Position numbers and translations under genes: made by a program
In this document: in pieces, positions 1 to 42,909 of the stretch
Layout of the letters: every line of letters starts with the position of its first letter
Position numbering within the stretch: the first letter of the stretch is position 1
IMG/VR virus record: IMGVR_UViG_3300025909_000002
Location: 1 to 42,909 of that record
Reading direction: 5' to 3' (one strand)
DNA length: 42,909 nucleotides
From: a virus
The notes under the pieces: generated by a model
Database searches by the model: none
What the model saw: the letters and a program-made list of their open reading frames with translations, nothing else
Told to the model about the DNA's origin: nothing

Positions 1-127
1 CAGCACCCGATCGGCATTTCGGAAACTGGGTCGCAGAGCACTGGCTTGGGCTGTTGGAGAATGGCCTCGATCAGCTCGGGAAGGCCGTGCGGATTAAGCT
101 GACGTGGCCCGAGGAGGGGGCGCCCCC
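1..127. repeat. Left copy of 127-bp terminal direct repeat
   Basis: These 127 bases are identical to the last 127 bases of the window. An exact overlap of this size is what a k-mer assembler leaves at the ends of a circular or circularly permuted molecule. I therefore read it as one locus seen twice, not as a real repeat, although a true short terminal redundancy is not excluded. Confidence 0.9.
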
Positions 128-179
128 CGAGTCTTTTCGGGAGCGACATAGCTACACCCATGCGAGGGCCGCCGCGTGA
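1..179 (+). CDS. C-terminal end of replication protein with DnaA-N-like domain (continues from 41777)
   Basis: This is the 3' end of the gene that begins at 41777 and runs through the circular junction; it enters here in the second base of a codon and stops at TGA 177-179. The segment encodes the end of a DnaA domain-I-like fold (APDRHFGNWVAEHW, then KAVRIKLTWPEE) and a short tail. Its stop overlaps the GTG start of the next gene (GTGA), so the two are probably translationally coupled. The whole protein is 394 residues and is described at 41777. Confidence 0.8.
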   Translation, partial: APDRHFGNWVAEHWLGLLENGLDQLGKAVRIKLTWPEEGAPPESFRERHSYTHARAAA

Positions 180-373
180 GACGCAACGGACACCTGGAGG
201 AACTCGCCGAGCAGCGGCGTGCGGAGAAGGCACAGAAGCGCGAACGACAACGCCGCGTCGCCTTGGACATGTACCGCGAGGGCTACGGAACTCGGGCCAT
301 TCGGGAGCGGCTGCGCGTGCACAGTTCCACCGTGCTCCAGCTCATCCGTGAAGCCGCCGAGGGGGGCGCGTGA
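176..373 (+). CDS. Small helix-turn-helix protein
   Basis: A 65-residue basic protein starting with GTG that overlaps the replication gene stop. The N-terminal half is a charged helix rich in Arg, Lys and Glu. Residues about 31-60 (ALDMYREGYGTRAIRERL, then RVHSSTVLQLIREA) read as a helix-turn-helix of the resolvase/transposase-regulator kind, with a Gly turn and a Ser-Thr recognition helix. Its place directly after the replication protein suggests an accessory DNA-binding role, for example origin binding or autoregulation; that role is inference. No effector domain is present. Confidence 0.6.
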   Translation: MRRNGHLEELAEQRRAEKAQKRERQRRVALDMYREGYGTRAIRERLRVHSSTVLQLIREAAEGGA

Positions 374-419
374 AAGAGCGGGTCGAGGCTCAGGCGAGTT
401 CGGCGAGGAGGGCTGTCCG

Positions 420-581
420 ATGATCTCCGCTTCAGTTCGGTCCTGCTTCCTCCCGTGTCTCCGCCGCGTGGCGATTGCCCTGGGTGCCGTGGCGCTGACG
501 GCCGCCTTTTTCGGCGCACTGCTCGGTCGCGGCGCGACGGCGCGCGAACGAATGCTGGACCCATGGTGGTGGCTCGGATGA
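420..581 (+). CDS. Small single-pass membrane protein
   Basis: A 53-residue protein with a strong ribosome binding site (AGGAGGG at 406-412, 7 bases before ATG). A short basic N-terminus is followed by one hydrophobic segment, about residues 18-35 (VAIALGAVALTAAFFGAL), and a tail ending in WWWLG. It has the shape of a small inner-membrane protein. The stop overlaps the next ATG (ATGA). Function is unknown; small membrane proteins in phage early regions often act in superinfection exclusion, but nothing here shows that. Confidence 0.5.
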   Translation: MISASVRSCFLPCLRRVAIALGAVALTAAFFGALLGRGATARERMLDPWWWLG

Positions 582-988
582 GAACGACCGTCGAAAAGCC
601 CGCCGGTCACGTTTCGAGACGACGGGCGCGTCTGGAAACGTGCCCGTTCTGTGGCAGCGGCATACCCCAAGGGATGACCGGCCGGCCGCGCTCTACATGC
701 GGGAGCCTCCGCTGTAAGGCGGCGCTGAAGCGCGCACAAAGAGACGCCCAGGCGCACAAATGGACCGGGGAGGACTGGCTCGAGGCGCTGGAGAGGTGGC
801 AACACCGCTGCTCGCGGTGCGGTCGGGAAACGCGGCTGGGGCCGAAGCCCCGCCTTCGCGTGCCCGTTCTACCTGTGTGCACCGCGTGCCGGACGAAGCC
901 GCTCGGTGCCAAGGCGAAGCGCTGGCTCGCGAACCTTCACCCCTTCACTCCTCTTCCACGTTCCCCGGGGCCGGGTCGGGAAGCCTGA
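578..988 (+). CDS. Double zinc-ribbon hypothetical protein
   Basis: A 136-residue basic protein starting at the ATG that overlaps the previous stop. It contains two cysteine clusters: CPFCGSG followed by CGSLRC near residues 22-46, and CSRCGRE followed by CTAC near residues 74-100, the second resembling a treble-clef or HNH-like zinc knuckle without an obvious HNH catalytic triad. Lys and Arg are abundant, so nucleic-acid binding is likely. It converges on the leftward partition cluster, whose last gene ends one base later at 989. Function otherwise unknown. Confidence 0.6.
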   Translation: MRTTVEKPAGHVSRRRARLETCPFCGSGIPQGMTGRPRSTCGSLRCKAALKRAQRDAQAHKWTGEDWLEALERWQHRCSRCGRETRLGPKPRLRVPVLPVCTACRTKPLGAKAKRWLANLHPFTPLPRSPGPGREA

Positions 989-1225
989 TCAGGAGTCCCC
1001 CAGCCTGGTCCAGGAGAACTCGCCGACCTTGTGAGCTATCCCCGCGGTGATGAACCCGGTCCCGTCCGCGCGGACGACGAAGCCGATGTCGCGGCTTCGA
1101 AGGCTCGCGTTCTCGCGCGCGGTCCGCTCAAGCGTCTCGTCGGCCAGGTCGGGGAGGCGGGCCTCCCACGAGATCTTTTCCCGGCCGACCCTCTCAAACT
1201 TCACTCGGAAACGGGCATCAGTCAC
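989..1225 (-). CDS. Hypothetical protein, third gene of the partition operon
   Basis: A 78-residue protein starting with GTG at 1225, overlapping the end of the RHH gene by 8 bases; a longer upstream start is possible but would overlap more. It begins VTDARFRVKFERVG and reads as a small alpha/beta protein with no motif I recognise. The overlapping layout parA-RHH-this gene implies one leftward transcript, so it may be a partition accessory or regulator. That is inference from context only. Confidence 0.5.
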   Translation of the reverse strand: MTDARFRVKFERVGREKISWEARLPDLADETLERTARENASLRSRDIGFVVRADGTGFITAGIAHKVGEFSWTRLGDS

Positions 1226-1469
1226 GGCTGGGCCCTGAGGGGTCGGCGAGCTCCCGCCGAAACGCTCGGATGGCAAAGGCGGAGATGGTCTCTCGCTGCT
1301 CGGCGCACCGGACCGCTACATCCCTTCGCAGCGAGTCCGGGATCCACAGGTTTTGCCGTTGAGGCTTGTCCGGGTCCTTCCCCTCGACAAACCTCTCCGC
1401 CGCGGACTTCTGCGTCCGGCTTGGCCGTCGAACCTCGAACTCCTGCACTCGCTTCTTTGCCTTCGTCAT
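1218..1469 (-). CDS. Ribbon-helix-helix partition protein (ParB/CopG-type)
   Basis: An 83-residue protein whose ATG overlaps the stop of ParA (ATGA), with GAGAGGAAA just upstream as ribosome binding site. The basic N-terminal half is probably disordered. Residues about 39-75 (QNLWIPDSLRRDVAVRC, then ETISAFAIRAF) match a ribbon-helix-helix fold: a short strand, helix 1, the turn and helix 2. Small RHH proteins next to ParA are the centromere-binding partners of type Ib partition systems, where they bind parS repeats and repress the operon. Length and position fit that class. Confidence 0.7.
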   Translation of the reverse strand: MTKAKKRVQEFEVRRPSRTQKSAAERFVEGKDPDKPQRQNLWIPDSLRRDVAVRCAEQRETISAFAIRAFRRELADPSGPSRD

Positions 1470-2104
1470 TTTCCTCTCCGTACAAATCGCTGGAGCTCGG
1501 CCAGGATTGACCGAAGCTCGTTCGCTGCTTCTCCCTTGGGCTCGTGCTGGGTGACACCCATGCCCCGATAAATGGCCCACTCCCACGCGGTCCGGTTCAT
1601 CGTGTGCGAGCGAAAGAGGGGCAGCGAAACCGCCTCCATCGCTTCCCGTGCCTTGGCGGCGAGTCGAGTCCGCCTGACCTGCGTCAGCACCACGGCGGCC
1701 CGGAGGCGAGGCTGGGCGGCCTTGGCTTCGTCGATCAGCGCCAGGGTGCTGTCCAAGGCCCAGGCGTCCGGCCCTGACGGTCGGACGGGCACCAGAGCCA
1801 CGTCCGCCACGGCCAGTGCGGCGCGGGACACCTTCCCAATGCGTCCAGGCGTATCGACGACCGTCCAATTATAGAGACGGGCCATGCCGGGCAGCACCCG
1901 GTGAAGATCCTCCCCGAACCGGACGCAATGCGGCGTGGGCCGCCCCTCCTGCTCGGCGCGGGCGCACGCATCCAGACAAGTCTCCTGAGGGTCGGCATCC
2001 GCGAGGAGCACCTTCTGACCCCGGAGCATCAACTCCCAGGCCAAGGAAATCGCCAGCGTGGATTTCCCGACCCCGCCCTTCTGACTCACGAGAGAAAGGA
2101 GCAT
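1466..2104 (-). CDS. parA: ParA-family partition ATPase
   Basis: A 212-residue deviant Walker ATPase. It starts MLLSLVSQKGGVGKSTLAIS, giving the KGGVGKST P-loop with signature lysine at residues 9-16. LLADADPQET is the Walker A' aspartate motif and VVDTPG the Walker B region. There is no N-terminal DNA-binding domain, so it belongs to the short ParA (type Ib) group. Such ATPases position plasmids or phage-plasmids on the nucleoid together with a small RHH partner, which follows immediately. The 80-bp divergent region upstream holds nested inverted repeats that could be the operator or parS. Presence in a phage genome points to an extrachromosomal prophage state. Confidence 0.88.
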   Translation of the reverse strand: MLLSLVSQKGGVGKSTLAISLAWELMLRGQKVLLADADPQETCLDACARAEQEGRPTPHCVRFGEDLHRVLPGMARLYNWTVVDTPGRIGKVSRAALAVADVALVPVRPSGPDAWALDSTLALIDEAKAAQPRLRAAVVLTQVRRTRLAAKAREAMEAVSLPLFRSHTMNRTAWEWAIYRGMGVTQHEPKGEAANELRSILAELQRFVRRGK

Positions 2105-2115
2105 GGCGCCCTATG

Positions 2116-2152
2116 TTGCACGACCTCACCTTGACCGCAAGGAACTGTGCAA
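2116..2152. promoter_or_regulatory. Nested inverted repeat between parA and the rightward genes
   Basis: TTGCAC at 2116-2121 pairs with GTGCAA at 2147-2152, and inside it CCTTG at 2129-2133 pairs with CAAGG at 2138-2142. It lies upstream of parA on one strand and of the gene at 2186 on the other. A partition operator or parS is the natural guess. A possible rightward promoter, TTGACC at 2131 with TAAGGA 17 bases later, overlaps it; the -10 match is weak. Confidence 0.4.
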
Positions 2153-2178
2153 CTAAGGAACTATGGAGCAAAGGAGCA
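2139..2178 (+). repeat. Five-unit octamer array before the gene at 2186
   Basis: Five consecutive 8-base units: AAGGAACT, GTGCAACT, AAGGAACT, ATGGAGCA, AAGGAGCA. The last unit contains the AAGGAG ribosome binding site of the gene starting at 2186. The first unit overlaps the right half of the inverted repeat. Similar 8-base periodic arrays occur at 5337, 6523, 14280 and 15716. Confidence 0.6.
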
Positions 2179-2185
2179 ACAACCT

Positions 2186-2536
2186 ATGGACGTGGCACCG
2201 TCTAAGGACCCCATCGCGGAGGAACTCGAGCGCCTGTTCGAGTCCGACGCTTCGGGTTGGCGGCGTGGATTCCACTTCTCCCCACATGGCGAGAGGGCGA
2301 CCTATCAGCTGGATGTGGACGGGCTCTTCTGGGTGTTCATCCAGCAAGCAAAGGAGGACCCGACCCGATGGACAGTGACGGTCCACCCGGCCGGGGCCCA
2401 TTGGGGCGGAAAGGTTGAGGAGGGGGCACAGCCATACGAGACGCGGGGGGCGGCGGCCAAGGTTGGCCTTGGCCTCGCTGGGCAAATGCTCCTTAGAGCG
2501 CTGCAGCGGGTCAACAGATTGGGAGATGGTCGGTAG
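2186..2536 (+). CDS. Hypothetical protein
   Basis: A 116-residue protein. The start at 2186 is chosen over an in-frame upstream codon because AAGGAG (2171-2176) lies 9 bases before it. The body (FHFSPHGERATYQLDVDG, then LFWVFIQQ and WTVTVHPAG) looks like a small antiparallel beta sheet followed by a C-terminal helix (VGLGLAGQMLLRALQRV). No catalytic motif is visible. It is the first rightward gene after the partition operon and heads a string of small early-type genes. Function unknown. Confidence 0.6.
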   Translation: MDVAPSKDPIAEELERLFESDASGWRRGFHFSPHGERATYQLDVDGLFWVFIQQAKEDPTRWTVTVHPAGAHWGGKVEEGAQPYETRGAAAKVGLGLAGQMLLRALQRVNRLGDGR

Positions 2537-2599
2537 GTAGCGAGACGCGCGTTGACAACTCGTAAGGCTATCCGTAAGACGCACCGTCACGGCCGCGCA

Positions 2600-2911
2600 A
2601 TGCTTACCAAACCAAAGGCGATGCGGTCCCGGGGTGACCTCGTGAGCTGGCCCTTCCGGATTGAGCGGCGCACTGATGGGTGGCCGATGCAGCTCTTCGT
2701 CGTGTACGAGAACCCGATCGATGCGAAGCCGGGTTACCCGTACGTGGTCCGGCGCTGGGAGGTCGCGCCGGGCCACCCTAACTGGCCTAGGGAAGCGATG
2801 TGCGGCCAGACGCTCGAGGAAGTGCGAGCGCTCATTCCTGAAGGGCTGGCGCTTGTGTCCGTTGTTCCGGCCGTAGAGAAGGACCCGTGCATCAAGGAGG
2901 TGTGGCTTTGA
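2600..2911 (+). CDS. Hypothetical protein
   Basis: A protein of about 103 residues; the start is uncertain, with ATG codons at 2600 and 2621 and GTG at 2642 all in frame and none with a good ribosome binding site. The conserved-looking part begins VSWPFRIERR and continues LFVVYENPIDAKPG and YVVRRWEV, an alternating strand pattern suggesting a small beta-sheet protein. The stop overlaps the TTG start of the next gene. I recognise no family. Confidence 0.5.
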   Translation: MLTKPKAMRSRGDLVSWPFRIERRTDGWPMQLFVVYENPIDAKPGYPYVVRRWEVAPGHPNWPREAMCGQTLEEVRALIPEGLALVSVVPAVEKDPCIKEVWL

Positions 2912-3105
2912 GCCAGACAAAGGAGATCGCTCGCCTTCGGACGCTTGTCTCGAGCTACGGCCGATGGGCGGTGGCGCTTGACCTGGCGCTTCGCGAGCCG
3001 TGCCGTCGCCGAGACCCGAAGACCGGGAAGGCTTGCGAGTGCTGTGAACAGCGCTCGGAGTTGTTCCAGGCGGCCAAGTTGATGGAGCCGACCGGGGACC
3101 CATGA
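2908..3105 (+). CDS. Small hypothetical protein with TTG start
   Basis: A 65-residue protein. The ribosome binding site AAGGAGG at 2894-2900 sits 7 bases before TTG at 2908, which overlaps the previous stop (TTGA). This favours TTG over the upstream in-frame GTG codons at 2887 and 2902, the second being only one base from the site. The sequence is mostly helical (EIARLRTLVSSYGRWAVALD) with a C-terminal CECC cluster. Function unknown; it belongs to a 4-base-overlap gene chain. Confidence 0.5.
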   Translation: MSQTKEIARLRTLVSSYGRWAVALDLALREPCRRRDPKTGKACECCEQRSELFQAAKLMEPTGDP

Positions 3106-3452
3106 GCCACGAAGCCCACAAGCGGGAGTGCCTTGCGTGCGGTCGGCGGGTCATCTGGGCCACCCATCGAGTGAGCGGGAAGCGTATTGCGGTGGACCCC
3201 GACTCGCACGGCCAACTCGGGACGTTGGTGGTGATTGATTCCGGGCGGCAGGAGCGACCCCTGCTTTACGTGGAGACGTACAATGCGGCGCAGCACGGCT
3301 CGACGCCGCGGAGGCGGCCCCACGCGGAAACGTGCCGCGGGAAGGCTGGCCGGGTCTGGACCAAGTCGGCCGGCGTGATCAGAAACAGCACCACGGAACC
3401 AGTTACTTCCGACAATCCCATATTAGCGGAAGTGGGGGAGGACAATGGATAG
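3102..3452 (+). CDS. Zinc-ribbon-like hypothetical protein
   Basis: A 116-residue protein with ATGA overlap to the upstream gene. The N-terminus has CLACGRRVIWATHRVSGKR, and a later HAETCRGK segment supplies His and Cys, so one zinc site built from C-x2-C and H-x3-C is likely. Similar short proteins of this layout are common in phage early regions and usually have no assigned role. Its C-terminal codons overlap an inverted repeat (3405-3433) that may serve the next gene. Confidence 0.55.
   Translation: MSHEAHKRECLACGRRVIWATHRVSGKRIAVDPDSHGQLGTLVVIDSGRQERPLLYVETYNAAQHGSTPRRRPHAETCRGKAGRVWTKSAGVIRNSTTEPVTSDNPILAEVGEDNG
3405..3433. promoter_or_regulatory. Inverted repeat just upstream of the winged-helix gene
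   Basis: ACTTCCG (3405-3411) is repeated inverted as CGGAAGT (3427-3433) around a 15-base AT-rich centre containing CATATTAG. It lies within the end of the previous gene and stops 11 bases before the ATG at 3445. The geometry suits a dimeric repressor operator, perhaps autoregulatory; this is inference. Confidence 0.4.
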
Positions 3453-3984
3453 ATCAGAAAGGGTCGTTCAGCTGATTTTGCAGCTCCGCTGGCCCAAGGG
3501 GGTCCCGGTGGAGGAGCTGGACACCGCCCCCGGGTACGTCGAGCGCGTGCGCTCGGTGGTCGGGGAACTGCTCGGCCCGGCGCTCGCTGCCGTGCGGGCG
3601 GCTGTGCCACGTCAGCGCGCCCAGAAGGCGCCGGCGAAGCCAGCGCCGCGGAAGGACCCGGGGCGCTACACGCAGGGCGAGCTCACCCGGAAGGTGGAGC
3701 GGCTCCTTCGGTCGGGAGATTTTTCCATGGGGGAAATCGTCCAGCACACGGGCGTGAAGCACCCATCCAACGTTTACAAGGTTGTGGTGCATGACCTTGG
3801 GGCGCGGGAAATCACCGGGAGGGCCATGGGTAAGCGCTACACGTTGGTTCCGGAGGTGAAGCGCCTCCCGCCGAAGGGTCCGCCCCAGGAACGTCCATCA
3901 GCGCCCAACGTCGCAGCGCCGGAGCGCCAAGCCGCGCCGGTGCCGCCCACCATCCGGCGCCAGGGCTCAGAGGTTCCCGCGTGA
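3445..3984 (+). CDS. Putative winged-helix DNA-binding protein
   Basis: A 179-residue protein with overlapping start. Residues about 75-130 (TQGELTRKVERLLRSGDFSM, then GEIVQHTGVKHPSNVYKVV and MGKRYTLV) have the order expected of a winged helix: helix, helix, recognition helix, then a wing hairpin. The flanks are Pro/Lys-rich linkers (KAPAKPAPRK and PKGPPQERP). It sits between the small early genes and the integrase, a usual place for a lysogeny or excision regulator, and an inverted repeat lies just before it. A role as regulator is plausible but not shown. Confidence 0.55.
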   Translation: MDRSERVVQLILQLRWPKGVPVEELDTAPGYVERVRSVVGELLGPALAAVRAAVPRQRAQKAPAKPAPRKDPGRYTQGELTRKVERLLRSGDFSMGEIVQHTGVKHPSNVYKVVVHDLGAREITGRAMGKRYTLVPEVKRLPPKGPPQERPSAPNVAAPERQAAPVPPTIRRQGSEVPA

Positions 3985-4002
3985 CGCCCGAGGGCAGGTG
4001 AC

Positions 4003-4992
4003 GTGGCCAGCTCCCTCGTCAGGCGGGGAAGCGCCTCTCTCCGGGTCTCCCCCTGGGCGGAGGAGGCGGCGCGAGAGTTCGCGTCCAACGTCCTCGCCCC
4101 TCGGACGAAGGCGGCCTACGCGCTGAACTGGCGCACCTTCAAGGAATGGTGCGAGCAAAACGGCTTTGCCTACCTGCCCGCGCCTCCGGAGGTGGTGTGC
4201 CTGTTTCTGGCCGCTCGCGCGAAGGCGGGCATCCGGCCCACGTCGCTCGCGCTGGCGCTCGCGGCGATCAGCCGTGCCCATCAGGCGGCGAAGGTTGACT
4301 CGCCCACGGGCTCGCTCGAGGTGCGAACCATGCTCGCCGGCATTCGGCGCACGGTGGGAGCGAAGCCGTCCCGGAAGGCGCCGCTCATCGCCGAGACGCT
4401 CCGCACCATCGTCGAGAACCTGAACGTGCAAACGGGCCTGGCGGCGCTCAGGGACAGAGCGCTCCTCCTCGTGGGCTTCGCGGCGGCGCTCCGTCGTGAG
4501 GAACTCGTCGCGCTGACGGTGCGCGACGTGGAGTTCACCCCGGAAGGTATGTGGATTGTCATCCGGTCCAGCAAAACGGATCAGGCCGGTCAGGGGGAGC
4601 GGCTTGCCATCGTGAAGGAAGCAGACCCCTCCATCTGCCCCGTTGAAGCGCTGCGCACGTGGTTGGAGGCGACGCGGACCACGTCTGGCCCACTCTTTCG
4701 GAGAATCAGCCGGGCCGGACAGGTGGGAAAGAAGGCGCTGACCGGTCGCTCCGTGGCGCTCATCGTGAAAAAGCATGTCGGAGTAGATGGGCTGGACCCC
4801 GCCCGCTTCGCTGGGCATAGCCTCCGCGCTGGCTTCGCGACGTCCGCGGCGAGGGCCGGACACAGTGAGCTGCTCATCGCGGACCAGACGAGACACCGGA
4901 ATATGGACATCCTCCGGGGCTACGTCCGAGAGGCGAACGCCTTCCAGAAGAACGCGGGAAAGGGCCTACTCAGTAGGAGGGGGAGAGCATGA
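4003..4992 (+). CDS. int: Tyrosine recombinase / integrase
   Basis: A 329-residue site-specific recombinase starting with GTG at 4003. Residues 20-120 form the SAM-like core-binding domain (TKAAYALNWRTFKEWCEQ). The catalytic domain carries the expected residues: Arg164 (AALRREELVAL), Lys191 (RSSKTDQ), His272 and Arg275 (GHSLRAGF), His298 (TRHRNMD) and the nucleophile Tyr307 (LRGYVRE). The length is typical of XerC/D-like and phage integrases lacking an N-terminal arm-binding domain. It could integrate the phage or resolve dimers of a circular prophage; the nearby partition genes make the second use worth considering. No attP site could be identified by eye. Confidence 0.9.
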   Translation: MASSLVRRGSASLRVSPWAEEAAREFASNVLAPRTKAAYALNWRTFKEWCEQNGFAYLPAPPEVVCLFLAARAKAGIRPTSLALALAAISRAHQAAKVDSPTGSLEVRTMLAGIRRTVGAKPSRKAPLIAETLRTIVENLNVQTGLAALRDRALLLVGFAAALRREELVALTVRDVEFTPEGMWIVIRSSKTDQAGQGERLAIVKEADPSICPVEALRTWLEATRTTSGPLFRRISRAGQVGKKALTGRSVALIVKKHVGVDGLDPARFAGHSLRAGFATSAARAGHSELLIADQTRHRNMDILRGYVREANAFQKNAGKGLLSRRGRA

Positions 4993-5240
4993 ATGCGCTG
5001 GGCCTGGTGGTGGTGCTCCTCCTCGCTGGAAACCCGGAGGACGCCCGCGCCGACGAAGCACGTCAGCGCGAGCGCGAAACGGCGGTGATGGAGCAGGCCT
5101 ATGAAAAGGGCCTCGACCCTGTGCGCGTGACGGAGCTGGAGGCGCGGCTCGCCGAGCTCGAGGACCGCGTCTGGAAGCTTGAACTCGAGCTCAGGCCGCG
5201 CCGGGTCCTCAACTGTCCCGTGCCGGCCAAGAAGAAGTGA
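4989..5240 (+). CDS. Small exported or membrane-anchored coiled-coil protein
   Basis: An 83-residue protein, ATGA overlap with int. It begins with a hydrophobic stretch (MNALGLVVVLLLAGN) that could be a signal peptide or anchor, then a highly charged helix with heptad-like leucines (VTELEARLAELEDRVWKLEL). An envelope-facing coiled coil is likely. Function unknown; lysis spanins share this shape, but it is far from the lysis genes. Confidence 0.5.
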   Translation: MNALGLVVVLLLAGNPEDARADEARQRERETAVMEQAYEKGLDPVRVTELEARLAELEDRVWKLELELRPRRVLNCPVPAKKK

Positions 5241-5659
5241 GGTGCTTCCTGTGTGGCGAAATGTACGGGAGTCCGGACCGATGGACTTCTCACATGACCG
5301 CGCGCCACGCGGATAGGCTGGACCCTGAGGACAGTACAACAGAGCCAGGGAGCAAAAGCGCAATGGAACCGTTCGAAGTGGAAGCGCAGCATCTTCGGGA
5401 ACTCCTCCAGGTCGCGAGCCGCGAATGCGCGGCGGCTGGGTTCGAGGGCGAGCTGAACTCGCAGATCGCCCAGGCATTGGAGCGCGCCCGCTGCTTCGAA
5501 GCAGCCGAAAGGGAGTTGGGGCGGGCCCGGGAGCGGCTTCGTCAGCTGGAAGGGTGCCTGGTGGATGCGGTGATGTGCCTTCGTCGGGACGGCGTGGGGC
5601 GATCGGAGGTGTTTCAGCGCGCGTCGGACCTCATCCCTCTGCAGGAGGCCGGACGGTGA
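5237..5659 (+). CDS. C2H2 zinc-finger plus helical protein (possibly two products)
   Basis: A 140-codon frame with GTG start overlapping the previous stop. Residues 3-24 form a textbook C2H2 finger: CFLC, twelve residues, then H-x4-H (HMTARH). From residue 43 the protein is a charged coiled coil (ERELGRARERLRQLEG). Between them lies an 8-base periodic DNA array (5337-5368), and the ATG at 5363 sits in a CAATGGA unit identical to that at the start of the gene at 6533. An internal start giving a separate 98-residue protein is therefore plausible. C2H2 fingers with this spacing are uncommon in phages. Confidence 0.55.
   Translation: MRCFLCGEMYGSPDRWTSHMTARHADRLDPEDSTTEPGSKSAMEPFEVEAQHLRELLQVASRECAAAGFEGELNSQIAQALERARCFEAAERELGRARERLRQLEGCLVDAVMCLRRDGVGRSEVFQRASDLIPLQEAGR
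5337..5368 (+). repeat. Four-unit octamer array around an internal ATG
   Basis: Units CAACAGAG, CCAGGGAG, CAAAAGCG and CAATGGAA follow each other with exact 8-base spacing. The last contains ATG 5363. Because 8 is not a multiple of 3, the repeat is not a peptide repeat, which argues for selection at the DNA or RNA level. Confidence 0.55.
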
Positions 5660-5892
5660 CACCTGAAGAGGAGGAACTCCGTCGCAAAGTGTCGTCCCCC
5701 CACGTGAAGGTGTGTCGTGAGGACGTGCTCCTCGCGCTCCGGCTGTTGGACGAGGTCCGCGCCCAAGCCACCGCCGCGCGTACGGCGCGCCGGCCCCGCG
5801 CCGCGGACTGGAAGGAGCGCGCCTTGGAGGCCGATCTAAAACTGATCAGGGGGATCCATGCCGCCATATACGGCCTCCCGGAGGGGCTGTGA
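5656..5892 (+). CDS. Hypothetical protein
   Basis: A 78-residue, mostly helical, charged protein. GTG at 5656 overlaps the upstream stop and follows AGGAGG at 5643-5648 by 7 bases, which decides the start. It opens TPEEEELRRKVSSPHVKVC and ends with an Ala-rich helix. I recognise no domain. It belongs to the compact series of overlapping small genes between int and the terminase. Confidence 0.5.
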   Translation: MTPEEEELRRKVSSPHVKVCREDVLLALRLLDEVRAQATAARTARRPRAADWKERALEADLKLIRGIHAAIYGLPEGL

Positions 5893-5923
5893 GCACCCTG
5901 CTCGCCGCCACGGAGCCGAAGCG

Positions 5924-6175
5924 ATGACCAAGCCACAAGAGCAGCACCGTGGCTGTCCGTGCGGCCAGTGTGTCGAGTGCGTGGAGGGCCGTCGGCCCGA
6001 CCACATCGGGTCGCCCGGCGCCGCGGGCATTCGCGCCCAAGCCATCCGCGAGACGAAGGAGCGGTGCGCGCAGTTGGCGGAGGCCGATGCTCGGGGCTGG
6101 CATGCGAAGAACGCCGCCCAAGCATTGAGAAACCTAGCCTCTTTCATCCGCGCACTACCGGAGAATGAAACGTGA
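5924..6175 (+). CDS. Small cysteine-cluster protein
   Basis: An 83-residue protein. ATG 5924 is preferred because the longer frame would run well into the previous gene, though the ribosome binding site is weak. Near the N-terminus it has CPCGQCVECVEG, a dense CxCxxCxxC cluster that could bind zinc. The rest is one long helix (RAQAIRETKERCAQLAEADA). The stop overlaps the next GTG. Function unknown. Confidence 0.5.
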   Translation: MTKPQEQHRGCPCGQCVECVEGRRPDHIGSPGAAGIRAQAIRETKERCAQLAEADARGWHAKNAAQALRNLASFIRALPENET

Positions 6176-6552
6176 GCAGGATCCAGGCCATCCGAAGCGC
6201 GCTGATGGAGCTTGAGCACGAAACCGTCACCCATCTCAATGAGTGGGGCCCTGAGAACCCCAGTGATGGGACGGGCGGCGTCGAGTCAGAGCGGGGCGCG
6301 CTGGTTTTTCGCCGTGCCTGCATTGAAGCCTTCGCCGAGGGCCGGGGCACCTGGCGGGCACTGGCCATGGATAGGCTGATGAACGCCTTTTCGGAGGCGC
6401 GGCTCCCGGAGCTCCGTGACGCCATTATGGACGCTGCCGGACTCCTCGTGGCGTGGGCGGTGGACCTCGAGCAGCGTCCCAAGGATGCTCCCCGCGATGC
6501 GCCAGGAGCCCGCCCGTCGGCACAACAGAGCAATGGAGCACGTCCGGAGTGA
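6172..6552 (+). CDS. Hypothetical protein
   Basis: A 126-residue protein starting with GTG in a GTGA overlap. It is predicted largely helical (RIQAIRSALMELEHETVTHL, and LRDAIMDAAGLLVAWAVDLE) with a Pro-rich tail. No catalytic or binding motif is visible. Its 3' end overlaps the start of the next gene by 20 bases, where an octamer array is found. Confidence 0.5.
   Translation: MSRIQAIRSALMELEHETVTHLNEWGPENPSDGTGGVESERGALVFRRACIEAFAEGRGTWRALAMDRLMNAFSEARLPELRDAIMDAAGLLVAWAVDLEQRPKDAPRDAPGARPSAQQSNGARPE
6523..6538 (+). repeat. Two-unit octamer array at the start of the gene at 6533
   Basis: CAACAGAG is followed directly by CAATGGAG, the second unit holding the ATG at 6533. The first unit is identical to the first unit at 5337, and the second matches the last unit there in 7 of 8 bases. 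Confidence 0.45.
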
Positions 6553-6739
6553 AGTCGAGGACGCAGCGGAGGCGGCGTTGCAGCTCGCGGAGGCGCTGAC
6601 GTCGGTGGCCGAGACGCAGGGGCGTCGGCTGCAAGTCCGGTGGGCGGCCACTCGGCTGCTCGAGCTGGACCGCTCGCTGGCCAGCCTCCGGCCATACCTG
6701 TTCGGACAGCTCCCGACCCCGCTCCCTGGCGAGCAGTGA
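6533..6739 (+). CDS. Small helical hypothetical protein
   Basis: A 68-residue protein starting inside the end of the previous gene. It consists of two amphipathic helices (EDAAEAALQLAEALTSVAET and TRLLELDRSLASLRPYLFG). There is no conventional Shine-Dalgarno; instead the ATG lies in a CAACAGAG-CAATGGAG octamer pair. Function unknown. It is the last small gene before the packaging genes. Confidence 0.5.
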   Translation: MEHVRSEVEDAAEAALQLAEALTSVAETQGRRLQVRWAATRLLELDRSLASLRPYLFGQLPTPLPGEQ

Positions 6740-6764
6740 TTCCCACGACTTACATTCACCACCG

Positions 6765-7223
6765 ATGGCAAAGAACAGCCTGAAACAGCCTCGCAAGTCG
6801 CGCCGGAAAGCGCCCGAGGAGCGGCTTCGAGAGCCGACGTCGGGAGGCTTCAAGCCCGGGGACCCGCGCATCAATTACAAGGGCCGTCCGCCGGACCTCG
6901 GCGGATATCGCCGCATCCTCCGGGAGGAGGGCGAAGAAAAGGCGCTCAACTACCTCTTGGCGTGCATGGAGCTCGGCCCGAACCCCGAGCGCCCCTGGGA
7001 AGACCCGCGCCGGCCGAACCAGCTGGGCCTCCAGGCGGCGATTGAATGGCTCCACCAGAGCCGCGGGAAGCCGCGCCAGCAGGTACAACTCACCGGCATG
7101 GATGACGGGCCGGTGCGCGTCGCGGGCGGGCCGGACCTCTCGAAGCTGTCCGTCGCGGAGCTGAAGGCGTGGCGTGACCTGGTCCGTAAGGCACAGCCCG
7201 AGGCGGAGGCGTCGGTCCAGTGA
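6765..7223 (+). CDS. Putative terminase small subunit (DUF5681-like N-terminus)
   Basis: A 152-residue basic protein directly upstream of the large terminase. The N-terminal motif GGFKPGDPRINYKGRPP is typical of short proteins that precede phage terminases (DUF5681-like, sometimes annotated as small terminase). A helical centre (GGYRRILREEGEEKALNYLL) and C-terminal helix (VAELKAWRDLVRKAQPEAEA) follow. Small terminases recognise the packaging site and load the large subunit. The assignment rests on position and the N-terminal motif; the ribosome binding site is weak. Confidence 0.6.
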   Translation: MAKNSLKQPRKSRRKAPEERLREPTSGGFKPGDPRINYKGRPPDLGGYRRILREEGEEKALNYLLACMELGPNPERPWEDPRRPNQLGLQAAIEWLHQSRGKPRQQVQLTGMDDGPVRVAGGPDLSKLSVAELKAWRDLVRKAQPEAEASVQ

Positions 7224-7459
7224 CGGCGCGCCCAAAGCGGACGGGAAGGGCCGCTGGCAAGACCCAGCCCAAGCGGAGGCGGCGCCGGAGGAGGAGTTTC
7301 AAGTGCGAGCGCTGCAATAGGGTGACGGAGATTCTGGTTCCGGTTGAGGTGACCAGCCTCGGACCGGCCGGGTGGATGATCGCCGAGACGAAGAACTGGC
7401 GCGTGCTTGTGTGCGCTCTCTGCGCGAGAGACGTCCTGAGGTTCCTAGGCCAGGAGTGA
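7220..7459 (+). CDS. Arg-rich zinc-ribbon protein between the terminase genes
   Basis: A 79-residue protein with GTGA overlap. A very basic N-terminus (about eight consecutive Lys/Arg residues near position 20) precedes FKCERCNRVTE, and CALCARDV closes a four-cysteine zinc ribbon near residue 67. It is probably a nucleic-acid-binding accessory of packaging, since it lies between the putative small and large terminase genes and its stop overlaps the terminase ATG. No known family recognised. Confidence 0.55.
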   Translation: MTARPKRTGRAAGKTQPKRRRRRRRSFKCERCNRVTEILVPVEVTSLGPAGWMIAETKNWRVLVCALCARDVLRFLGQE

Positions 7460-9297
7460 TGGAAGGTCTCCCCAGCCTTGCGGAGCTCGACCGGGAGATA
7501 GCCCTCAAGTCCCTGGTGGACTGGGTTCCGTACCTCTCTCCGCGCTACCTCCCGCCAGAGCACCTCCGGCCCTTCCTCTCGCGCATCGAGGAGGCGGTGT
7601 TAGGCGGGAAAGAAATTCGCGCGGTGGTGCACGCGCCTCCCCGCCACTCGAAGACAGAGAGCATTCTCCACAGCATCCCGTGGGGCCTGAAGCACCGGCC
7701 CGACTGGACGTTCGGATACACGTCGTACAACGCGGACATTACCCGCTCGAAGTCGCGCATCTCCCTGGACCTGGCGCGTAGCGCGGGCATTCACCTTGCG
7801 ACGGACAACCTCACCGAGTGGCGGACCCCCCAGCGCGGCGGATGCCTGGCCAGGGGCATCGGCGAGGGCCTGGGCGGCTACGGCCTGAACTGCTTTCCTA
7901 CGGGCACGCTGGTGGCCACGGAGTCCGGGCAGGTGCCCATAGAACGACTCGTCCGGGCGCCCTCCCCGCCTCGGGTATGGGCGTTCAACCACGCGACTGG
8001 GAGAGCGGAACTCCGTCGGATTCTAGCGGGACGGGAAATGCGTTCGCCCCGCTCTCTCGTGGAGGTCATGAGCGGACACGGGCTCAAGGTAAGGTGTACG
8101 GATGACCATCGCATCTGGGCGGCCGGTGCCTACCGCGCAGCCGGGGACGTGCAAGCCGGTGACCCTCTCTTGCGACTACTGCCGTGCAACGTTCCTTCGG
8201 CCGTACGGGGTGCATCGGAAGCACCAGCGGCGAGGGTGGCGCCTCTGTCATGCCTGTCACATGACCCACCACCACTCGGCCGAGACTCAATTTCGTGGGT
8301 TAGGGCGATTGGCAGCTCAGCGGACCCGGTCTTCGACATCCAAGTGGAGGGCCTCAGTAACTTCTTTGCGAACGGCGTACTCGTCCACAACTGTGCGTTC
8401 GTAGATGACGCGGTGAAGGACCGGCTCGAGGCGGAGAGCGCCCGGAAGCGCGAGGTGAAGTGGGACTGGTTCCAGAACGTGCTGATGACGCGCATCGAGC
8501 CGAAGGGCTCGGTCTTCGTGTGCATGACTCGGTGGCATGCCGACGACCTCTCCGGGCGGCTCATCAAGATGGGCTGGGAGTACATCCGCCTCCCGGCGCT
8601 GAACGACGCGGGAGAACCGCTCTGGCCGGAACGCTGGCCTAAAAGCGCATTGGAGCAACGGCGCATTGATGTCGGGGAGTACGTCTGGGCCTCCCTCTTT
8701 CAGGGCGTGCCACGTCCTCGTGGCGGCGCGGTGTTCGGTGACCCCTGGGGCTATGCAGAATTGCCGAACCCCGCCCTTCCCCGTCGCCATGGCATCGGGT
8801 TGGACTTCGCCTTCACGAAAAAGACGTCCAGCGACTACTCCGCCCTCGTCGTGATGATGTCCTGCGAAGGGTACTTCTACGTCCTCGATGTGGTGCGAGT
8901 GCAGATGCGCGCCCCCGAGTTCAAGGAAGTGATTCGGGCCTATCGAGCCCGCTACCCCACGGCTCGCCTGCGCTGGATTGCGGCCGGGACAGAGGTGGGC
9001 GTCGCGGACTTCGTGCGAGAGGCAAAGCTACCCATCGAGTTGGTGACGGCGAGGGAAGACAAGTTCGTCCGGGCGCTGGGGTATGCGGCGGCCTGGAACT
9101 CTGGACGCGTGCTCGTGCCGGAGGACTCCACCGCCCATCGATGGGTGGACGAGTTTCTCGTGGAACATGCCGAGTTCACCGGGGTGAATGACGCGAAGGA
9201 TGACCAGGTGGACGCCGCTGTGGCGGCCCACGGCGTCACAGGCGCCCCACCCCCGAGCTACGAAGCCATGCCGGAGAGTACGAAACCGAGGATGTGA
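7459..9297 (+). CDS. terL: Terminase large subunit interrupted by a mini-intein
   Basis: A 612-residue precursor; after removal of the 167-residue intein (145-311) the mature terminase would be 445 residues, normal for phage large terminases. The ATPase half has a Walker A-like APPRHSKTE (59-67) and a Walker B-like FVDDAVKD just after the downstream splice junction. The nuclease half has Asp449 in GLDFAF and DDQVDAA at 581-587 as metal ligands. It drives ATP-dependent DNA packaging into the Mu-like prohead. The start is the ATG overlapping the previous stop with CCAGGAG upstream. The intein sits at a conserved ATPase motif, where terminase inteins are known to insert. Confidence 0.92.
   Translation: MEGLPSLAELDREIALKSLVDWVPYLSPRYLPPEHLRPFLSRIEEAVLGGKEIRAVVHAPPRHSKTESILHSIPWGLKHRPDWTFGYTSYNADITRSKSRISLDLARSAGIHLATDNLTEWRTPQRGGCLARGIGEGLGGYGLNCFPTGTLVATESGQVPIERLVRAPSPPRVWAFNHATGRAELRRILAGREMRSPRSLVEVMSGHGLKVRCTDDHRIWAAGAYRAAGDVQAGDPLLRLLPCNVPSAVRGASEAPAARVAPLSCLSHDPPPLGRDSISWVRAIGSSADPVFDIQVEGLSNFFANGVLVHNCAFVDDAVKDRLEAESARKREVKWDWFQNVLMTRIEPKGSVFVCMTRWHADDLSGRLIKMGWEYIRLPALNDAGEPLWPERWPKSALEQRRIDVGEYVWASLFQGVPRPRGGAVFGDPWGYAELPNPALPRRHGIGLDFAFTKKTSSDYSALVVMMSCEGYFYVLDVVRVQMRAPEFKEVIRAYRARYPTARLRWIAAGTEVGVADFVREAKLPIELVTAREDKFVRALGYAAAWNSGRVLVPEDSTAHRWVDEFLVEHAEFTGVNDAKDDQVDAAVAAHGVTGAPPPSYEAMPESTKPRM
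7891..8391 (+). other. Mini-intein within the large terminase
   Basis: The protein segment from Cys145 to Asn311 has intein splicing motifs. Block A is CFPTGTLVATESGQVPIERL with nucleophilic Cys1. Block B is HGLKVRCTDDHRIWA with the TxxH motif. Block F is VFDIQVEGLSNFFANG. Block G ends in LVHN followed by Cys+1 of the extein. At 167 residues it lacks room for a LAGLIDADG endonuclease. The region between blocks B and F (about 8165-8300) is low-complexity in this frame but encodes a zinc-finger-like segment in the +1 frame. Confidence 0.92.
8150..8290 (+). pseudogene. Out-of-frame zinc-finger segment inside the intein
   Basis: In the frame +1 to the intein, codons at 8171 and 8180 give CDYC and codons at 8246 and 8255 give CHAC followed by His, with basic residues between (GVHRKHQRRGWRLC). 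This is the layout of zinc knuckles in HNH-type proteins. It lies where inteins carry homing endonucleases. A pair of compensating indels in an ancestral in-frame domain would explain it; a chance pattern or genuine dual coding remain possible. Confidence 0.5.
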
Positions 9298-9338
9298 GCC
9301 GCTTGACTCTAGACGTCGAGTTGCTGTCTACTTGGCGC

Positions 9339-9614
9339 ATGAGACGAGAGCGAATCAGAGCGAGAGGGCCGCGCGACACGCACGGAATGGTGCAGATGGT
9401 CCGCGAGCAAGTTGCGGCGCTCATGGGGTCGATGGGCAAAGTGACGAAGGCCGTGGACGCGCTGCGCGGAGATGTGAATGTGCTGGCCGACGCGACCGAC
9501 ACCCTTCGGGACGAAGTCGCCTCGCTCGGCGGGATGATGCAGACGTTGGCGGAAGGCCTAGACGACCACGAGGGCCGCCTGGCCACACTGGAGAAGAAGG
9601 GGGGACGGCGATGA
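9339..9614 (+). CDS. Coiled-coil protein, paralogue of the gene at 37168
   Basis: A 91-residue protein if begun at ATG 9339; an upstream GTG (9294) overlapping the terminase stop is the alternative. ATG is favoured because the protein then aligns end to end with the leftward gene at 37168-37419: both open M-x-RER(I/M)RARG and close G(L/F)DD...LEKK. The middle is a hydrophobic/charged coiled coil (GDVNVLADATDTLRDEVASL). Oligomerisation is likely; role unknown. The next ATG overlaps its stop. Confidence 0.55.
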   Translation: MRRERIRARGPRDTHGMVQMVREQVAALMGSMGKVTKAVDALRGDVNVLADATDTLRDEVASLGGMMQTLAEGLDDHEGRLATLEKKGGRR

Positions 9615-9724
9615 AGGGCCCGAGCATCACGAAGACTCTCGACGCAGTGACGGCGGCTCTGGCGGCACAGCACACGCCGGGACCGCTGGAGCGCGGCTAC
9701 TACCGACCCACGGAGCCGAAATGA
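9611..9724 (+). CDS. Very small hypothetical protein
   Basis: A 37-residue reading frame linked to both neighbours by ATGA overlaps. It starts MKGPSITKTLDAVTAAL and ends RPTEPK. The two exact overlaps favour it as a real coupled gene, but it could be a spacer that only maintains translational coupling. No function can be assigned. Confidence 0.4.
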   Translation: MKGPSITKTLDAVTAALAAQHTPGPLERGYYRPTEPK

Positions 9725-9897
9725 AGGCCCGCCCTTCCCGTCCGCGCGCGCCCAACGGCTCAGCCGAAGCTCGGCTCACCCTCCGCATGGAGCGGGCGCT
9801 TGAACTCCAAATGGTCCGTGCGGCCAAGGTGGACGGCTGCAACGTGAATGAGTGGGTGCGCCGAGCCATCCGCGAGAAGCTGGCCCGGGTGCCGTGA
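9721..9897 (+). CDS. Ribbon-helix-helix DNA-binding protein
   Basis: A 58-residue protein with ATGA overlap. Residues about 18-56 (EARLTLRMERALELQMVRAA, then CNVNEWVRRAIREKL) match the RHH fold of Arc/CopG: a strand with alternating side chains, helix A, a turn and helix B. The N-terminal 16 residues are basic. RHH proteins act as dimers repressing by operator binding. It is placed immediately before the intergenic region with the first GTTTAAAC site and the structural operon, so it is a candidate binder of that site. Confidence 0.6.
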   Translation: MKARPSRPRAPNGSAEARLTLRMERALELQMVRAAKVDGCNVNEWVRRAIREKLARVP

Positions 9898-10030
9898 GGC
9901 GCTGAAGGAGGTGCCCCCGGTGATGGCGGCCGGGTGGCCCTGGAGGGTCCCACGCTGGGAAGGACTGGGCCACGGAGGGAGGCCACCACCGGGAGCCAGT
10001 GCACGCTACCTCACGGATGCACGCCTGGAA

Positions 10031-10054
10031 GAGAGTGCGTTTAAACACCCTCTC
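10031..10054 (+). promoter_or_regulatory. GTTTAAAC site 1, before the portal gene
   Basis: A 24-base imperfect palindrome with GTTTAAAC at 10039-10046 and GAGAG/CTCTC at its ends. The first 16 bases, GAGAGTGCGTTTAAAC, recur exactly before the gene at 32370. It ends 16 bases before the portal ATG. The 9898-10070 interval has no convincing gene. A binding site for a phage regulator is the best reading. Confidence 0.55.
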
Positions 10055-10070
10055 CGGGTAGGTTCCCGGC

Positions 10071-11675
10071 ATGCCCCTTCCCGCCTTGGGCCCGCCGACC
10101 CGTCCGGCAACGGAGCTCCCGTTCTACTCCTGGAGTGAGTGGGACTCGCTGTCGCTGGTGAAGCAGGCGCTTCGCGACATGGAGTTCGGCATCATGGACC
10201 AGGCGTCGCAGATCATCGACGCCATGGGCCGAGACGACCGCATCTCCGGCTGTCTCCTCACCCGGACGGAGGCGCTCCCTTCCCTGCCTTTCACGATGGG
10301 CGTTGCGGAGGACGCGCCCGAGAAGGCGGAAGCCATCGCGATGGAGGCCTCGAAGCTCTTCGAGGACATCTGTCCGAACGCCGAGCTCCTGAAGCTTCAG
10401 CACTGGGGCGTGATGCTGGGCATCGGCCTCGGGCAGCTGAAGTGGGATGTGCGCCGGGTCGGCACCCGCATCGGCTGGGTCCCCACCCTCTCTATCTGGC
10501 ACCCTCGGAGCCTCTTCTACAAGCTCGAGGACGACACCCTTCACGTCCAGACGAACGACGGGGACGTCACGGTGACGCCCGGAGATGGACAGTGGGTGGT
10601 CTACGCGCCCTACGGGCTGAAGCGCGGCTGGATGTACGGGAAGGCGCGGAGTCTCTATGTGCCGTGGCTGGTGCGGCAGTGGGACTGGCGCGACTGGGCC
10701 CGCTACAACGAGGTGCACGGCCTCCCCATCAAGAAGGCGACCACCCCCTTTGGTGCGGATGAGACGGACAAGCAACGCTTCCTCAAGGAAGTGGCGAAAC
10801 TCGGGAGCGAGAACACCATTCGGCTCCCGAAGGCAGCGAACGACGGCGAGAAGTACGACGTCGAGCTGCTGGAGGCGCTCTCGAACAATTACTTCACGTT
10901 CGAGAAGCTGCTCGAGAAGGCGGACGACGCCATCGCCGTCAACATCCTCGGGCAGAACCTCACCACCAGCGTGAAGGGGGGCAGCTTCGCCGCCGCCCAG
11001 GTGCACGAGAACATCAAGGCGAGCGTGCTGCGCGGCGACGCCCAGAACCTAGGGCTATGCCTCCGCGCCCAGGTGCTCCGCCCCTGGTGCGTCTACAACC
11101 ACGGGGATGGGGAGCTGACGCCGCTTCCCACCTGGTCCACCGACCCGCCCGAGGACAAAGCCCAGACCGGCACCGCGATGAAGAACATCGGCGAGGGCAT
11201 CACCGCGCTGCGAAACGCCGGGGCTAACCCCGATGTGGACGAGATTCTGGACCGGGCAGGCATCTCCACCACCGGCCCGGCGGAAGACGTGGACGCTGAA
11301 GACGTGGCGCCCGAGGCAAACGACCCGGAGGCAGACCCCGACGAGGAGGACAGCGTGGGAGAAGAGCCACAGACGCACTCGCAGGTACAGCTTGCAGGCC
11401 TGCCCACGAAGACACGCCGCCGCCTGGTGGAAGGCCAGCTCTACCTGGACACCGTGGTCAAAGAAGGGACGCAGGAGAGCGCCCTCTCGCTCTCGCCGCT
11501 GATGGTGCAGCTCCTCCATGCGGTGAACCAGGCGACGTCGTACGAAGACCTGAAGAAGCGCCTTCTCTCCATCTACTCGGGCGATGACCGCTCGCAGCTC
11601 GCGGACCTGATGGAAAAGGCGCTCGTTCTGGCCGAGCTGGAGGGCCGCCACGCGGTCCTGGAAGAAGAGCCGTGA
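10071..11675 (+). CDS. Portal protein, Mu gp29-like (DUF935)
   Basis: A 534-residue protein starting the head module. Sequence such as MDQASQIIDAMGRDDRISGC, LKRGWMYGKARSLYVPWLVR and ARYNEVHGLPIKKA is characteristic of the DUF935 portal family of Mu-like phages. The C-terminal third has an acidic linker (about 405-440, rich in Asp, Glu and Ala) before a helical tail. Twelve copies would form the ring through which the terminase pumps DNA and to which the neck attaches. It overlaps the next gene by GTGA. A GTTTAAAC site precedes it. Confidence 0.85.
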   Translation: MPLPALGPPTRPATELPFYSWSEWDSLSLVKQALRDMEFGIMDQASQIIDAMGRDDRISGCLLTRTEALPSLPFTMGVAEDAPEKAEAIAMEASKLFEDICPNAELLKLQHWGVMLGIGLGQLKWDVRRVGTRIGWVPTLSIWHPRSLFYKLEDDTLHVQTNDGDVTVTPGDGQWVVYAPYGLKRGWMYGKARSLYVPWLVRQWDWRDWARYNEVHGLPIKKATTPFGADETDKQRFLKEVAKLGSENTIRLPKAANDGEKYDVELLEALSNNYFTFEKLLEKADDAIAVNILGQNLTTSVKGGSFAAAQVHENIKASVLRGDAQNLGLCLRAQVLRPWCVYNHGDGELTPLPTWSTDPPEDKAQTGTAMKNIGEGITALRNAGANPDVDEILDRAGISTTGPAEDVDAEDVAPEANDPEADPDEEDSVGEEPQTHSQVQLAGLPTKTRRRLVEGQLYLDTVVKEGTQESALSLSPLMVQLLHAVNQATSYEDLKKRLLSIYSGDDRSQLADLMEKALVLAELEGRHAVLEEEP

Positions 11676-11899
11676 GGCCAGAGCCCCTCCCCCCACCCTT
11701 CCCCTGGAATGACGAGATGCAGCGGCTCCACGCGCACGGGGACGCAGTTCTGGGGACGGCGATATATGGGGGCTTCTACTGGGTGATGAGCCGGAAGGAG
11801 GGCCAGCCGGAAATCAACCTGTCCGTAGGGCCCGATCTCGCCCGGCGCCTGGGGGTCAGCCTGCTTCAGTTCGCGGACAGCGTGGATCCTCTCGGATGA
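11672..11899 (+). CDS. Small hypothetical protein between portal and F-like genes
   Basis: A 75-residue protein starting with GTG in a 4-base overlap and ending in another. It reads PPPFPWNDEMQRLHAHGDAV then GTAIYGGFYWVMSRKEG, probably a small alpha/beta protein. Mu has no exact counterpart here that I recognise. Coupling to both neighbours suggests a minor head or head-assembly role; not shown by the sequence. Confidence 0.5.
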   Translation: MRPEPLPPPFPWNDEMQRLHAHGDAVLGTAIYGGFYWVMSRKEGQPEINLSVGPDLARRLGVSLLQFADSVDPLG

Positions 11900-12612
11900 C
11901 CTCCCCCGTCGCCTCCCTCCATCGCTTCCAGGAGGCGGTGGACTGGTTCCGGGAGCGGGTGCCGATGACGGAGACGCAGTTCTCCCGGCTCTCCGAGCGG
12001 GCGCAACAGCGGGCGTTCACCGTGGCGGGCGTCTCCAACCTGAACGTCGTGAAGGCCGTGTGGAAGGCCATCGATGGGGCGATTGAGAAGGGCGAAACCT
12101 TCGAGAGCTTCAAGGTCCGCGTGGGAAGCCGGCTGTCGAAGGCCTGGGGCCCTGTCGATAACCCCATCGCCCGACTGGAGACCGTCTTTCGCAACAACGT
12201 CCAGGCGGCCTACAACGCCGGCCGCGTTCGCCAGCTGAAAGACCCGGACATGATGCAGGCGCTCCCCTTCTGGCGCTTCGCAGCCATCCTGGACGCCCGC
12301 ACGACGGTGCTTATCTGCCGCCCCCTCGCGAACACCGTCCTACCCGCGAACGCGGCCTGGTTCAGGACCCGTGTGCCTCCGCTCCACCACCGGTGCCGCT
12401 CCACCATCGTGGGCATTTCGAAGCGCGCGGCAGACCGCGTGGGTGTCACCCAGCGCCCTACACGTGAGCGAGGCTCGCCAGGCTTCGGGCTCATCGAAGA
12501 GGACTTCACCCCTGACCTGAGCGCGGTCCCTGGCCGCCTCGTGAAGGTGTTCGAGAGGAAGCAGAGGGCCGCGAAACAGGCCCGGCGCCGGGCCGGCAAG
12601 GAGAGCGTTTAA
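11896..12612 (+). CDS. Head morphogenesis protein, Mu F (gp30)-like
   Basis: A 238-residue protein of the phage head morphogenesis family. The C-terminal half contains the family signature: RLETVFRNNVQAAYNAGR, a DARTTVLICR segment, and PPLHHRCRSTIV with its conserved His/Cys. These minor capsid proteins act next to the portal early in head assembly. It is shorter than Mu F, lacking part of the C-terminal extension. The stop codon TAA lies inside GTTTAAAC site 2. Confidence 0.82.
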   Translation: MTSPVASLHRFQEAVDWFRERVPMTETQFSRLSERAQQRAFTVAGVSNLNVVKAVWKAIDGAIEKGETFESFKVRVGSRLSKAWGPVDNPIARLETVFRNNVQAAYNAGRVRQLKDPDMMQALPFWRFAAILDARTTVLICRPLANTVLPANAAWFRTRVPPLHHRCRSTIVGISKRAADRVGVTQRPTRERGSPGFGLIEEDFTPDLSAVPGRLVKVFERKQRAAKQARRRAGKESV

Positions 12613-12617
12613 ACGAT
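12602..12617 (+). promoter_or_regulatory. GTTTAAAC site 2, overlapping the stop of the F-like gene
   Basis: AGAGCGTTTAAACGAT, with the palindrome at 12607-12614. Its TAA is the stop codon of the upstream gene. An identical 16-base copy follows exactly 36 bases downstream (site 3). Confidence 0.55.
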
Positions 12618-12637
12618 TCCGTTCAGTCGTACTGGAC

Positions 12638-12653
12638 AGAGCGTTTAAACGAT
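12638..12653 (+). promoter_or_regulatory. GTTTAAAC site 3, before the protease/scaffold gene
   Basis: Second identical copy of AGAGCGTTTAAACGAT; with flanks it extends to AGAGCG...CGATCTCT, near-palindromic. It is 51 bases before the GTG at 12705. A TTGACC lies at 12673. The 92-base gap between genes is otherwise empty and is the main non-coding break within the head genes. Confidence 0.55.
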
Positions 12654-12704
12654 CTCTATTGTCCCGCCCATCTTGACCTCCCGGCACGGACAAGCGGCCT
12701 AACA

Positions 12705-13796
12705 GTGCGCACGCTCCTCTCAGCGCTCCTCTGCGAGCTGTCGCTGAACGGGAGCGAGCCGCCTTCTGAGTTCCGCATCTTCAAGGCCGGCTCGAATCAC
12801 ACGAAGAAGGGCGTTTTCCTCTTCGATGACAAAGACGCCGAAGCGCTGATGCACAAGGCGAAGGAGCATGGCGCCGACTACTCCATCGATTACGGGCACG
12901 CGATGTTCAGCGTTTTCGGTGGGGGCGACCCCGCGGACACGCACGCGGCGGCCGGGTGGTTCAAGCCGGCACTGCGCGCGGGCGAGCTCTGGGCCACTGA
13001 CGTCACCTGGACGGACAAGGCGGCGCGCAAGCTCGCCGCCCGAGAGTTCCGCTACATCTCGCCGACGTTCCATCGCGACGAAGCCGGGCACATCCAGGAG
13101 CTCTGCAACGTCGCCCTGACGAACATCCCCGCGACCAACGGCCTGAAGCCGCTCATCGCCTCGCTGTCCCCCGAAGACCAGGCGGCGATCCGCGCCGCGC
13201 TTTCGCCCCCCCCCTCCCCCTCCGAGGTCTCTCCCATGAATCCGAAAATCCTCGCCCTCCTGGGCCTCGCCGCCGATGCGACCGAAGCCCAAGCGCTGGC
13301 CGCCCTCACTGCCCTGAGCGCGCGCGCTACAGGCGGCCTGGAAGCCACCCTGGCCACCCTCACCCAGAAGCAGAGCCAGGCGGACATCCTCGGCACGCTG
13401 ATGGCCTGGAAGACTACGGCCGAGCAGGTCCCGACCCTTACCGCCCGCATCACTGAAATCGAGACGGAGCGCGCGAAGGCGGAGATGAAGCAGCTCCTCG
13501 ACTCCGCCGTCGCGGACGGCAAGGTGGCCCCGGCCCAAGTGCCGATGCTCACCAGCATGGGCCAGCACAGCCTGGAGCAGCTGCGCGCCTTCGTCGCGGC
13601 CATGCCCCAGGTGCTGCCGAAGAAGAAGCTGAACGAGCCCAAGGACGGGGACGGCGTCGTGACGCTGTCCGCCGAAGACATGAAGGTGGCTCAGCTGATG
13701 GGCACGGACCCGAAGAAGCTCGCGCAGCTGCGCCTCACCGAGCGGGGAATCGTCCCGGTCGGTTCCACGAAGCCCGAGGACGAGGCCAGCGCGTAA
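12705..13796 (+). CDS. Protease/scaffold protein, Mu I-like
   Basis: A 363-residue protein starting with GTG. The N-terminal domain (FRIFKAGSNHTKKGVFLFDD, SIDYGHAM with the conserved Asp-Tyr-Gly-His, WTDKAARKLAAREFRYISP) is the Mu I-type prohead protease. A Pro/Ser-rich linker near residue 170 leads to a helical scaffold domain ending before residue 363. In Mu, I and the scaffold Z share a reading frame, Z starting inside I. An in-frame ATG with a GAGG upstream occurs here at 13236, so the same arrangement is likely. It acts in prohead assembly and is degraded before packaging. Confidence 0.85.
   Translation: MRTLLSALLCELSLNGSEPPSEFRIFKAGSNHTKKGVFLFDDKDAEALMHKAKEHGADYSIDYGHAMFSVFGGGDPADTHAAAGWFKPALRAGELWATDVTWTDKAARKLAAREFRYISPTFHRDEAGHIQELCNVALTNIPATNGLKPLIASLSPEDQAAIRAALSPPPSPSEVSPMNPKILALLGLAADATEAQALAALTALSARATGGLEATLATLTQKQSQADILGTLMAWKTTAEQVPTLTARITEIETERAKAEMKQLLDSAVADGKVAPAQVPMLTSMGQHSLEQLRAFVAAMPQVLPKKKLNEPKDGDGVVTLSAEDMKVAQLMGTDPKKLAQLRLTERGIVPVGSTKPEDEASA
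13236..13796 (+). CDS. Nested scaffold product, Mu Z-like (internal start)
   Basis: The in-frame ATG at 13236 would give a 186-residue protein equal to the C-terminal scaffold domain. It begins MNPKILALLGLAADATEAQ, directly after the Pro/Ser linker, with GAGG about 8 bases upstream. The body is helical, as expected of a scaffold (ITEIETERAKAEMKQLLDSA). The proposal rests on the known I/Z arrangement of Mu and on this start. Confidence 0.5.
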   Translation: MNPKILALLGLAADATEAQALAALTALSARATGGLEATLATLTQKQSQADILGTLMAWKTTAEQVPTLTARITEIETERAKAEMKQLLDSAVADGKVAPAQVPMLTSMGQHSLEQLRAFVAAMPQVLPKKKLNEPKDGDGVVTLSAEDMKVAQLMGTDPKKLAQLRLTERGIVPVGSTKPEDEASA

Positions 13797-13853
13797 TCGC
13801 CGCCCTTCCCCCACCCCACCCTTTTCCTAGCAGTCCTTTTCCAGGAGTAGCCC

Positions 13854-14276
13854 ATGGCAGCGCTGTCAGCCCCCCGACTCCAGACCGCCCAACTCGGAAA
13901 CGCGGCGGTCATCTCGAAGTGGCGCGTGAAGGTGAAGGGCGGCGTCAAAATCTACTCGGGCGCCCTGTGCTGCCTGAATGGCGGCTATCTCGCCCCCTGG
14001 ACCGCGGCGACCGGCCTGAAGAAGGCGGGCCGCGCGTGCGCCACCTACGACAACACGTCCGGCTCCTCTGGTGACATCACCGGCGAGGTGGAGCGCGGAA
14101 CCTTCGCCTGGGACATCGGGACCTCTTCCGATGCGCTCACCGACGCTGACATCGGCGCCACCGTCTACGGCATCGATGACCACACCGTGGGGAAGACCGA
14201 CGGCTCCGCCGCCCGGAGCGCGTGCGGCACGCTGATGCAGCTGGAAGACGGCATGGCGTACGTCGAGACGTACTGA
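13854..14276 (+). CDS. Putative head decoration protein
   Basis: A 140-residue protein with a strong ribosome binding site (CAGGAG) before ATG. It lies between the protease/scaffold and the major head genes, the usual place of a decoration or cement protein. The sequence is beta-rich with many small residues (RACATYDNTSGSSGDITGEV, DIGATVYGIDDHTVGKTD), fitting a trimeric capsid-surface protein. No exact family is assigned; the function is inferred from context and composition. Confidence 0.6.
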   Translation: MAALSAPRLQTAQLGNAAVISKWRVKVKGGVKIYSGALCCLNGGYLAPWTAATGLKKAGRACATYDNTSGSSGDITGEVERGTFAWDIGTSSDALTDADIGATVYGIDDHTVGKTDGSAARSACGTLMQLEDGMAYVETY

Positions 14277-14279
14277 GCC

Positions 14280-14327
14280 ACAACGCCGTAACGACACTAA
14301 GCCGCAAGAGAGCAACGGCACAAAGGA
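14280..14327 (+). repeat. Six-unit octamer array before the major head gene
   Basis: Units ACAACGCC, GTAACGAC, ACTAAGCC, GCAAGAGA, GCAACGGC and ACAAAGGA run without gaps and share the pattern RYAA (one unit has AA shifted by one base). The array fills almost the whole 57-base gap before ATG 14334 and ends in AAAGGA, a usable ribosome binding site. Confidence 0.6.
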
Positions 14328-14333
14328 ACCGCC

Positions 14334-15266
14334 ATGCAAGTCACCCCCTCAGGTCTAAGCAGCATCTATTTCAACCTCCGCTTGGCGTTCCAAGAGGGCT
14401 TCAGCCGGCCGCCCCTCTGGTGGCGCGAGCTCGCTACGGAGATGCCTTCGACGACGGCGGAGAACCGCTATGCGTGGATGAGCCGGGTCCCCCGCCTTCG
14501 CGAGTGGATCGGCGAGCGCATCCTCCGGAACCTCGCTGCGAACGTCTACTCGCTGCGAAACAAGGACTTCGAAGACACCATCGCCATTGACCGGAACGAC
14601 ATCGAGGACGACAACCTCGGCGTCTTCGCTCCCCAGGCCTCCGGGCTCGGCGAGGCGGCGGCGCTCTGGCCCCAGGACCTGCTCACGACGGCGCTTCAGA
14701 ATGGCGCCGCCTCCAGCGTCCTCGCCTACGACGGCCAGCCCTTCTTCAACGCCTCCCACCCCATCTCGCCCACCGGCTCGGTGTCCGGGACGTTCTCCAA
14801 CCTCTTCACCTCGAGCCCGCTCAATGCGGCCAACTACGAGGCGAACCGGGCGGCGATGATGTCCTACACGGGCGAGGACGGTAAGGCGCTGTCCATCGTC
14901 CCGAACGCGCTGATTGTCCCGCCCCAGCTTGGGCCCACTGCCCGGCGCATCGTGGAGGCGGACCTCATCGGACAGGTCTTCGGTTCGAACACCGCGGCGG
15001 CCGGCGTCACCAACGTGAATAAGGGCACCGCCCGCGTCATCGAGATTCCCGAGCTCGCGAACGACCCGACCACCTGGTACCTGGCGGACCTGTCCAAGGG
15101 CATCAAGCCGCTCATCTTCCAGAACCGCCAGGCGCCGCGCTTCGTCGCGCTGACGAACCCCACCGACTCGAACGTCTTCTTCCAGAAGAAGTTCATCTAC
15201 GGCGTCGATACCCGAGGCAACGCCGGCGTGGCGCTGCCGTTTCTGATGGCGAAGTGCACGGCCTAG
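14334..15266 (+). CDS. Major head protein, Mu T-like
   Basis: A 310-residue Mu-type major capsid protein. Family hallmarks include the N-terminal SGLSSIYFNLRLAFQEGF, the segment RLREWIGERILRNLAANVYS, the loop AYDGQPFFNASHP and the end VDTRGNAGVALPFLMAKCTA, which agrees with HK97-fold Mu T relatives. Length matches the family (about 300). It forms the icosahedral shell. An 8-base periodic array precedes the start and a strong intrinsic terminator follows the stop, consistent with very high expression. Confidence 0.9.
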   Translation: MQVTPSGLSSIYFNLRLAFQEGFSRPPLWWRELATEMPSTTAENRYAWMSRVPRLREWIGERILRNLAANVYSLRNKDFEDTIAIDRNDIEDDNLGVFAPQASGLGEAAALWPQDLLTTALQNGAASSVLAYDGQPFFNASHPISPTGSVSGTFSNLFTSSPLNAANYEANRAAMMSYTGEDGKALSIVPNALIVPPQLGPTARRIVEADLIGQVFGSNTAAAGVTNVNKGTARVIEIPELANDPTTWYLADLSKGIKPLIFQNRQAPRFVALTNPTDSNVFFQKKFIYGVDTRGNAGVALPFLMAKCTA

Positions 15267-15306
15267 AGAACGCTCGCGAATAGCTGACGGTCCAACAGCG
15301 AGCACC

Positions 15307-15345
15307 AGAGCGCCCCCGGACCCCCCACCTGGGGCGCTCTTTTTT
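15307..15345 (+). terminator. Intrinsic terminator after the major head gene
   Basis: AGAGCGCCCC (15307-15316) pairs perfectly with GGGGCGCTCT (15331-15340), followed by a run of T to 15345. The 10-bp GC-rich stem and U-tract are classic. It would reduce transcription into the tail genes relative to the major capsid gene. Confidence 0.88.
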
Positions 15346-15375
15346 CAGCGGGGACACCTCGAAAGGGCGGGAGCC

Positions 15376-15711
15376 ATGGCAGACGAGCAGAAGGAAAAAG
15401 AGAAGCTGGTGAAGGTGCGCGTGCGCGTGCCGGACCGGAGTGCCCAGGGCTTCCCGGCGTTCTACGCCGCGCAGCGCAAGTGGCCGAATGGCGACTCGGA
15501 GGCCATCCTTCCCGAGAGCAAGGCGAAGGAGCTGCAACAGGAGACGTCGCTCCTCGTGGTGGTTTCCATCGAGCCCACGTCCGAGACGGCAGAGCGGGGC
15601 CCGGACCCCATCCAGCCTGGACAGGTCACTTCACAGCAGGCGTTGCCTGGCGCCACGCCTTCGGCTTCGGACGAGGACGCGAAGTCGCCCGGGAAGCCGT
15701 TGCGCCGTTAG
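15376..15711 (+). CDS. Hypothetical protein, Mu gp35-position
   Basis: A 111-residue protein with GGGAG before ATG. The N-terminal half (KLVKVRVRVPDRSAQGFPAF) suggests a small beta fold, and the C-terminal third is a low-complexity Pro/Ser/Gln tail. Mu-like phages often have a short protein of this kind (HI1506/gp35 type) between the major head and DUF1320 genes. It may be a head-completion accessory; the assignment is positional. Confidence 0.55.
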   Translation: MADEQKEKEKLVKVRVRVPDRSAQGFPAFYAAQRKWPNGDSEAILPESKAKELQQETSLLVVVSIEPTSETAERGPDPIQPGQVTSQQALPGATPSASDEDAKSPGKPLRR

Positions 15712-15715
15712 GCCA

Positions 15716-15739
15716 GAGAGCAAGAGCGCAAGAGAGCCA
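15716..15739 (+). repeat. Three-unit octamer array before the DUF1320 gene
   Basis: GAGAGCAA, GAGCGCAA and GAGAGCCA follow directly; the ATG at 15739 begins on the last base. The AGAG repeats also act as the ribosome binding site region. Confidence 0.5.
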
Positions 15740-16254
15740 TGGCCACACAGTACGCAAGCGCAACGGAGTTGGCGTTGTACGGCTCAACGCCGGCCGCGCT
15801 GGCGCGTGCGTCTGTGGATCAACAGAACGCGCACTTGCTTGCGGCGTCGCAAGTTGCCGACGGCTTCCTCGGAAGCCGCTTCAAGGTGCCGCTTACGCAG
15901 GTCGGCGCTGACGTCAGGATGTACGTCGCGAAGATTGCGGCTTGGACGCTGATGCCCGTCATTGGCTTCAAGCCCGGCACCCAGGACGCGGACGCGTACC
16001 ACCTGGCCTACCAGGACGCGATGAAGTGGTTCGAGCGCGTCCAGGCCGGCGCCGTGACGCCGATGGGTGTCGAGGATTCGGACTCCGAGGACATTGGCAC
16101 CAGCGACACGGGGCAGGGTGCGCCGTTTGTCGTCTCGCCTGCGTCGGCGGACCTCTCCAGTGTGCAGGACAGGGAAGCGGACTTCTTCGGTCACACCCGG
16201 CACGCGGTGGGCGGCGTGGTGGGTGCGCCCTGGCGCCGCGGATGGAACGGGTGA
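15739..16254 (+). CDS. Head completion protein, DUF1320 / Mu gp36-like
   Basis: A 171-residue protein. The N-terminal part (YASATELALYGSTPAALARA, then AASQVADGFLGSRFKVPL and MYVAKIAAWTLMPVIGF) matches the DUF1320/gp36 family: a helical head-tail connector that follows the major head gene in Mu-like phages. The C-terminal 40 residues are acidic and Gly/Ser-rich and ends in WRRGWNG. It probably attaches below the portal. Confidence 0.78.
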   Translation: MATQYASATELALYGSTPAALARASVDQQNAHLLAASQVADGFLGSRFKVPLTQVGADVRMYVAKIAAWTLMPVIGFKPGTQDADAYHLAYQDAMKWFERVQAGAVTPMGVEDSDSEDIGTSDTGQGAPFVVSPASADLSSVQDREADFFGHTRHAVGGVVGAPWRRGWNG

Positions 16255-16257
16255 GCC

Positions 16258-16680
16258 ATGGCGAGTAACTCCGACGCCTTCCGTCGCCTGACGCTCCTTC
16301 GGGGCGGCCTCCGCCGCCTCCAGGGTGGGAGAGTCGTGCGGAAGGTGAACAAGGCCATTGCCGGCGTCGCGCTCGAGCTGGTGCACGAGGGCATCGAGGC
16401 AAAGGCCGACCCGTACGGCCGCACCTGGAAGCCGCTGAAGGACAGGAGCGGCGAGCCGCTCCGGGACACCGGCCGGCTCTACAACTCGCTCAGCATCCGG
16501 AGTGGGGGAGGGGGCTTCACGCTTCAGACGAACGTGGCCTATGCGGCCTACCACCAGCTTGGGACGAAGCGGATTCCGCGCCGGCCGTACTTCCCGGATG
16601 GGCGAGGGGTGCCGACGAAGTGGCGCGCGGAGTTCAAGGCCGCCGCGGAAGAAGCGCTGCTGTCTGAGGTGCCCCGGTGA
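16258..16680 (+). CDS. Virion morphogenesis protein, Mu G / tail completion-like
   Basis: A 140-residue protein of the phage virion morphogenesis family (Mu G, P2 S-like). Signature segments are KADPYGRTWKPLKDRSG, LRDTGRLYNSLSIRS and VAYAAYHQLGTKRIPRRPYF. These proteins act at the head-tail interface or in tail completion. In Mu the gene lies between F and I; here it follows gp36, a rearranged order. Overlaps the next start by 4 bases. Confidence 0.82.
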   Translation: MASNSDAFRRLTLLRGGLRRLQGGRVVRKVNKAIAGVALELVHEGIEAKADPYGRTWKPLKDRSGEPLRDTGRLYNSLSIRSGGGGFTLQTNVAYAAYHQLGTKRIPRRPYFPDGRGVPTKWRAEFKAAAEEALLSEVPR

Positions 16681-17213
16681 TTGACCGTATCTTCAGCCAG
16701 GTGACGGTCCCGGGCGTGCCCTCTTTCCTGGGCCCCGAGTTCCGGGCGCGGAACGACGCACCGCCCCTCATCGTCTGGGAGCCGGTGGGTGGCTCGCTCT
16801 CGCCCGGGAAGCGCGTCAACCAGTGGGACAGCCCCGAGCCGCGCTCGCTCGCAACGTGTGCGCTGAAGGTCACCTGCTACCTGTGGGCGGCGTGGTCGCC
16901 AGAGGAGGCGGTTCCGGACGGGTATGACCGGAGCGCAGCGGACAGCCAGGCGCTCTGGGAACTCCTCCGCAAGTTCCTGGTGGCGCTGCGCAGCGTGGCG
17001 CCGGGTGCGTACGCCCTCGGAGACCTTCGCTTCATGAGTGAGGACGGGGAAGCGTTCACCGACTACGGCAAGGCGGCGGAGGTCGATTTGTACTGGGACG
17101 TCCCAATCACCGATGACCCGCGGCCCACCGTCACCATCACCGCCCCGGCCGACTTCCACATGCAAGGGACGCTGGAGACGCCCACCCCCGTTGTTTTCGA
17201 CCCCACCCCTTAG
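16677..17213 (+). CDS. Tail terminator-like protein, Mu gp37-position
   Basis: A 178-residue protein starting with GTG in a GTGA overlap. Sequence features such as WEPVGGSLSPGKRVN, LKVTCYLWAAWSP and DYGKAAEVDLYWDVPITDD form the alternating strand/helix pattern of tail terminator proteins. The position, after virion morphogenesis and before gp38/sheath, equals Mu gp37 (tail terminator). The function is inferred mainly from order. Confidence 0.62.
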   Translation: MIDRIFSQVTVPGVPSFLGPEFRARNDAPPLIVWEPVGGSLSPGKRVNQWDSPEPRSLATCALKVTCYLWAAWSPEEAVPDGYDRSAADSQALWELLRKFLVALRSVAPGAYALGDLRFMSEDGEAFTDYGKAAEVDLYWDVPITDDPRPTVTITAPADFHMQGTLETPTPVVFDPTP

Positions 17214-17222
17214 AGGCACGCC

Positions 17223-17426
17223 ATGGAAGACACCGACTTCTCTCCGAAGACCTTCGAGCACTGGGTGGAGCAGGACAAGCCCGAGGTCTGGCTCGTGGCT
17301 TCCGCGCGCTCCGCCTTCCGCATCCCGGTGGGGAAGGAGATGACGCACGAGGAGTTCAAATCGCTTCTCGAGAAGACGGGGAAGCTCGAGATGCGGGCCA
17401 CTCCCACCCCGAAGAACGAGGGCTGA
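17223..17426 (+). CDS. DUF2635-like small protein, Mu gp38-position
   Basis: A 67-residue protein directly before the sheath. It contains VWLVASARSAFRIPVGKEMT, resembling the DUF2635/gp38 proteins that sit at this place in Mu-like tails (normally around 60-90 residues). Role in tail assembly is unknown. The stop is separated by three bases from the sheath ATG. Confidence 0.6.
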   Translation: MEDTDFSPKTFEHWVEQDKPEVWLVASARSAFRIPVGKEMTHEEFKSLLEKTGKLEMRATPTPKNEG

Positions 17427-17429
17427 GCC

Positions 17430-18857
17430 ATGGCCACCATCCCCGAAGCGAAGCTGACCATCAAAGACGGCGCGCTGGGCCTTTCGCCCCAAAACCCGGA
17501 CAATACGCTGGCCATCATCGGGACCAGCTCCTCCGGCACGGCGAACGTCGTGGGGAGCTACTCGGACCAGCAGACGGTGAAGGACACGTTCGGGAGCGGG
17601 CCCCTCGTAGAGGCGGCGTGCCACGTCCTCACCGTGGCGGGCGGGCCTGTCGTCCTGGTGAAGGCGACGTCCGCCTCCGCGGGCGCGGCGGGCAGCGTGA
17701 CGAAGGTCGGGACGGGCCTGTCCGTCCTCACCACTACGGGCAGCGCGCCGCTCGATGCCTTCCAGGTCCAGGCGCTCATCGTCCAGGGCGGGACCAACCC
17801 CGCCGCGGGGACAGCAACGTTCAAGTACAGCCTGGACGGTGGCCGGACCTACTCGGCCGAGACAGCGGTGCCGACGTCCGGCGCTTACGCCATTCCGGGC
17901 GCGGGGGTCTCTCTGACCTGGTCCGCCGCTTCCCTCGTCGCGGGCGACGTCTACAGCTTCGCCACCACGGGACCGACGTACGACAACACCGGCCTGGCGA
18001 CGGCGATGGACGCGCTCCTGGGTGACGTCACCGAGTGGTTCGCGGTGTGGGCGGTCGGCGTCCCGACCGACTCGACGGCCATGTCGGCGTTCTACGCGAC
18101 GCTCGATTCGAAGCTCGCCACCGCGGCGGCCTCCTACCGCTTCGCGCGCGGCTACGTGAATGCGTTCGATGACACCGACGCCAACATCAAGACGGCCCTC
18201 CAGGCGCTCGCCGTGTCCCGTTACGTGGGCGTGGTGGCTGGCTTCCACGAGTTGACGTCCGTCGTCACGCTGGGCCAGTACAAGCGGGAGGCGGCCTACA
18301 GCTACATGGCTCGCCTCGCGTCCATCGGGCCCGAAATCGACCCGGGCGAAACAGAAGACCTGGGGCCGCTTCCCTTCGTGGTGTCCCTGGACCGGGACGA
18401 GCGAAAGACGCCGAACCTGGACCAGTACGGCGCCACCACCCTGCGCACCCACCTGGGGCTCTCCGGCTTCTACGTGGCCAACGGCCGGCTGAATGCCGGG
18501 CCGACGTCGGACTTCCAGTTCATCCAGTACGGCCGCGTCATGGACATCGCAGCGCGCGCGGTGCGTGCGGCGGAACTCCGCTACCTGAACAAGCCGTTCC
18601 GCGTGAAGTCTGACGGCACGGTGCTCGAGGCGGACGCGAGAGCGGCCGAGCAGATTTTCACGCAGGCGCTCAAGGAGGTGACCGTCTCTCGCGGCCGGGC
18701 CACCGACGCCTCTGTCACGGTGGATAGGACGGTCAACATGCTCTCCACCCAGACGCTTCGGGTGCAGTTCCGCCTCCTCCCCCTCGCTTACGCAAAGTTC
18801 ATCGAGGGCGAGCTCGCCTTCACCAACGTCAAAACCGCCGCGCAGCTCGCTGCGTAA
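17430..18857 (+). CDS. Tail sheath protein, Mu L-like
   Basis: A 475-residue contractile sheath protein. It starts with a beta-rich arm (AKLTIKDGALGLSPQNPDNT), has an inserted middle beta domain (TFKYSLDGGRTYSAETAVPT) and a C-terminal polymerisation domain ending VQFRLLPLAYAKFIEGELAF, the conserved C-terminal strand motif of Mu L-type sheaths. Length matches the family. It surrounds the tube and contracts on infection, so the phage is a myovirus-type virion. Confidence 0.9.
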   Translation: MATIPEAKLTIKDGALGLSPQNPDNTLAIIGTSSSGTANVVGSYSDQQTVKDTFGSGPLVEAACHVLTVAGGPVVLVKATSASAGAAGSVTKVGTGLSVLTTTGSAPLDAFQVQALIVQGGTNPAAGTATFKYSLDGGRTYSAETAVPTSGAYAIPGAGVSLTWSAASLVAGDVYSFATTGPTYDNTGLATAMDALLGDVTEWFAVWAVGVPTDSTAMSAFYATLDSKLATAAASYRFARGYVNAFDDTDANIKTALQALAVSRYVGVVAGFHELTSVVTLGQYKREAAYSYMARLASIGPEIDPGETEDLGPLPFVVSLDRDERKTPNLDQYGATTLRTHLGLSGFYVANGRLNAGPTSDFQFIQYGRVMDIAARAVRAAELRYLNKPFRVKSDGTVLEADARAAEQIFTQALKEVTVSRGRATDASVTVDRTVNMLSTQTLRVQFRLLPLAYAKFIEGELAFTNVKTAAQLAA

Positions 18858-18866
18858 GAGGAAGCC

Positions 18867-19334
18867 ATGCCCGTCCCTTACCCCCTCATCAACGGCGTTC
18901 GGTTCGACTTCTCCTCGGTCGAAATCGCGCTCGGCCCGCGCATCTTCAACGGCGTGAAGGAGATCACCTATAAGCACTCGCTCTCGCCCGGCATGATGAG
19001 CGGCACGCGTGCGGCGGTGAATGGCCGGACGCGCGGCAAGTACGAGCCGGAAGCGTCCATCACCTTCTATAAGTCCGAATACCAGGAGTTCATCCGGGCG
19101 CTGGGCCCCAACTACATGCTGGCCGAGTGGACCGCGGTGGTGAACTACCAGGAGCTCCCAGCGCTGGAAATCGTGACGGATACCCTCGTTGCGTGCCGGC
19201 TGAAGTCCGCCGAAAACAGTCACTCGGAAGGGGAGGAGGCCCTGGTGGTGAAGTGCGACCTCACCCTCCTCAAGGTTCTCGAGAGCGGGCTCGACCCGGT
19301 GCTCGAGGGGCCAATGCGAGCCTTTTCGACGTAG
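18867..19334 (+). CDS. Tail tube protein, Mu M-like
   Basis: A 155-residue tube protein immediately after the sheath. Family-like segments are RFDFSSVEIALGPRIFNGVK, ITYKHSLSPGMMSGTRA and ASITFYKSEYQEFIRALG. It polymerises as hexameric rings inside the sheath, with its number of rings set by the tape measure. Order and length fit Mu gpM. Confidence 0.88.
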   Translation: MPVPYPLINGVRFDFSSVEIALGPRIFNGVKEITYKHSLSPGMMSGTRAAVNGRTRGKYEPEASITFYKSEYQEFIRALGPNYMLAEWTAVVNYQELPALEIVTDTLVACRLKSAENSHSEGEEALVVKCDLTLLKVLESGLDPVLEGPMRAFST

Positions 19335-19376
19335 CACCACCACGCTGGGCGCTCACGCTGGGGCGCTGGAGGATGA

Positions 19377-19703
19377 ATGCCGTTGGATGAGGGCCAGGTA
19401 GAAGAACTGAAGGCGAAGCACGGGAAGCTTTTTGAGCTGACGCTGGGGGAAGGGGAGCAACAACGCTCCATTGTGGTGCGCGTCCCGAAGCAAGCCGAGT
19501 GGCGACGCTTCAAGCAACAATCCAGGGACGACTTGAAGCAGGACATCGCGGGACTCACGCTCGTGAAGACGGTGCTCCTGGACCCACCCCCAGCCGAGTT
19601 CGATGGGTGGCTCAAAGACCTTCCCGGGCTTGAGGACAGCTTCGCGGCCGAAGTCATCCGTCTCATCGGGGCGACGGAGAAGGCCGAAAAAAAAGCGCTG
19701 TAG
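19377..19703 (+). CDS. Tail assembly chaperone, unshifted form (Mu gp41-like)
   Basis: A 108-residue acidic/helical protein between tube and tape measure. It opens LDEGQVEELKAKHGKLFELT and ends in KAEKKAL just after eight adenines. This is the position and form of the short chaperone (lambda G-like). A -1 frameshift on the A-run gives a longer product; see the entry for 19377-19861. Both forms bind the tape measure and guide tube assembly in related phages. Confidence 0.82.
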   Translation: MPLDEGQVEELKAKHGKLFELTLGEGEQQRSIVVRVPKQAEWRRFKQQSRDDLKQDIAGLTLVKTVLLDPPPAEFDGWLKDLPGLEDSFAAEVIRLIGATEKAEKKAL

Positions 19704-19861
19704 CCCTCCGCTACGAGAGGGCGCTTCAGGACAGAGAGGAGATGGCGGAGGCGCTCCTCGCTTTACTCCGGCCCGACCCGGAGGACCCGGAGGCCTCCAT
19801 GGTGGGGGCGCTGTTTCTGGTGGAGGCGGTGGGTCTGATTCGGTCGTTCCTGAAGGGGTGA
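19377..19861 (+). CDS. Tail assembly chaperone, -1 frameshift fusion (GT-like)
   Basis: A slip by -1 at A-AAA-AAA (19688-19694) continues the reading as KSAVALRYERALQDREEM and so on to TGA 19859-19861, giving 161 residues. The second part has no start of its own and ends 4 bases before the tape measure GTG. A stem (GCCCTC 19703-19708 with GAGGGC 19717-19722) begins 8 bases after the slip site, the right distance for a stimulator. The arrangement equals lambda G/GT and Mu gp41/42. Confidence 0.85.
19688..19722 (+). promoter_or_regulatory. Programmed -1 frameshift signal
   Basis: Slippery heptamer A-AAA-AAA in the correct frame, inside an 8-adenine run at 19687-19694, followed after 8 bases by a 6-bp GC-rich stem with an 8-base loop. 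The zero frame stops at TAG 19701-19703. Confidence 0.82.
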
Positions 19862-19865
19862 CGTC

Positions 19866-21554
19866 GTGGCAGCGAGCAGCGGTCCACTGAAATGGGTGTT
19901 CGAGCTCCTGGACCGCGTCTCAGGCCCCGCGAAGCGCATGGAGACGGCGCTCACCCGGGCCGAGGCAGCACTCCGGCGAAACACCCAGGCGCTCGCCTCC
20001 GCGGGCGCAGGCGCAGGCCGCTTCCGGCAATCGCTCGACGCGCTCAACCTGGACGCCTTCCTGAACATCGCCTCCCGCGTCGGGAGCGCGCTTCGGGGTA
20101 TCGGCGAGTACTTCGGAAAGACGGTGGTCGGCAGTCTCGCGATGAAGGAGAGCACCCTCGCCAGTTTCGAGATGATTCTCGGAACGAAAGAGGCGGCGAA
20201 GGACCTGTTCGACGAAGCCGCGAAGATGGCCAAGCTGACGCCTTTCGGCACGCAGGACGTGGTCGACGCTTACTCGGGGCTCCTCGCCGCGGGTTTCAAG
20301 CGTGACGAAGTGACGACGGTCTTTCAGGGCCTCTCTGACATCTCGGCGCTCTCGGACTTTGACCCCGCGGGCATGAAGGCCATTGCCCTTCAGCTGGCGC
20401 AGATGAAGGGGCTCGGAAAAGTCACGATGGCCGACCTGAAGCCGATTCTCTCCGTCTCCTCGAAGGCGGGCATCGGGATGGAGGCCATCTATGGGGAACT
20501 CGCGAAGGAGATCGGGACGAGCCCTCAGGCTGTTGCCGCGATGGAGGGCGGCGGGCAGATCTCCGCGGACCGCTTCATTTATGCCTTCATGCAGACGATT
20601 GCGAACAAAGGCGGCGGGGCCGTCGGTAAAATTACCGAGCGCCAGAGCGAGACGCTTCGCGGCCTCTGGTCCAACTTCCAGAGCATTCCCACCGACGTGA
20701 TTTTCGGCTTCGCCGAGAACATGAAGGGCGTTGATGCCCTGAAGGGCGCGCTGAAGACCGTTATCAAGCTCTTTGACAGCTCCACGGTTGTCGGGAAGCG
20801 CTTCCAGCAGGCCATGGAGCGCATCACCGACTCGCTTCTCCGTGGCATCTTCGGCCCCTTCCAAGGGAACGCCGGGGACCTCTTCTTTCAGGAGAAGATG
20901 GAAAGCTTCCTCGCCTGGGCCGAAGGAGTGGACTGGGGCGCAGCCTTCCGGGACCTCGGTACCACGCTCCAGGGCATCGGTAATGCCGCGATGTACGTAG
21001 CAAAGGCCATCAACGCCATTGGCACGGCCTTCGGGACCACTGGCAAGTGGCTCGGGGAAGCGGCGGGGTGGGTAAGCACCCTCGGCGACCGTAGCGAAAA
21101 GGACCTCTACAACGCGGCTCTGGCCAACGGGAAGAAGGTCCGGGAAGGGCTCGCCGCGGGCACGTACGGCGCCCACCAGGACGCCGCCGTTACGGCCCAG
21201 AAGTACGCGGCGGGTTTCGCCGGGCCCCAGGGCATCGATGCGCACAGTCCCTCCCGCGTCTTCGAGGAGCTCGGCCGCTTCTCGGCCATGGGCTACGCCC
21301 AGGGGCTCAGCGCCGGGATGCCGGGCGTTGCCCGCTCCTTGGGCGAGATGGCCTCTCCTGGGGCCGCCAGCGGCTCCCAGAAGGGCGCGGGCGGCACGGT
21401 GCATATCCACGAGGGGGCCTTTCCCATCGTCGTCCAGGGAGGCTCTGGGGACCCCGAGGAGCTCGCCCGTCAGCTCCGGCCTGCGCTGCTCGAAACCGTC
21501 ACGTCCATCTTCGAAGGCCTGGGGATGGAGGTGGGCGCGGAAGGTGCCACATGA
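19866..21554 (+). CDS. Tail tape measure protein
   Basis: A 562-residue protein starting with GTG. The N-terminus (PLKWVFELLDRVSGPAKRME) is typical of Mu-like tape measures; residues 95-260 match the tape measure core (FEMILGTKEAAKDLFDEAAK, then VVDAYSGLLAAGFKRDE). Hydrophobic helices occur near 375-400. The C-terminus carries GIDAHSPSRVFEELGRFSAM, a conserved SPS motif region. It is short for a tape measure, which would predict a short tail of about 80 nm by the usual 1.5 angstrom per residue. Overlaps the next gene. Confidence 0.88.
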   Translation: MAASSGPLKWVFELLDRVSGPAKRMETALTRAEAALRRNTQALASAGAGAGRFRQSLDALNLDAFLNIASRVGSALRGIGEYFGKTVVGSLAMKESTLASFEMILGTKEAAKDLFDEAAKMAKLTPFGTQDVVDAYSGLLAAGFKRDEVTTVFQGLSDISALSDFDPAGMKAIALQLAQMKGLGKVTMADLKPILSVSSKAGIGMEAIYGELAKEIGTSPQAVAAMEGGGQISADRFIYAFMQTIANKGGGAVGKITERQSETLRGLWSNFQSIPTDVIFGFAENMKGVDALKGALKTVIKLFDSSTVVGKRFQQAMERITDSLLRGIFGPFQGNAGDLFFQEKMESFLAWAEGVDWGAAFRDLGTTLQGIGNAAMYVAKAINAIGTAFGTTGKWLGEAAGWVSTLGDRSEKDLYNAALANGKKVREGLAAGTYGAHQDAAVTAQKYAAGFAGPQGIDAHSPSRVFEELGRFSAMGYAQGLSAGMPGVARSLGEMASPGAASGSQKGAGGTVHIHEGAFPIVVQGGSGDPEELARQLRPALLETVTSIFEGLGMEVGAEGAT

Positions 21555-22237
21555 CGGTGGCCGTGAAGCTGGGGACCGCCAGCATCATCTCCCGCGTCCC
21601 GACGGACCTCTCGCGCGTCGTGGTGGACATGGGGGCGCTTCAGGTCCTCTCGCGCACGCCGATGGACGCCGTAGACGTCGTGCCGTGGTGGAACGAGGAC
21701 CCGGCTTCCTGGGAGGCGGTCTACCTCGCCGGCCGGCGCCTTCCGGGACTCTCGTGGATCGACGGCACCATGGGTATCCGTGTCTCCCGGAAGAAGGTGA
21801 CGGGCGTGCATGGGCACGTCCCGGTTCAGTTCGGATACGAGGCGGGGAAGTTCCAGGTGAAGATGGTGCTCTGGACGAAGGAGCACCTCCAGGACTGGGC
21901 CGAGCAGCTTCAGACGCTCCGCCCACGGCCTGGCCGCGGTCAGCCCGACTCCGTCACCATCTCCCACCCGGCAACCACGCTGATGGGCGTCGATTACGTG
22001 GACGTCATCCACGTCTCTCTCCTGTCTCAGGATGAGCCGGGGATGGACGTCTATAACTGCACCCTGGACCTGCTCGAGCACATCCCCCAGCCGGTGGCGG
22101 GGAAGGGCGTGACGCAGGTGCCCTCACTCTCCAACGTCAAAAGGGCCCTCAACCCTGGGAAGCCGGCCCAGCTCCCAACCACTCCTCAGGCGAAGGCGGC
22201 CCTGCCCCCGAGCCAGACGAACGCGGGGGCAAAGTGA
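21551..22237 (+). CDS. Baseplate/tail hub adaptor candidate (Mu gp43-position)
   Basis: A 228-residue protein joined by 4-base overlaps to tape measure and hub genes. The middle is beta-rich (VHGHVPVQFGYEAGKFQVKM) with a conserved-looking ADVIHVSLLSQDEPG-like stretch, and the last 40 residues are a Pro/Ala tail. Mu has the DNA-circularisation protein N (gp43) here; I do not see its N-terminal signature. A tube-to-hub adaptor is the likely role, by position. Confidence 0.6.
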   Translation: MTVAVKLGTASIISRVPTDLSRVVVDMGALQVLSRTPMDAVDVVPWWNEDPASWEAVYLAGRRLPGLSWIDGTMGIRVSRKKVTGVHGHVPVQFGYEAGKFQVKMVLWTKEHLQDWAEQLQTLRPRPGRGQPDSVTISHPATTLMGVDYVDVIHVSLLSQDEPGMDVYNCTLDLLEHIPQPVAGKGVTQVPSLSNVKRALNPGKPAQLPTTPQAKAALPPSQTNAGAK

Positions 22238-22896
22238 GCGCTCTCGTCCAGTTGAATGGCCTGCCCGTCTCGCGCGCGCGCATCTCCCTCCCGAGGGTGG
22301 GCGTCTGGCGCGCGGAGGTCGCCCTGGCCCAGGCGGAAGCCTTCGGGGAGGGGAGGGGAACGCTTCAGTTCGGGCCCAGTCTCTCACTCACTGGCACGGT
22401 ACGCCGGAGCGGCTCGGCCGACGGGGCGGGCCTCCTCATGCTGGTGGGCGGCAGTGGCAACCTGTACCGAACGGCCCGGCCCCGGGCCTACCGCCAGGCG
22501 CCCTGTCGCATTCCGCTCTCGGACCTGCTCGCCGAAGCGGAGGAGACACTCAGCCCCTTCGCGCACCGAGAGGTGCTGGACGCCGCTCTCCCCGCCTGGG
22601 TGACGCCGAGCCTCCCCATCTGCCAGTGCCTCGCTGTCCTGCTCGGCCGCGCGTCGGCGAGCTGGCGCGTTCTCCCGGACGGTACCTTCTGGGTGGGGAA
22701 TGAGGCCTGGCCGGAGGCGCCAGACTTCAACCACATTCTCTTGACCGAGGTGCCACTCGCCGACGCCTTCGAGCTCTTTACCCAGGAGCCGGCCCTCCTT
22801 CCGGGCCAGACGTTCCGGGAGCGGCGCGTCTCGTACGTGGAACACCACGTCACCGGGGATGACGTGCGCACCGTGGCTTACCTGGAGGCGGCATGA
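22234..22896 (+). CDS. Baseplate hub protein candidate (Mu P / gp44-position)
   Basis: A 220-residue protein with GTG start. It is short compared with Mu P (about 380), and has beta-barrel-like segments (LQFGPSLSLTGTVRRSGS, and WRVLPDGTFWVGNEAWPEAP) as in gp27-type hubs. It lies between the adaptor and the spike gene. Part of the hub may be carried by the previous gene, which would explain the small size. Family assignment is tentative. Confidence 0.6.
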   Translation: MSALVQLNGLPVSRARISLPRVGVWRAEVALAQAEAFGEGRGTLQFGPSLSLTGTVRRSGSADGAGLLMLVGGSGNLYRTARPRAYRQAPCRIPLSDLLAEAEETLSPFAHREVLDAALPAWVTPSLPICQCLAVLLGRASASWRVLPDGTFWVGNEAWPEAPDFNHILLTEVPLADAFELFTQEPALLPGQTFRERRVSYVEHHVTGDDVRTVAYLEAA

Positions 22897-23378
22897 CGTC
22901 GGATAGGCTGAAGCGCGCTCTCCAGGGCCTCATCCGCACCACCGTCCCGGAGGTGGATTACCTCGCCTTTTACCCGGCGCGGGTAGTTGCCCAAGCGGCC
23001 GACCTCTCTTTGGACCTCATCCCCGATGACGCGCGTCTTCCCACTCTCCAGCGCGTTCCGCTTCGTCTCGGCGTGCCTGGGGTGGAGGCGAAGGTCCAGG
23101 CCGGAAGCCGCGTCCTTCTCTTCTTCGAGCGTGGGGACCCGTCCGCGCCTGCGTGCGCCCTCTTTCAGTCGTCCGTTCTGACGGAGCTCGTCATCACCGC
23201 TCAGACGAAGGTTGTCGTCTCGGCCCCCGCGGTGGACCTCGGCGGCACCTCACCCACCATCGGGCCCGTTCTGCGCTCGGGTGACAACGTCCTTATTGCC
23301 GCGCTGGGCCCGACGCCGACGTCCATCACCGTGGTAGCGCCCACGCCGCCGCTCCTCCCGACCAAGGTGAAGGCATGA
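22893..23378 (+). CDS. Baseplate spike protein (Mu gp45 / P2 V-like)
   Basis: A 161-residue protein with an OB-fold-like N-terminal half (YLAFYPARVVAQAADLSLDL, then VEAKVQAGSRVLLFFERGDP) and a C-terminal strand-repeat part (ITAQTKVVVSAPAVDLGGTS) that would form a triple-stranded beta-helix spike. It punctures the outer membrane after contraction. The usual iron-binding HxH tip motif of longer spikes is not visible. Length is slightly below Mu gp45. Confidence 0.75.
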   Translation: MTSDRLKRALQGLIRTTVPEVDYLAFYPARVVAQAADLSLDLIPDDARLPTLQRVPLRLGVPGVEAKVQAGSRVLLFFERGDPSAPACALFQSSVLTELVITAQTKVVVSAPAVDLGGTSPTIGPVLRSGDNVLIAALGPTPTSITVVAPTPPLLPTKVKA

Positions 23379-25429
23379 GTGAATTTGTCTTCGGTGGCGG
23401 AAGCGTCGGCCCCTCAAAGGAGGACCTCTCTGGCCTGGGGGTGGGTCAGCTCCTCAAGAACCACCTGATGGCCGATGAGCTGAACAAAATTAACCAGTAC
23501 CTCACCGACCTGAAGGTCGCCGTCTCAGCCGGCGACTGGCATGGCATCAAGTCGCTTCTCGCGTTGCCCGCCGTTGCACCCGCAGGCCAATCGCGCATGG
23601 CGAGTTACCTGAACCGCCTCTGGCACTCTCAGGACGGCCAGGCCTGGCAGGCCCTCGGGCGCCACGCCAATGACCGGGACCATACCTATTTCGGAATCAA
23701 GGCGAACGGCACCGATGATACGGCCGGGTGGCAAGCCGCGATGAACTGGCTCGGGGACCAGAGCGGTGCCGGCAACGCGAAGCCGGGCCGCCTGACGCTT
23801 CCGCCCACCGGCATTTCCCTCGTCACCGATACCATCACGTACACCGGGAGCGTCGGCTATGCCTTCCTCCTGGAGGCGCTGGGGGGCCCGTCGTACGGCC
23901 AGACCGGCTTCCAGCTGAAATGGGCGCCGGGCTCTGGCACGGGCAAGCCTCTCTTGCGGATCCGCGGGGCGAATGGCTGCCTGGTGAAGCGCATCAACCT
24001 GAACGGCTCCAGCCTTTCGAAGTACCTCCTCCACATCGACAACAAGTTCGAGGAGGGCGGGACCGGGGCTTTTCGCGCGAGCTCGAACGTCCTCATCGAT
24101 GAATGCACGTTCTACGACCACGGCGGCGTCGGCTGCGCGTGCATCGCTGTCGGAAACGACGCCGTGGACGTCGCCAACACGCAGACCTCCGAGGTGGTGG
24201 TGCGTAACTCCGTCATCCGGGGACGGAACCTCTCGGGAGACTGCACGGGCTATGGCTTCACCGCCCTCACCGCGGGGAACTGCAAGAATTTCATGCTGGA
24301 GAACTGCCACTTCGGTGCGAACGGCGTGCACGCACAGCTCGGAGGCTCCGGGTATGCCGTCGTGAAGGGCGGCACCATGGGCCTCGCTTCGGTGGCGTGC
24401 ATCCAGGCCGGCGCCGCTAACCTCCGGGTCGAGTGCGTGGATTACGAGGGGGACCCCTCGGGCCCCTACCAGGCCCACTTCATCGACGGCGGGCTCGGCT
24501 CCCAGCCGACCGCCGTGTGCACGGTGCTCGGTTGCGAAGCGGTGGCGCCGCTGCCCGCGGGACGAGACGGCGTTCTGGATGACGTGATGATTCGCTGGCC
24601 GGGCCCGCTCCTTCTCCTCGGGAACACCTTCATCAACAATCGGGGCGACGGCACGCACCCGGCGAAGGTGGTGGCGGGCGCCGGCTTCGGCGTCCACCCC
24701 CTCGGCGGCAACTTCGGGACGGTGACGTCCATCGGGAATTTCTACCAGGGCTCGGACCAGGACGTTCCCGTCTACGACGGCTCTGCCAACCTCATCTCGG
24801 GAGGGGGCGGGTACCCGACGTACACGGAACACAGTGTCTTTTCGCTGAATGACTTGGGCGGCACCATCGGCGCGGGCCTTCGCTCCCTCCGCAACGTCGT
24901 GGGTGCGCCGCTCGAGACGAAGACGGCGCGTATGCGCGCGTGGGGGGACTCCTGGGGCGCCACCGTCTACAAAGACGGGGCCACTTCGGGCGGCAAGCAC
25001 CAAAAGCTTCTCACACACACCACCTTCACCAACTCGGGCGTCACCGAGATGTGGAAGCAGTTCGCCAACCTGAACCCGCGCCAGCGCTTGAAGGGCGTGC
25101 GCGCCCAGGTGACGCAGGCCTTCACCGGTGTCGCGGGGAGTGTCGTCGTGCGGCTCGGCTACTGGCCGATTGACCCACTGCCCCAGTTTCTGGGCGATGT
25201 GCTGAAGCCCTTCTCGATCACCGCGCTCGGGACGTTTGGAGACAAGCCGGAACACCTCGGGGCAGGGCTGGCGCCGGAGTTCATCCAGCCAGGGGGCTAC
25301 TACCCGGCAGGCGCGGACCCCAACACCGGGTGGACCCTCTTCGTGTCTTGCGTCTCCGAGGCGGGGAACCCCCTCACCTTCAGCGCGGGGAAGCTGCTCA
25401 TCACCCTCTTCACGGAAGGGGATGACTGA
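23375..25429 (+). CDS. Tailspike with pectate-lyase-like beta-helix
   Basis: A 684-residue protein with ATGA overlap to the spike gene. Residues 1-60 form a short particle-binding region (LGVGQLLKNHLMADELNKIN). HTYFGIKANGTDDTAGWQAA marks the start of a pectate-lyase-type right-handed beta-helix, as in many phage depolymerases, continuing to about residue 470 with strand repeats (VLIDECTFYDHGGVG, FMLENCHFGANGVHA). The last 200 residues are a separate beta domain. It probably binds or cuts surface polysaccharide. Its place between the spike and GPW/gp25 genes differs from Mu, whose fibre gene is at the end. Confidence 0.72.
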   Translation: MSEFVFGGGSVGPSKEDLSGLGVGQLLKNHLMADELNKINQYLTDLKVAVSAGDWHGIKSLLALPAVAPAGQSRMASYLNRLWHSQDGQAWQALGRHANDRDHTYFGIKANGTDDTAGWQAAMNWLGDQSGAGNAKPGRLTLPPTGISLVTDTITYTGSVGYAFLLEALGGPSYGQTGFQLKWAPGSGTGKPLLRIRGANGCLVKRINLNGSSLSKYLLHIDNKFEEGGTGAFRASSNVLIDECTFYDHGGVGCACIAVGNDAVDVANTQTSEVVVRNSVIRGRNLSGDCTGYGFTALTAGNCKNFMLENCHFGANGVHAQLGGSGYAVVKGGTMGLASVACIQAGAANLRVECVDYEGDPSGPYQAHFIDGGLGSQPTAVCTVLGCEAVAPLPAGRDGVLDDVMIRWPGPLLLLGNTFINNRGDGTHPAKVVAGAGFGVHPLGGNFGTVTSIGNFYQGSDQDVPVYDGSANLISGGGGYPTYTEHSVFSLNDLGGTIGAGLRSLRNVVGAPLETKTARMRAWGDSWGATVYKDGATSGGKHQKLLTHTTFTNSGVTEMWKQFANLNPRQRLKGVRAQVTQAFTGVAGSVVVRLGYWPIDPLPQFLGDVLKPFSITALGTFGDKPEHLGAGLAPEFIQPGGYYPAGADPNTGWTLFVSCVSEAGNPLTFSAGKLLITLFTEGDD

Positions 25430-25917
25430 TGGTTCTCCACTTCCAGCACATCGGCGGCATTCCGAGCGGCGGCTACATCCTTCCATTCGTCATCGGCGGC
25501 ACGGCCAACCTCGCCGACAACTCCGAGCAAACGATGACGGTGACCGCCGCTCAGCTCGAGCGCTGGACCCAGGAGGTCGCCGCCGAGGTGACCGCGGGAA
25601 GACTGAAATGGTGGACAACGGGCGCGCTGACGTTGAACGCAGCGTCTGACGGTGCGGTGCAAGCGAAGCTGGGCACGCTGACGACGTCCGCCGCGCTCTC
25701 GTCTGCTCTCGTGTACGCCGCCGATGCAACCTCCGGCGCCTTGGTGCCCACCCTTCCCGCCGCTGCGTCGGAAAACGCGGGGCGGCTCTACCTCGTCTAC
25801 AAGGCCGACAGCAGCGGCAACACTGTCACCGTCGCGGGCAAGGTGCTTTCCGTCCAGTACGACGCCGCCCTTTTTGTCTCCAACGGCTCCACGTGGATTC
25901 CTCTCGGGATGCTCTAG
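25429..25917 (+). CDS. Hypothetical tail protein
   Basis: A 162-residue protein whose ATG overlaps the tailspike stop by one base. It is beta-rich with a repetitive C-terminal part (GRLYLVYKADSSGNTVTVAG, YDAALFVSNGSTWIPLGML) of the kind found at the tips of tail fibres and spikes. Adjacent to the tailspike, it may be a partner or tip protein, or a chaperone. No family recognised. Confidence 0.55.
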   Translation: MVLHFQHIGGIPSGGYILPFVIGGTANLADNSEQTMTVTAAQLERWTQEVAAEVTAGRLKWWTTGALTLNAASDGAVQAKLGTLTTSAALSSALVYAADATSGALVPTLPAAASENAGRLYLVYKADSSGNTVTVAGKVLSVQYDAALFVSNGSTWIPLGML

Positions 25918-25920
25918 GCC

Positions 25921-26406
25921 ATGGCCTTTCCTGCTCCATTCCCGATTCGCCTGGGCGGTGGGCCCGCGACGCCCATCACCCTCCCGGACATCCGAAAGCG
26001 CCAGGAGGCGGGGACGCTGCTCGACGTCGGCGCGGACATCTCCACGTTTCCGGACCTCGACGTCTCATTCGCGCTGATGCAGGGCCGGCGCGTTCTGCTC
26101 GAGGCGGTGGCCCGCCGCTACATCACCCCGAAGGGCGCCCTCTGGAAACACCCCTCGTACGGGTGCGACCTCCGCCGCTACCTGAACAAGCCGATGACGA
26201 GTCAGCTCCTCGCCCGCATCAAGCAAGAGTCTGAAGGGGAGGCGGAACAGGAGGAGAGGGTCCTCGCGTGCCAGAACCGCGTGGCCTTCGATGACCCGTC
26301 CCGGACGCTTCTCATCCGCGTGGGCCTTACGGACGCGGATGGGCCCTTCACCTTCACCGCGGGCATTGACGCGCTCGGCCTCTCTCTCCTCCAGAGCCAG
26401 GAATAG
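25921..26406 (+). CDS. Baseplate wedge protein, GPW/gp25-like (Mu gp46)
   Basis: A 161-residue protein. Features match the GPW/gp25 lysozyme-like wedge family: DVGADISTFPDLDVSFALMQ, VARRYITPKGALWKHPSYG (the conserved G-x-x-hydrophobic-x-x-P-x-x-G segment) and LACQNRVAFDDPSRTLLIRV. In Mu this is gp46. It connects the wedge to the sheath and is followed at once by the J-like gene. Confidence 0.85.
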   Translation: MAFPAPFPIRLGGGPATPITLPDIRKRQEAGTLLDVGADISTFPDLDVSFALMQGRRVLLEAVARRYITPKGALWKHPSYGCDLRRYLNKPMTSQLLARIKQESEGEAEQEERVLACQNRVAFDDPSRTLLIRVGLTDADGPFTFTAGIDALGLSLLQSQE

Positions 26407-26408
26407 CC

Positions 26409-27809
26409 ATGGGACTGACGCTGGACCAGATTCTCACGACGCCTTCGAAGGAGACCATCCGCACCGCTCTTCTGCGAGCGCTCCAGGGCGTCAGCTTCAC
26501 CCAGCGCACCCAGGGCTACTCCCCGGGCAGCGTCTATGCGTCGGGGACGCCTGCCATCGAGGCCTCGCTTCTTCTGTCCGTTGTCACCGGCGGTCAGCTC
26601 GGGACAGCGGCGGTGAAAGTATCCACCGATGGCGGGCTGACCTGGGGCGCGACCACCACCATCCCGAGCAACGGGCAACTGGCCGTTTCGGGCGCGGGCG
26701 TCACCCTCGTTTTCAACAACGGCCCTTCGGGCGTCACGGAGTCCTTCCACGCCGGCAGCACGTTTCAAATCGACCTGACGCTGTCCGGTTTCGCCCCCAC
26801 CGCGTGGCAGCCGGGCAGTACGCCCCTCACCCTCCTGGAGACGGACGCGCAGCTGACGGAGGACGTGTACTCGATTGCGAAGGTCATCGCCGCGGGCGGC
26901 TTCCTCGATTACGCCGAGGACGACTGGTTGGACCTCCTCGGGGAGAACTTCTACAAACTGCCGCGGCTCCAAGGCAGCGTGGCGCGGGGGCAGCTCCTCC
27001 TCACCGACGTTGCCAGCGCCGGGCCGTTCAACATCAGCGCCGGGCAGCTCTGGGCCGTCTCGAACTCGGGCCTCCTGTATTCGAATGAGTCGGCCTTCAC
27101 CCTGCCCGCCTCCGGGACCGCGACGCCCATCTTCCGCGCCGAGCAAATAGGCGCCCGGTACAACGTAGCGAACAACACCATCAACACCCTCGCCACGCAG
27201 CTTGCCGGCGTCACCGTGGCGAACCCGGACCCTGGCAGCGGCACGTGGATTGTCGCCCAGGGCGCGGACATCGAGAGTGACGCAAATTACCGAAGCCGCT
27301 GCCGAGCACGCTGGCCCGCGCTGGGGACAGGGCCCACCGCTTCCGTCTACGACTTGTGGGCGCGAAAGGCCTCCACCGAAGTCACACGCACCACCGTGCG
27401 CGCTTCGCCGACGGTGCCCGGAGAGGTGGACGTCTTTCTGGCCGGAGCCAGTGGGCCGGTGTCCGGTGGCGCTGTCACGGCCGTCACCGACTACATCGAG
27501 CCCTTGGTAGAGCTGACGAACACCGTCAACGTCCAGAACGCCAGCGCCCACCCCATCACCATCACCGCAACCGTCTATGTGGTGTCCGGGTACGAGAGCC
27601 AGGCCGCCATTGCGTGCGCGACGAACCTGGACGCGATGATTGCTGACCTTCCCGTCGGGGGGACTCTCTACTGGAGCAACATCATCGAGCAGCTGAGTCT
27701 GCCCGCGGGCGTCCGAAACGTCTCGCTCTCGCTCCCCAGTGGAGACGTCGTGCTCGGCGCGACCGAGGTCGCCACGCTGACGCAAAACCTCACCTTCGTG
27801 ACGGTGTGA
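26409..27809 (+). CDS. Baseplate J-like protein (Mu gp47)
   Basis: A 466-residue baseplate wedge protein. Expected family segments are present: SIAKVIAAGGFLDYAEDDWL near residue 155, PIFRAEQIGARYNVANNTIN in the centre and ESDANYRSRCRARWPALGTG followed by VYDLWARKASTEVTRT, the conserved core of baseplate J. The C-terminal 150 residues form the alternating beta domain (HPITITATVYVVSGYESQA). Length is normal for Mu gp47. It forms the wedge periphery with gp46 and gp48. Confidence 0.9.
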   Translation: MGLTLDQILTTPSKETIRTALLRALQGVSFTQRTQGYSPGSVYASGTPAIEASLLLSVVTGGQLGTAAVKVSTDGGLTWGATTTIPSNGQLAVSGAGVTLVFNNGPSGVTESFHAGSTFQIDLTLSGFAPTAWQPGSTPLTLLETDAQLTEDVYSIAKVIAAGGFLDYAEDDWLDLLGENFYKLPRLQGSVARGQLLLTDVASAGPFNISAGQLWAVSNSGLLYSNESAFTLPASGTATPIFRAEQIGARYNVANNTINTLATQLAGVTVANPDPGSGTWIVAQGADIESDANYRSRCRARWPALGTGPTASVYDLWARKASTEVTRTTVRASPTVPGEVDVFLAGASGPVSGGAVTAVTDYIEPLVELTNTVNVQNASAHPITITATVYVVSGYESQAAIACATNLDAMIADLPVGGTLYWSNIIEQLSLPAGVRNVSLSLPSGDVVLGATEVATLTQNLTFVTV

Positions 27810-27810
27810 C

Positions 27811-28482
27811 ATGGCGCAGAGCTACCGCGACTATGCCGTAGACCTCGCCCCTCCCTGGCTTCTCCAGCCCCAGGGCCAGGCCTTTTTGCGCGCCCTCGGG
27901 AGCGTCCGAGACGACATCACCCAGCGCCTGAAAGAAGGGGTGAAGGCCCGCTTCATCGAGTCCGCGGCGCCGGACGCGCTCGCGGCCATTGGCGCGGACC
28001 GCGGCCTGGAACGCGGACCGACCGACACCGATGACACCTACGCGGACCGCCTGAAAGACGCGTGGGCGCTCTGGACCTGGGCGGGCACACCGACGGGCGT
28101 TCTGAATGCGCTCTGGGACGCGGGCTATACGAACGTCGTTCTCCTCACCTCTCGCCGCACGCACACCCTGGACGCCTCCCGCGAGCTCGTGACGACTGTC
28201 CTTTCCCCACCGCGCTGGTTCGGGGGGGAAGGTTTCTGGAATAGCTTTCTCGTCTGGTTCCCCCAGCCCTTTATTACCTCTTGGCAGGTCGGCGGCGTTC
28301 CGGCTTCGAACTCCGCGGAGGCGGACACCGTCCGCCGCCTCGTGAACCGGTGGAAGCCCGCGCACGCGCGCGTCACCGGTTACATCGCCACCCTCACCGG
28401 CCACTTCTGGGGCGAGCCGGGCCTCGAGTGGGGGGACGCCAGCCTGGACTGGGGCGGCACCAACGTCCGGTGGACCCCGTAA
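27811..28482 (+). CDS. Baseplate protein, Mu gp48-like (DUF2313/tail protein I)
   Basis: A 223-residue protein just after J. The N-terminus YRDYAVDLAPPWLLQPQGQA with RALGSVRDDITQRLKEGVKA, and TDDTYADRLKDAWALWTWAG a little later, fits the tail protein I / gp48 group that links wedge and fibres. The C-terminal part ends in WGEPGLEWGDASLDWGGTNV, a Trp/Gly repeat likely exposed. Order gp46-gp47-gp48 is conserved with Mu. Confidence 0.8.
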   Translation: MAQSYRDYAVDLAPPWLLQPQGQAFLRALGSVRDDITQRLKEGVKARFIESAAPDALAAIGADRGLERGPTDTDDTYADRLKDAWALWTWAGTPTGVLNALWDAGYTNVVLLTSRRTHTLDASRELVTTVLSPPRWFGGEGFWNSFLVWFPQPFITSWQVGGVPASNSAEADTVRRLVNRWKPAHARVTGYIATLTGHFWGEPGLEWGDASLDWGGTNVRWTP

Positions 28483-28491
28483 GGAGAAGAC

Positions 28492-29073
28492 ATGTCTTCC
28501 ACGTACACAGGCAGTGCCGGCACCCTCGCACCTCGCACCGAGCCGGCCAGCATCACCCAGCCGACGGATGGGGATGACCTCACCGCGGCGAGCGCCAACG
28601 CCAGCAGTGGGAAGCTCGCTGACCTGGTGAAGATGCTTCAAAGCGCGTGCGCCTTCCTCGGGCTCGCGAACACCTTCAGCCAGGTGCAAACGTTTCTTTC
28701 CGGGATGAACGTCACCGGCGCCGTCGGTGTGAATGGGGCGATTAGCGCCATCTCCCTTGCGACGTCCGCCGCCGCGACCATCGGCGGGACGCTGGGCGTC
28801 ACCGGCGCCGCCACGCTTGGGCCCACCACCGCCACCGCCACCGGCTCCACCGCGGGCCTGGCCGGCACCAGCGACAGCGGGGCAGGCCTCGTGGGGAGCT
28901 CCACCAACGGCCCCGGCATTCGGGCCAACGCCAGCGGCAGCCGCGCGCCGATGTCCGCCACGGTGCGCACCACGGACCCCGTGACGCTCGTGGAGGGCGA
29001 CTTCTGGTTCGACTCCTCCCACCGACTGAACATCGTCATCCTCGGCACCATTTACCGAGTCACCCTCTCGTGA
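28492..29073 (+). CDS. Tail fibre-like protein
   Basis: A 193-residue protein with AAGGAGA before ATG. It is very rich in Gly, Ala, Ser and Thr with short repeat-like strands (GVNGAISAISLATSAAATIG, TATGSTAGLAGTSDSGAG), the composition of trimeric fibre shafts, and ends in VEGDFWFDSSHRLNIVILGT, a common C-terminal tip motif of fibre proteins. It follows gp48, the usual fibre position. It has no collagen (GXY) tract. Confidence 0.65.
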   Translation: MSSTYTGSAGTLAPRTEPASITQPTDGDDLTAASANASSGKLADLVKMLQSACAFLGLANTFSQVQTFLSGMNVTGAVGVNGAISAISLATSAAATIGGTLGVTGAATLGPTTATATGSTAGLAGTSDSGAGLVGSSTNGPGIRANASGSRAPMSATVRTTDPVTLVEGDFWFDSSHRLNIVILGTIYRVTLS

Positions 29074-29087
29074 GAAAGGCTGTGCCC

Positions 29088-29432
29088 ATGACACGCTTCC
29101 TTTGCGCCATTGCTCTTTGCCTCCCTTGTGTCACTTTCGCCGAGGGGGACCTCGTGGGCACCATCACCGCGGCGGGGGTGACGGCGAACCTCGCTCTGAA
29201 ATACGGGCAGCTGTACGAAGTCCAGTGTGATGGGGATGCGCGCTTTCGCACCGGGGCGGGCAGCGGAACCGCCGTCGCCAACTCGGGCGCCACGAAGGGA
29301 CGAAAGGTACTCGCGGATTCCCTGGTGTCCTTCGAGACGGACGCGAGCCAGAACTATGTGGCCGTCATCCCAGCGGACGGCGCATCCACCATCCATTGCG
29401 ACGTGTTTCTCCGGCCGAAGGTGAACCGGTGA
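29088..29432 (+). CDS. Small secreted beta protein
   Basis: A 114-residue protein. ATG 29088 is chosen because AAAGG lies 9 bases upstream and the protein then opens with a clean signal peptide (MTRFLCAIALCLPCVTFA, likely cut before Glu19). An upstream GTG (29070) overlapping the previous stop would add six residues. The mature part is beta-rich (LALKYGQLYEVQCDGDARFR, LVSFETDASQNYVAVIPADG) with two cysteines. A signal peptide is unexpected beside tail fibre genes; a periplasmic or surface role during lysogeny or late infection is possible. Confidence 0.6.
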   Translation: MTRFLCAIALCLPCVTFAEGDLVGTITAAGVTANLALKYGQLYEVQCDGDARFRTGAGSGTAVANSGATKGRKVLADSLVSFETDASQNYVAVIPADGASTIHCDVFLRPKVNR

Positions 29433-30718
29433 TTGCCCAGGTCCTCGCTGGCCTTCTTCTCCTGACGCCTTCGCCCTCGCCGCTTGGGCGCGAAGCGCGG
29501 CTCTCCCGCGGCTGCGCGCGTATGCGCACGTGCGGAGGCCCGAAGCAGCTCCTCGGCCTGCTGGCGTCCTTGCCCTCGACGTCTGGCCAGTGCACAGGCG
29601 CTGTCACGTCCACCCTGGGTGGTAACCCTAGCGTCTCGCGGGCGTCGGTGCGAACGTGCGTCCGGGATGACGGGACAGCGGCGGTTCTGACCTCGAATCA
29701 GCTCGCCGTAGAGTCGGAGGGCATTCTCGTCGAGCGGGGCGCCACCAACCTCTCCACCGGCTCGGAGCTCATCGGCTCCGTCCCCTGGGGGACGTACACG
29801 TCGGGACCTTCGCAGACCATCACCGCGGGGGCCACGGCGCCCACCGGCGCCACCAGTGCAAAACAGGTGGCGATGCCCTCTTCCGCTTCGGCCGATAACT
29901 TCGGAATCAACCGGAGTGACATCACCTTCACCGCCGCCACCTACGCCTTCACGCTGTTCGCGAAGGGCGCCAGCGCGGGCGGGACGTTCTACCAGTCCAT
30001 TTACGACAACGCCTGGCGAAGCACGCCGTGCGTGTACACGACGAGCTACTCGCGTTGCGTCTACTCGGTGCAACCGGTCGCGGGTACCGTCTTCTACCAG
30101 TTTGGCGTGGACACCCGAGACTCCGCCCAGCTCGCGCAGCCCGCGCAAACCGTCCTCCTCTGGGGCTCGCAAATAGAACTCGGGTATCCACATGCGTACG
30201 TGCCCACCTCGAGCAATGCGACCGCGAGTTCCGCGGATGACGTGGTGACTCTCGAGAATCCTCTCTCGGGGAAAGATGCGAAGTTCTGCGTCGGGGCCAG
30301 CTTCAAGCCGACCTCGGGCCGGACCTGGCCGAGCCGGAGCGGGAACATCGCCCTCCTTCAGCTGGGCGTGTCAGGGCAGAGCGGGACACTCGTTCTCCAC
30401 CGGGACACCAATGGGAAAACCGTCGCCACGATGAAGGACGCGGACGGCGCGACGCTGACGTACACGGGAGGCACGACATGGACCGGGACGGGCGGCCATC
30501 GGGTCGCGTTCTGCTATTCGAAGGCAGGCGGCAACCTGTATCTGGACGGGGCGGAGGAAGCGGTGTCGGTGAGCGGCGCCGGCACGGGTGCCCTGGGTGC
30601 ACTCCCGGCCTCGCTTTACCTGGGGTACCGCGGCGCGGCGGGGGCGGGGAGCGCGGAGACGCTGGACGGCCACGTCTGGAACGTGTGCATGGATCAGCGG
30701 GCGGGGAAATGCCTGTAG
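29429..30718 (+). CDS. Lectin-like (LamG/concanavalin-type) tail or surface protein
   Basis: A 429-residue protein starting with GTG that overlaps the previous stop. The first 16 residues are hydrophobic (IAQVLAGLLLLTPSPSP) and may be a signal peptide. Residues about 100-270 resemble phage carbohydrate-binding spike domains (NLSTGSELIGSVPWGTYTSG, ending VLLWGSQIELGYPHAYVPTS). The last 150 residues look like a LamG sandwich (HRVAFCYSKAGGNLYLDGAE). It could be a second receptor-binding protein or a surface lectin. The N-terminal hydrophobic segment is odd for a virion protein. Confidence 0.6.
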   Translation: MIAQVLAGLLLLTPSPSPLGREARLSRGCARMRTCGGPKQLLGLLASLPSTSGQCTGAVTSTLGGNPSVSRASVRTCVRDDGTAAVLTSNQLAVESEGILVERGATNLSTGSELIGSVPWGTYTSGPSQTITAGATAPTGATSAKQVAMPSSASADNFGINRSDITFTAATYAFTLFAKGASAGGTFYQSIYDNAWRSTPCVYTTSYSRCVYSVQPVAGTVFYQFGVDTRDSAQLAQPAQTVLLWGSQIELGYPHAYVPTSSNATASSADDVVTLENPLSGKDAKFCVGASFKPTSGRTWPSRSGNIALLQLGVSGQSGTLVLHRDTNGKTVATMKDADGATLTYTGGTTWTGTGGHRVAFCYSKAGGNLYLDGAEEAVSVSGAGTGALGALPASLYLGYRGAAGAGSAETLDGHVWNVCMDQRAGKCL

Positions 30719-30786
30719 CGCCCGCGCCGTCCTCCTCTCGCCTCGCTCAGGCCTGGGCGCAGTGGGTTACGGCGTGGTTCGGGTAG
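30709..30786 (+). CDS. Possible 25-residue microprotein
   Basis: ATG 30709 with GCGGGG upstream overlaps the end of the lectin-like gene. The 25-residue product ends SRLAQAWAQWVTAWFG, an amphipathic Trp-rich helix. It lies just before the lysis genes. Too short to prove; it could be a membrane-active peptide or an accident of sequence. Confidence 0.25.
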   Translation: MPVAPAPSSSRLAQAWAQWVTAWFG

Positions 30787-30795
30787 CCTTTCGCT

Positions 30796-31272
30796 GTGCC
30801 GTTGCTACTCGCCGCTGCGGGGGCCTTTCTCGAGAGCGCGGACCAGATGTCCGGGAAGCTCGAGACGCACCCGATTCCCTACTTCCTGGCCCTCACGCTG
30901 GGGGCCATCGGCATCCTCTCGGGCGTGGTGGCCTCCTTGTTTTGGTGGGGGGCGAAGGGCCAGTCACGGTTGTACGAGCAGAACTGGCTACGAGAGAAGG
31001 AGCGGAGCGAGGAAATCAAACGGGAGCGGAACGAGAGCCGAGAGCAGGCGGAGAGCATCCGGTTCGACCACACCCGAGACCTCGTGAAGCTGGCGACCGC
31101 GGCGGAGGGGCTCGCGCGGGTCCGCGAGAAGCTGGATGCGGAGCTCCTCGCCGCCGTCAACGCGCGCCTGGAGGCGGAGGAGCACCGTCAGGAAGCCGCT
31201 CAGTACCTCCAGGAGGCAAAGAAGCAGGCCGCGAAGGACGCCCGGAAGCGTCCGGCCGGGAGCACGTCGTGA
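30796..31272 (+). CDS. Membrane-anchored coiled-coil protein (spanin-like?)
   Basis: A 158-residue protein starting with GTG; the ribosome binding site is weak. One transmembrane helix (about residues 29-49, PYFLALTLGAIGILSGVVAS) is followed by a long charged coiled coil (REKERSEEIKRERNESREQA, LDAELLAAVNARLEAEEHRQ). This resembles inner-membrane spanins or Rz-type proteins, and it is next to the holin and endolysin candidates. No outer-membrane lipoprotein partner was found, so the spanin call is tentative. Confidence 0.5.
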   Translation: MPLLLAAAGAFLESADQMSGKLETHPIPYFLALTLGAIGILSGVVASLFWWGAKGQSRLYEQNWLREKERSEEIKRERNESREQAESIRFDHTRDLVKLATAAEGLARVREKLDAELLAAVNARLEAEEHRQEAAQYLQEAKKQAAKDARKRPAGSTS

Positions 31273-31523
31273 CACCGAGCCACCTGGAAGACCTCCGTCA
31301 GGAGTGGCGCAAGCGGCTGAACCACGCACTGGAGCGGCTCATCCCCGAGAAGGAACTCCAGGAACTCGACCAGGCGTTCGGCGCCCCCACCGCGGAGGAG
31401 CGAGCGCGCCTCGAAGCCGAGAAGGCAGAGGTGCGCGAGCTCGAGAAGGCCGCCGCGGTGACGGAGATTCGGCGAGCGGGCGCCGGCTGGACCACGAAGC
31501 GGCGCCTCCGGGGTGGCCCGTGA
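31269..31523 (+). CDS. Small charged helical protein in the lysis region
   Basis: An 84-residue protein, GTG start in a 4-base overlap with GGGAG upstream. Almost entirely helical and charged (LEDLRQEWRKRLNHALERLI, ERARLEAEKAEVRELEKAAA). The stop is overlapped by the holin candidate ATG. It might be a cytoplasmic partner of the preceding coiled-coil protein. Function unknown. Confidence 0.5.
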   Translation: MTPSHLEDLRQEWRKRLNHALERLIPEKELQELDQAFGAPTAEERARLEAEKAEVRELEKAAAVTEIRRAGAGWTTKRRLRGGP

Positions 31524-31801
31524 TGGCGGTGCGAGGGCTGGTGATGGCCGGCGTCCTCGGATGGGCGCTCATCGTGTTCAACTTCGGCGCTGCCTTCATC
31601 CTCCGAAAGCCTCGCACCCTCATTCGCTTCACCTGGGCCCTCGCCGCGCTCGGCGCGGGTGCGTTCCTGCTCTCCCGCTTGGGGCCGCTCCCGCTGGAGC
31701 TTCGCATCCTGCTGGACGTGGGCCTCTCCATGGGCGGCGTCGTGTGTGGCCTGGCGCTGACGGTGACGCTGCTCGACCGAGGGTTCGGGGTGCTGAAGTG
31801 A
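31523..31801 (+). CDS. Holin candidate with three transmembrane helices
   Basis: A 92-residue protein starting at ATG 31523, overlapping the previous TGA by one base. Three hydrophobic segments, about residues 5-25, 35-53 and 62-85, with positive charges between them (RKPRTLIR), give a class I holin topology. It directly precedes and overlaps (GTGA) the endolysin gene, the normal holin position. Identification is by topology and context; no family motif is recognised. Confidence 0.6.
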   Translation: MAVRGLVMAGVLGWALIVFNFGAAFILRKPRTLIRFTWALAALGAGAFLLSRLGPLPLELRILLDVGLSMGGVVCGLALTVTLLDRGFGVLK

Positions 31802-32319
31802 GCCGCTTCCCGGACAGAATCGCCCAGTGGGAACCGGTGCTCTTTGAGCTGCATCGACGGCACGGCATCCACCGCCTTCTCTCCGGGGCGCTGATGGACC
31901 GCGAGACGCGGGGCGGTACCTCTCCACTCCTCCGGCCCCTGGGCCCGTCCGGGAAGGGCGACGCGGGGCACGGACATGGCGTTTGGCAGCTCGACGATCG
32001 CTCGCACGCGGCCTTTCTGCTCGAGCGCCTCCCTGATGGGCGCTTCAAGTGGGAAGACCCGCTGGAAGCCGGCGACTACGCCATGCGCACCGTCCTCTTG
32101 CCGGCCCTCCGTCTCTTCAAGGGCGATTTGCACTTCGCGCTGTGCGCCTGGAACGCCGGCGCCGGCGCGGTGAAGGCAGTGCTCGCCAAAGCGCCCGCCC
32201 ATTCCGCGCTGGCCGCCCTCCATCGCATGGCGGACGGGAGGACCGCTCACGGCGACTTTGCGAGCGACGTCCTGTTCCGAATGGGATGCTTTGCCGTCGG
32301 AATGGACCCCTATCCTTGA
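31798..32319 (+). CDS. Endolysin, lysozyme/transglycosylase-like
   Basis: A 173-residue protein with GTGA overlap to the holin candidate. It has the layout of soluble lytic transglycosylase or goose-lysozyme domains: Glu36 in SGALMDRETRGG as catalytic acid, GHGVWQLDDRSHAAF in the substrate cleft and LHFALCAWNAGAGAVKAVLA as the conserved helix near residue 120. No signal peptide is seen, so export through the holin is expected. It cleaves peptidoglycan glycan strands at the end of infection. It is followed by GTTTAAAC site 4. Confidence 0.75.
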   Translation: MSRFPDRIAQWEPVLFELHRRHGIHRLLSGALMDRETRGGTSPLLRPLGPSGKGDAGHGHGVWQLDDRSHAAFLLERLPDGRFKWEDPLEAGDYAMRTVLLPALRLFKGDLHFALCAWNAGAGAVKAVLAKAPAHSALAALHRMADGRTAHGDFASDVLFRMGCFAVGMDPYP

Positions 32320-32333
32320 GCGGTGGGGTAGGG

Positions 32334-32356
32334 GAGAGTGCGTTTAAACGCTCTTC
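32334..32356 (+). promoter_or_regulatory. GTTTAAAC site 4, after the endolysin gene
   Basis: GAGAGTGCGTTTAAAC (32334-32349) is identical over 16 bases to site 1 at 10031, and continues GCTCTTC. The next gene starts at 32370 with CAGGAG between. It lies in the 50-base gap after the endolysin. Confidence 0.55.
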
Positions 32357-32369
32357 AGGAGTTCATCTC

Positions 32370-32840
32370 GTGGCCAACCCGACTGATCCCCTCGCCTCCG
32401 GTGCCAGCACGCCCGAAGGGAAGCTCTCCATCTTCGGCGCCATCGCGGGCGTCGTCCTGGCGCTCCTCGCCGCCTTGGAGCCGCTGTTTCGGCAAGCCTC
32501 GGACATGAATCCGAACAACGTCTGGTTTCGGCTGGCCCTCGCGGTGGCGGGCATCGCCCTCACGACCTCCTCCACGTGGTCGTTTACGAAGTCGCAGACG
32601 CTTCAGAAGGGTGGTCTCCTGGAAATCCTCCAGGCCTCCGCCACCACGCTTGCGCCGATGGTGGGCGCGGTGGTGCTGAAGAAGTACCTCGACCACACCG
32701 CCAACCCGACGCAGGCCGCCGCGGTGACGGCGGTCGCGGCCCAGCTGCAGAGGCCTCCGGGCACCGTCATGGCGAGCGCCGTACCGCTCTCGTCGAGCGC
32801 ACCGACCCCGGCCCTTGGGACGCCCATCCCGCGCCCTTAG
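32370..32840 (+). CDS. Two-TM membrane protein with own upstream site
   Basis: A 156-residue protein with GTG start and AGGAG 8 bases upstream. Two hydrophobic segments occur near residues 21-40 (IFGAIAGVVLALLAALEPLF) and 50-65 (FRLALAVAGIALTTSS), with a possible third near residue 95. The Ala/Pro/Ser-rich C-terminus is exposed. It could be an antiholin or another lysis-region membrane protein, but its separate GTTTAAAC site and terminator-like hairpin set it apart from the lysis genes. Function unknown. Confidence 0.55.
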   Translation: MANPTDPLASGASTPEGKLSIFGAIAGVVLALLAALEPLFRQASDMNPNNVWFRLALAVAGIALTTSSTWSFTKSQTLQKGGLLEILQASATTLAPMVGAVVLKKYLDHTANPTQAAAVTAVAAQLQRPPGTVMASAVPLSSSAPTPALGTPIPRP

Positions 32841-32842
32841 AC

Positions 32843-32873
32843 GCCCCGCGCCTCTCGGTGGACGCGGGGCTTT
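32843..32873 (+). terminator. Hairpin with short T-run after the gene at 32370
   Basis: GCCCCGCG (32843-32850) pairs perfectly with CGCGGGGC (32863-32870), followed by TTT. It starts three bases after the TAG. The stem is strong but the T-run short, so termination may be partial. Confidence 0.45.
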
Positions 32874-33064
32874 CGCAGGTGAAAGCGAACCTGGCTCCCG
32901 GGCGTGGTTACGCAGAAGTTGGCGCGGGCCTCACCGCGGCGCGCGGAGCGTTCGCGTGGGGAGAGGTTGGGGCCCGCCTCACCAGCAATCAGTCCCTCTT
33001 TCTTCGAGGAGAGGCGGACAGGAGCGACGCCGGAATCTATGCGGGCTGGAAGTGGGAGTGGTGA
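32858..33064 (+). CDS. Small beta-strand-rich protein
   Basis: A frame of 68 codons from GTG 32858, which lies in the loop of the preceding hairpin and has no ribosome binding site, so the start is doubtful. The frame is open further upstream in -1 phase to the previous gene. The sequence alternates small and hydrophobic residues (RGYAEVGAGLTAARGAFAWG, LRGEADRSDAGIYAGWKWEW) and ends in an aromatic, like outer-membrane beta-barrel C-termini. It may be a remnant or a product reached by frameshifting. Confidence 0.4.
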   Translation: MDAGLSQVKANLAPGRGYAEVGAGLTAARGAFAWGEVGARLTSNQSLFLRGEADRSDAGIYAGWKWEW

Positions 33065-33067
33065 CGT

Positions 33068-33427
33068 GTGGTGGAGAAATGGCCGGTGAGCCGGCCCCTC
33101 GAGCAGCTCCGCCCCAAGTGGCTCCACCAGGACGGCGCGAAGAGTCTCGACGTCGGGGTGGAGATGGACTGCCCGCGGTGTGCGGATCTACCGACGCCCA
33201 GGGAGCACCGGCTCTCGCTTTGGTTCGTGGCCACGCGCTCCTGCGATGACATGACGCTCGGGAAGGGGCGGCCCCGGCTGTACGACCATGCCGGCACGCG
33301 CTTCACGGAACTCACCGTGTGGACGGAACGCCCGAAGCGCGATCCGCTCCTCGAAATCGACCATTGGCTCGGGTACATCGAGGCGGGGCACGTGTACGAC
33401 CTTCCCCGCTTCGGCGGAACCCTGTAG
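33068..33427 (+). CDS. Hypothetical protein
   Basis: A 119-residue protein with two possible adjacent GTG starts (33068 and 33071). It contains GVEMDCPRCADLPTPREHRL, a small zinc-knuckle-like CxxC, and later strands (TRFTELTVWTERPKRDPLLE, HWLGYIEAGHVYDLPRFGG). Likely a compact alpha/beta protein. It lies at the end of the rightward late region. No function recognised. Confidence 0.5.
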   Translation: MVEKWPVSRPLEQLRPKWLHQDGAKSLDVGVEMDCPRCADLPTPREHRLSLWFVATRSCDDMTLGKGRPRLYDHAGTRFTELTVWTERPKRDPLLEIDHWLGYIEAGHVYDLPRFGGTL

Positions 33428-33438
33428 CCTCTTGCGTC

Positions 33439-33576
33439 ATGAAAAACTTGCTGGGCGCACTGGCAACCGTTCTAGGCATTCGCTGCAAAGCAGCGGACGC
33501 CTACTGGCAACACTACCTGGAGAGCACCGCGGAGGAGCGGCAGAGGGCCCGGGAAGCCGGCCAGGTGCTCCGCTAG
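33439..33576 (+). CDS. Small hypothetical protein
   Basis: A 45-residue protein from ATG 33439, MKNLLGALATVLGIRCKAAD then a charged helix. It may attach to the membrane through its N-terminus. The ribosome binding site is poor. Its TAG stop shares the bases CTAG with the stop of the convergent leftward gene at 33573, so the two operons meet with overlapping stop codons. Confidence 0.4.
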   Translation: MKNLLGALATVLGIRCKAADAYWQHYLESTAEERQRAREAGQVLR

Positions 33577-33833
33577 CCGCGCCTCGGGCGGTGGGGGGTG
33601 CCTGGGGGTAGGGGGGCTGGGTCCGGCCCTTCCTGGGCCTCGCTGGCGCTCACCAGGGACATGGTTTCGTTACAGCAGAGGGGCCACCCGTTCCGGAGAT
33701 AGTGCTCGGCGAGGTCCGCGGGGCATGGCTGCTCGGTGTCACACGTGCCGCAATGCAGCACGCCCGCGATCCGCTTTCCCGCGGCGCGGAAGTAGGCATC
33801 GAAATCCGGATGGAAGTGCCAGAGCCGAGTCAC
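33573..33833 (-). CDS. Small cysteine-rich protein, last gene of the leftward region
   Basis: An 86-residue protein, GTG start at 33833 chosen because a longer frame would enter the next gene. It contains LHCGTCDTEQPCPADLAEHY and later CC, so a zinc site is likely. It begins VTRLWHFHPDFDAYFRAAGK. The C-terminus is Pro-rich. It is the promoter-distal gene of a long leftward operon of tiny zinc-binding proteins. Function unknown. Confidence 0.5.
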   Translation of the reverse strand: MTRLWHFHPDFDAYFRAAGKRIAGVLHCGTCDTEQPCPADLAEHYLRNGWPLCCNETMSLVSASEAQEGPDPAPLPPGTPHRPRRG

Positions 33834-33846
33834 GGGAAATCCAACG

Positions 33847-34146
33847 TCACCGCCGCACCGTCTCCCTGGCCGCGTCCGCTTCCTCCCGGCGGCGCCCGCT
33901 GGGCATGTGCCGGACCCACCCTTGCGGCTCGCCTGCTCCATCCCAGGCGGAAAACGACATCAGCGCTTCAGGGCCGGTGGAGTACATCCATTGCTCATCA
34001 TGCCCCTCTTCCCATCGGTCCTTTCGGCCCGCCGTCACCTGAGCCGCCCCCCAGAGCTGAGGCCCGACCGCGCACACGCGACCATCGGGAAGCTCCTTCT
34101 CGAGCCAGTAGCCGCGCGCGTTGGGGACCAGGTCGAGGTCAGGCAT
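33847..34146 (-). CDS. Hypothetical protein
   Basis: A 99-residue protein from ATG 34146, with AGGTGG upstream on the coding strand; an earlier in-frame ATG (34167) is possible. The sequence (PDLDLVPNARGYWLEKELPD, WMYSTGPEALMSFSAWDG) suggests a small mixed alpha/beta fold. It lacks the cysteines of its neighbours. Function unknown. Confidence 0.5.
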   Translation of the reverse strand: MPDLDLVPNARGYWLEKELPDGRVCAVGPQLWGAAQVTAGRKDRWEEGHDEQWMYSTGPEALMSFSAWDGAGEPQGWVRHMPSGRRREEADAARETVRR

Positions 34147-34366
34147 CGGACGCCACCTGGATTTCATGGGTCGCCGTCCCGCACTTGATGCAGATGAGTT
34201 GAACCGTGCCCGCTCCCTTCAGGTAGAGGGCGGCCACCGGCGCCGTGGGGTGGCAGGGCGGCGCGAGAAAGACGCCCTCGTCCTCGTGCTTCGCCGAGCA
34301 GTGCGGATCCTGGCACTTGGCCTCGTTCAGCTGGCCACGCGTGAGCGGCTTTCCGTTCCCCGTCAC
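34139..34366 (-). CDS. Small zinc-ribbon protein
   Basis: A 75-residue protein. GTG 34366 overlaps the stop of the upstream gene (GTGA), which decides the start over a longer frame. It has CQDPHCSAKHEDEG near residue 20 and LICIKCGTATHE near residue 60, so one four-ligand zinc ribbon is likely. It belongs to the run of zinc-binding mini-proteins in this operon. Function unknown. Confidence 0.5.
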   Translation of the reverse strand: MTGNGKPLTRGQLNEAKCQDPHCSAKHEDEGVFLAPPCHPTAPVAALYLKGAGTVQLICIKCGTATHEIQVASDA

Positions 34367-34584
34367 GCTGTCCCCGAGCACTCGATGCACGTGTTGAACC
34401 CCTCTGACGCTGCCACCTGCACGCTATGGCAACCGACGCACGGGAGCCACACCGAGCCGCCCCACTCCTGAAAGGAGCGGTCTGTGCGCTCCTCGCATTC
34501 GAAGCAAAGCCCCGTGTCTTCCCCGTTCTTCTCGGTGATGGGCGCGCGGCACGCCCAGCACCGAGGGGGGAGCTTTACTTGCAT
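34363..34584 (-). CDS. Double zinc-ribbon mini-protein
   Basis: A 73-residue protein with GAGGAAG before ATG. Four CxxC knuckles in order, CWAC, CFEC, CVGC and CIEC, give two complete zinc ribbons in one short chain. The first (PPRCWACRAPITEKNGEDTG) resembles ribosomal or RNA-polymerase-type zinc ribbons. Such proteins often bind nucleic acid or RNA polymerase; here that is only inference. Confidence 0.6.
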   Translation of the reverse strand: MQVKLPPRCWACRAPITEKNGEDTGLCFECEERTDRSFQEWGGSVWLPCVGCHSVQVAASEGFNTCIECSGTA

Positions 34585-34769
34585 GGCGGCGCTTCCTCTT
34601 CGTCTGGCTCCGGCGCGTCGGCGGCTGGATCTGCCCGCCCCGTCCCCCGGCAATCGTCACAGACCTCTTTCATGAGGAGCTCCTGGTACACGCCGTAGCA
34701 GTCCAAGCCCTGCGGGTAGCCTCCCCATCCCCAGCCCTCGCCCTTACAGGAGGAGCACTCGCCCTTCAT
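34575..34769 (-). CDS. DnaJ-type zinc-finger mini-protein
   Basis: A 64-residue protein with ATGA overlap. CSSCKGEGWGWGG and CDDCRGTGRAD are two CxxCxGxG motifs as in the cysteine-rich domain of DnaJ. No J-domain is present. The C-terminus is acidic. Isolated CxxCxGxG modules occur in phage and plasmid proteins of unknown role. Confidence 0.58.
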   Translation of the reverse strand: MKGECSSCKGEGWGWGGYPQGLDCYGVYQELLMKEVCDDCRGTGRADPAADAPEPDEEEAPPCK

Positions 34770-35233
34770 GACTTGCCCTCGGTGTCCTCTTTCGCCTGCT
34801 TCATCGCCTTTTCGATGACTCCAGCATCGATGAGGTGGCCCTTCACGCGCTCCATCAGCTCGGCCACGCCATCCGTTCGGTTGGCGAGGATTTTCCGCCC
34901 CATCTGCGCCTGACAGTCGAGGGCGGCCTGTCTCTCCTCGCTCACAACCTCATCAGCGGCGAGGAAGGAATCAACCGAGATGCGGCGTCTCCAGGCGGCT
35001 TCGGCCTTCGGGTGATCCGTCATGAAAAAGGCGTAGCGGGCCTCTTCGTCCTTGCTGTGCCACATGGCGTCGAAGCAGCCGCGGCATACCGGGTAGGGCA
35101 TGCCCCAGTGGTTCCGGAGGATGACCTCCGCGCAATTCTCGCAGCGCGTACCTACGAGGTCGTCGAGCTCGAACAGGTCCCGAACCCATAAGATGGCTTT
35201 GGCGAACAGCGCTTCGAAGATTCGGCTCCACAT
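34766..35233 (-). CDS. Zinc-finger helical protein
   Basis: A 155-residue protein from ATG 35233. N-terminal hydrophobic helix (MWSRIFEALFAKAILWVRDL) could touch the membrane. CENCAEVILRNHWGMPYPVC with a second Cys gives a zinc knuckle at about residues 33-56. The rest is helical and charged (LDCQAQMGRKILANRTDGVA). Function unknown. The start has AGAG in the right region but no strong site. Confidence 0.5.
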   Translation of the reverse strand: MWSRIFEALFAKAILWVRDLFELDDLVGTRCENCAEVILRNHWGMPYPVCRGCFDAMWHSKDEEARYAFFMTDHPKAEAAWRRRISVDSFLAADEVVSEERQAALDCQAQMGRKILANRTDGVAELMERVKGHLIDAGVIEKAMKQAKEDTEGKS

Positions 35234-35277
35234 AGGTGCGGCTCTCTTTCGGTTGGGTGCTGCGGGTTGAACAGGGG

Positions 35278-35604
35278 TTAGGCGCGGCGCTCGTTTCGGG
35301 TCTCCGTCTCGGAGATGACGCGGGCGCGGGCCGTCTTCGCGGCCACGGCGAGGCACTCGGCGTGCCACTCAGCGATGGCGGCGCGATCCTCGTCGGTCTG
35401 CTCGGCCAGGACCCACGCGGCGAGGATTTCGCTCTCGCTCGGCTCGGCCGGCATGTCGCGGAAGTGAATCGAGCGGAAGGGGCTCTGCGTGCACTCGAGC
35501 GCGATGGCCGGGGCCGCGGAGCGGCTTCCTTCGGCCGTCAGCCAATCGAGCTGCATCGCTTCGAGTTCTGCTTTCAGAGCCCAGCTGGAGGAGTCGTGCG
35601 CCAT
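35278..35604 (-). CDS. Hypothetical helical protein
   Basis: A 108-residue acidic, Ala-rich helical protein. ATG 35604 is preferred; a GTG at 35643 would place the promoter-like TTGACA inside the gene. It contains SSSWALKAELEAMQLDWLTA and LAAWVLAEQTDEDRAAIAEW. It has the likely promoter just upstream, with the shared GAGCATTGCGC element. Function unknown. Confidence 0.5.
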   Translation of the reverse strand: MAHDSSSWALKAELEAMQLDWLTAEGSRSAAPAIALECTQSPFRSIHFRDMPAEPSESEILAAWVLAEQTDEDRAAIAEWHAECLAVAAKTARARVISETETRNERRA

Positions 35605-35640
35605 GGAGAAAGCATCCTCCGGCGCAATGCTCACTGTCAA
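35605..35640 (-). promoter_or_regulatory. Leftward promoter-like region with GAGCATTGCGC element
   Basis: On the minus strand, TTGACA (35640-35635) is followed two bases later by GAGCATTGCGC. The same pairing of TTGACA and this element occurs before the gene at 37488. No good -10 is visible at the standard distance. Confidence 0.4.
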
Positions 35641-35726
35641 CACTAGCGCTGCTATCGTTTACAACGTCCTGCCATCGACCGGTTGGCGCTATGCGGGGAG
35701 GTCCGCCCGTGTGCGCCTGGCGTGCT

Positions 35727-36041
35727 TCATCGGTCGGCGGCCCCTCTCGAGACGGGTGCCGGGAGGTATTTCCCTTGGCCGTCTTCCCACAGCCACCAGC
35801 CGTGAAGCTGGTGGGGTCCGTCGTGCTGCCCCGGCAAGCGGCACCGCTGCCCGGTGGGCGAGATGGCAGCGCATTGCGCGCGGCGCCGGATGCGGCACTC
35901 GCCCCGGCACACGAGCCGGAACGTACCGGGGCGACCCGGCACGGCTCTGGCCGTCAGGTGCATCCAGCAACGCGGCTTCTCGCAGCGCGCGCAGTCGTGG
36001 TCCGGCTTCGCGCCGCACTCCATGCACGTCCGGCGCTTCAC
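35727..36041 (-). CDS. Zinc-finger protein with multiple Cys/His clusters
   Basis: A 104-residue protein. GTG 36041 overlaps the stop of the upstream gene (GTGA), which sets the start. Cys and His residues are abundant: CMECGAKPDHDCARCEKPRC, then MHLTAR, CRGEC and QCAAISPTGQRCRLPGQHDG. At least two zinc sites are likely. The end (HQLHGWWLWEDGQGKYLPAP) is aromatic. Similar short proteins are seen in phages of high-GC hosts; their role is not established. Confidence 0.55.
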   Translation of the reverse strand: MKRRTCMECGAKPDHDCARCEKPRCWMHLTARAVPGRPGTFRLVCRGECRIRRRAQCAAISPTGQRCRLPGQHDGPHQLHGWWLWEDGQGKYLPAPVSRGAADR

Positions 36042-36283
36042 GGCTCCGCCTTTGGCCTTCGCGGAAGAGGAGTTCCGACCAACGTGCCGCGACAGTAGGG
36101 ACACGGCGTCACGATCTCTCCATTGTCCAGGTCGCGGATGAAGTTGTCGCCATCGCAGGCTGTGCAGCGACGGCGCGTGGGCTCGGGCGTATCGAGTACC
36201 GGCTTCGCTGCGGGCACCTCGCCCGTCACCTTCCGAGTGTCCACCGGCGTGGCGGGCCGAAGCGGCTTTCGGTCACGTCGCAT
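36038..36283 (-). CDS. Small DnaJ-like zinc-finger protein
   Basis: An 81-residue protein; GGAGG lies 7 bases before ATG 36283. It contains CTACDGDNFIRDLDNGEIVT then CPYCRGTLVG, a two-knuckle zinc ribbon of the kind found in DnaJ-like and ribosomal-type ribbons. The N-terminal 40 residues are basic and Pro-rich. Overlaps the SprT-like gene by 11 bases, so it is co-translated. Function unknown. Confidence 0.55.
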   Translation of the reverse strand: MRRDRKPLRPATPVDTRKVTGEVPAAKPVLDTPEPTRRRCTACDGDNFIRDLDNGEIVTPCPYCRGTLVGTPLPRRPKAEP

Positions 36284-36872
36284 CGGGCACCTCCATCTGA
36301 ATCTGGTCAAGCGGGCAGATGGGGGCACCGAGGTTGTCAATCCAGTGGCGAGTCAGCCGCACGGAATAGCCGCACTCCGGGCAGTGGGCCTTGAACATGC
36401 GGGTGGTCTGCTTCTTCGGAAGGTCGGAGCGCGTCCGGCGCACGTTCAGCTCGGCATGCGGAAGCGGCCCCAGCTCCTCCAGGATGGGCTCTGCGAGCTC
36501 GCGAAAGCCCTTCCCTGGGGTGGTCGCCCGCATCGGCCCCTCAAGGCCAATGGCGCGCGCCACGCGCCGGAACGCAGGCCCATGCCCTGCGTCCAGGGTG
36601 ACGCACGCGTGGATGAGCTCATGCGCGAGGATGGCCGCGACGTCCATCGGGGCGGCCTGATCCGGACGAATGAAAATCTCGTGGTGCCGGTCCTTCGAGT
36701 TGATGGGCGCGTGACACTCGGCAATGCGCTTCCCGCGGCGGCCGGTCGAAGTGAAGCCGATGGACACCCGGAAGGGTGGGGGAGGGGCCCCGAGCGCTGT
36801 GAAGTGCGGCGCCAGGCGCTCGGCCACGGCGTTGAGCCACTCCTCCCGCGTCATCTTCGGTCGGGTGGCCAT
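36273..36872 (-). CDS. SprT-like zinc metallopeptidase
   Basis: A 199-residue protein. AAILAHELIHACVTLDAGHG supplies the HExxH motif (His84, Glu85, His88) and a downstream His97 as third ligand, as in SprT/Spartan-type proteases. The C-terminus has CPECGYSVRL and ICPL, a partial zinc ribbon as in SprT. These enzymes cut DNA-protein crosslinks in eukaryotes; phage versions are common but of unproven role, perhaps clearing proteins from DNA during replication. Confidence 0.8.
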   Translation of the reverse strand: MATRPKMTREEWLNAVAERLAPHFTALGAPPPPFRVSIGFTSTGRRGKRIAECHAPINSKDRHHEIFIRPDQAAPMDVAAILAHELIHACVTLDAGHGPAFRRVARAIGLEGPMRATTPGKGFRELAEPILEELGPLPHAELNVRRTRSDLPKKQTTRMFKAHCPECGYSVRLTRHWIDNLGAPICPLDQIQMEVPDAT

Positions 36873-37109
36873 TTAGAAGGTCTCCCCCGCCTCGAGCTTC
36901 TGTAGCGCCCAGGCCACGTTCCGAAGTTCCAGGTACTGCAGCGCCTCCCGGCCGCGGATGCGCTCGGCCAGGGCTGCGCACCGCTCGCATGTGGCGAGCC
37001 GCACCGCTGCGCGCTCCAGCCGGAGCAACCGCCGCTCCGCCTTCCTCCTTCGTTCAAGAAGCAGCCGGTGCGCCTCTACAATCCACGTCTCTTTCTGTGC
37101 CAGTTCCAC
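36873..37109 (-). CDS. Small coiled-coil protein
   Basis: A 78-residue, mostly helical basic protein with GTG start and AAGGAG 6 bases upstream. It reads AHRLLLERRRKAERRLLRLE with a single CERC in the middle that could dimerise or bind metal with a partner. The stop abuts the SprT-like start. Function unknown. Confidence 0.5.
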   Translation of the reverse strand: MELAQKETWIVEAHRLLLERRRKAERRLLRLERAAVRLATCERCAALAERIRGREALQYLELRNVAWALQKLEAGETF

Positions 37110-37167
37110 GTCTCTCTCCTTGTGTGCGCCGCCTGGGTTGCCCCTGTGCCGGGGGTGCTTCCGCTAC

Positions 37168-37419
37168 TTAACCGCGTTTCTTCTCAAGCTTACCGACCCG
37201 TGCGTCGAGATCGTCGAAGCCCTCTTCCATCGCTAGGAGCTTCTCACCCAACACCGCGACCTGCGTTGTCAGCGTGTGGAGGTGCGCGCCGTTGGTGGCC
37301 AGCGCCTCCGCCATGGCGTTGTGGCTCGAGACAATGCTCCGCATGGTGTCGTGAAGCTCTCTCACGAGCTGCTCTGTTGCTCCCCGCCTGCCCCTCGCTC
37401 GCATCCGCTCCCTTGCCAT
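37168..37419 (-). CDS. Coiled-coil protein, paralogue of the gene at 9339
   Basis: An 83-residue protein with start MARERMRARGRRG at ATG 37419. It shares both ends with the rightward gene at 9339 (RERMRARG near the start, GFDDLDARVGKLEKK at the end), and both have heptad-patterned centres (AHLHTLTTQVAVLGEKLLAM). The pair is on opposite strands in different operons. Role unknown; the two might form a hetero-oligomer. Confidence 0.58.
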   Translation of the reverse strand: MARERMRARGRRGATEQLVRELHDTMRSIVSSHNAMAEALATNGAHLHTLTTQVAVLGEKLLAMEEGFDDLDARVGKLEKKRG

Positions 37420-37446
37420 CGTGCGCCGCCTTTCTGTGCTGCGTGG

Positions 37447-37473
37447 GACCGGGGCCTCAGGGCCGCCCCGGTC
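37447..37473. terminator. Perfect 9-bp GC hairpin between leftward genes
   Basis: GACCGGGGC (37447-37455) and GCCCCGGTC (37465-37473) form a perfect stem with a 9-base loop in the gap between the gene at 37488 and the coiled-coil gene. There is no T-run on either side, so it may be a pause or attenuator, or protect mRNA, rather than a full terminator. Confidence 0.4.
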
Positions 37474-37487
37474 AGAGCCCGCGGGAG

Positions 37488-37790
37488 CTACTGGGAAAAC
37501 CGTGCGGACAGTTCCGCCCACTCCTCTCGGGAAATGTGACCGGGCTTCGTGGTGCCCCAGTGAAGAGACCAGCCCGCCTGAAAGCGGGTGAAGACCGGGC
37601 ACACGCTGCTCACGGGCCAGCCGATGGATTTAGCAGCCCGAACGGCTTGAGCCTTCGTCGCCCAGAACTGAGTAACCGATCCCTCGATTCGGGTGGACCC
37701 GTCCAGCCGATCGCCGACTTTGCAGATTTGAGCGTTGGCCTTCAAGTGCGCCGCCCCTTCGTTCGGGCTCGGCTGAATGCCGCGCCCCAT
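37488..37790 (-). CDS. Hypothetical protein downstream of a strong promoter-like site
   Basis: A 100-residue protein from ATG 37790; ATG 37814 is an alternative but lies within the promoter-like region. It includes ICKVGDRLDGSTRIEGSVTQ, FWATKAQAVRAAKSIGWPVS and WSLHWGTTKPGHISREEWAE, a small alpha/beta fold. If transcription starts about 7 bases after the -10, the message would be nearly leaderless. Function unknown. Confidence 0.5.
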   Translation of the reverse strand: MGRGIQPSPNEGAAHLKANAQICKVGDRLDGSTRIEGSVTQFWATKAQAVRAAKSIGWPVSSVCPVFTRFQAGWSLHWGTTKPGHISREEWAELSARFSQ

Positions 37791-37840
37791 GAACAAAAGA
37801 CTATGCCCGCGCATTGCTCGATGTCAACAATCGCAATGCG
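37790..37840 (-). promoter_or_regulatory. Leftward sigma70-like promoter with flanking inverted repeat
   Basis: On the minus strand, TTGACA (37827-37822) is followed 16 bases later by CATAGT, a fair -10. The -35 is flanked by CGCATTGC (37840-37833) and GCAATGCG (37817-37810), a perfect 8-bp inverted repeat with a 15-base centre. This looks like a repressible promoter. Confidence 0.6.
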
Positions 37841-37869
37841 ACCGTAACAAGTCACGAGGTAACGGGTAC

Positions 37870-38169
37870 TTACAGCGCCCGAATGGCTTCCGTGATGACC
37901 CGCTTTAGGAAGGCATACTGGGGTTCCTTGATTTTCCCCTGGGTGATGGCCTTCTTCAGGAGCTCGAGGTCCTCCCGTTCAATCCGCGTCATCACCGGAA
38001 CCGCGTCCTTCACCCTGTCATGCGCCGATTCGCGGCGTAGCACCTCGTGCACGGGCGTCTTTCGCACGAACAAGGCCTGGTAGTGGGCTTCGCAAAAGCC
38101 CCGGGCGCGGGCAACGCGATTGCACGAGCGGAAGGCGCACGGCTTCGGTTTTTTCATGGTGGTGGACAT
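37870..38169 (-). CDS. Small zinc-finger protein (CxxxC...CxxH type)
   Basis: A 99-residue protein from ATG 38169; an upstream start at 38220 would read through an inverted repeat. KPKPCAFRSCNRVARARGFC then EAHYQALF gives a Cys/Cys/Cys/His zinc motif often found in small phage proteins that resemble HNH or AP2-type accessory domains. The C-terminal half is helical (REDLELLKKAITQGKIKEPQ). It follows the Bet gene in the leftward operon. Confidence 0.55.
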   Translation of the reverse strand: MSTTMKKPKPCAFRSCNRVARARGFCEAHYQALFVRKTPVHEVLRRESAHDRVKDAVPVMTRIEREDLELLKKAITQGKIKEPQYAFLKRVITEAIRAL

Positions 38170-38175
38170 GGGGCA

Positions 38176-38214
38176 GAGAGCATGTCGCGGGCGGCATGCT
38201 CGCGCAATGCTCTC
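38176..38214. promoter_or_regulatory. Inverted repeat with GAGCATTGCGC element
   Basis: GAGAGCAT (38176-38183) is repeated inverted as ATGCTCTC (38207-38214) with a 23-base centre. The minus strand reads GAGCATTGCGCG at 38212-38201, the same element as before the genes at 35278 and 37488. It lies between the bet stop and the ATG at 38169. Confidence 0.45.
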
Positions 38215-38235
38215 CGCCATGGGAATGGGGAGCGT

Positions 38236-39273
38236 TTACACGAACTCCGGCCCCTTGTCCTCCTCTGGCGGAAGCACATCGCCTTCCAGCACATCGGGCG
38301 GCTCGCGGCGCCGCTGTTCGGCCTGTAGCGAGGCCAGCTCCAGCGTCAGTTCCGCGGCCTTCTCATGCTTCGGGTTCTTCTTCAGGAAGAACGTTCTTTC
38401 GACGATTGCCTCGTCGAGCTCCTCCGGCTGCATCTCCGAAATGACGGCGCCGGCCCGGCTGCCCACGCTGATCACCTGCACGTGTGCGGACTCGGCGGGC
38501 AGGGCAGGGGCCTCCGCGACGGCTGGCGGCGGACCTTTGGGCTTGAGCTGCCTTGAGAGCTGCTCTTTGACCTGTGCGGTGCGACCTTTGGGTTTCCCCC
38601 TCCCCGGAGGCTCCGGCGCTGTGGGCGGCTCCTCCTTTTGAGGCATTTCCTCCTGGATGTAAACGCCAGAAAAAATCTGCGGGTAGGCGAGCCGGTACTG
38701 TTCGGCCCGAGCGCACTTCGCGATTTGCCCCTCGGGCATGGTCGCCCAAAACTTGTTTGGCTTCCCGTCGCGGTTCGTTTGGATACGCGAGGAGAGGTCC
38801 AGCCAGGTGAGCGGGATGTGGTGCCCTTCGCGCGCAGCGTGAGCCCAGGCGCCCAGAAGCCGGCCGCGCTCCTTCCCGGGGCTGCTCTTGTGGATGACGG
38901 TCTGTGCGTCGTGGTCCATCTCGAAGGTGTCCTTCTCGAACACTGCGGCGCCCTTCATCCCTCGGAAATCGGCGAACTGCTGAGCCCTGGCGGCCATCCC
39001 GATTTCGGCGGCCTGGAACTCGAACCGCTTCACCTGCGTCCAGTTCCCCCGGGCGTCCTTCGAGTTGATGGTCCGCTCAATCATGAAGGCCTGGCGGAGG
39101 AAGGGGTTCAGGCCGGTGTGTTTGCACTGCTCGAGGAAGAGTGCGAACTCGTCATCGGTGCATTCCTTGGGCGTGATGGTGCGCTTCAGGAGCTCCACGC
39201 GCTCCGGGGTCCAGTCCATCGCCCGGAGGATGAGCGGGCGGGGCATCTCTACGATCTCGGCTTCGTTCTTCAC
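38236..39273 (-). CDS. bet: Bet/RecT-family single-strand annealing protein
   Basis: A 345-residue protein with GTG start and AAAGGAAG upstream. Residues 20-200 are the Bet/RecT core (LLKRTITPKECTDDEFALFL, EQCKHTGLNPFLRQAFMIER, PEGQIAKCARAEQYRLAYPQ). The C-terminal 130 residues are a Pro/Lys-rich linker and charged helix, longer than in lambda Bet (261 residues). It anneals complementary strands produced by the exonuclease encoded next to it. The pair drives phage recombination and concatemer formation. Confidence 0.9.
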   Translation of the reverse strand: MKNEAEIVEMPRPLILRAMDWTPERVELLKRTITPKECTDDEFALFLEQCKHTGLNPFLRQAFMIERTINSKDARGNWTQVKRFEFQAAEIGMAARAQQFADFRGMKGAAVFEKDTFEMDHDAQTVIHKSSPGKERGRLLGAWAHAAREGHHIPLTWLDLSSRIQTNRDGKPNKFWATMPEGQIAKCARAEQYRLAYPQIFSGVYIQEEMPQKEEPPTAPEPPGRGKPKGRTAQVKEQLSRQLKPKGPPPAVAEAPALPAESAHVQVISVGSRAGAVISEMQPEELDEAIVERTFFLKKNPKHEKAAELTLELASLQAEQRRREPPDVLEGDVLPPEEDKGPEFV

Positions 39274-39286
39274 GGGGTGCTTCCTT

Positions 39287-40252
39287 TCAGGCTGCTTTCA
39301 AGAGGTAGGGGCGAAGCGGACGAATGCCCGGCTTCGCAACGGTGAACTTCGCGACGAGCTCGGGGTGGGCCTGGGCGAGCGCCTTCCAGTCCGTCTCGGT
39401 GGTGGGACGGTTCTGCTTCCAGTCGATCCGAAAGCCCGGACCCTCCAGAGACGACGCTTGGCCCATCAGCGCGCGGATCTGGGCGGAGAGGTCGCTGGTA
39501 GCGCGCTCGTGCTCTTTGCTGGCCCGCCATTGCTTCAGGTACGCGGTGACCAGCTCCCGTGCGTCCTCCGTCAGCTGCTCGAAGGAGAGCACCTCTCCGT
39601 TGTCAGAAGGGAAGCGCTCGCGCAGCCACCCTTCATCCAGACCACACACGGGCGGCGGCACCTTGGCCACCACGTGATCCACCCAGAAGCGCTCGCCGAG
39701 CTCCAACATGTTCCCCTCAAGCTCCGCGTCGCGCTTGAAGTGGTAGAGCCGGAAGTCATCCCCGGCGACGAGGACGGCGAGGTCCGCCGCGGGTAGGTCG
39801 CACACGGCCATCGTCCAGGCGACCTGCATCAGGTACGGCGTGGGCACTTCGTCCGTACCGCTCGGCCCCCACTCCTCGGGCTTGGCGAAGTTGACGGTTT
39901 TGATTTCCAGCACCCGGGGGGCGCCCTGGAGGCGGGCAATACGGTCCGGGGTGGCAATGGCCACCGGACGGCCCCGGTGACGCAGCGTGCGGCCCACCTT
40001 GCGCAGCTCGGCTCCGGTCTCCTCCGCGTACCAGTCCGCAACCGCGGGCTCGAGGAGCCGGCCGCGCTTCATGTGCCGGTTCTCCTCCAGCGTCTCGCCG
40101 TGCACCTTCCGGCGCCAGACCTCAAGAGGGGAGCACCATCGGGAGCGACCGGCCACCGCGCCGATCTCCGAGCCTCCGATGCCCGTCCTCCGCATCTCCA
40201 GTTGCCTGGCCGTCAGGCCCCCTCGCTTCGCTACCACCATGCTTCCGTTCAT
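39287..40252 (-). CDS. YqaJ-type viral recombinase exonuclease
   Basis: A 321-residue nuclease, ATG 40252 with AGGAG upstream. Motifs of the YqaJ/lambda exonuclease fold are present: GIGGSEIGAVAGRSRWCSP, RGRLLEPAVADWYAEETG (acidic), ATPDRI (Asp) and RVLEIKTVNF (Glu-x-Lys). The C-terminus is helical (ELVTAYLKQWRASKEHERAT). It degrades 5' strands of double-stranded DNA and hands 3' tails to Bet. The start overlaps the end of a 19-codon leader frame. Confidence 0.88.
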   Translation of the reverse strand: MNGSMVVAKRGGLTARQLEMRRTGIGGSEIGAVAGRSRWCSPLEVWRRKVHGETLEENRHMKRGRLLEPAVADWYAEETGAELRKVGRTLRHRGRPVAIATPDRIARLQGAPRVLEIKTVNFAKPEEWGPSGTDEVPTPYLMQVAWTMAVCDLPAADLAVLVAGDDFRLYHFKRDAELEGNMLELGERFWVDHVVAKVPPPVCGLDEGWLRERFPSDNGEVLSFEQLTEDARELVTAYLKQWRASKEHERATSDLSAQIRALMGQASSLEGPGFRIDWKQNRPTTETDWKALAQAHPELVAKFTVAKPGIRPLRPYLLKAA

Positions 40253-40308
40253 CGCCGCGGCTCCTGTGCACTGCTCCCACGAGCATGTTTAAACGCTCTC
40301 TCTGTCAT
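40249..40308 (-). CDS. Possible 19-residue leader peptide before the exonuclease
   Basis: A short frame begins at ATG 40308 after a good GGAGG, encodes MTERAFKHARGSSAQEPRR and stops by ATGA overlap with the exonuclease start. GTTTAAAC site 5 is inside it. The coupling suggests a leader or uORF controlling the exonuclease; no attenuator hairpin is obvious. Confidence 0.4.
   Translation of the reverse strand: MTERAFKHARGSSAQEPRR
40281..40300 (-). promoter_or_regulatory. GTTTAAAC site 5, before the leftward recombination genes
   Basis: GAGCATGTTTAAACGCTCTC on the plus strand; read leftward it is GAGAGCGTTTAAACATGCTC, so its GAGAG half is upstream of the leftward genes, as in the four rightward copies. 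The palindrome is at 40287-40294, 34 bases before the exonuclease ATG. Confidence 0.55.
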
Positions 40309-40430
40309 TGCCCCTCCGGTACGGTTGAATCCTCTCCCCCTTACTGAAGCAGGCGAGCGGACGTGACGCCGACGCCGGGTGGCGCGAGCGCCCATCTGCA
40401 TTCCCCTCTGTAGGAGGTCCGACAACCAGC

Positions 40431-40467
40431 ATTGCTATATATCAACACCAGCAATACACGAATGCAA
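40431..40467 (-). promoter_or_regulatory. AT-rich leftward promoter/operator candidate
   Basis: On the minus strand TTGCAT (40467-40462) lies 17 bases before TGATAT, within the only TATATAT stretch of the region. ATTGCT (40431-40436) and AGCAAT (40450-40455) form an inverted repeat around it. It would serve the leader, exonuclease and bet genes. Confidence 0.4.
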
Positions 40468-40592
40468 CTTAGCGGTGCGAATGACAACGTTGGTGGTGCT
40501 ACAGCTCTGTCATTCCTTCGAGGTTTCGCGGGTTTTGGAGCGCGAGGGCGGCGCCGGCTCTCGTGTGGGAGGACGTGGGCGGAATTGCCGCT

Positions 40593-40661
40593 TTGACAGA
40601 CCTGTAAGGCGCCGTAATCTCGGCCTCCCCGTCGGGGGGCTCTCTGGGCGCCACCAGGGAG
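40593..40661 (+). promoter_or_regulatory. Rightward promoter candidate followed by hairpins
   Basis: TTGACA (40593-40598), 16-base spacer, TAATCT (40615-40620). About 7 bases later comes CCCC-GTC-GGGG (40627-40637) and then CTCTCTGG/CCAGGGAG (40640-40647 and 40654-40661, 6-base loop). The hairpins sit in what would be the 5' leader of the gene at 41029, 400 bases downstream. Confidence 0.4.
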
Positions 40662-41028
40662 AAGCAGGAGGGTCCGGCCGGAATTGGCGGGCTTTGCGTG
40701 ACTGCGAGCATGGCGCGCGCTCGAGTGCACGGAGTGCTGATGACACCGCGGGGAGTAGGCGCCGAGAAGGCGCTTCGGAGTACAGAAGGGACGGACGCGC
40801 AGACCCGCAGCGCGATCCGCCCTTCGTCTTCTCTCAGAATCCGTTTGGTTTCGTCGGGCTTTACGCTTAGGCTGCGCGCATTCGGTACACCTTGCGCCGC
40901 CTGGCACCGGCTCTTTTACAGATTTCCAAACCTTCCCTCGGGCGTGCGCCGCCTGGGGAATCCCCGCCGCCCTCCGGTCTGGTGTGCCAGCCAGCCGGAG
41001 GGTGCGGGGGGCAGTTTGGAGCCCCGCG

Positions 41029-41586
41029 ATGGCACGCGACGGGAGCAACGGTTTAGCAGGGCCTCAGGTTCTCAGAAGAACCACGACAACAAAACGCTGG
41101 GTTACTCGCACCGTGGTGGTGGAGGAGCTTGTTCCGGAGGGCCACGCGGCGCCGGAGCTGTCATATGCCCCGCCTGTCCAACAGAGCTCGCCAGAAACAC
41201 GCAGGAGGGCCGAAGACATCGCGGCGGCCCTCGCTGTGACGGCGGGCCTGGGTCCACCGAAGGACAGGCGCGGCTCGCCCCGTGGGGGCGGTGGCCGGAG
41301 GAATGGAGACCGGTTTCTTTCCGACGAGGAGCTCGCGCATCAGGCGCGGGAGCTGCGCGCCTACTGGGCATCACGGGTCGGGAAGGTGCACGAGCGGCTC
41401 GAGTCGCGGCTCCGGCCCATCATCATCGAGTTCGGGCTCGCCGAGGCGAAGGCGCTGATCGACGAAGTGCGGGACGGTCGTGGCGACCGGGGCCCGCGCG
41501 ATACGTTGGAGTTGCTGTTCTCACTGATGCGCCGCCGTCGGTACGAGAGGCGCAAGAGTGAGGAGGAAGAGGGAGAAGTACCCTAA
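41029..41586 (+). CDS. Hypothetical early protein
   Basis: A 185-residue basic protein, ATG 41029 with GGAG 8 bases upstream. The N-terminal part (TTTTKRWVTRTVVVEELVPE) may be a short strand pair, followed by a helix, a Gly/Arg-rich linker near residues 85-95 and a C-terminal helical domain (DEELAHQARELRAYWASRVG, LRPIIIEFGLAEAKALIDEV). It is the first gene rightward of the non-coding control region and precedes the replication gene. A role in replication or regulation is likely by position; no motif proves it. Confidence 0.55.
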   Translation: MARDGSNGLAGPQVLRRTTTTKRWVTRTVVVEELVPEGHAAPELSYAPPVQQSSPETRRRAEDIAAALAVTAGLGPPKDRRGSPRGGGGRRNGDRFLSDEELAHQARELRAYWASRVGKVHERLESRLRPIIIEFGLAEAKALIDEVRDGRGDRGPRDTLELLFSLMRRRRYERRKSEEEEGEVP

Positions 41587-41593
41587 AACGAAG

Positions 41594-41625
41594 GGACCTC
41601 CGAGAGCGCCAACTCTCGAAGGTCC
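41594..41625 (+). terminator. Hairpin after the gene at 41029
   Basis: GGACCTCCGAGAG (41594-41606) pairs with CTCTCGAAGGTCC (41613-41625), 12 of 13 positions, loop of 6. It follows the stop by seven bases. No T-run follows on the plus strand; on the minus strand GTTTT occurs shortly after. Possible bidirectional terminator. Confidence 0.5.
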
Positions 41626-41674
41626 AAAACACCCGGTCACGAGCCGGGAGAAAGCGTAGCGATGTGATGCGGAA

Positions 41675-41748
41675 CCTACGTGACGTAGGGCCGGAGAGCA
41701 ACACCTTTGCGCCCAAATTTGGGACTGTAGGTAAATCGGTCAGTTACC
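41675..41748. promoter_or_regulatory. Three inverted repeats upstream of the replication gene
   Basis: CCTACGT-G-ACGTAGG (41675-41689), the perfect 12-bp palindrome CCCAAATTTGGG (41712-41723) and GGTAA-N9-TTACC (41730-41748) lie in the 190-base gap before ATG 41777. Such a cluster next to an initiator gene suggests operators or initiator-binding sites of an origin. No DnaA box consensus was found. Confidence 0.45.
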
Positions 41749-41776
41749 AGGCATCCCGCGCGAAGGGAGGCCGGTG

Positions 41777-42909
41777 ATGGCTGGGCTTCCCTGGGTCGCC
41801 GTTTACCGAGACTTGCCCCGCCACCGGAAGTCTCTGGCGCTGGGTGTGGAGCTGAGGGACCCGCGCGCCTGGACCTACCTCGTGGAGGGATGGCTCTGGG
41901 CGGCTGAGAATGCACCGGACGGCGCTATCCGGGGCGAGGCGGCGGCGATGATGCTGGAAGCGGCGTGCGGCTGGCGCGGTGCTCCGGGCGTGTTCGCGGC
42001 GGCGGCTATCAAGGCGGGTTTCATCGACGTCGCGGCGGACGGGCTCGCTTTCCACTCGTGGGAGGAGCACGAAGGGGCGCATATTGCCGCCGCGGAGGCG
42101 TCTGCAAAGCGCGCCAAGGCGTGGCGCGAGCAGCAAAAAACCAAGAAACTTCGAGCACCTAAGAGGCCTAGGGCCCGAACGCGTTCGGTACACGTAACGA
42201 ACGCTTCTAAGATGGGAGATAGAGATAGAGATCTAGAAGCTTCTCCTCCAACCGCCGGGCCCGCTGCATCGTCAATCCGTCCGGCTGACCCGCTGTGCCG
42301 ATCGGCGCCGATCGGCATGCTTGACGGAGACCATCGTCCAGAGCCGCTGTCACCCGCTCCCGTCCTCGCCGCCTGGAAGCTGCTCGAAGGCCACTCGGCG
42401 GCACAGTTCGGGATGGAGCCCCGCCCGGAGCCGACCGCCCTGGATATTGCCCAGCTCGAGGTGGCCCTTCGAGACCACGGGGGGGACCCCGCCTGGCTCC
42501 TAGACACGCTGCAGACCTGGTTAAACCGGGCGGGGAAGTTCGCCGCCGAGCTCGAACGCCAGGGAGACACCCGGGTGTTTCTGAAGCCCACCCAGTGGAA
42601 GAACTTCAAGCGCAGCCGGCCCGCCCCGGCCGCGGTGACCGTCGGGCCGATCTACGAAGGGCCAGCCGGGGACCTCTGGGCCGAGCTTCTTCGCTGGCTC
42701 AGCGAGGAGGGGAAGACGTACGCCCTTACCCAGCTGATCCAGTGCTCACCGGTGGAGCTGGAGGGAAAGACGCTGATCCTCGCAGCACCCGATCGGCATT
42801 TCGGAAACTGGGTCGCAGAGCACTGGCTTGGGCTGTTGGAGAATGGCCTCGATCAGCTCGGGAAGGCCGTGCGGATTAAGCTGACGTGGCCCGAGGAGGG
42901 GGCGCCCCC
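41777..42909 (+). CDS. Replication protein with C-terminal DnaA-N-like domain (continues at 1-179)
   Basis: Start of a 394-residue protein that crosses the circular junction; ATG 41777 follows AGGGAGG by 6 bases. Residues 1-110 (MAGLPWVAVYRDLPRHRKSL, then LEAACGWRGAPGVFAAAAIK and HSWEEHEG) resemble the N-terminal winged-helix domain of phage replisome organisers. A basic, then Pro/Ser-rich linker follows. Residues about 300-376 (LWAELLRWLSEEGKTYALTQ, LEGKTLILAAPDRHFGNWVA) match DnaA domain I. Likely it binds the phage origin and recruits DnaB or other host factors as DnaA domain I does. No AAA+ part is present. Confidence 0.78.
   Translation, partial: MAGLPWVAVYRDLPRHRKSLALGVELRDPRAWTYLVEGWLWAAENAPDGAIRGEAAAMMLEAACGWRGAPGVFAAAAIKAGFIDVAADGLAFHSWEEHEGAHIAAAEASAKRAKAWREQQKTKKLRAPKRPRARTRSVHVTNASKMGDRDRDLEASPPTAGPAASSIRPADPLCRSAPIGMLDGDHRPEPLSPAPVLAAWKLLEGHSAAQFGMEPRPEPTALDIAQLEVALRDHGGDPAWLLDTLQTWLNRAGKFAAELERQGDTRVFLKPTQWKNFKRSRPAPAAVTVGPIYEGPAGDLWAELLRWLSEEGKTYALTQLIQCSPVELEGKTLILAAPDRHFGNWVAEHWLGLLENGLDQLGKAVRIKLTWPEEGAP
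42783..42909. repeat. Right copy of 127-bp terminal direct repeat
   Basis: Identical to bases 1-127; see that entry. Unique circular length is 42,782 bases if the copies are one locus. Confidence 0.9.

Follow-up and report, generated by a model that had tools for sequence, protein, structure and literature searches.

Inteins are classically presented as a splicing domain and an endonuclease domain nested in one polypeptide. Fractured genes, reportedly described by Dassa and colleagues in 2009, are split inteins whose two halves flank a homing endonuclease gene that stands on its own. Among phage inteins, the dCTP deaminase intein of cyanophage CL131, whose excision has been shown in E. coli, carries an HNH in the same reading frame as the splicing domain (PMC6293099). 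Inteins of the terminase large subunit (TerL) of mycobacteriophages have been designated a to g, and one of them (TerL1-e from Gaia) is located at the Walker B motif (Kelley et al. 2016, PMC5050341). An out-of-frame HNH has been reported in the ShiLan domain of mycobacteriophage DNA methylases, in which no self-splicing domain was found (Arsenault, Gosselin and Gogarten 2025, PMC11855218). The title of a preprint on actinobacteriophage inteins of non-canonical architecture (Gosselin, Arsenault and Gogarten, bioRxiv 10.1101/2025.01.02.630785) and its citation in PMC11855218 suggest that it deals with overlapping frames in phage inteins; Gorbalenya 1998 is also cited in PMC11855218 for overlapping frames. 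In the other open papers searched, no description of an intein with an endonuclease in another frame was found.

The window analyzed here, i.e., the whole of a virus record of 42.9 kb, carries a TerL gene interrupted by an intein (Table 1). The insertion point lies immediately upstream of the Walker B motif (...GYGLN/C...HN/CAFVDDAVKD, slashes marking the intein borders). All the residues expected of a class 1 intein (C1, T70 and H73 of block B, H166, N167 and Cys+1) are present, and blocks A, B, F and G with all the catalytic residues are in the splicing frame, in agreement with the sequence-only reading, according to which the splicing residues looked intact. The AF2 model of this intein (pLDDT 89.8) has the Hint fold, its top Foldseek matches in the PDB all being inteins (RecA, DnaB, DnaX; E 1.8e-9), and its confidence is low only around residues 101-120, the stretch that codes for the +1-frame finger. 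The intein is presumably self-splicing. No finger or HNH match was found in its splicing frame. Just 5′ of TerL, a small ORF (7220-7456, 79 aa) with a CERC...CALC pattern possibly encodes a zinc ribbon protein; it has no family match in PHROGs or Pfam.

Table 1. Features of the intein-interrupted TerL gene (positions in the window)
Feature	Positions	Strand	Evidence or remark
TerL gene, intein-interrupted	7459-9297	+	PHROG 38 terminase large subunit, E 3.2e-63; Pfam Terminase_6C, E 1e-10
Class 1 intein, 167 aa (CFPTG...VHN/C)	7891-8391	+	Pfam Intein_splicing, E 5.4e-8; TIGR01443, E 3e-7
Intein block A, including Cys1	7891-7926	+	C1 invariant across 20 mini-inteins of this site
Intein block B, TxxH (T70, H73)	8059-8118	+	T70 and H73 invariant in the mini-inteins of this site
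Nested +1-frame ORF	8102-8404	+	Predicted start ATG 8102; alternative start GTG 8159 within the GD codons GGT GAC
First complete zinc finger of the HNH protein, predicted remnant in the +1 frame, VTLSCDYCRATFLRPYGVHRKHQRRG	8159-8236	+	HNH profile positions 61-88 or 45-88
Putative deletion junction, approximate	8237-8242	+	Profile matched collinearly at positions 45-88 and 260-315
Last HNH knuckle, LCHACHMTHHH, +1 frame	8243-8275	+	Profile positions 260-270; L072 and L125 keep the same remnant
Intein blocks F and G (VFDIQV...FFANGVLVHN), then C-extein Cys+1	8323-8391	+	D149, H166 and N167 invariant; TIGR01443

Between blocks B and F, translation of the +1 frame of the intein gives VTLSCDYCRATFLRPYGVHRKHQRRGWRLCHACHMTHHHS, in which CDYC spans 8171-8182 and LCHACH spans 8243-8260. 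The third-position GC of the splicing frame is 0.50-0.57 at 8164-8298 versus mostly 0.7-1.0 in the exteins, and that of the +1 frame is 0.70-0.73 over the same positions; the codon-position GC thus switches to the +1 frame there. The +1 peptide of the window was scored against a profile of the nested HNH proteins of its relatives (see below) that had been built without the window. It matches this profile in order at positions 45-88 (first finger half) and 260-315 (last HNH knuckle and tail), and about 170 profile positions (about 89-259), including the catalytic HH...N core, are absent from the +1 ORF. The tail match is not independent evidence, since the tail overlaps block F of the intein itself. 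Once this tail is excluded, the finger half scores 13.6 bits. When the splicing frame was recoded synonymously 20,000 times, this value was reached once; none of 5,000 shuffles reached it. The LCxxCHxxH pattern was found in none of the 20,000 recodings. A generic CxxC...CxxC, which arose by chance in 324 of them (1.6 percent), is weak evidence alone, and the 11-residue knuckle by itself is not significant once bias-corrected. Searched alone, the +1 peptide has no match in Pfam and only weak ones in PHROGs (E 0.013) and NCBIfam (E 0.16).

The zinc-finger-like segment that the sequence-only reading had noticed in the +1 frame is real, its reading CDYC...LCHACHMTHHH was correct and its borders were about right; the fossil endonuclease suspected there, where homing endonucleases sit, is corroborated by the match to the HNH profile at its two ends but not in its core. 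The sequence-only reading had expected that, if there were no such fossil, relatives would lack an in-frame finger and the +1 frame would match no profile; the relatives do lack it, but the +1 frame has a clear match once the nested-HNH family is built. As read from the sequence, the remnant is a fossil HNH endonuclease made by an in-frame internal deletion and not by a frameshift, and we consider the window a decayed member of its class because the catalytic HH...N core is absent. Searches for related loci with the TerL of the window and with the +1 peptide returned none, the finger peptide gave only chance matches among plasmids and in the PDB, no DNA similarity was found with phage records, and a search for a window-like TerL pattern had L088 as its sole match. 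The best identity of the Hint domain to that of any relative is 53 percent, and no close relative was found; the exact deletion is therefore not readable from a sister sequence, the local DNA alignment with the nearest full-length inteins being too diverged for base-level mapping.

A tblastn search identified an intein at the identical TerL position in Gordonia phage Clown. The splicing frame of this intein stays open over 385 codons. In the protein that its +1 frame encodes, CxxC...CxxC fingers are repeated and an HNH motif is present (HHINEDPSDN...NLVALCSTCHAQHHH), the GC periodicity following the +1 frame in mid-intein and the splicing frame at both ends. In a structure search, the Clown HNH had no more than weak fold-level matches, to HNH proteins (e.g., Cap5 and McrA) and to zinc-finger proteins. 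Synechococcus phage S-EIVl has the same arrangement, with the insertion one residue off. A scan of IMG/VR with a degenerate DNA pattern (C-terminal splice junction plus Walker B) revealed at least 119 loci. Among the matches listed, and counting in Clown, S-EIVl and the window, 104 inteins were delimited, of which 85 are full length (295-460 aa). An open splicing frame together with a multi-finger HNH in the +1 frame was found in 82 of these 85 (3-9 CxxC in a +1 frame open over 225-440 codons); CxxC are usually absent from their splicing frame and few in their +2 frame, and none of the 82 has an in-frame HNH or finger domain. The other three (L013, L027 and L050), near copies of one another with 348 aa each, are devoid of nested HNH; their endonuclease may be ordinary and in-frame.

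When 73 distinct nested proteins from the matches listed were aligned, both catalytic-site His and the Asn of HH...N proved invariant. Pfam HNH is matched by 26 of 32 sampled +1 proteins (E down to 3e-7), and the nested-HNH profile matches solved HNH proteins (e.g., 5h0m, E 2e-5). A single-HNH query in the search for related loci found only itself. Prophages of two cultured bacteria, Streptomyces glaucescens (L151) and Fictibacillus arsenicus (L154), have the same architecture, as do several MAGs. Two loci of 24-26 percent GC (L097 and L150, the latter from Candidatus Gracilibacteria) were considered as having a broken splicing frame, a reading that we rejected: both frames are open if TGA encodes glycine, consistent with code 25, and the +2 frame is full of stops.

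Substitutions were counted between related pairs among the matches listed, splicing codon position 1 being the wobble base of the +1 frame. The counts at positions 1/2/3, summed over pairs that share members, are 4099/2410/2053 in the HNH region and 1033/723/1489 in the N-terminal Hint part of the same pairs. Separate pairs agree (65/22/18 for L106/L038, 101/29/17 for L085/L022, 113/62/52 for L060/L053 and 75/38/29 for L019/L119); comparisons involving the divergent L110 have no position-1 excess. Furthermore, among the matches listed, none of 78 loci has a stop in its splicing frame, compared to 1.84 stop-free loci expected if codons are redrawn with the HNH protein sequence held constant. 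Although an open splicing frame was required for delimiting full-length loci, this filter is not the source of the result, since the undelimited loci are contig-edge cases open to the edge, one code-25 case and L117 (open, with a diverged N end). To judge from these substitution and stop patterns, selection acts on both frames and the nested +1 HNH is under purifying selection.

The TerL intein of the window, which has the site, the open frame and both HNH ends, thus very probably belongs to a class in which a gene encoding a multi-finger HNH endonuclease overlaps the intein in the +1 frame, the copy of the window having been inactivated by internal deletion. The ribosome translating TerL would read the middle of the intein as a tolerated filler loop, and the Hint domain would splice this filler out. 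A second initiation inside the intein would produce the HNH protein, predicted to be an active nuclease, which would cleave TerL genes that lack the intein and promote homing; the latter is suggested by the HNH family, the site and the patchy distribution. Many nested ORFs have a GTG at conserved Gly-Asp codons (GGTGAC), as at 8159 in the window, and others have an ATG and SD-like bases; no uniform ribosome-binding site was found upstream of the nested ORFs. The start codons given for the window in Table 1 are candidates. In the window, a deletion of a multiple of three bases, from mid-finger to the last HNH knuckle, would have removed the catalytic HH...N while leaving both the splicing frame and a short +1 ORF open, which would have generated a near-mini-intein with an out-of-frame endonuclease scar.

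Other short inteins of the Walker B site carry comparable remnants: a finger plus LCRPCH in the +1 frame of L125, LCAYC-LGLCRTCH in L112, CESCHMTHH only in L072 and a similar HNH end-remnant in L023. A 197-aa TerL intein (L041:1469-2059) is the reverse of the window deletion, its +1 HNH core being kept and its zinc fingers lost. In a tree of the splicing domains of loci among the matches listed, which relies on few columns and does not place the window firmly, short forms are scattered among full forms and the well-supported branches (e.g., L155 with L147, L040 with L118) force at least eight changes. In Brochothrix phage BL3 (L003:1900-2607), the TerL intein is broken by stop codons followed by ATGATG (gp2/gp3) and has zinc-finger remnants in another frame; it is perhaps a split intein that descends from an intein with an overlapping endonuclease.

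An independent scan of IMG/VR for the HNH motif HHIDENPxNN, rather than for inteins, gave 64 loci. An intein C-terminus lies downstream in 32 of them, the HNH being out of the splicing frame in 28 of these 32 inteins and in frame in only four; in-frame HNH inteins were found at other sites (L163, L186, L199 and L202). Ten of the 32 have the HNH in the +1 frame (mostly at the TerL Walker B site, one in DNA polymerase I) and 18 in the +2 frame (TerL C-terminal DAxRY site and others). Seven inteins, several of them at the DAxRY site of TerL (L158, L164, L168, L173, L180, L191 and L209), have a compact ATG-started +2 HNH ORF of 174-236 aa and no stops in their splicing frame, and a phage DNA polymerase I intein (L169), located before SSDPNLQNIP, has its HNH ORF in the +1 frame. 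In none of the 24 out-of-frame cases that are new to the Walker B set does a stop interrupt the splicing frame over the length of the HNH ORF; for each of the 15 distinct cases, recoding would give such an open frame with a probability of 0 to 7 percent. In this sample, which is small and redundant and includes some weak intein C-terminal matches, out-of-frame nesting appears to be common and to have arisen in both alternate frames.

How the remnant came to lie out of frame can be explained in several ways. The scenario put forward in the sequence-only reading, i.e., an ancestral in-frame HNH domain moved out of frame by two compensating indels, could draw on the existence of classical in-frame HNH inteins at the other sites listed above. 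However, no relative of this site among the matches listed has in-frame fingers, the HNH-bearing ones share the +1 frame and the purifying selection acting on it, and no fewer than 82 double frameshifts would have had to occur in parallel; this history is refuted as a general account and is extremely improbable. Sequencing indels, also envisaged there, do not account for the pattern either: assembly errors are excluded because phage isolates that have been sequenced, and prophages of cultured bacteria, carry the same out-of-frame HNH. The remaining suggestion, true overlapping coding, is the one that the relatives bear out. Since their +1-frame HNH is intact and under purifying selection, the out-of-frame position is probably ancestral. 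That the +1 knuckles merely arose by chance in the GC-rich coding sequence of an ordinary mini-intein is very unlikely: recoding does yield CxxC...CxxC at the low frequency given above and the +1 peptide alone matches no curated family, but the profile score and the LCxxCHxxH pattern are reached by one and none of the recodings, respectively, the two ends of the HNH family are matched collinearly, at the place and in the frame seen in relatives, and other mini-inteins hold similar remnants.

Two further proposals concern expression. The short +1 ORF of the window could still be translated into a small peptide that binds zinc (e.g., a DNA-binding regulator or a homing inhibitor), as it remains open and as the deletion brought two CxxC together at a distance that could suit one zinc, with comparable joins in L125 and L112. 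We nevertheless find this unlikely: it relies on a single sequence, such joins may only mark where deletions are tolerated, and L072 has kept nothing but the last knuckle. Alternatively, the HNH of full-length relatives might be produced by ribosomal frameshifting from the intein and not from a separate start, in line with the lack of a uniform ribosome-binding site. This is quite improbable, given that the +2-frame class at other sites consists of compact ORFs (174-218 aa) with an ATG just inside, that L096, L115 and L082 have a stop shortly before a start codon with SD-like bases, and that frameshifting would also result in a fusion with TerL.

Beyond the overlapping, separately initiated endonuclease that we favor for the Walker B site, we lean towards the view that HNH-bearing phage inteins have widely converged on out-of-frame nesting, which would have arisen in either alternate frame, in several genes and at several sites, across many hosts and even under code 25. 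The endonuclease would be made without splicing and shed by a single in-frame deletion, the window being one of several independent decay products. If an overlapping gene encodes the endonuclease, selection acts in two frames on one stretch of DNA, and splicing and endonuclease can be expressed and lost separately. An overlapping endonuclease would explain the seemingly featureless middles of annotated phage inteins, and surveys limited to one frame would miss nucleases in inteins labelled endonuclease-free. In-frame deletion would be a route to mini-inteins, and split inteins may perhaps arise through a stop and a start in the filler, as in BL3. These inteins also provide a natural set of overlapping genes, in intact and decayed states, for the study of how overlaps arise and vanish. 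Overall, with intact relatives present in dozens of phages, an enzyme hidden in a second frame appears to be a recurrent and selected way to build such mobile elements.

Compared to fractured genes, the inteins described here share an endonuclease translated apart from the splicing domain, but their splicing polypeptide is continuous and is overlapped by the endonuclease. The CL131 intein is likewise a phage intein with an HNH but, unlike here, in-frame. Gaia TerL1-e also is a TerL intein placed at Walker B; we rejected it as the same element, since it has a long in-frame ORF, no nested HNH fingers in other frames and a different insertion residue. The closest likeness is with the ShiLan domain (PMC11855218), which has an open host frame, an out-of-frame HNH with zinc fingers, a proposed GTG start and a patchy distribution, and whose HNH aligns with the nested HNH of Clown (E about 3e-7 to 6e-5). 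However, the HNH is in the third frame in ShiLan and in the +1 frame in TerL inteins. Furthermore, the window has a Hint domain and is thus not of the ShiLan type, defined by the absence of a splicing domain: the TerL case lies inside a complete Hint intein, which would remove the filler from the host protein. Out-of-frame insertion of an HNH was therefore already known from ShiLan, reported as a non-intein. For inteins, priority is subject to the 2025 preprint, which, to judge from its title and its citation in PMC11855218, may already describe part of the TerL overlapping-frame class; its title places its scope in actinobacteriophages, whereas the present set of inteins extends well beyond them.
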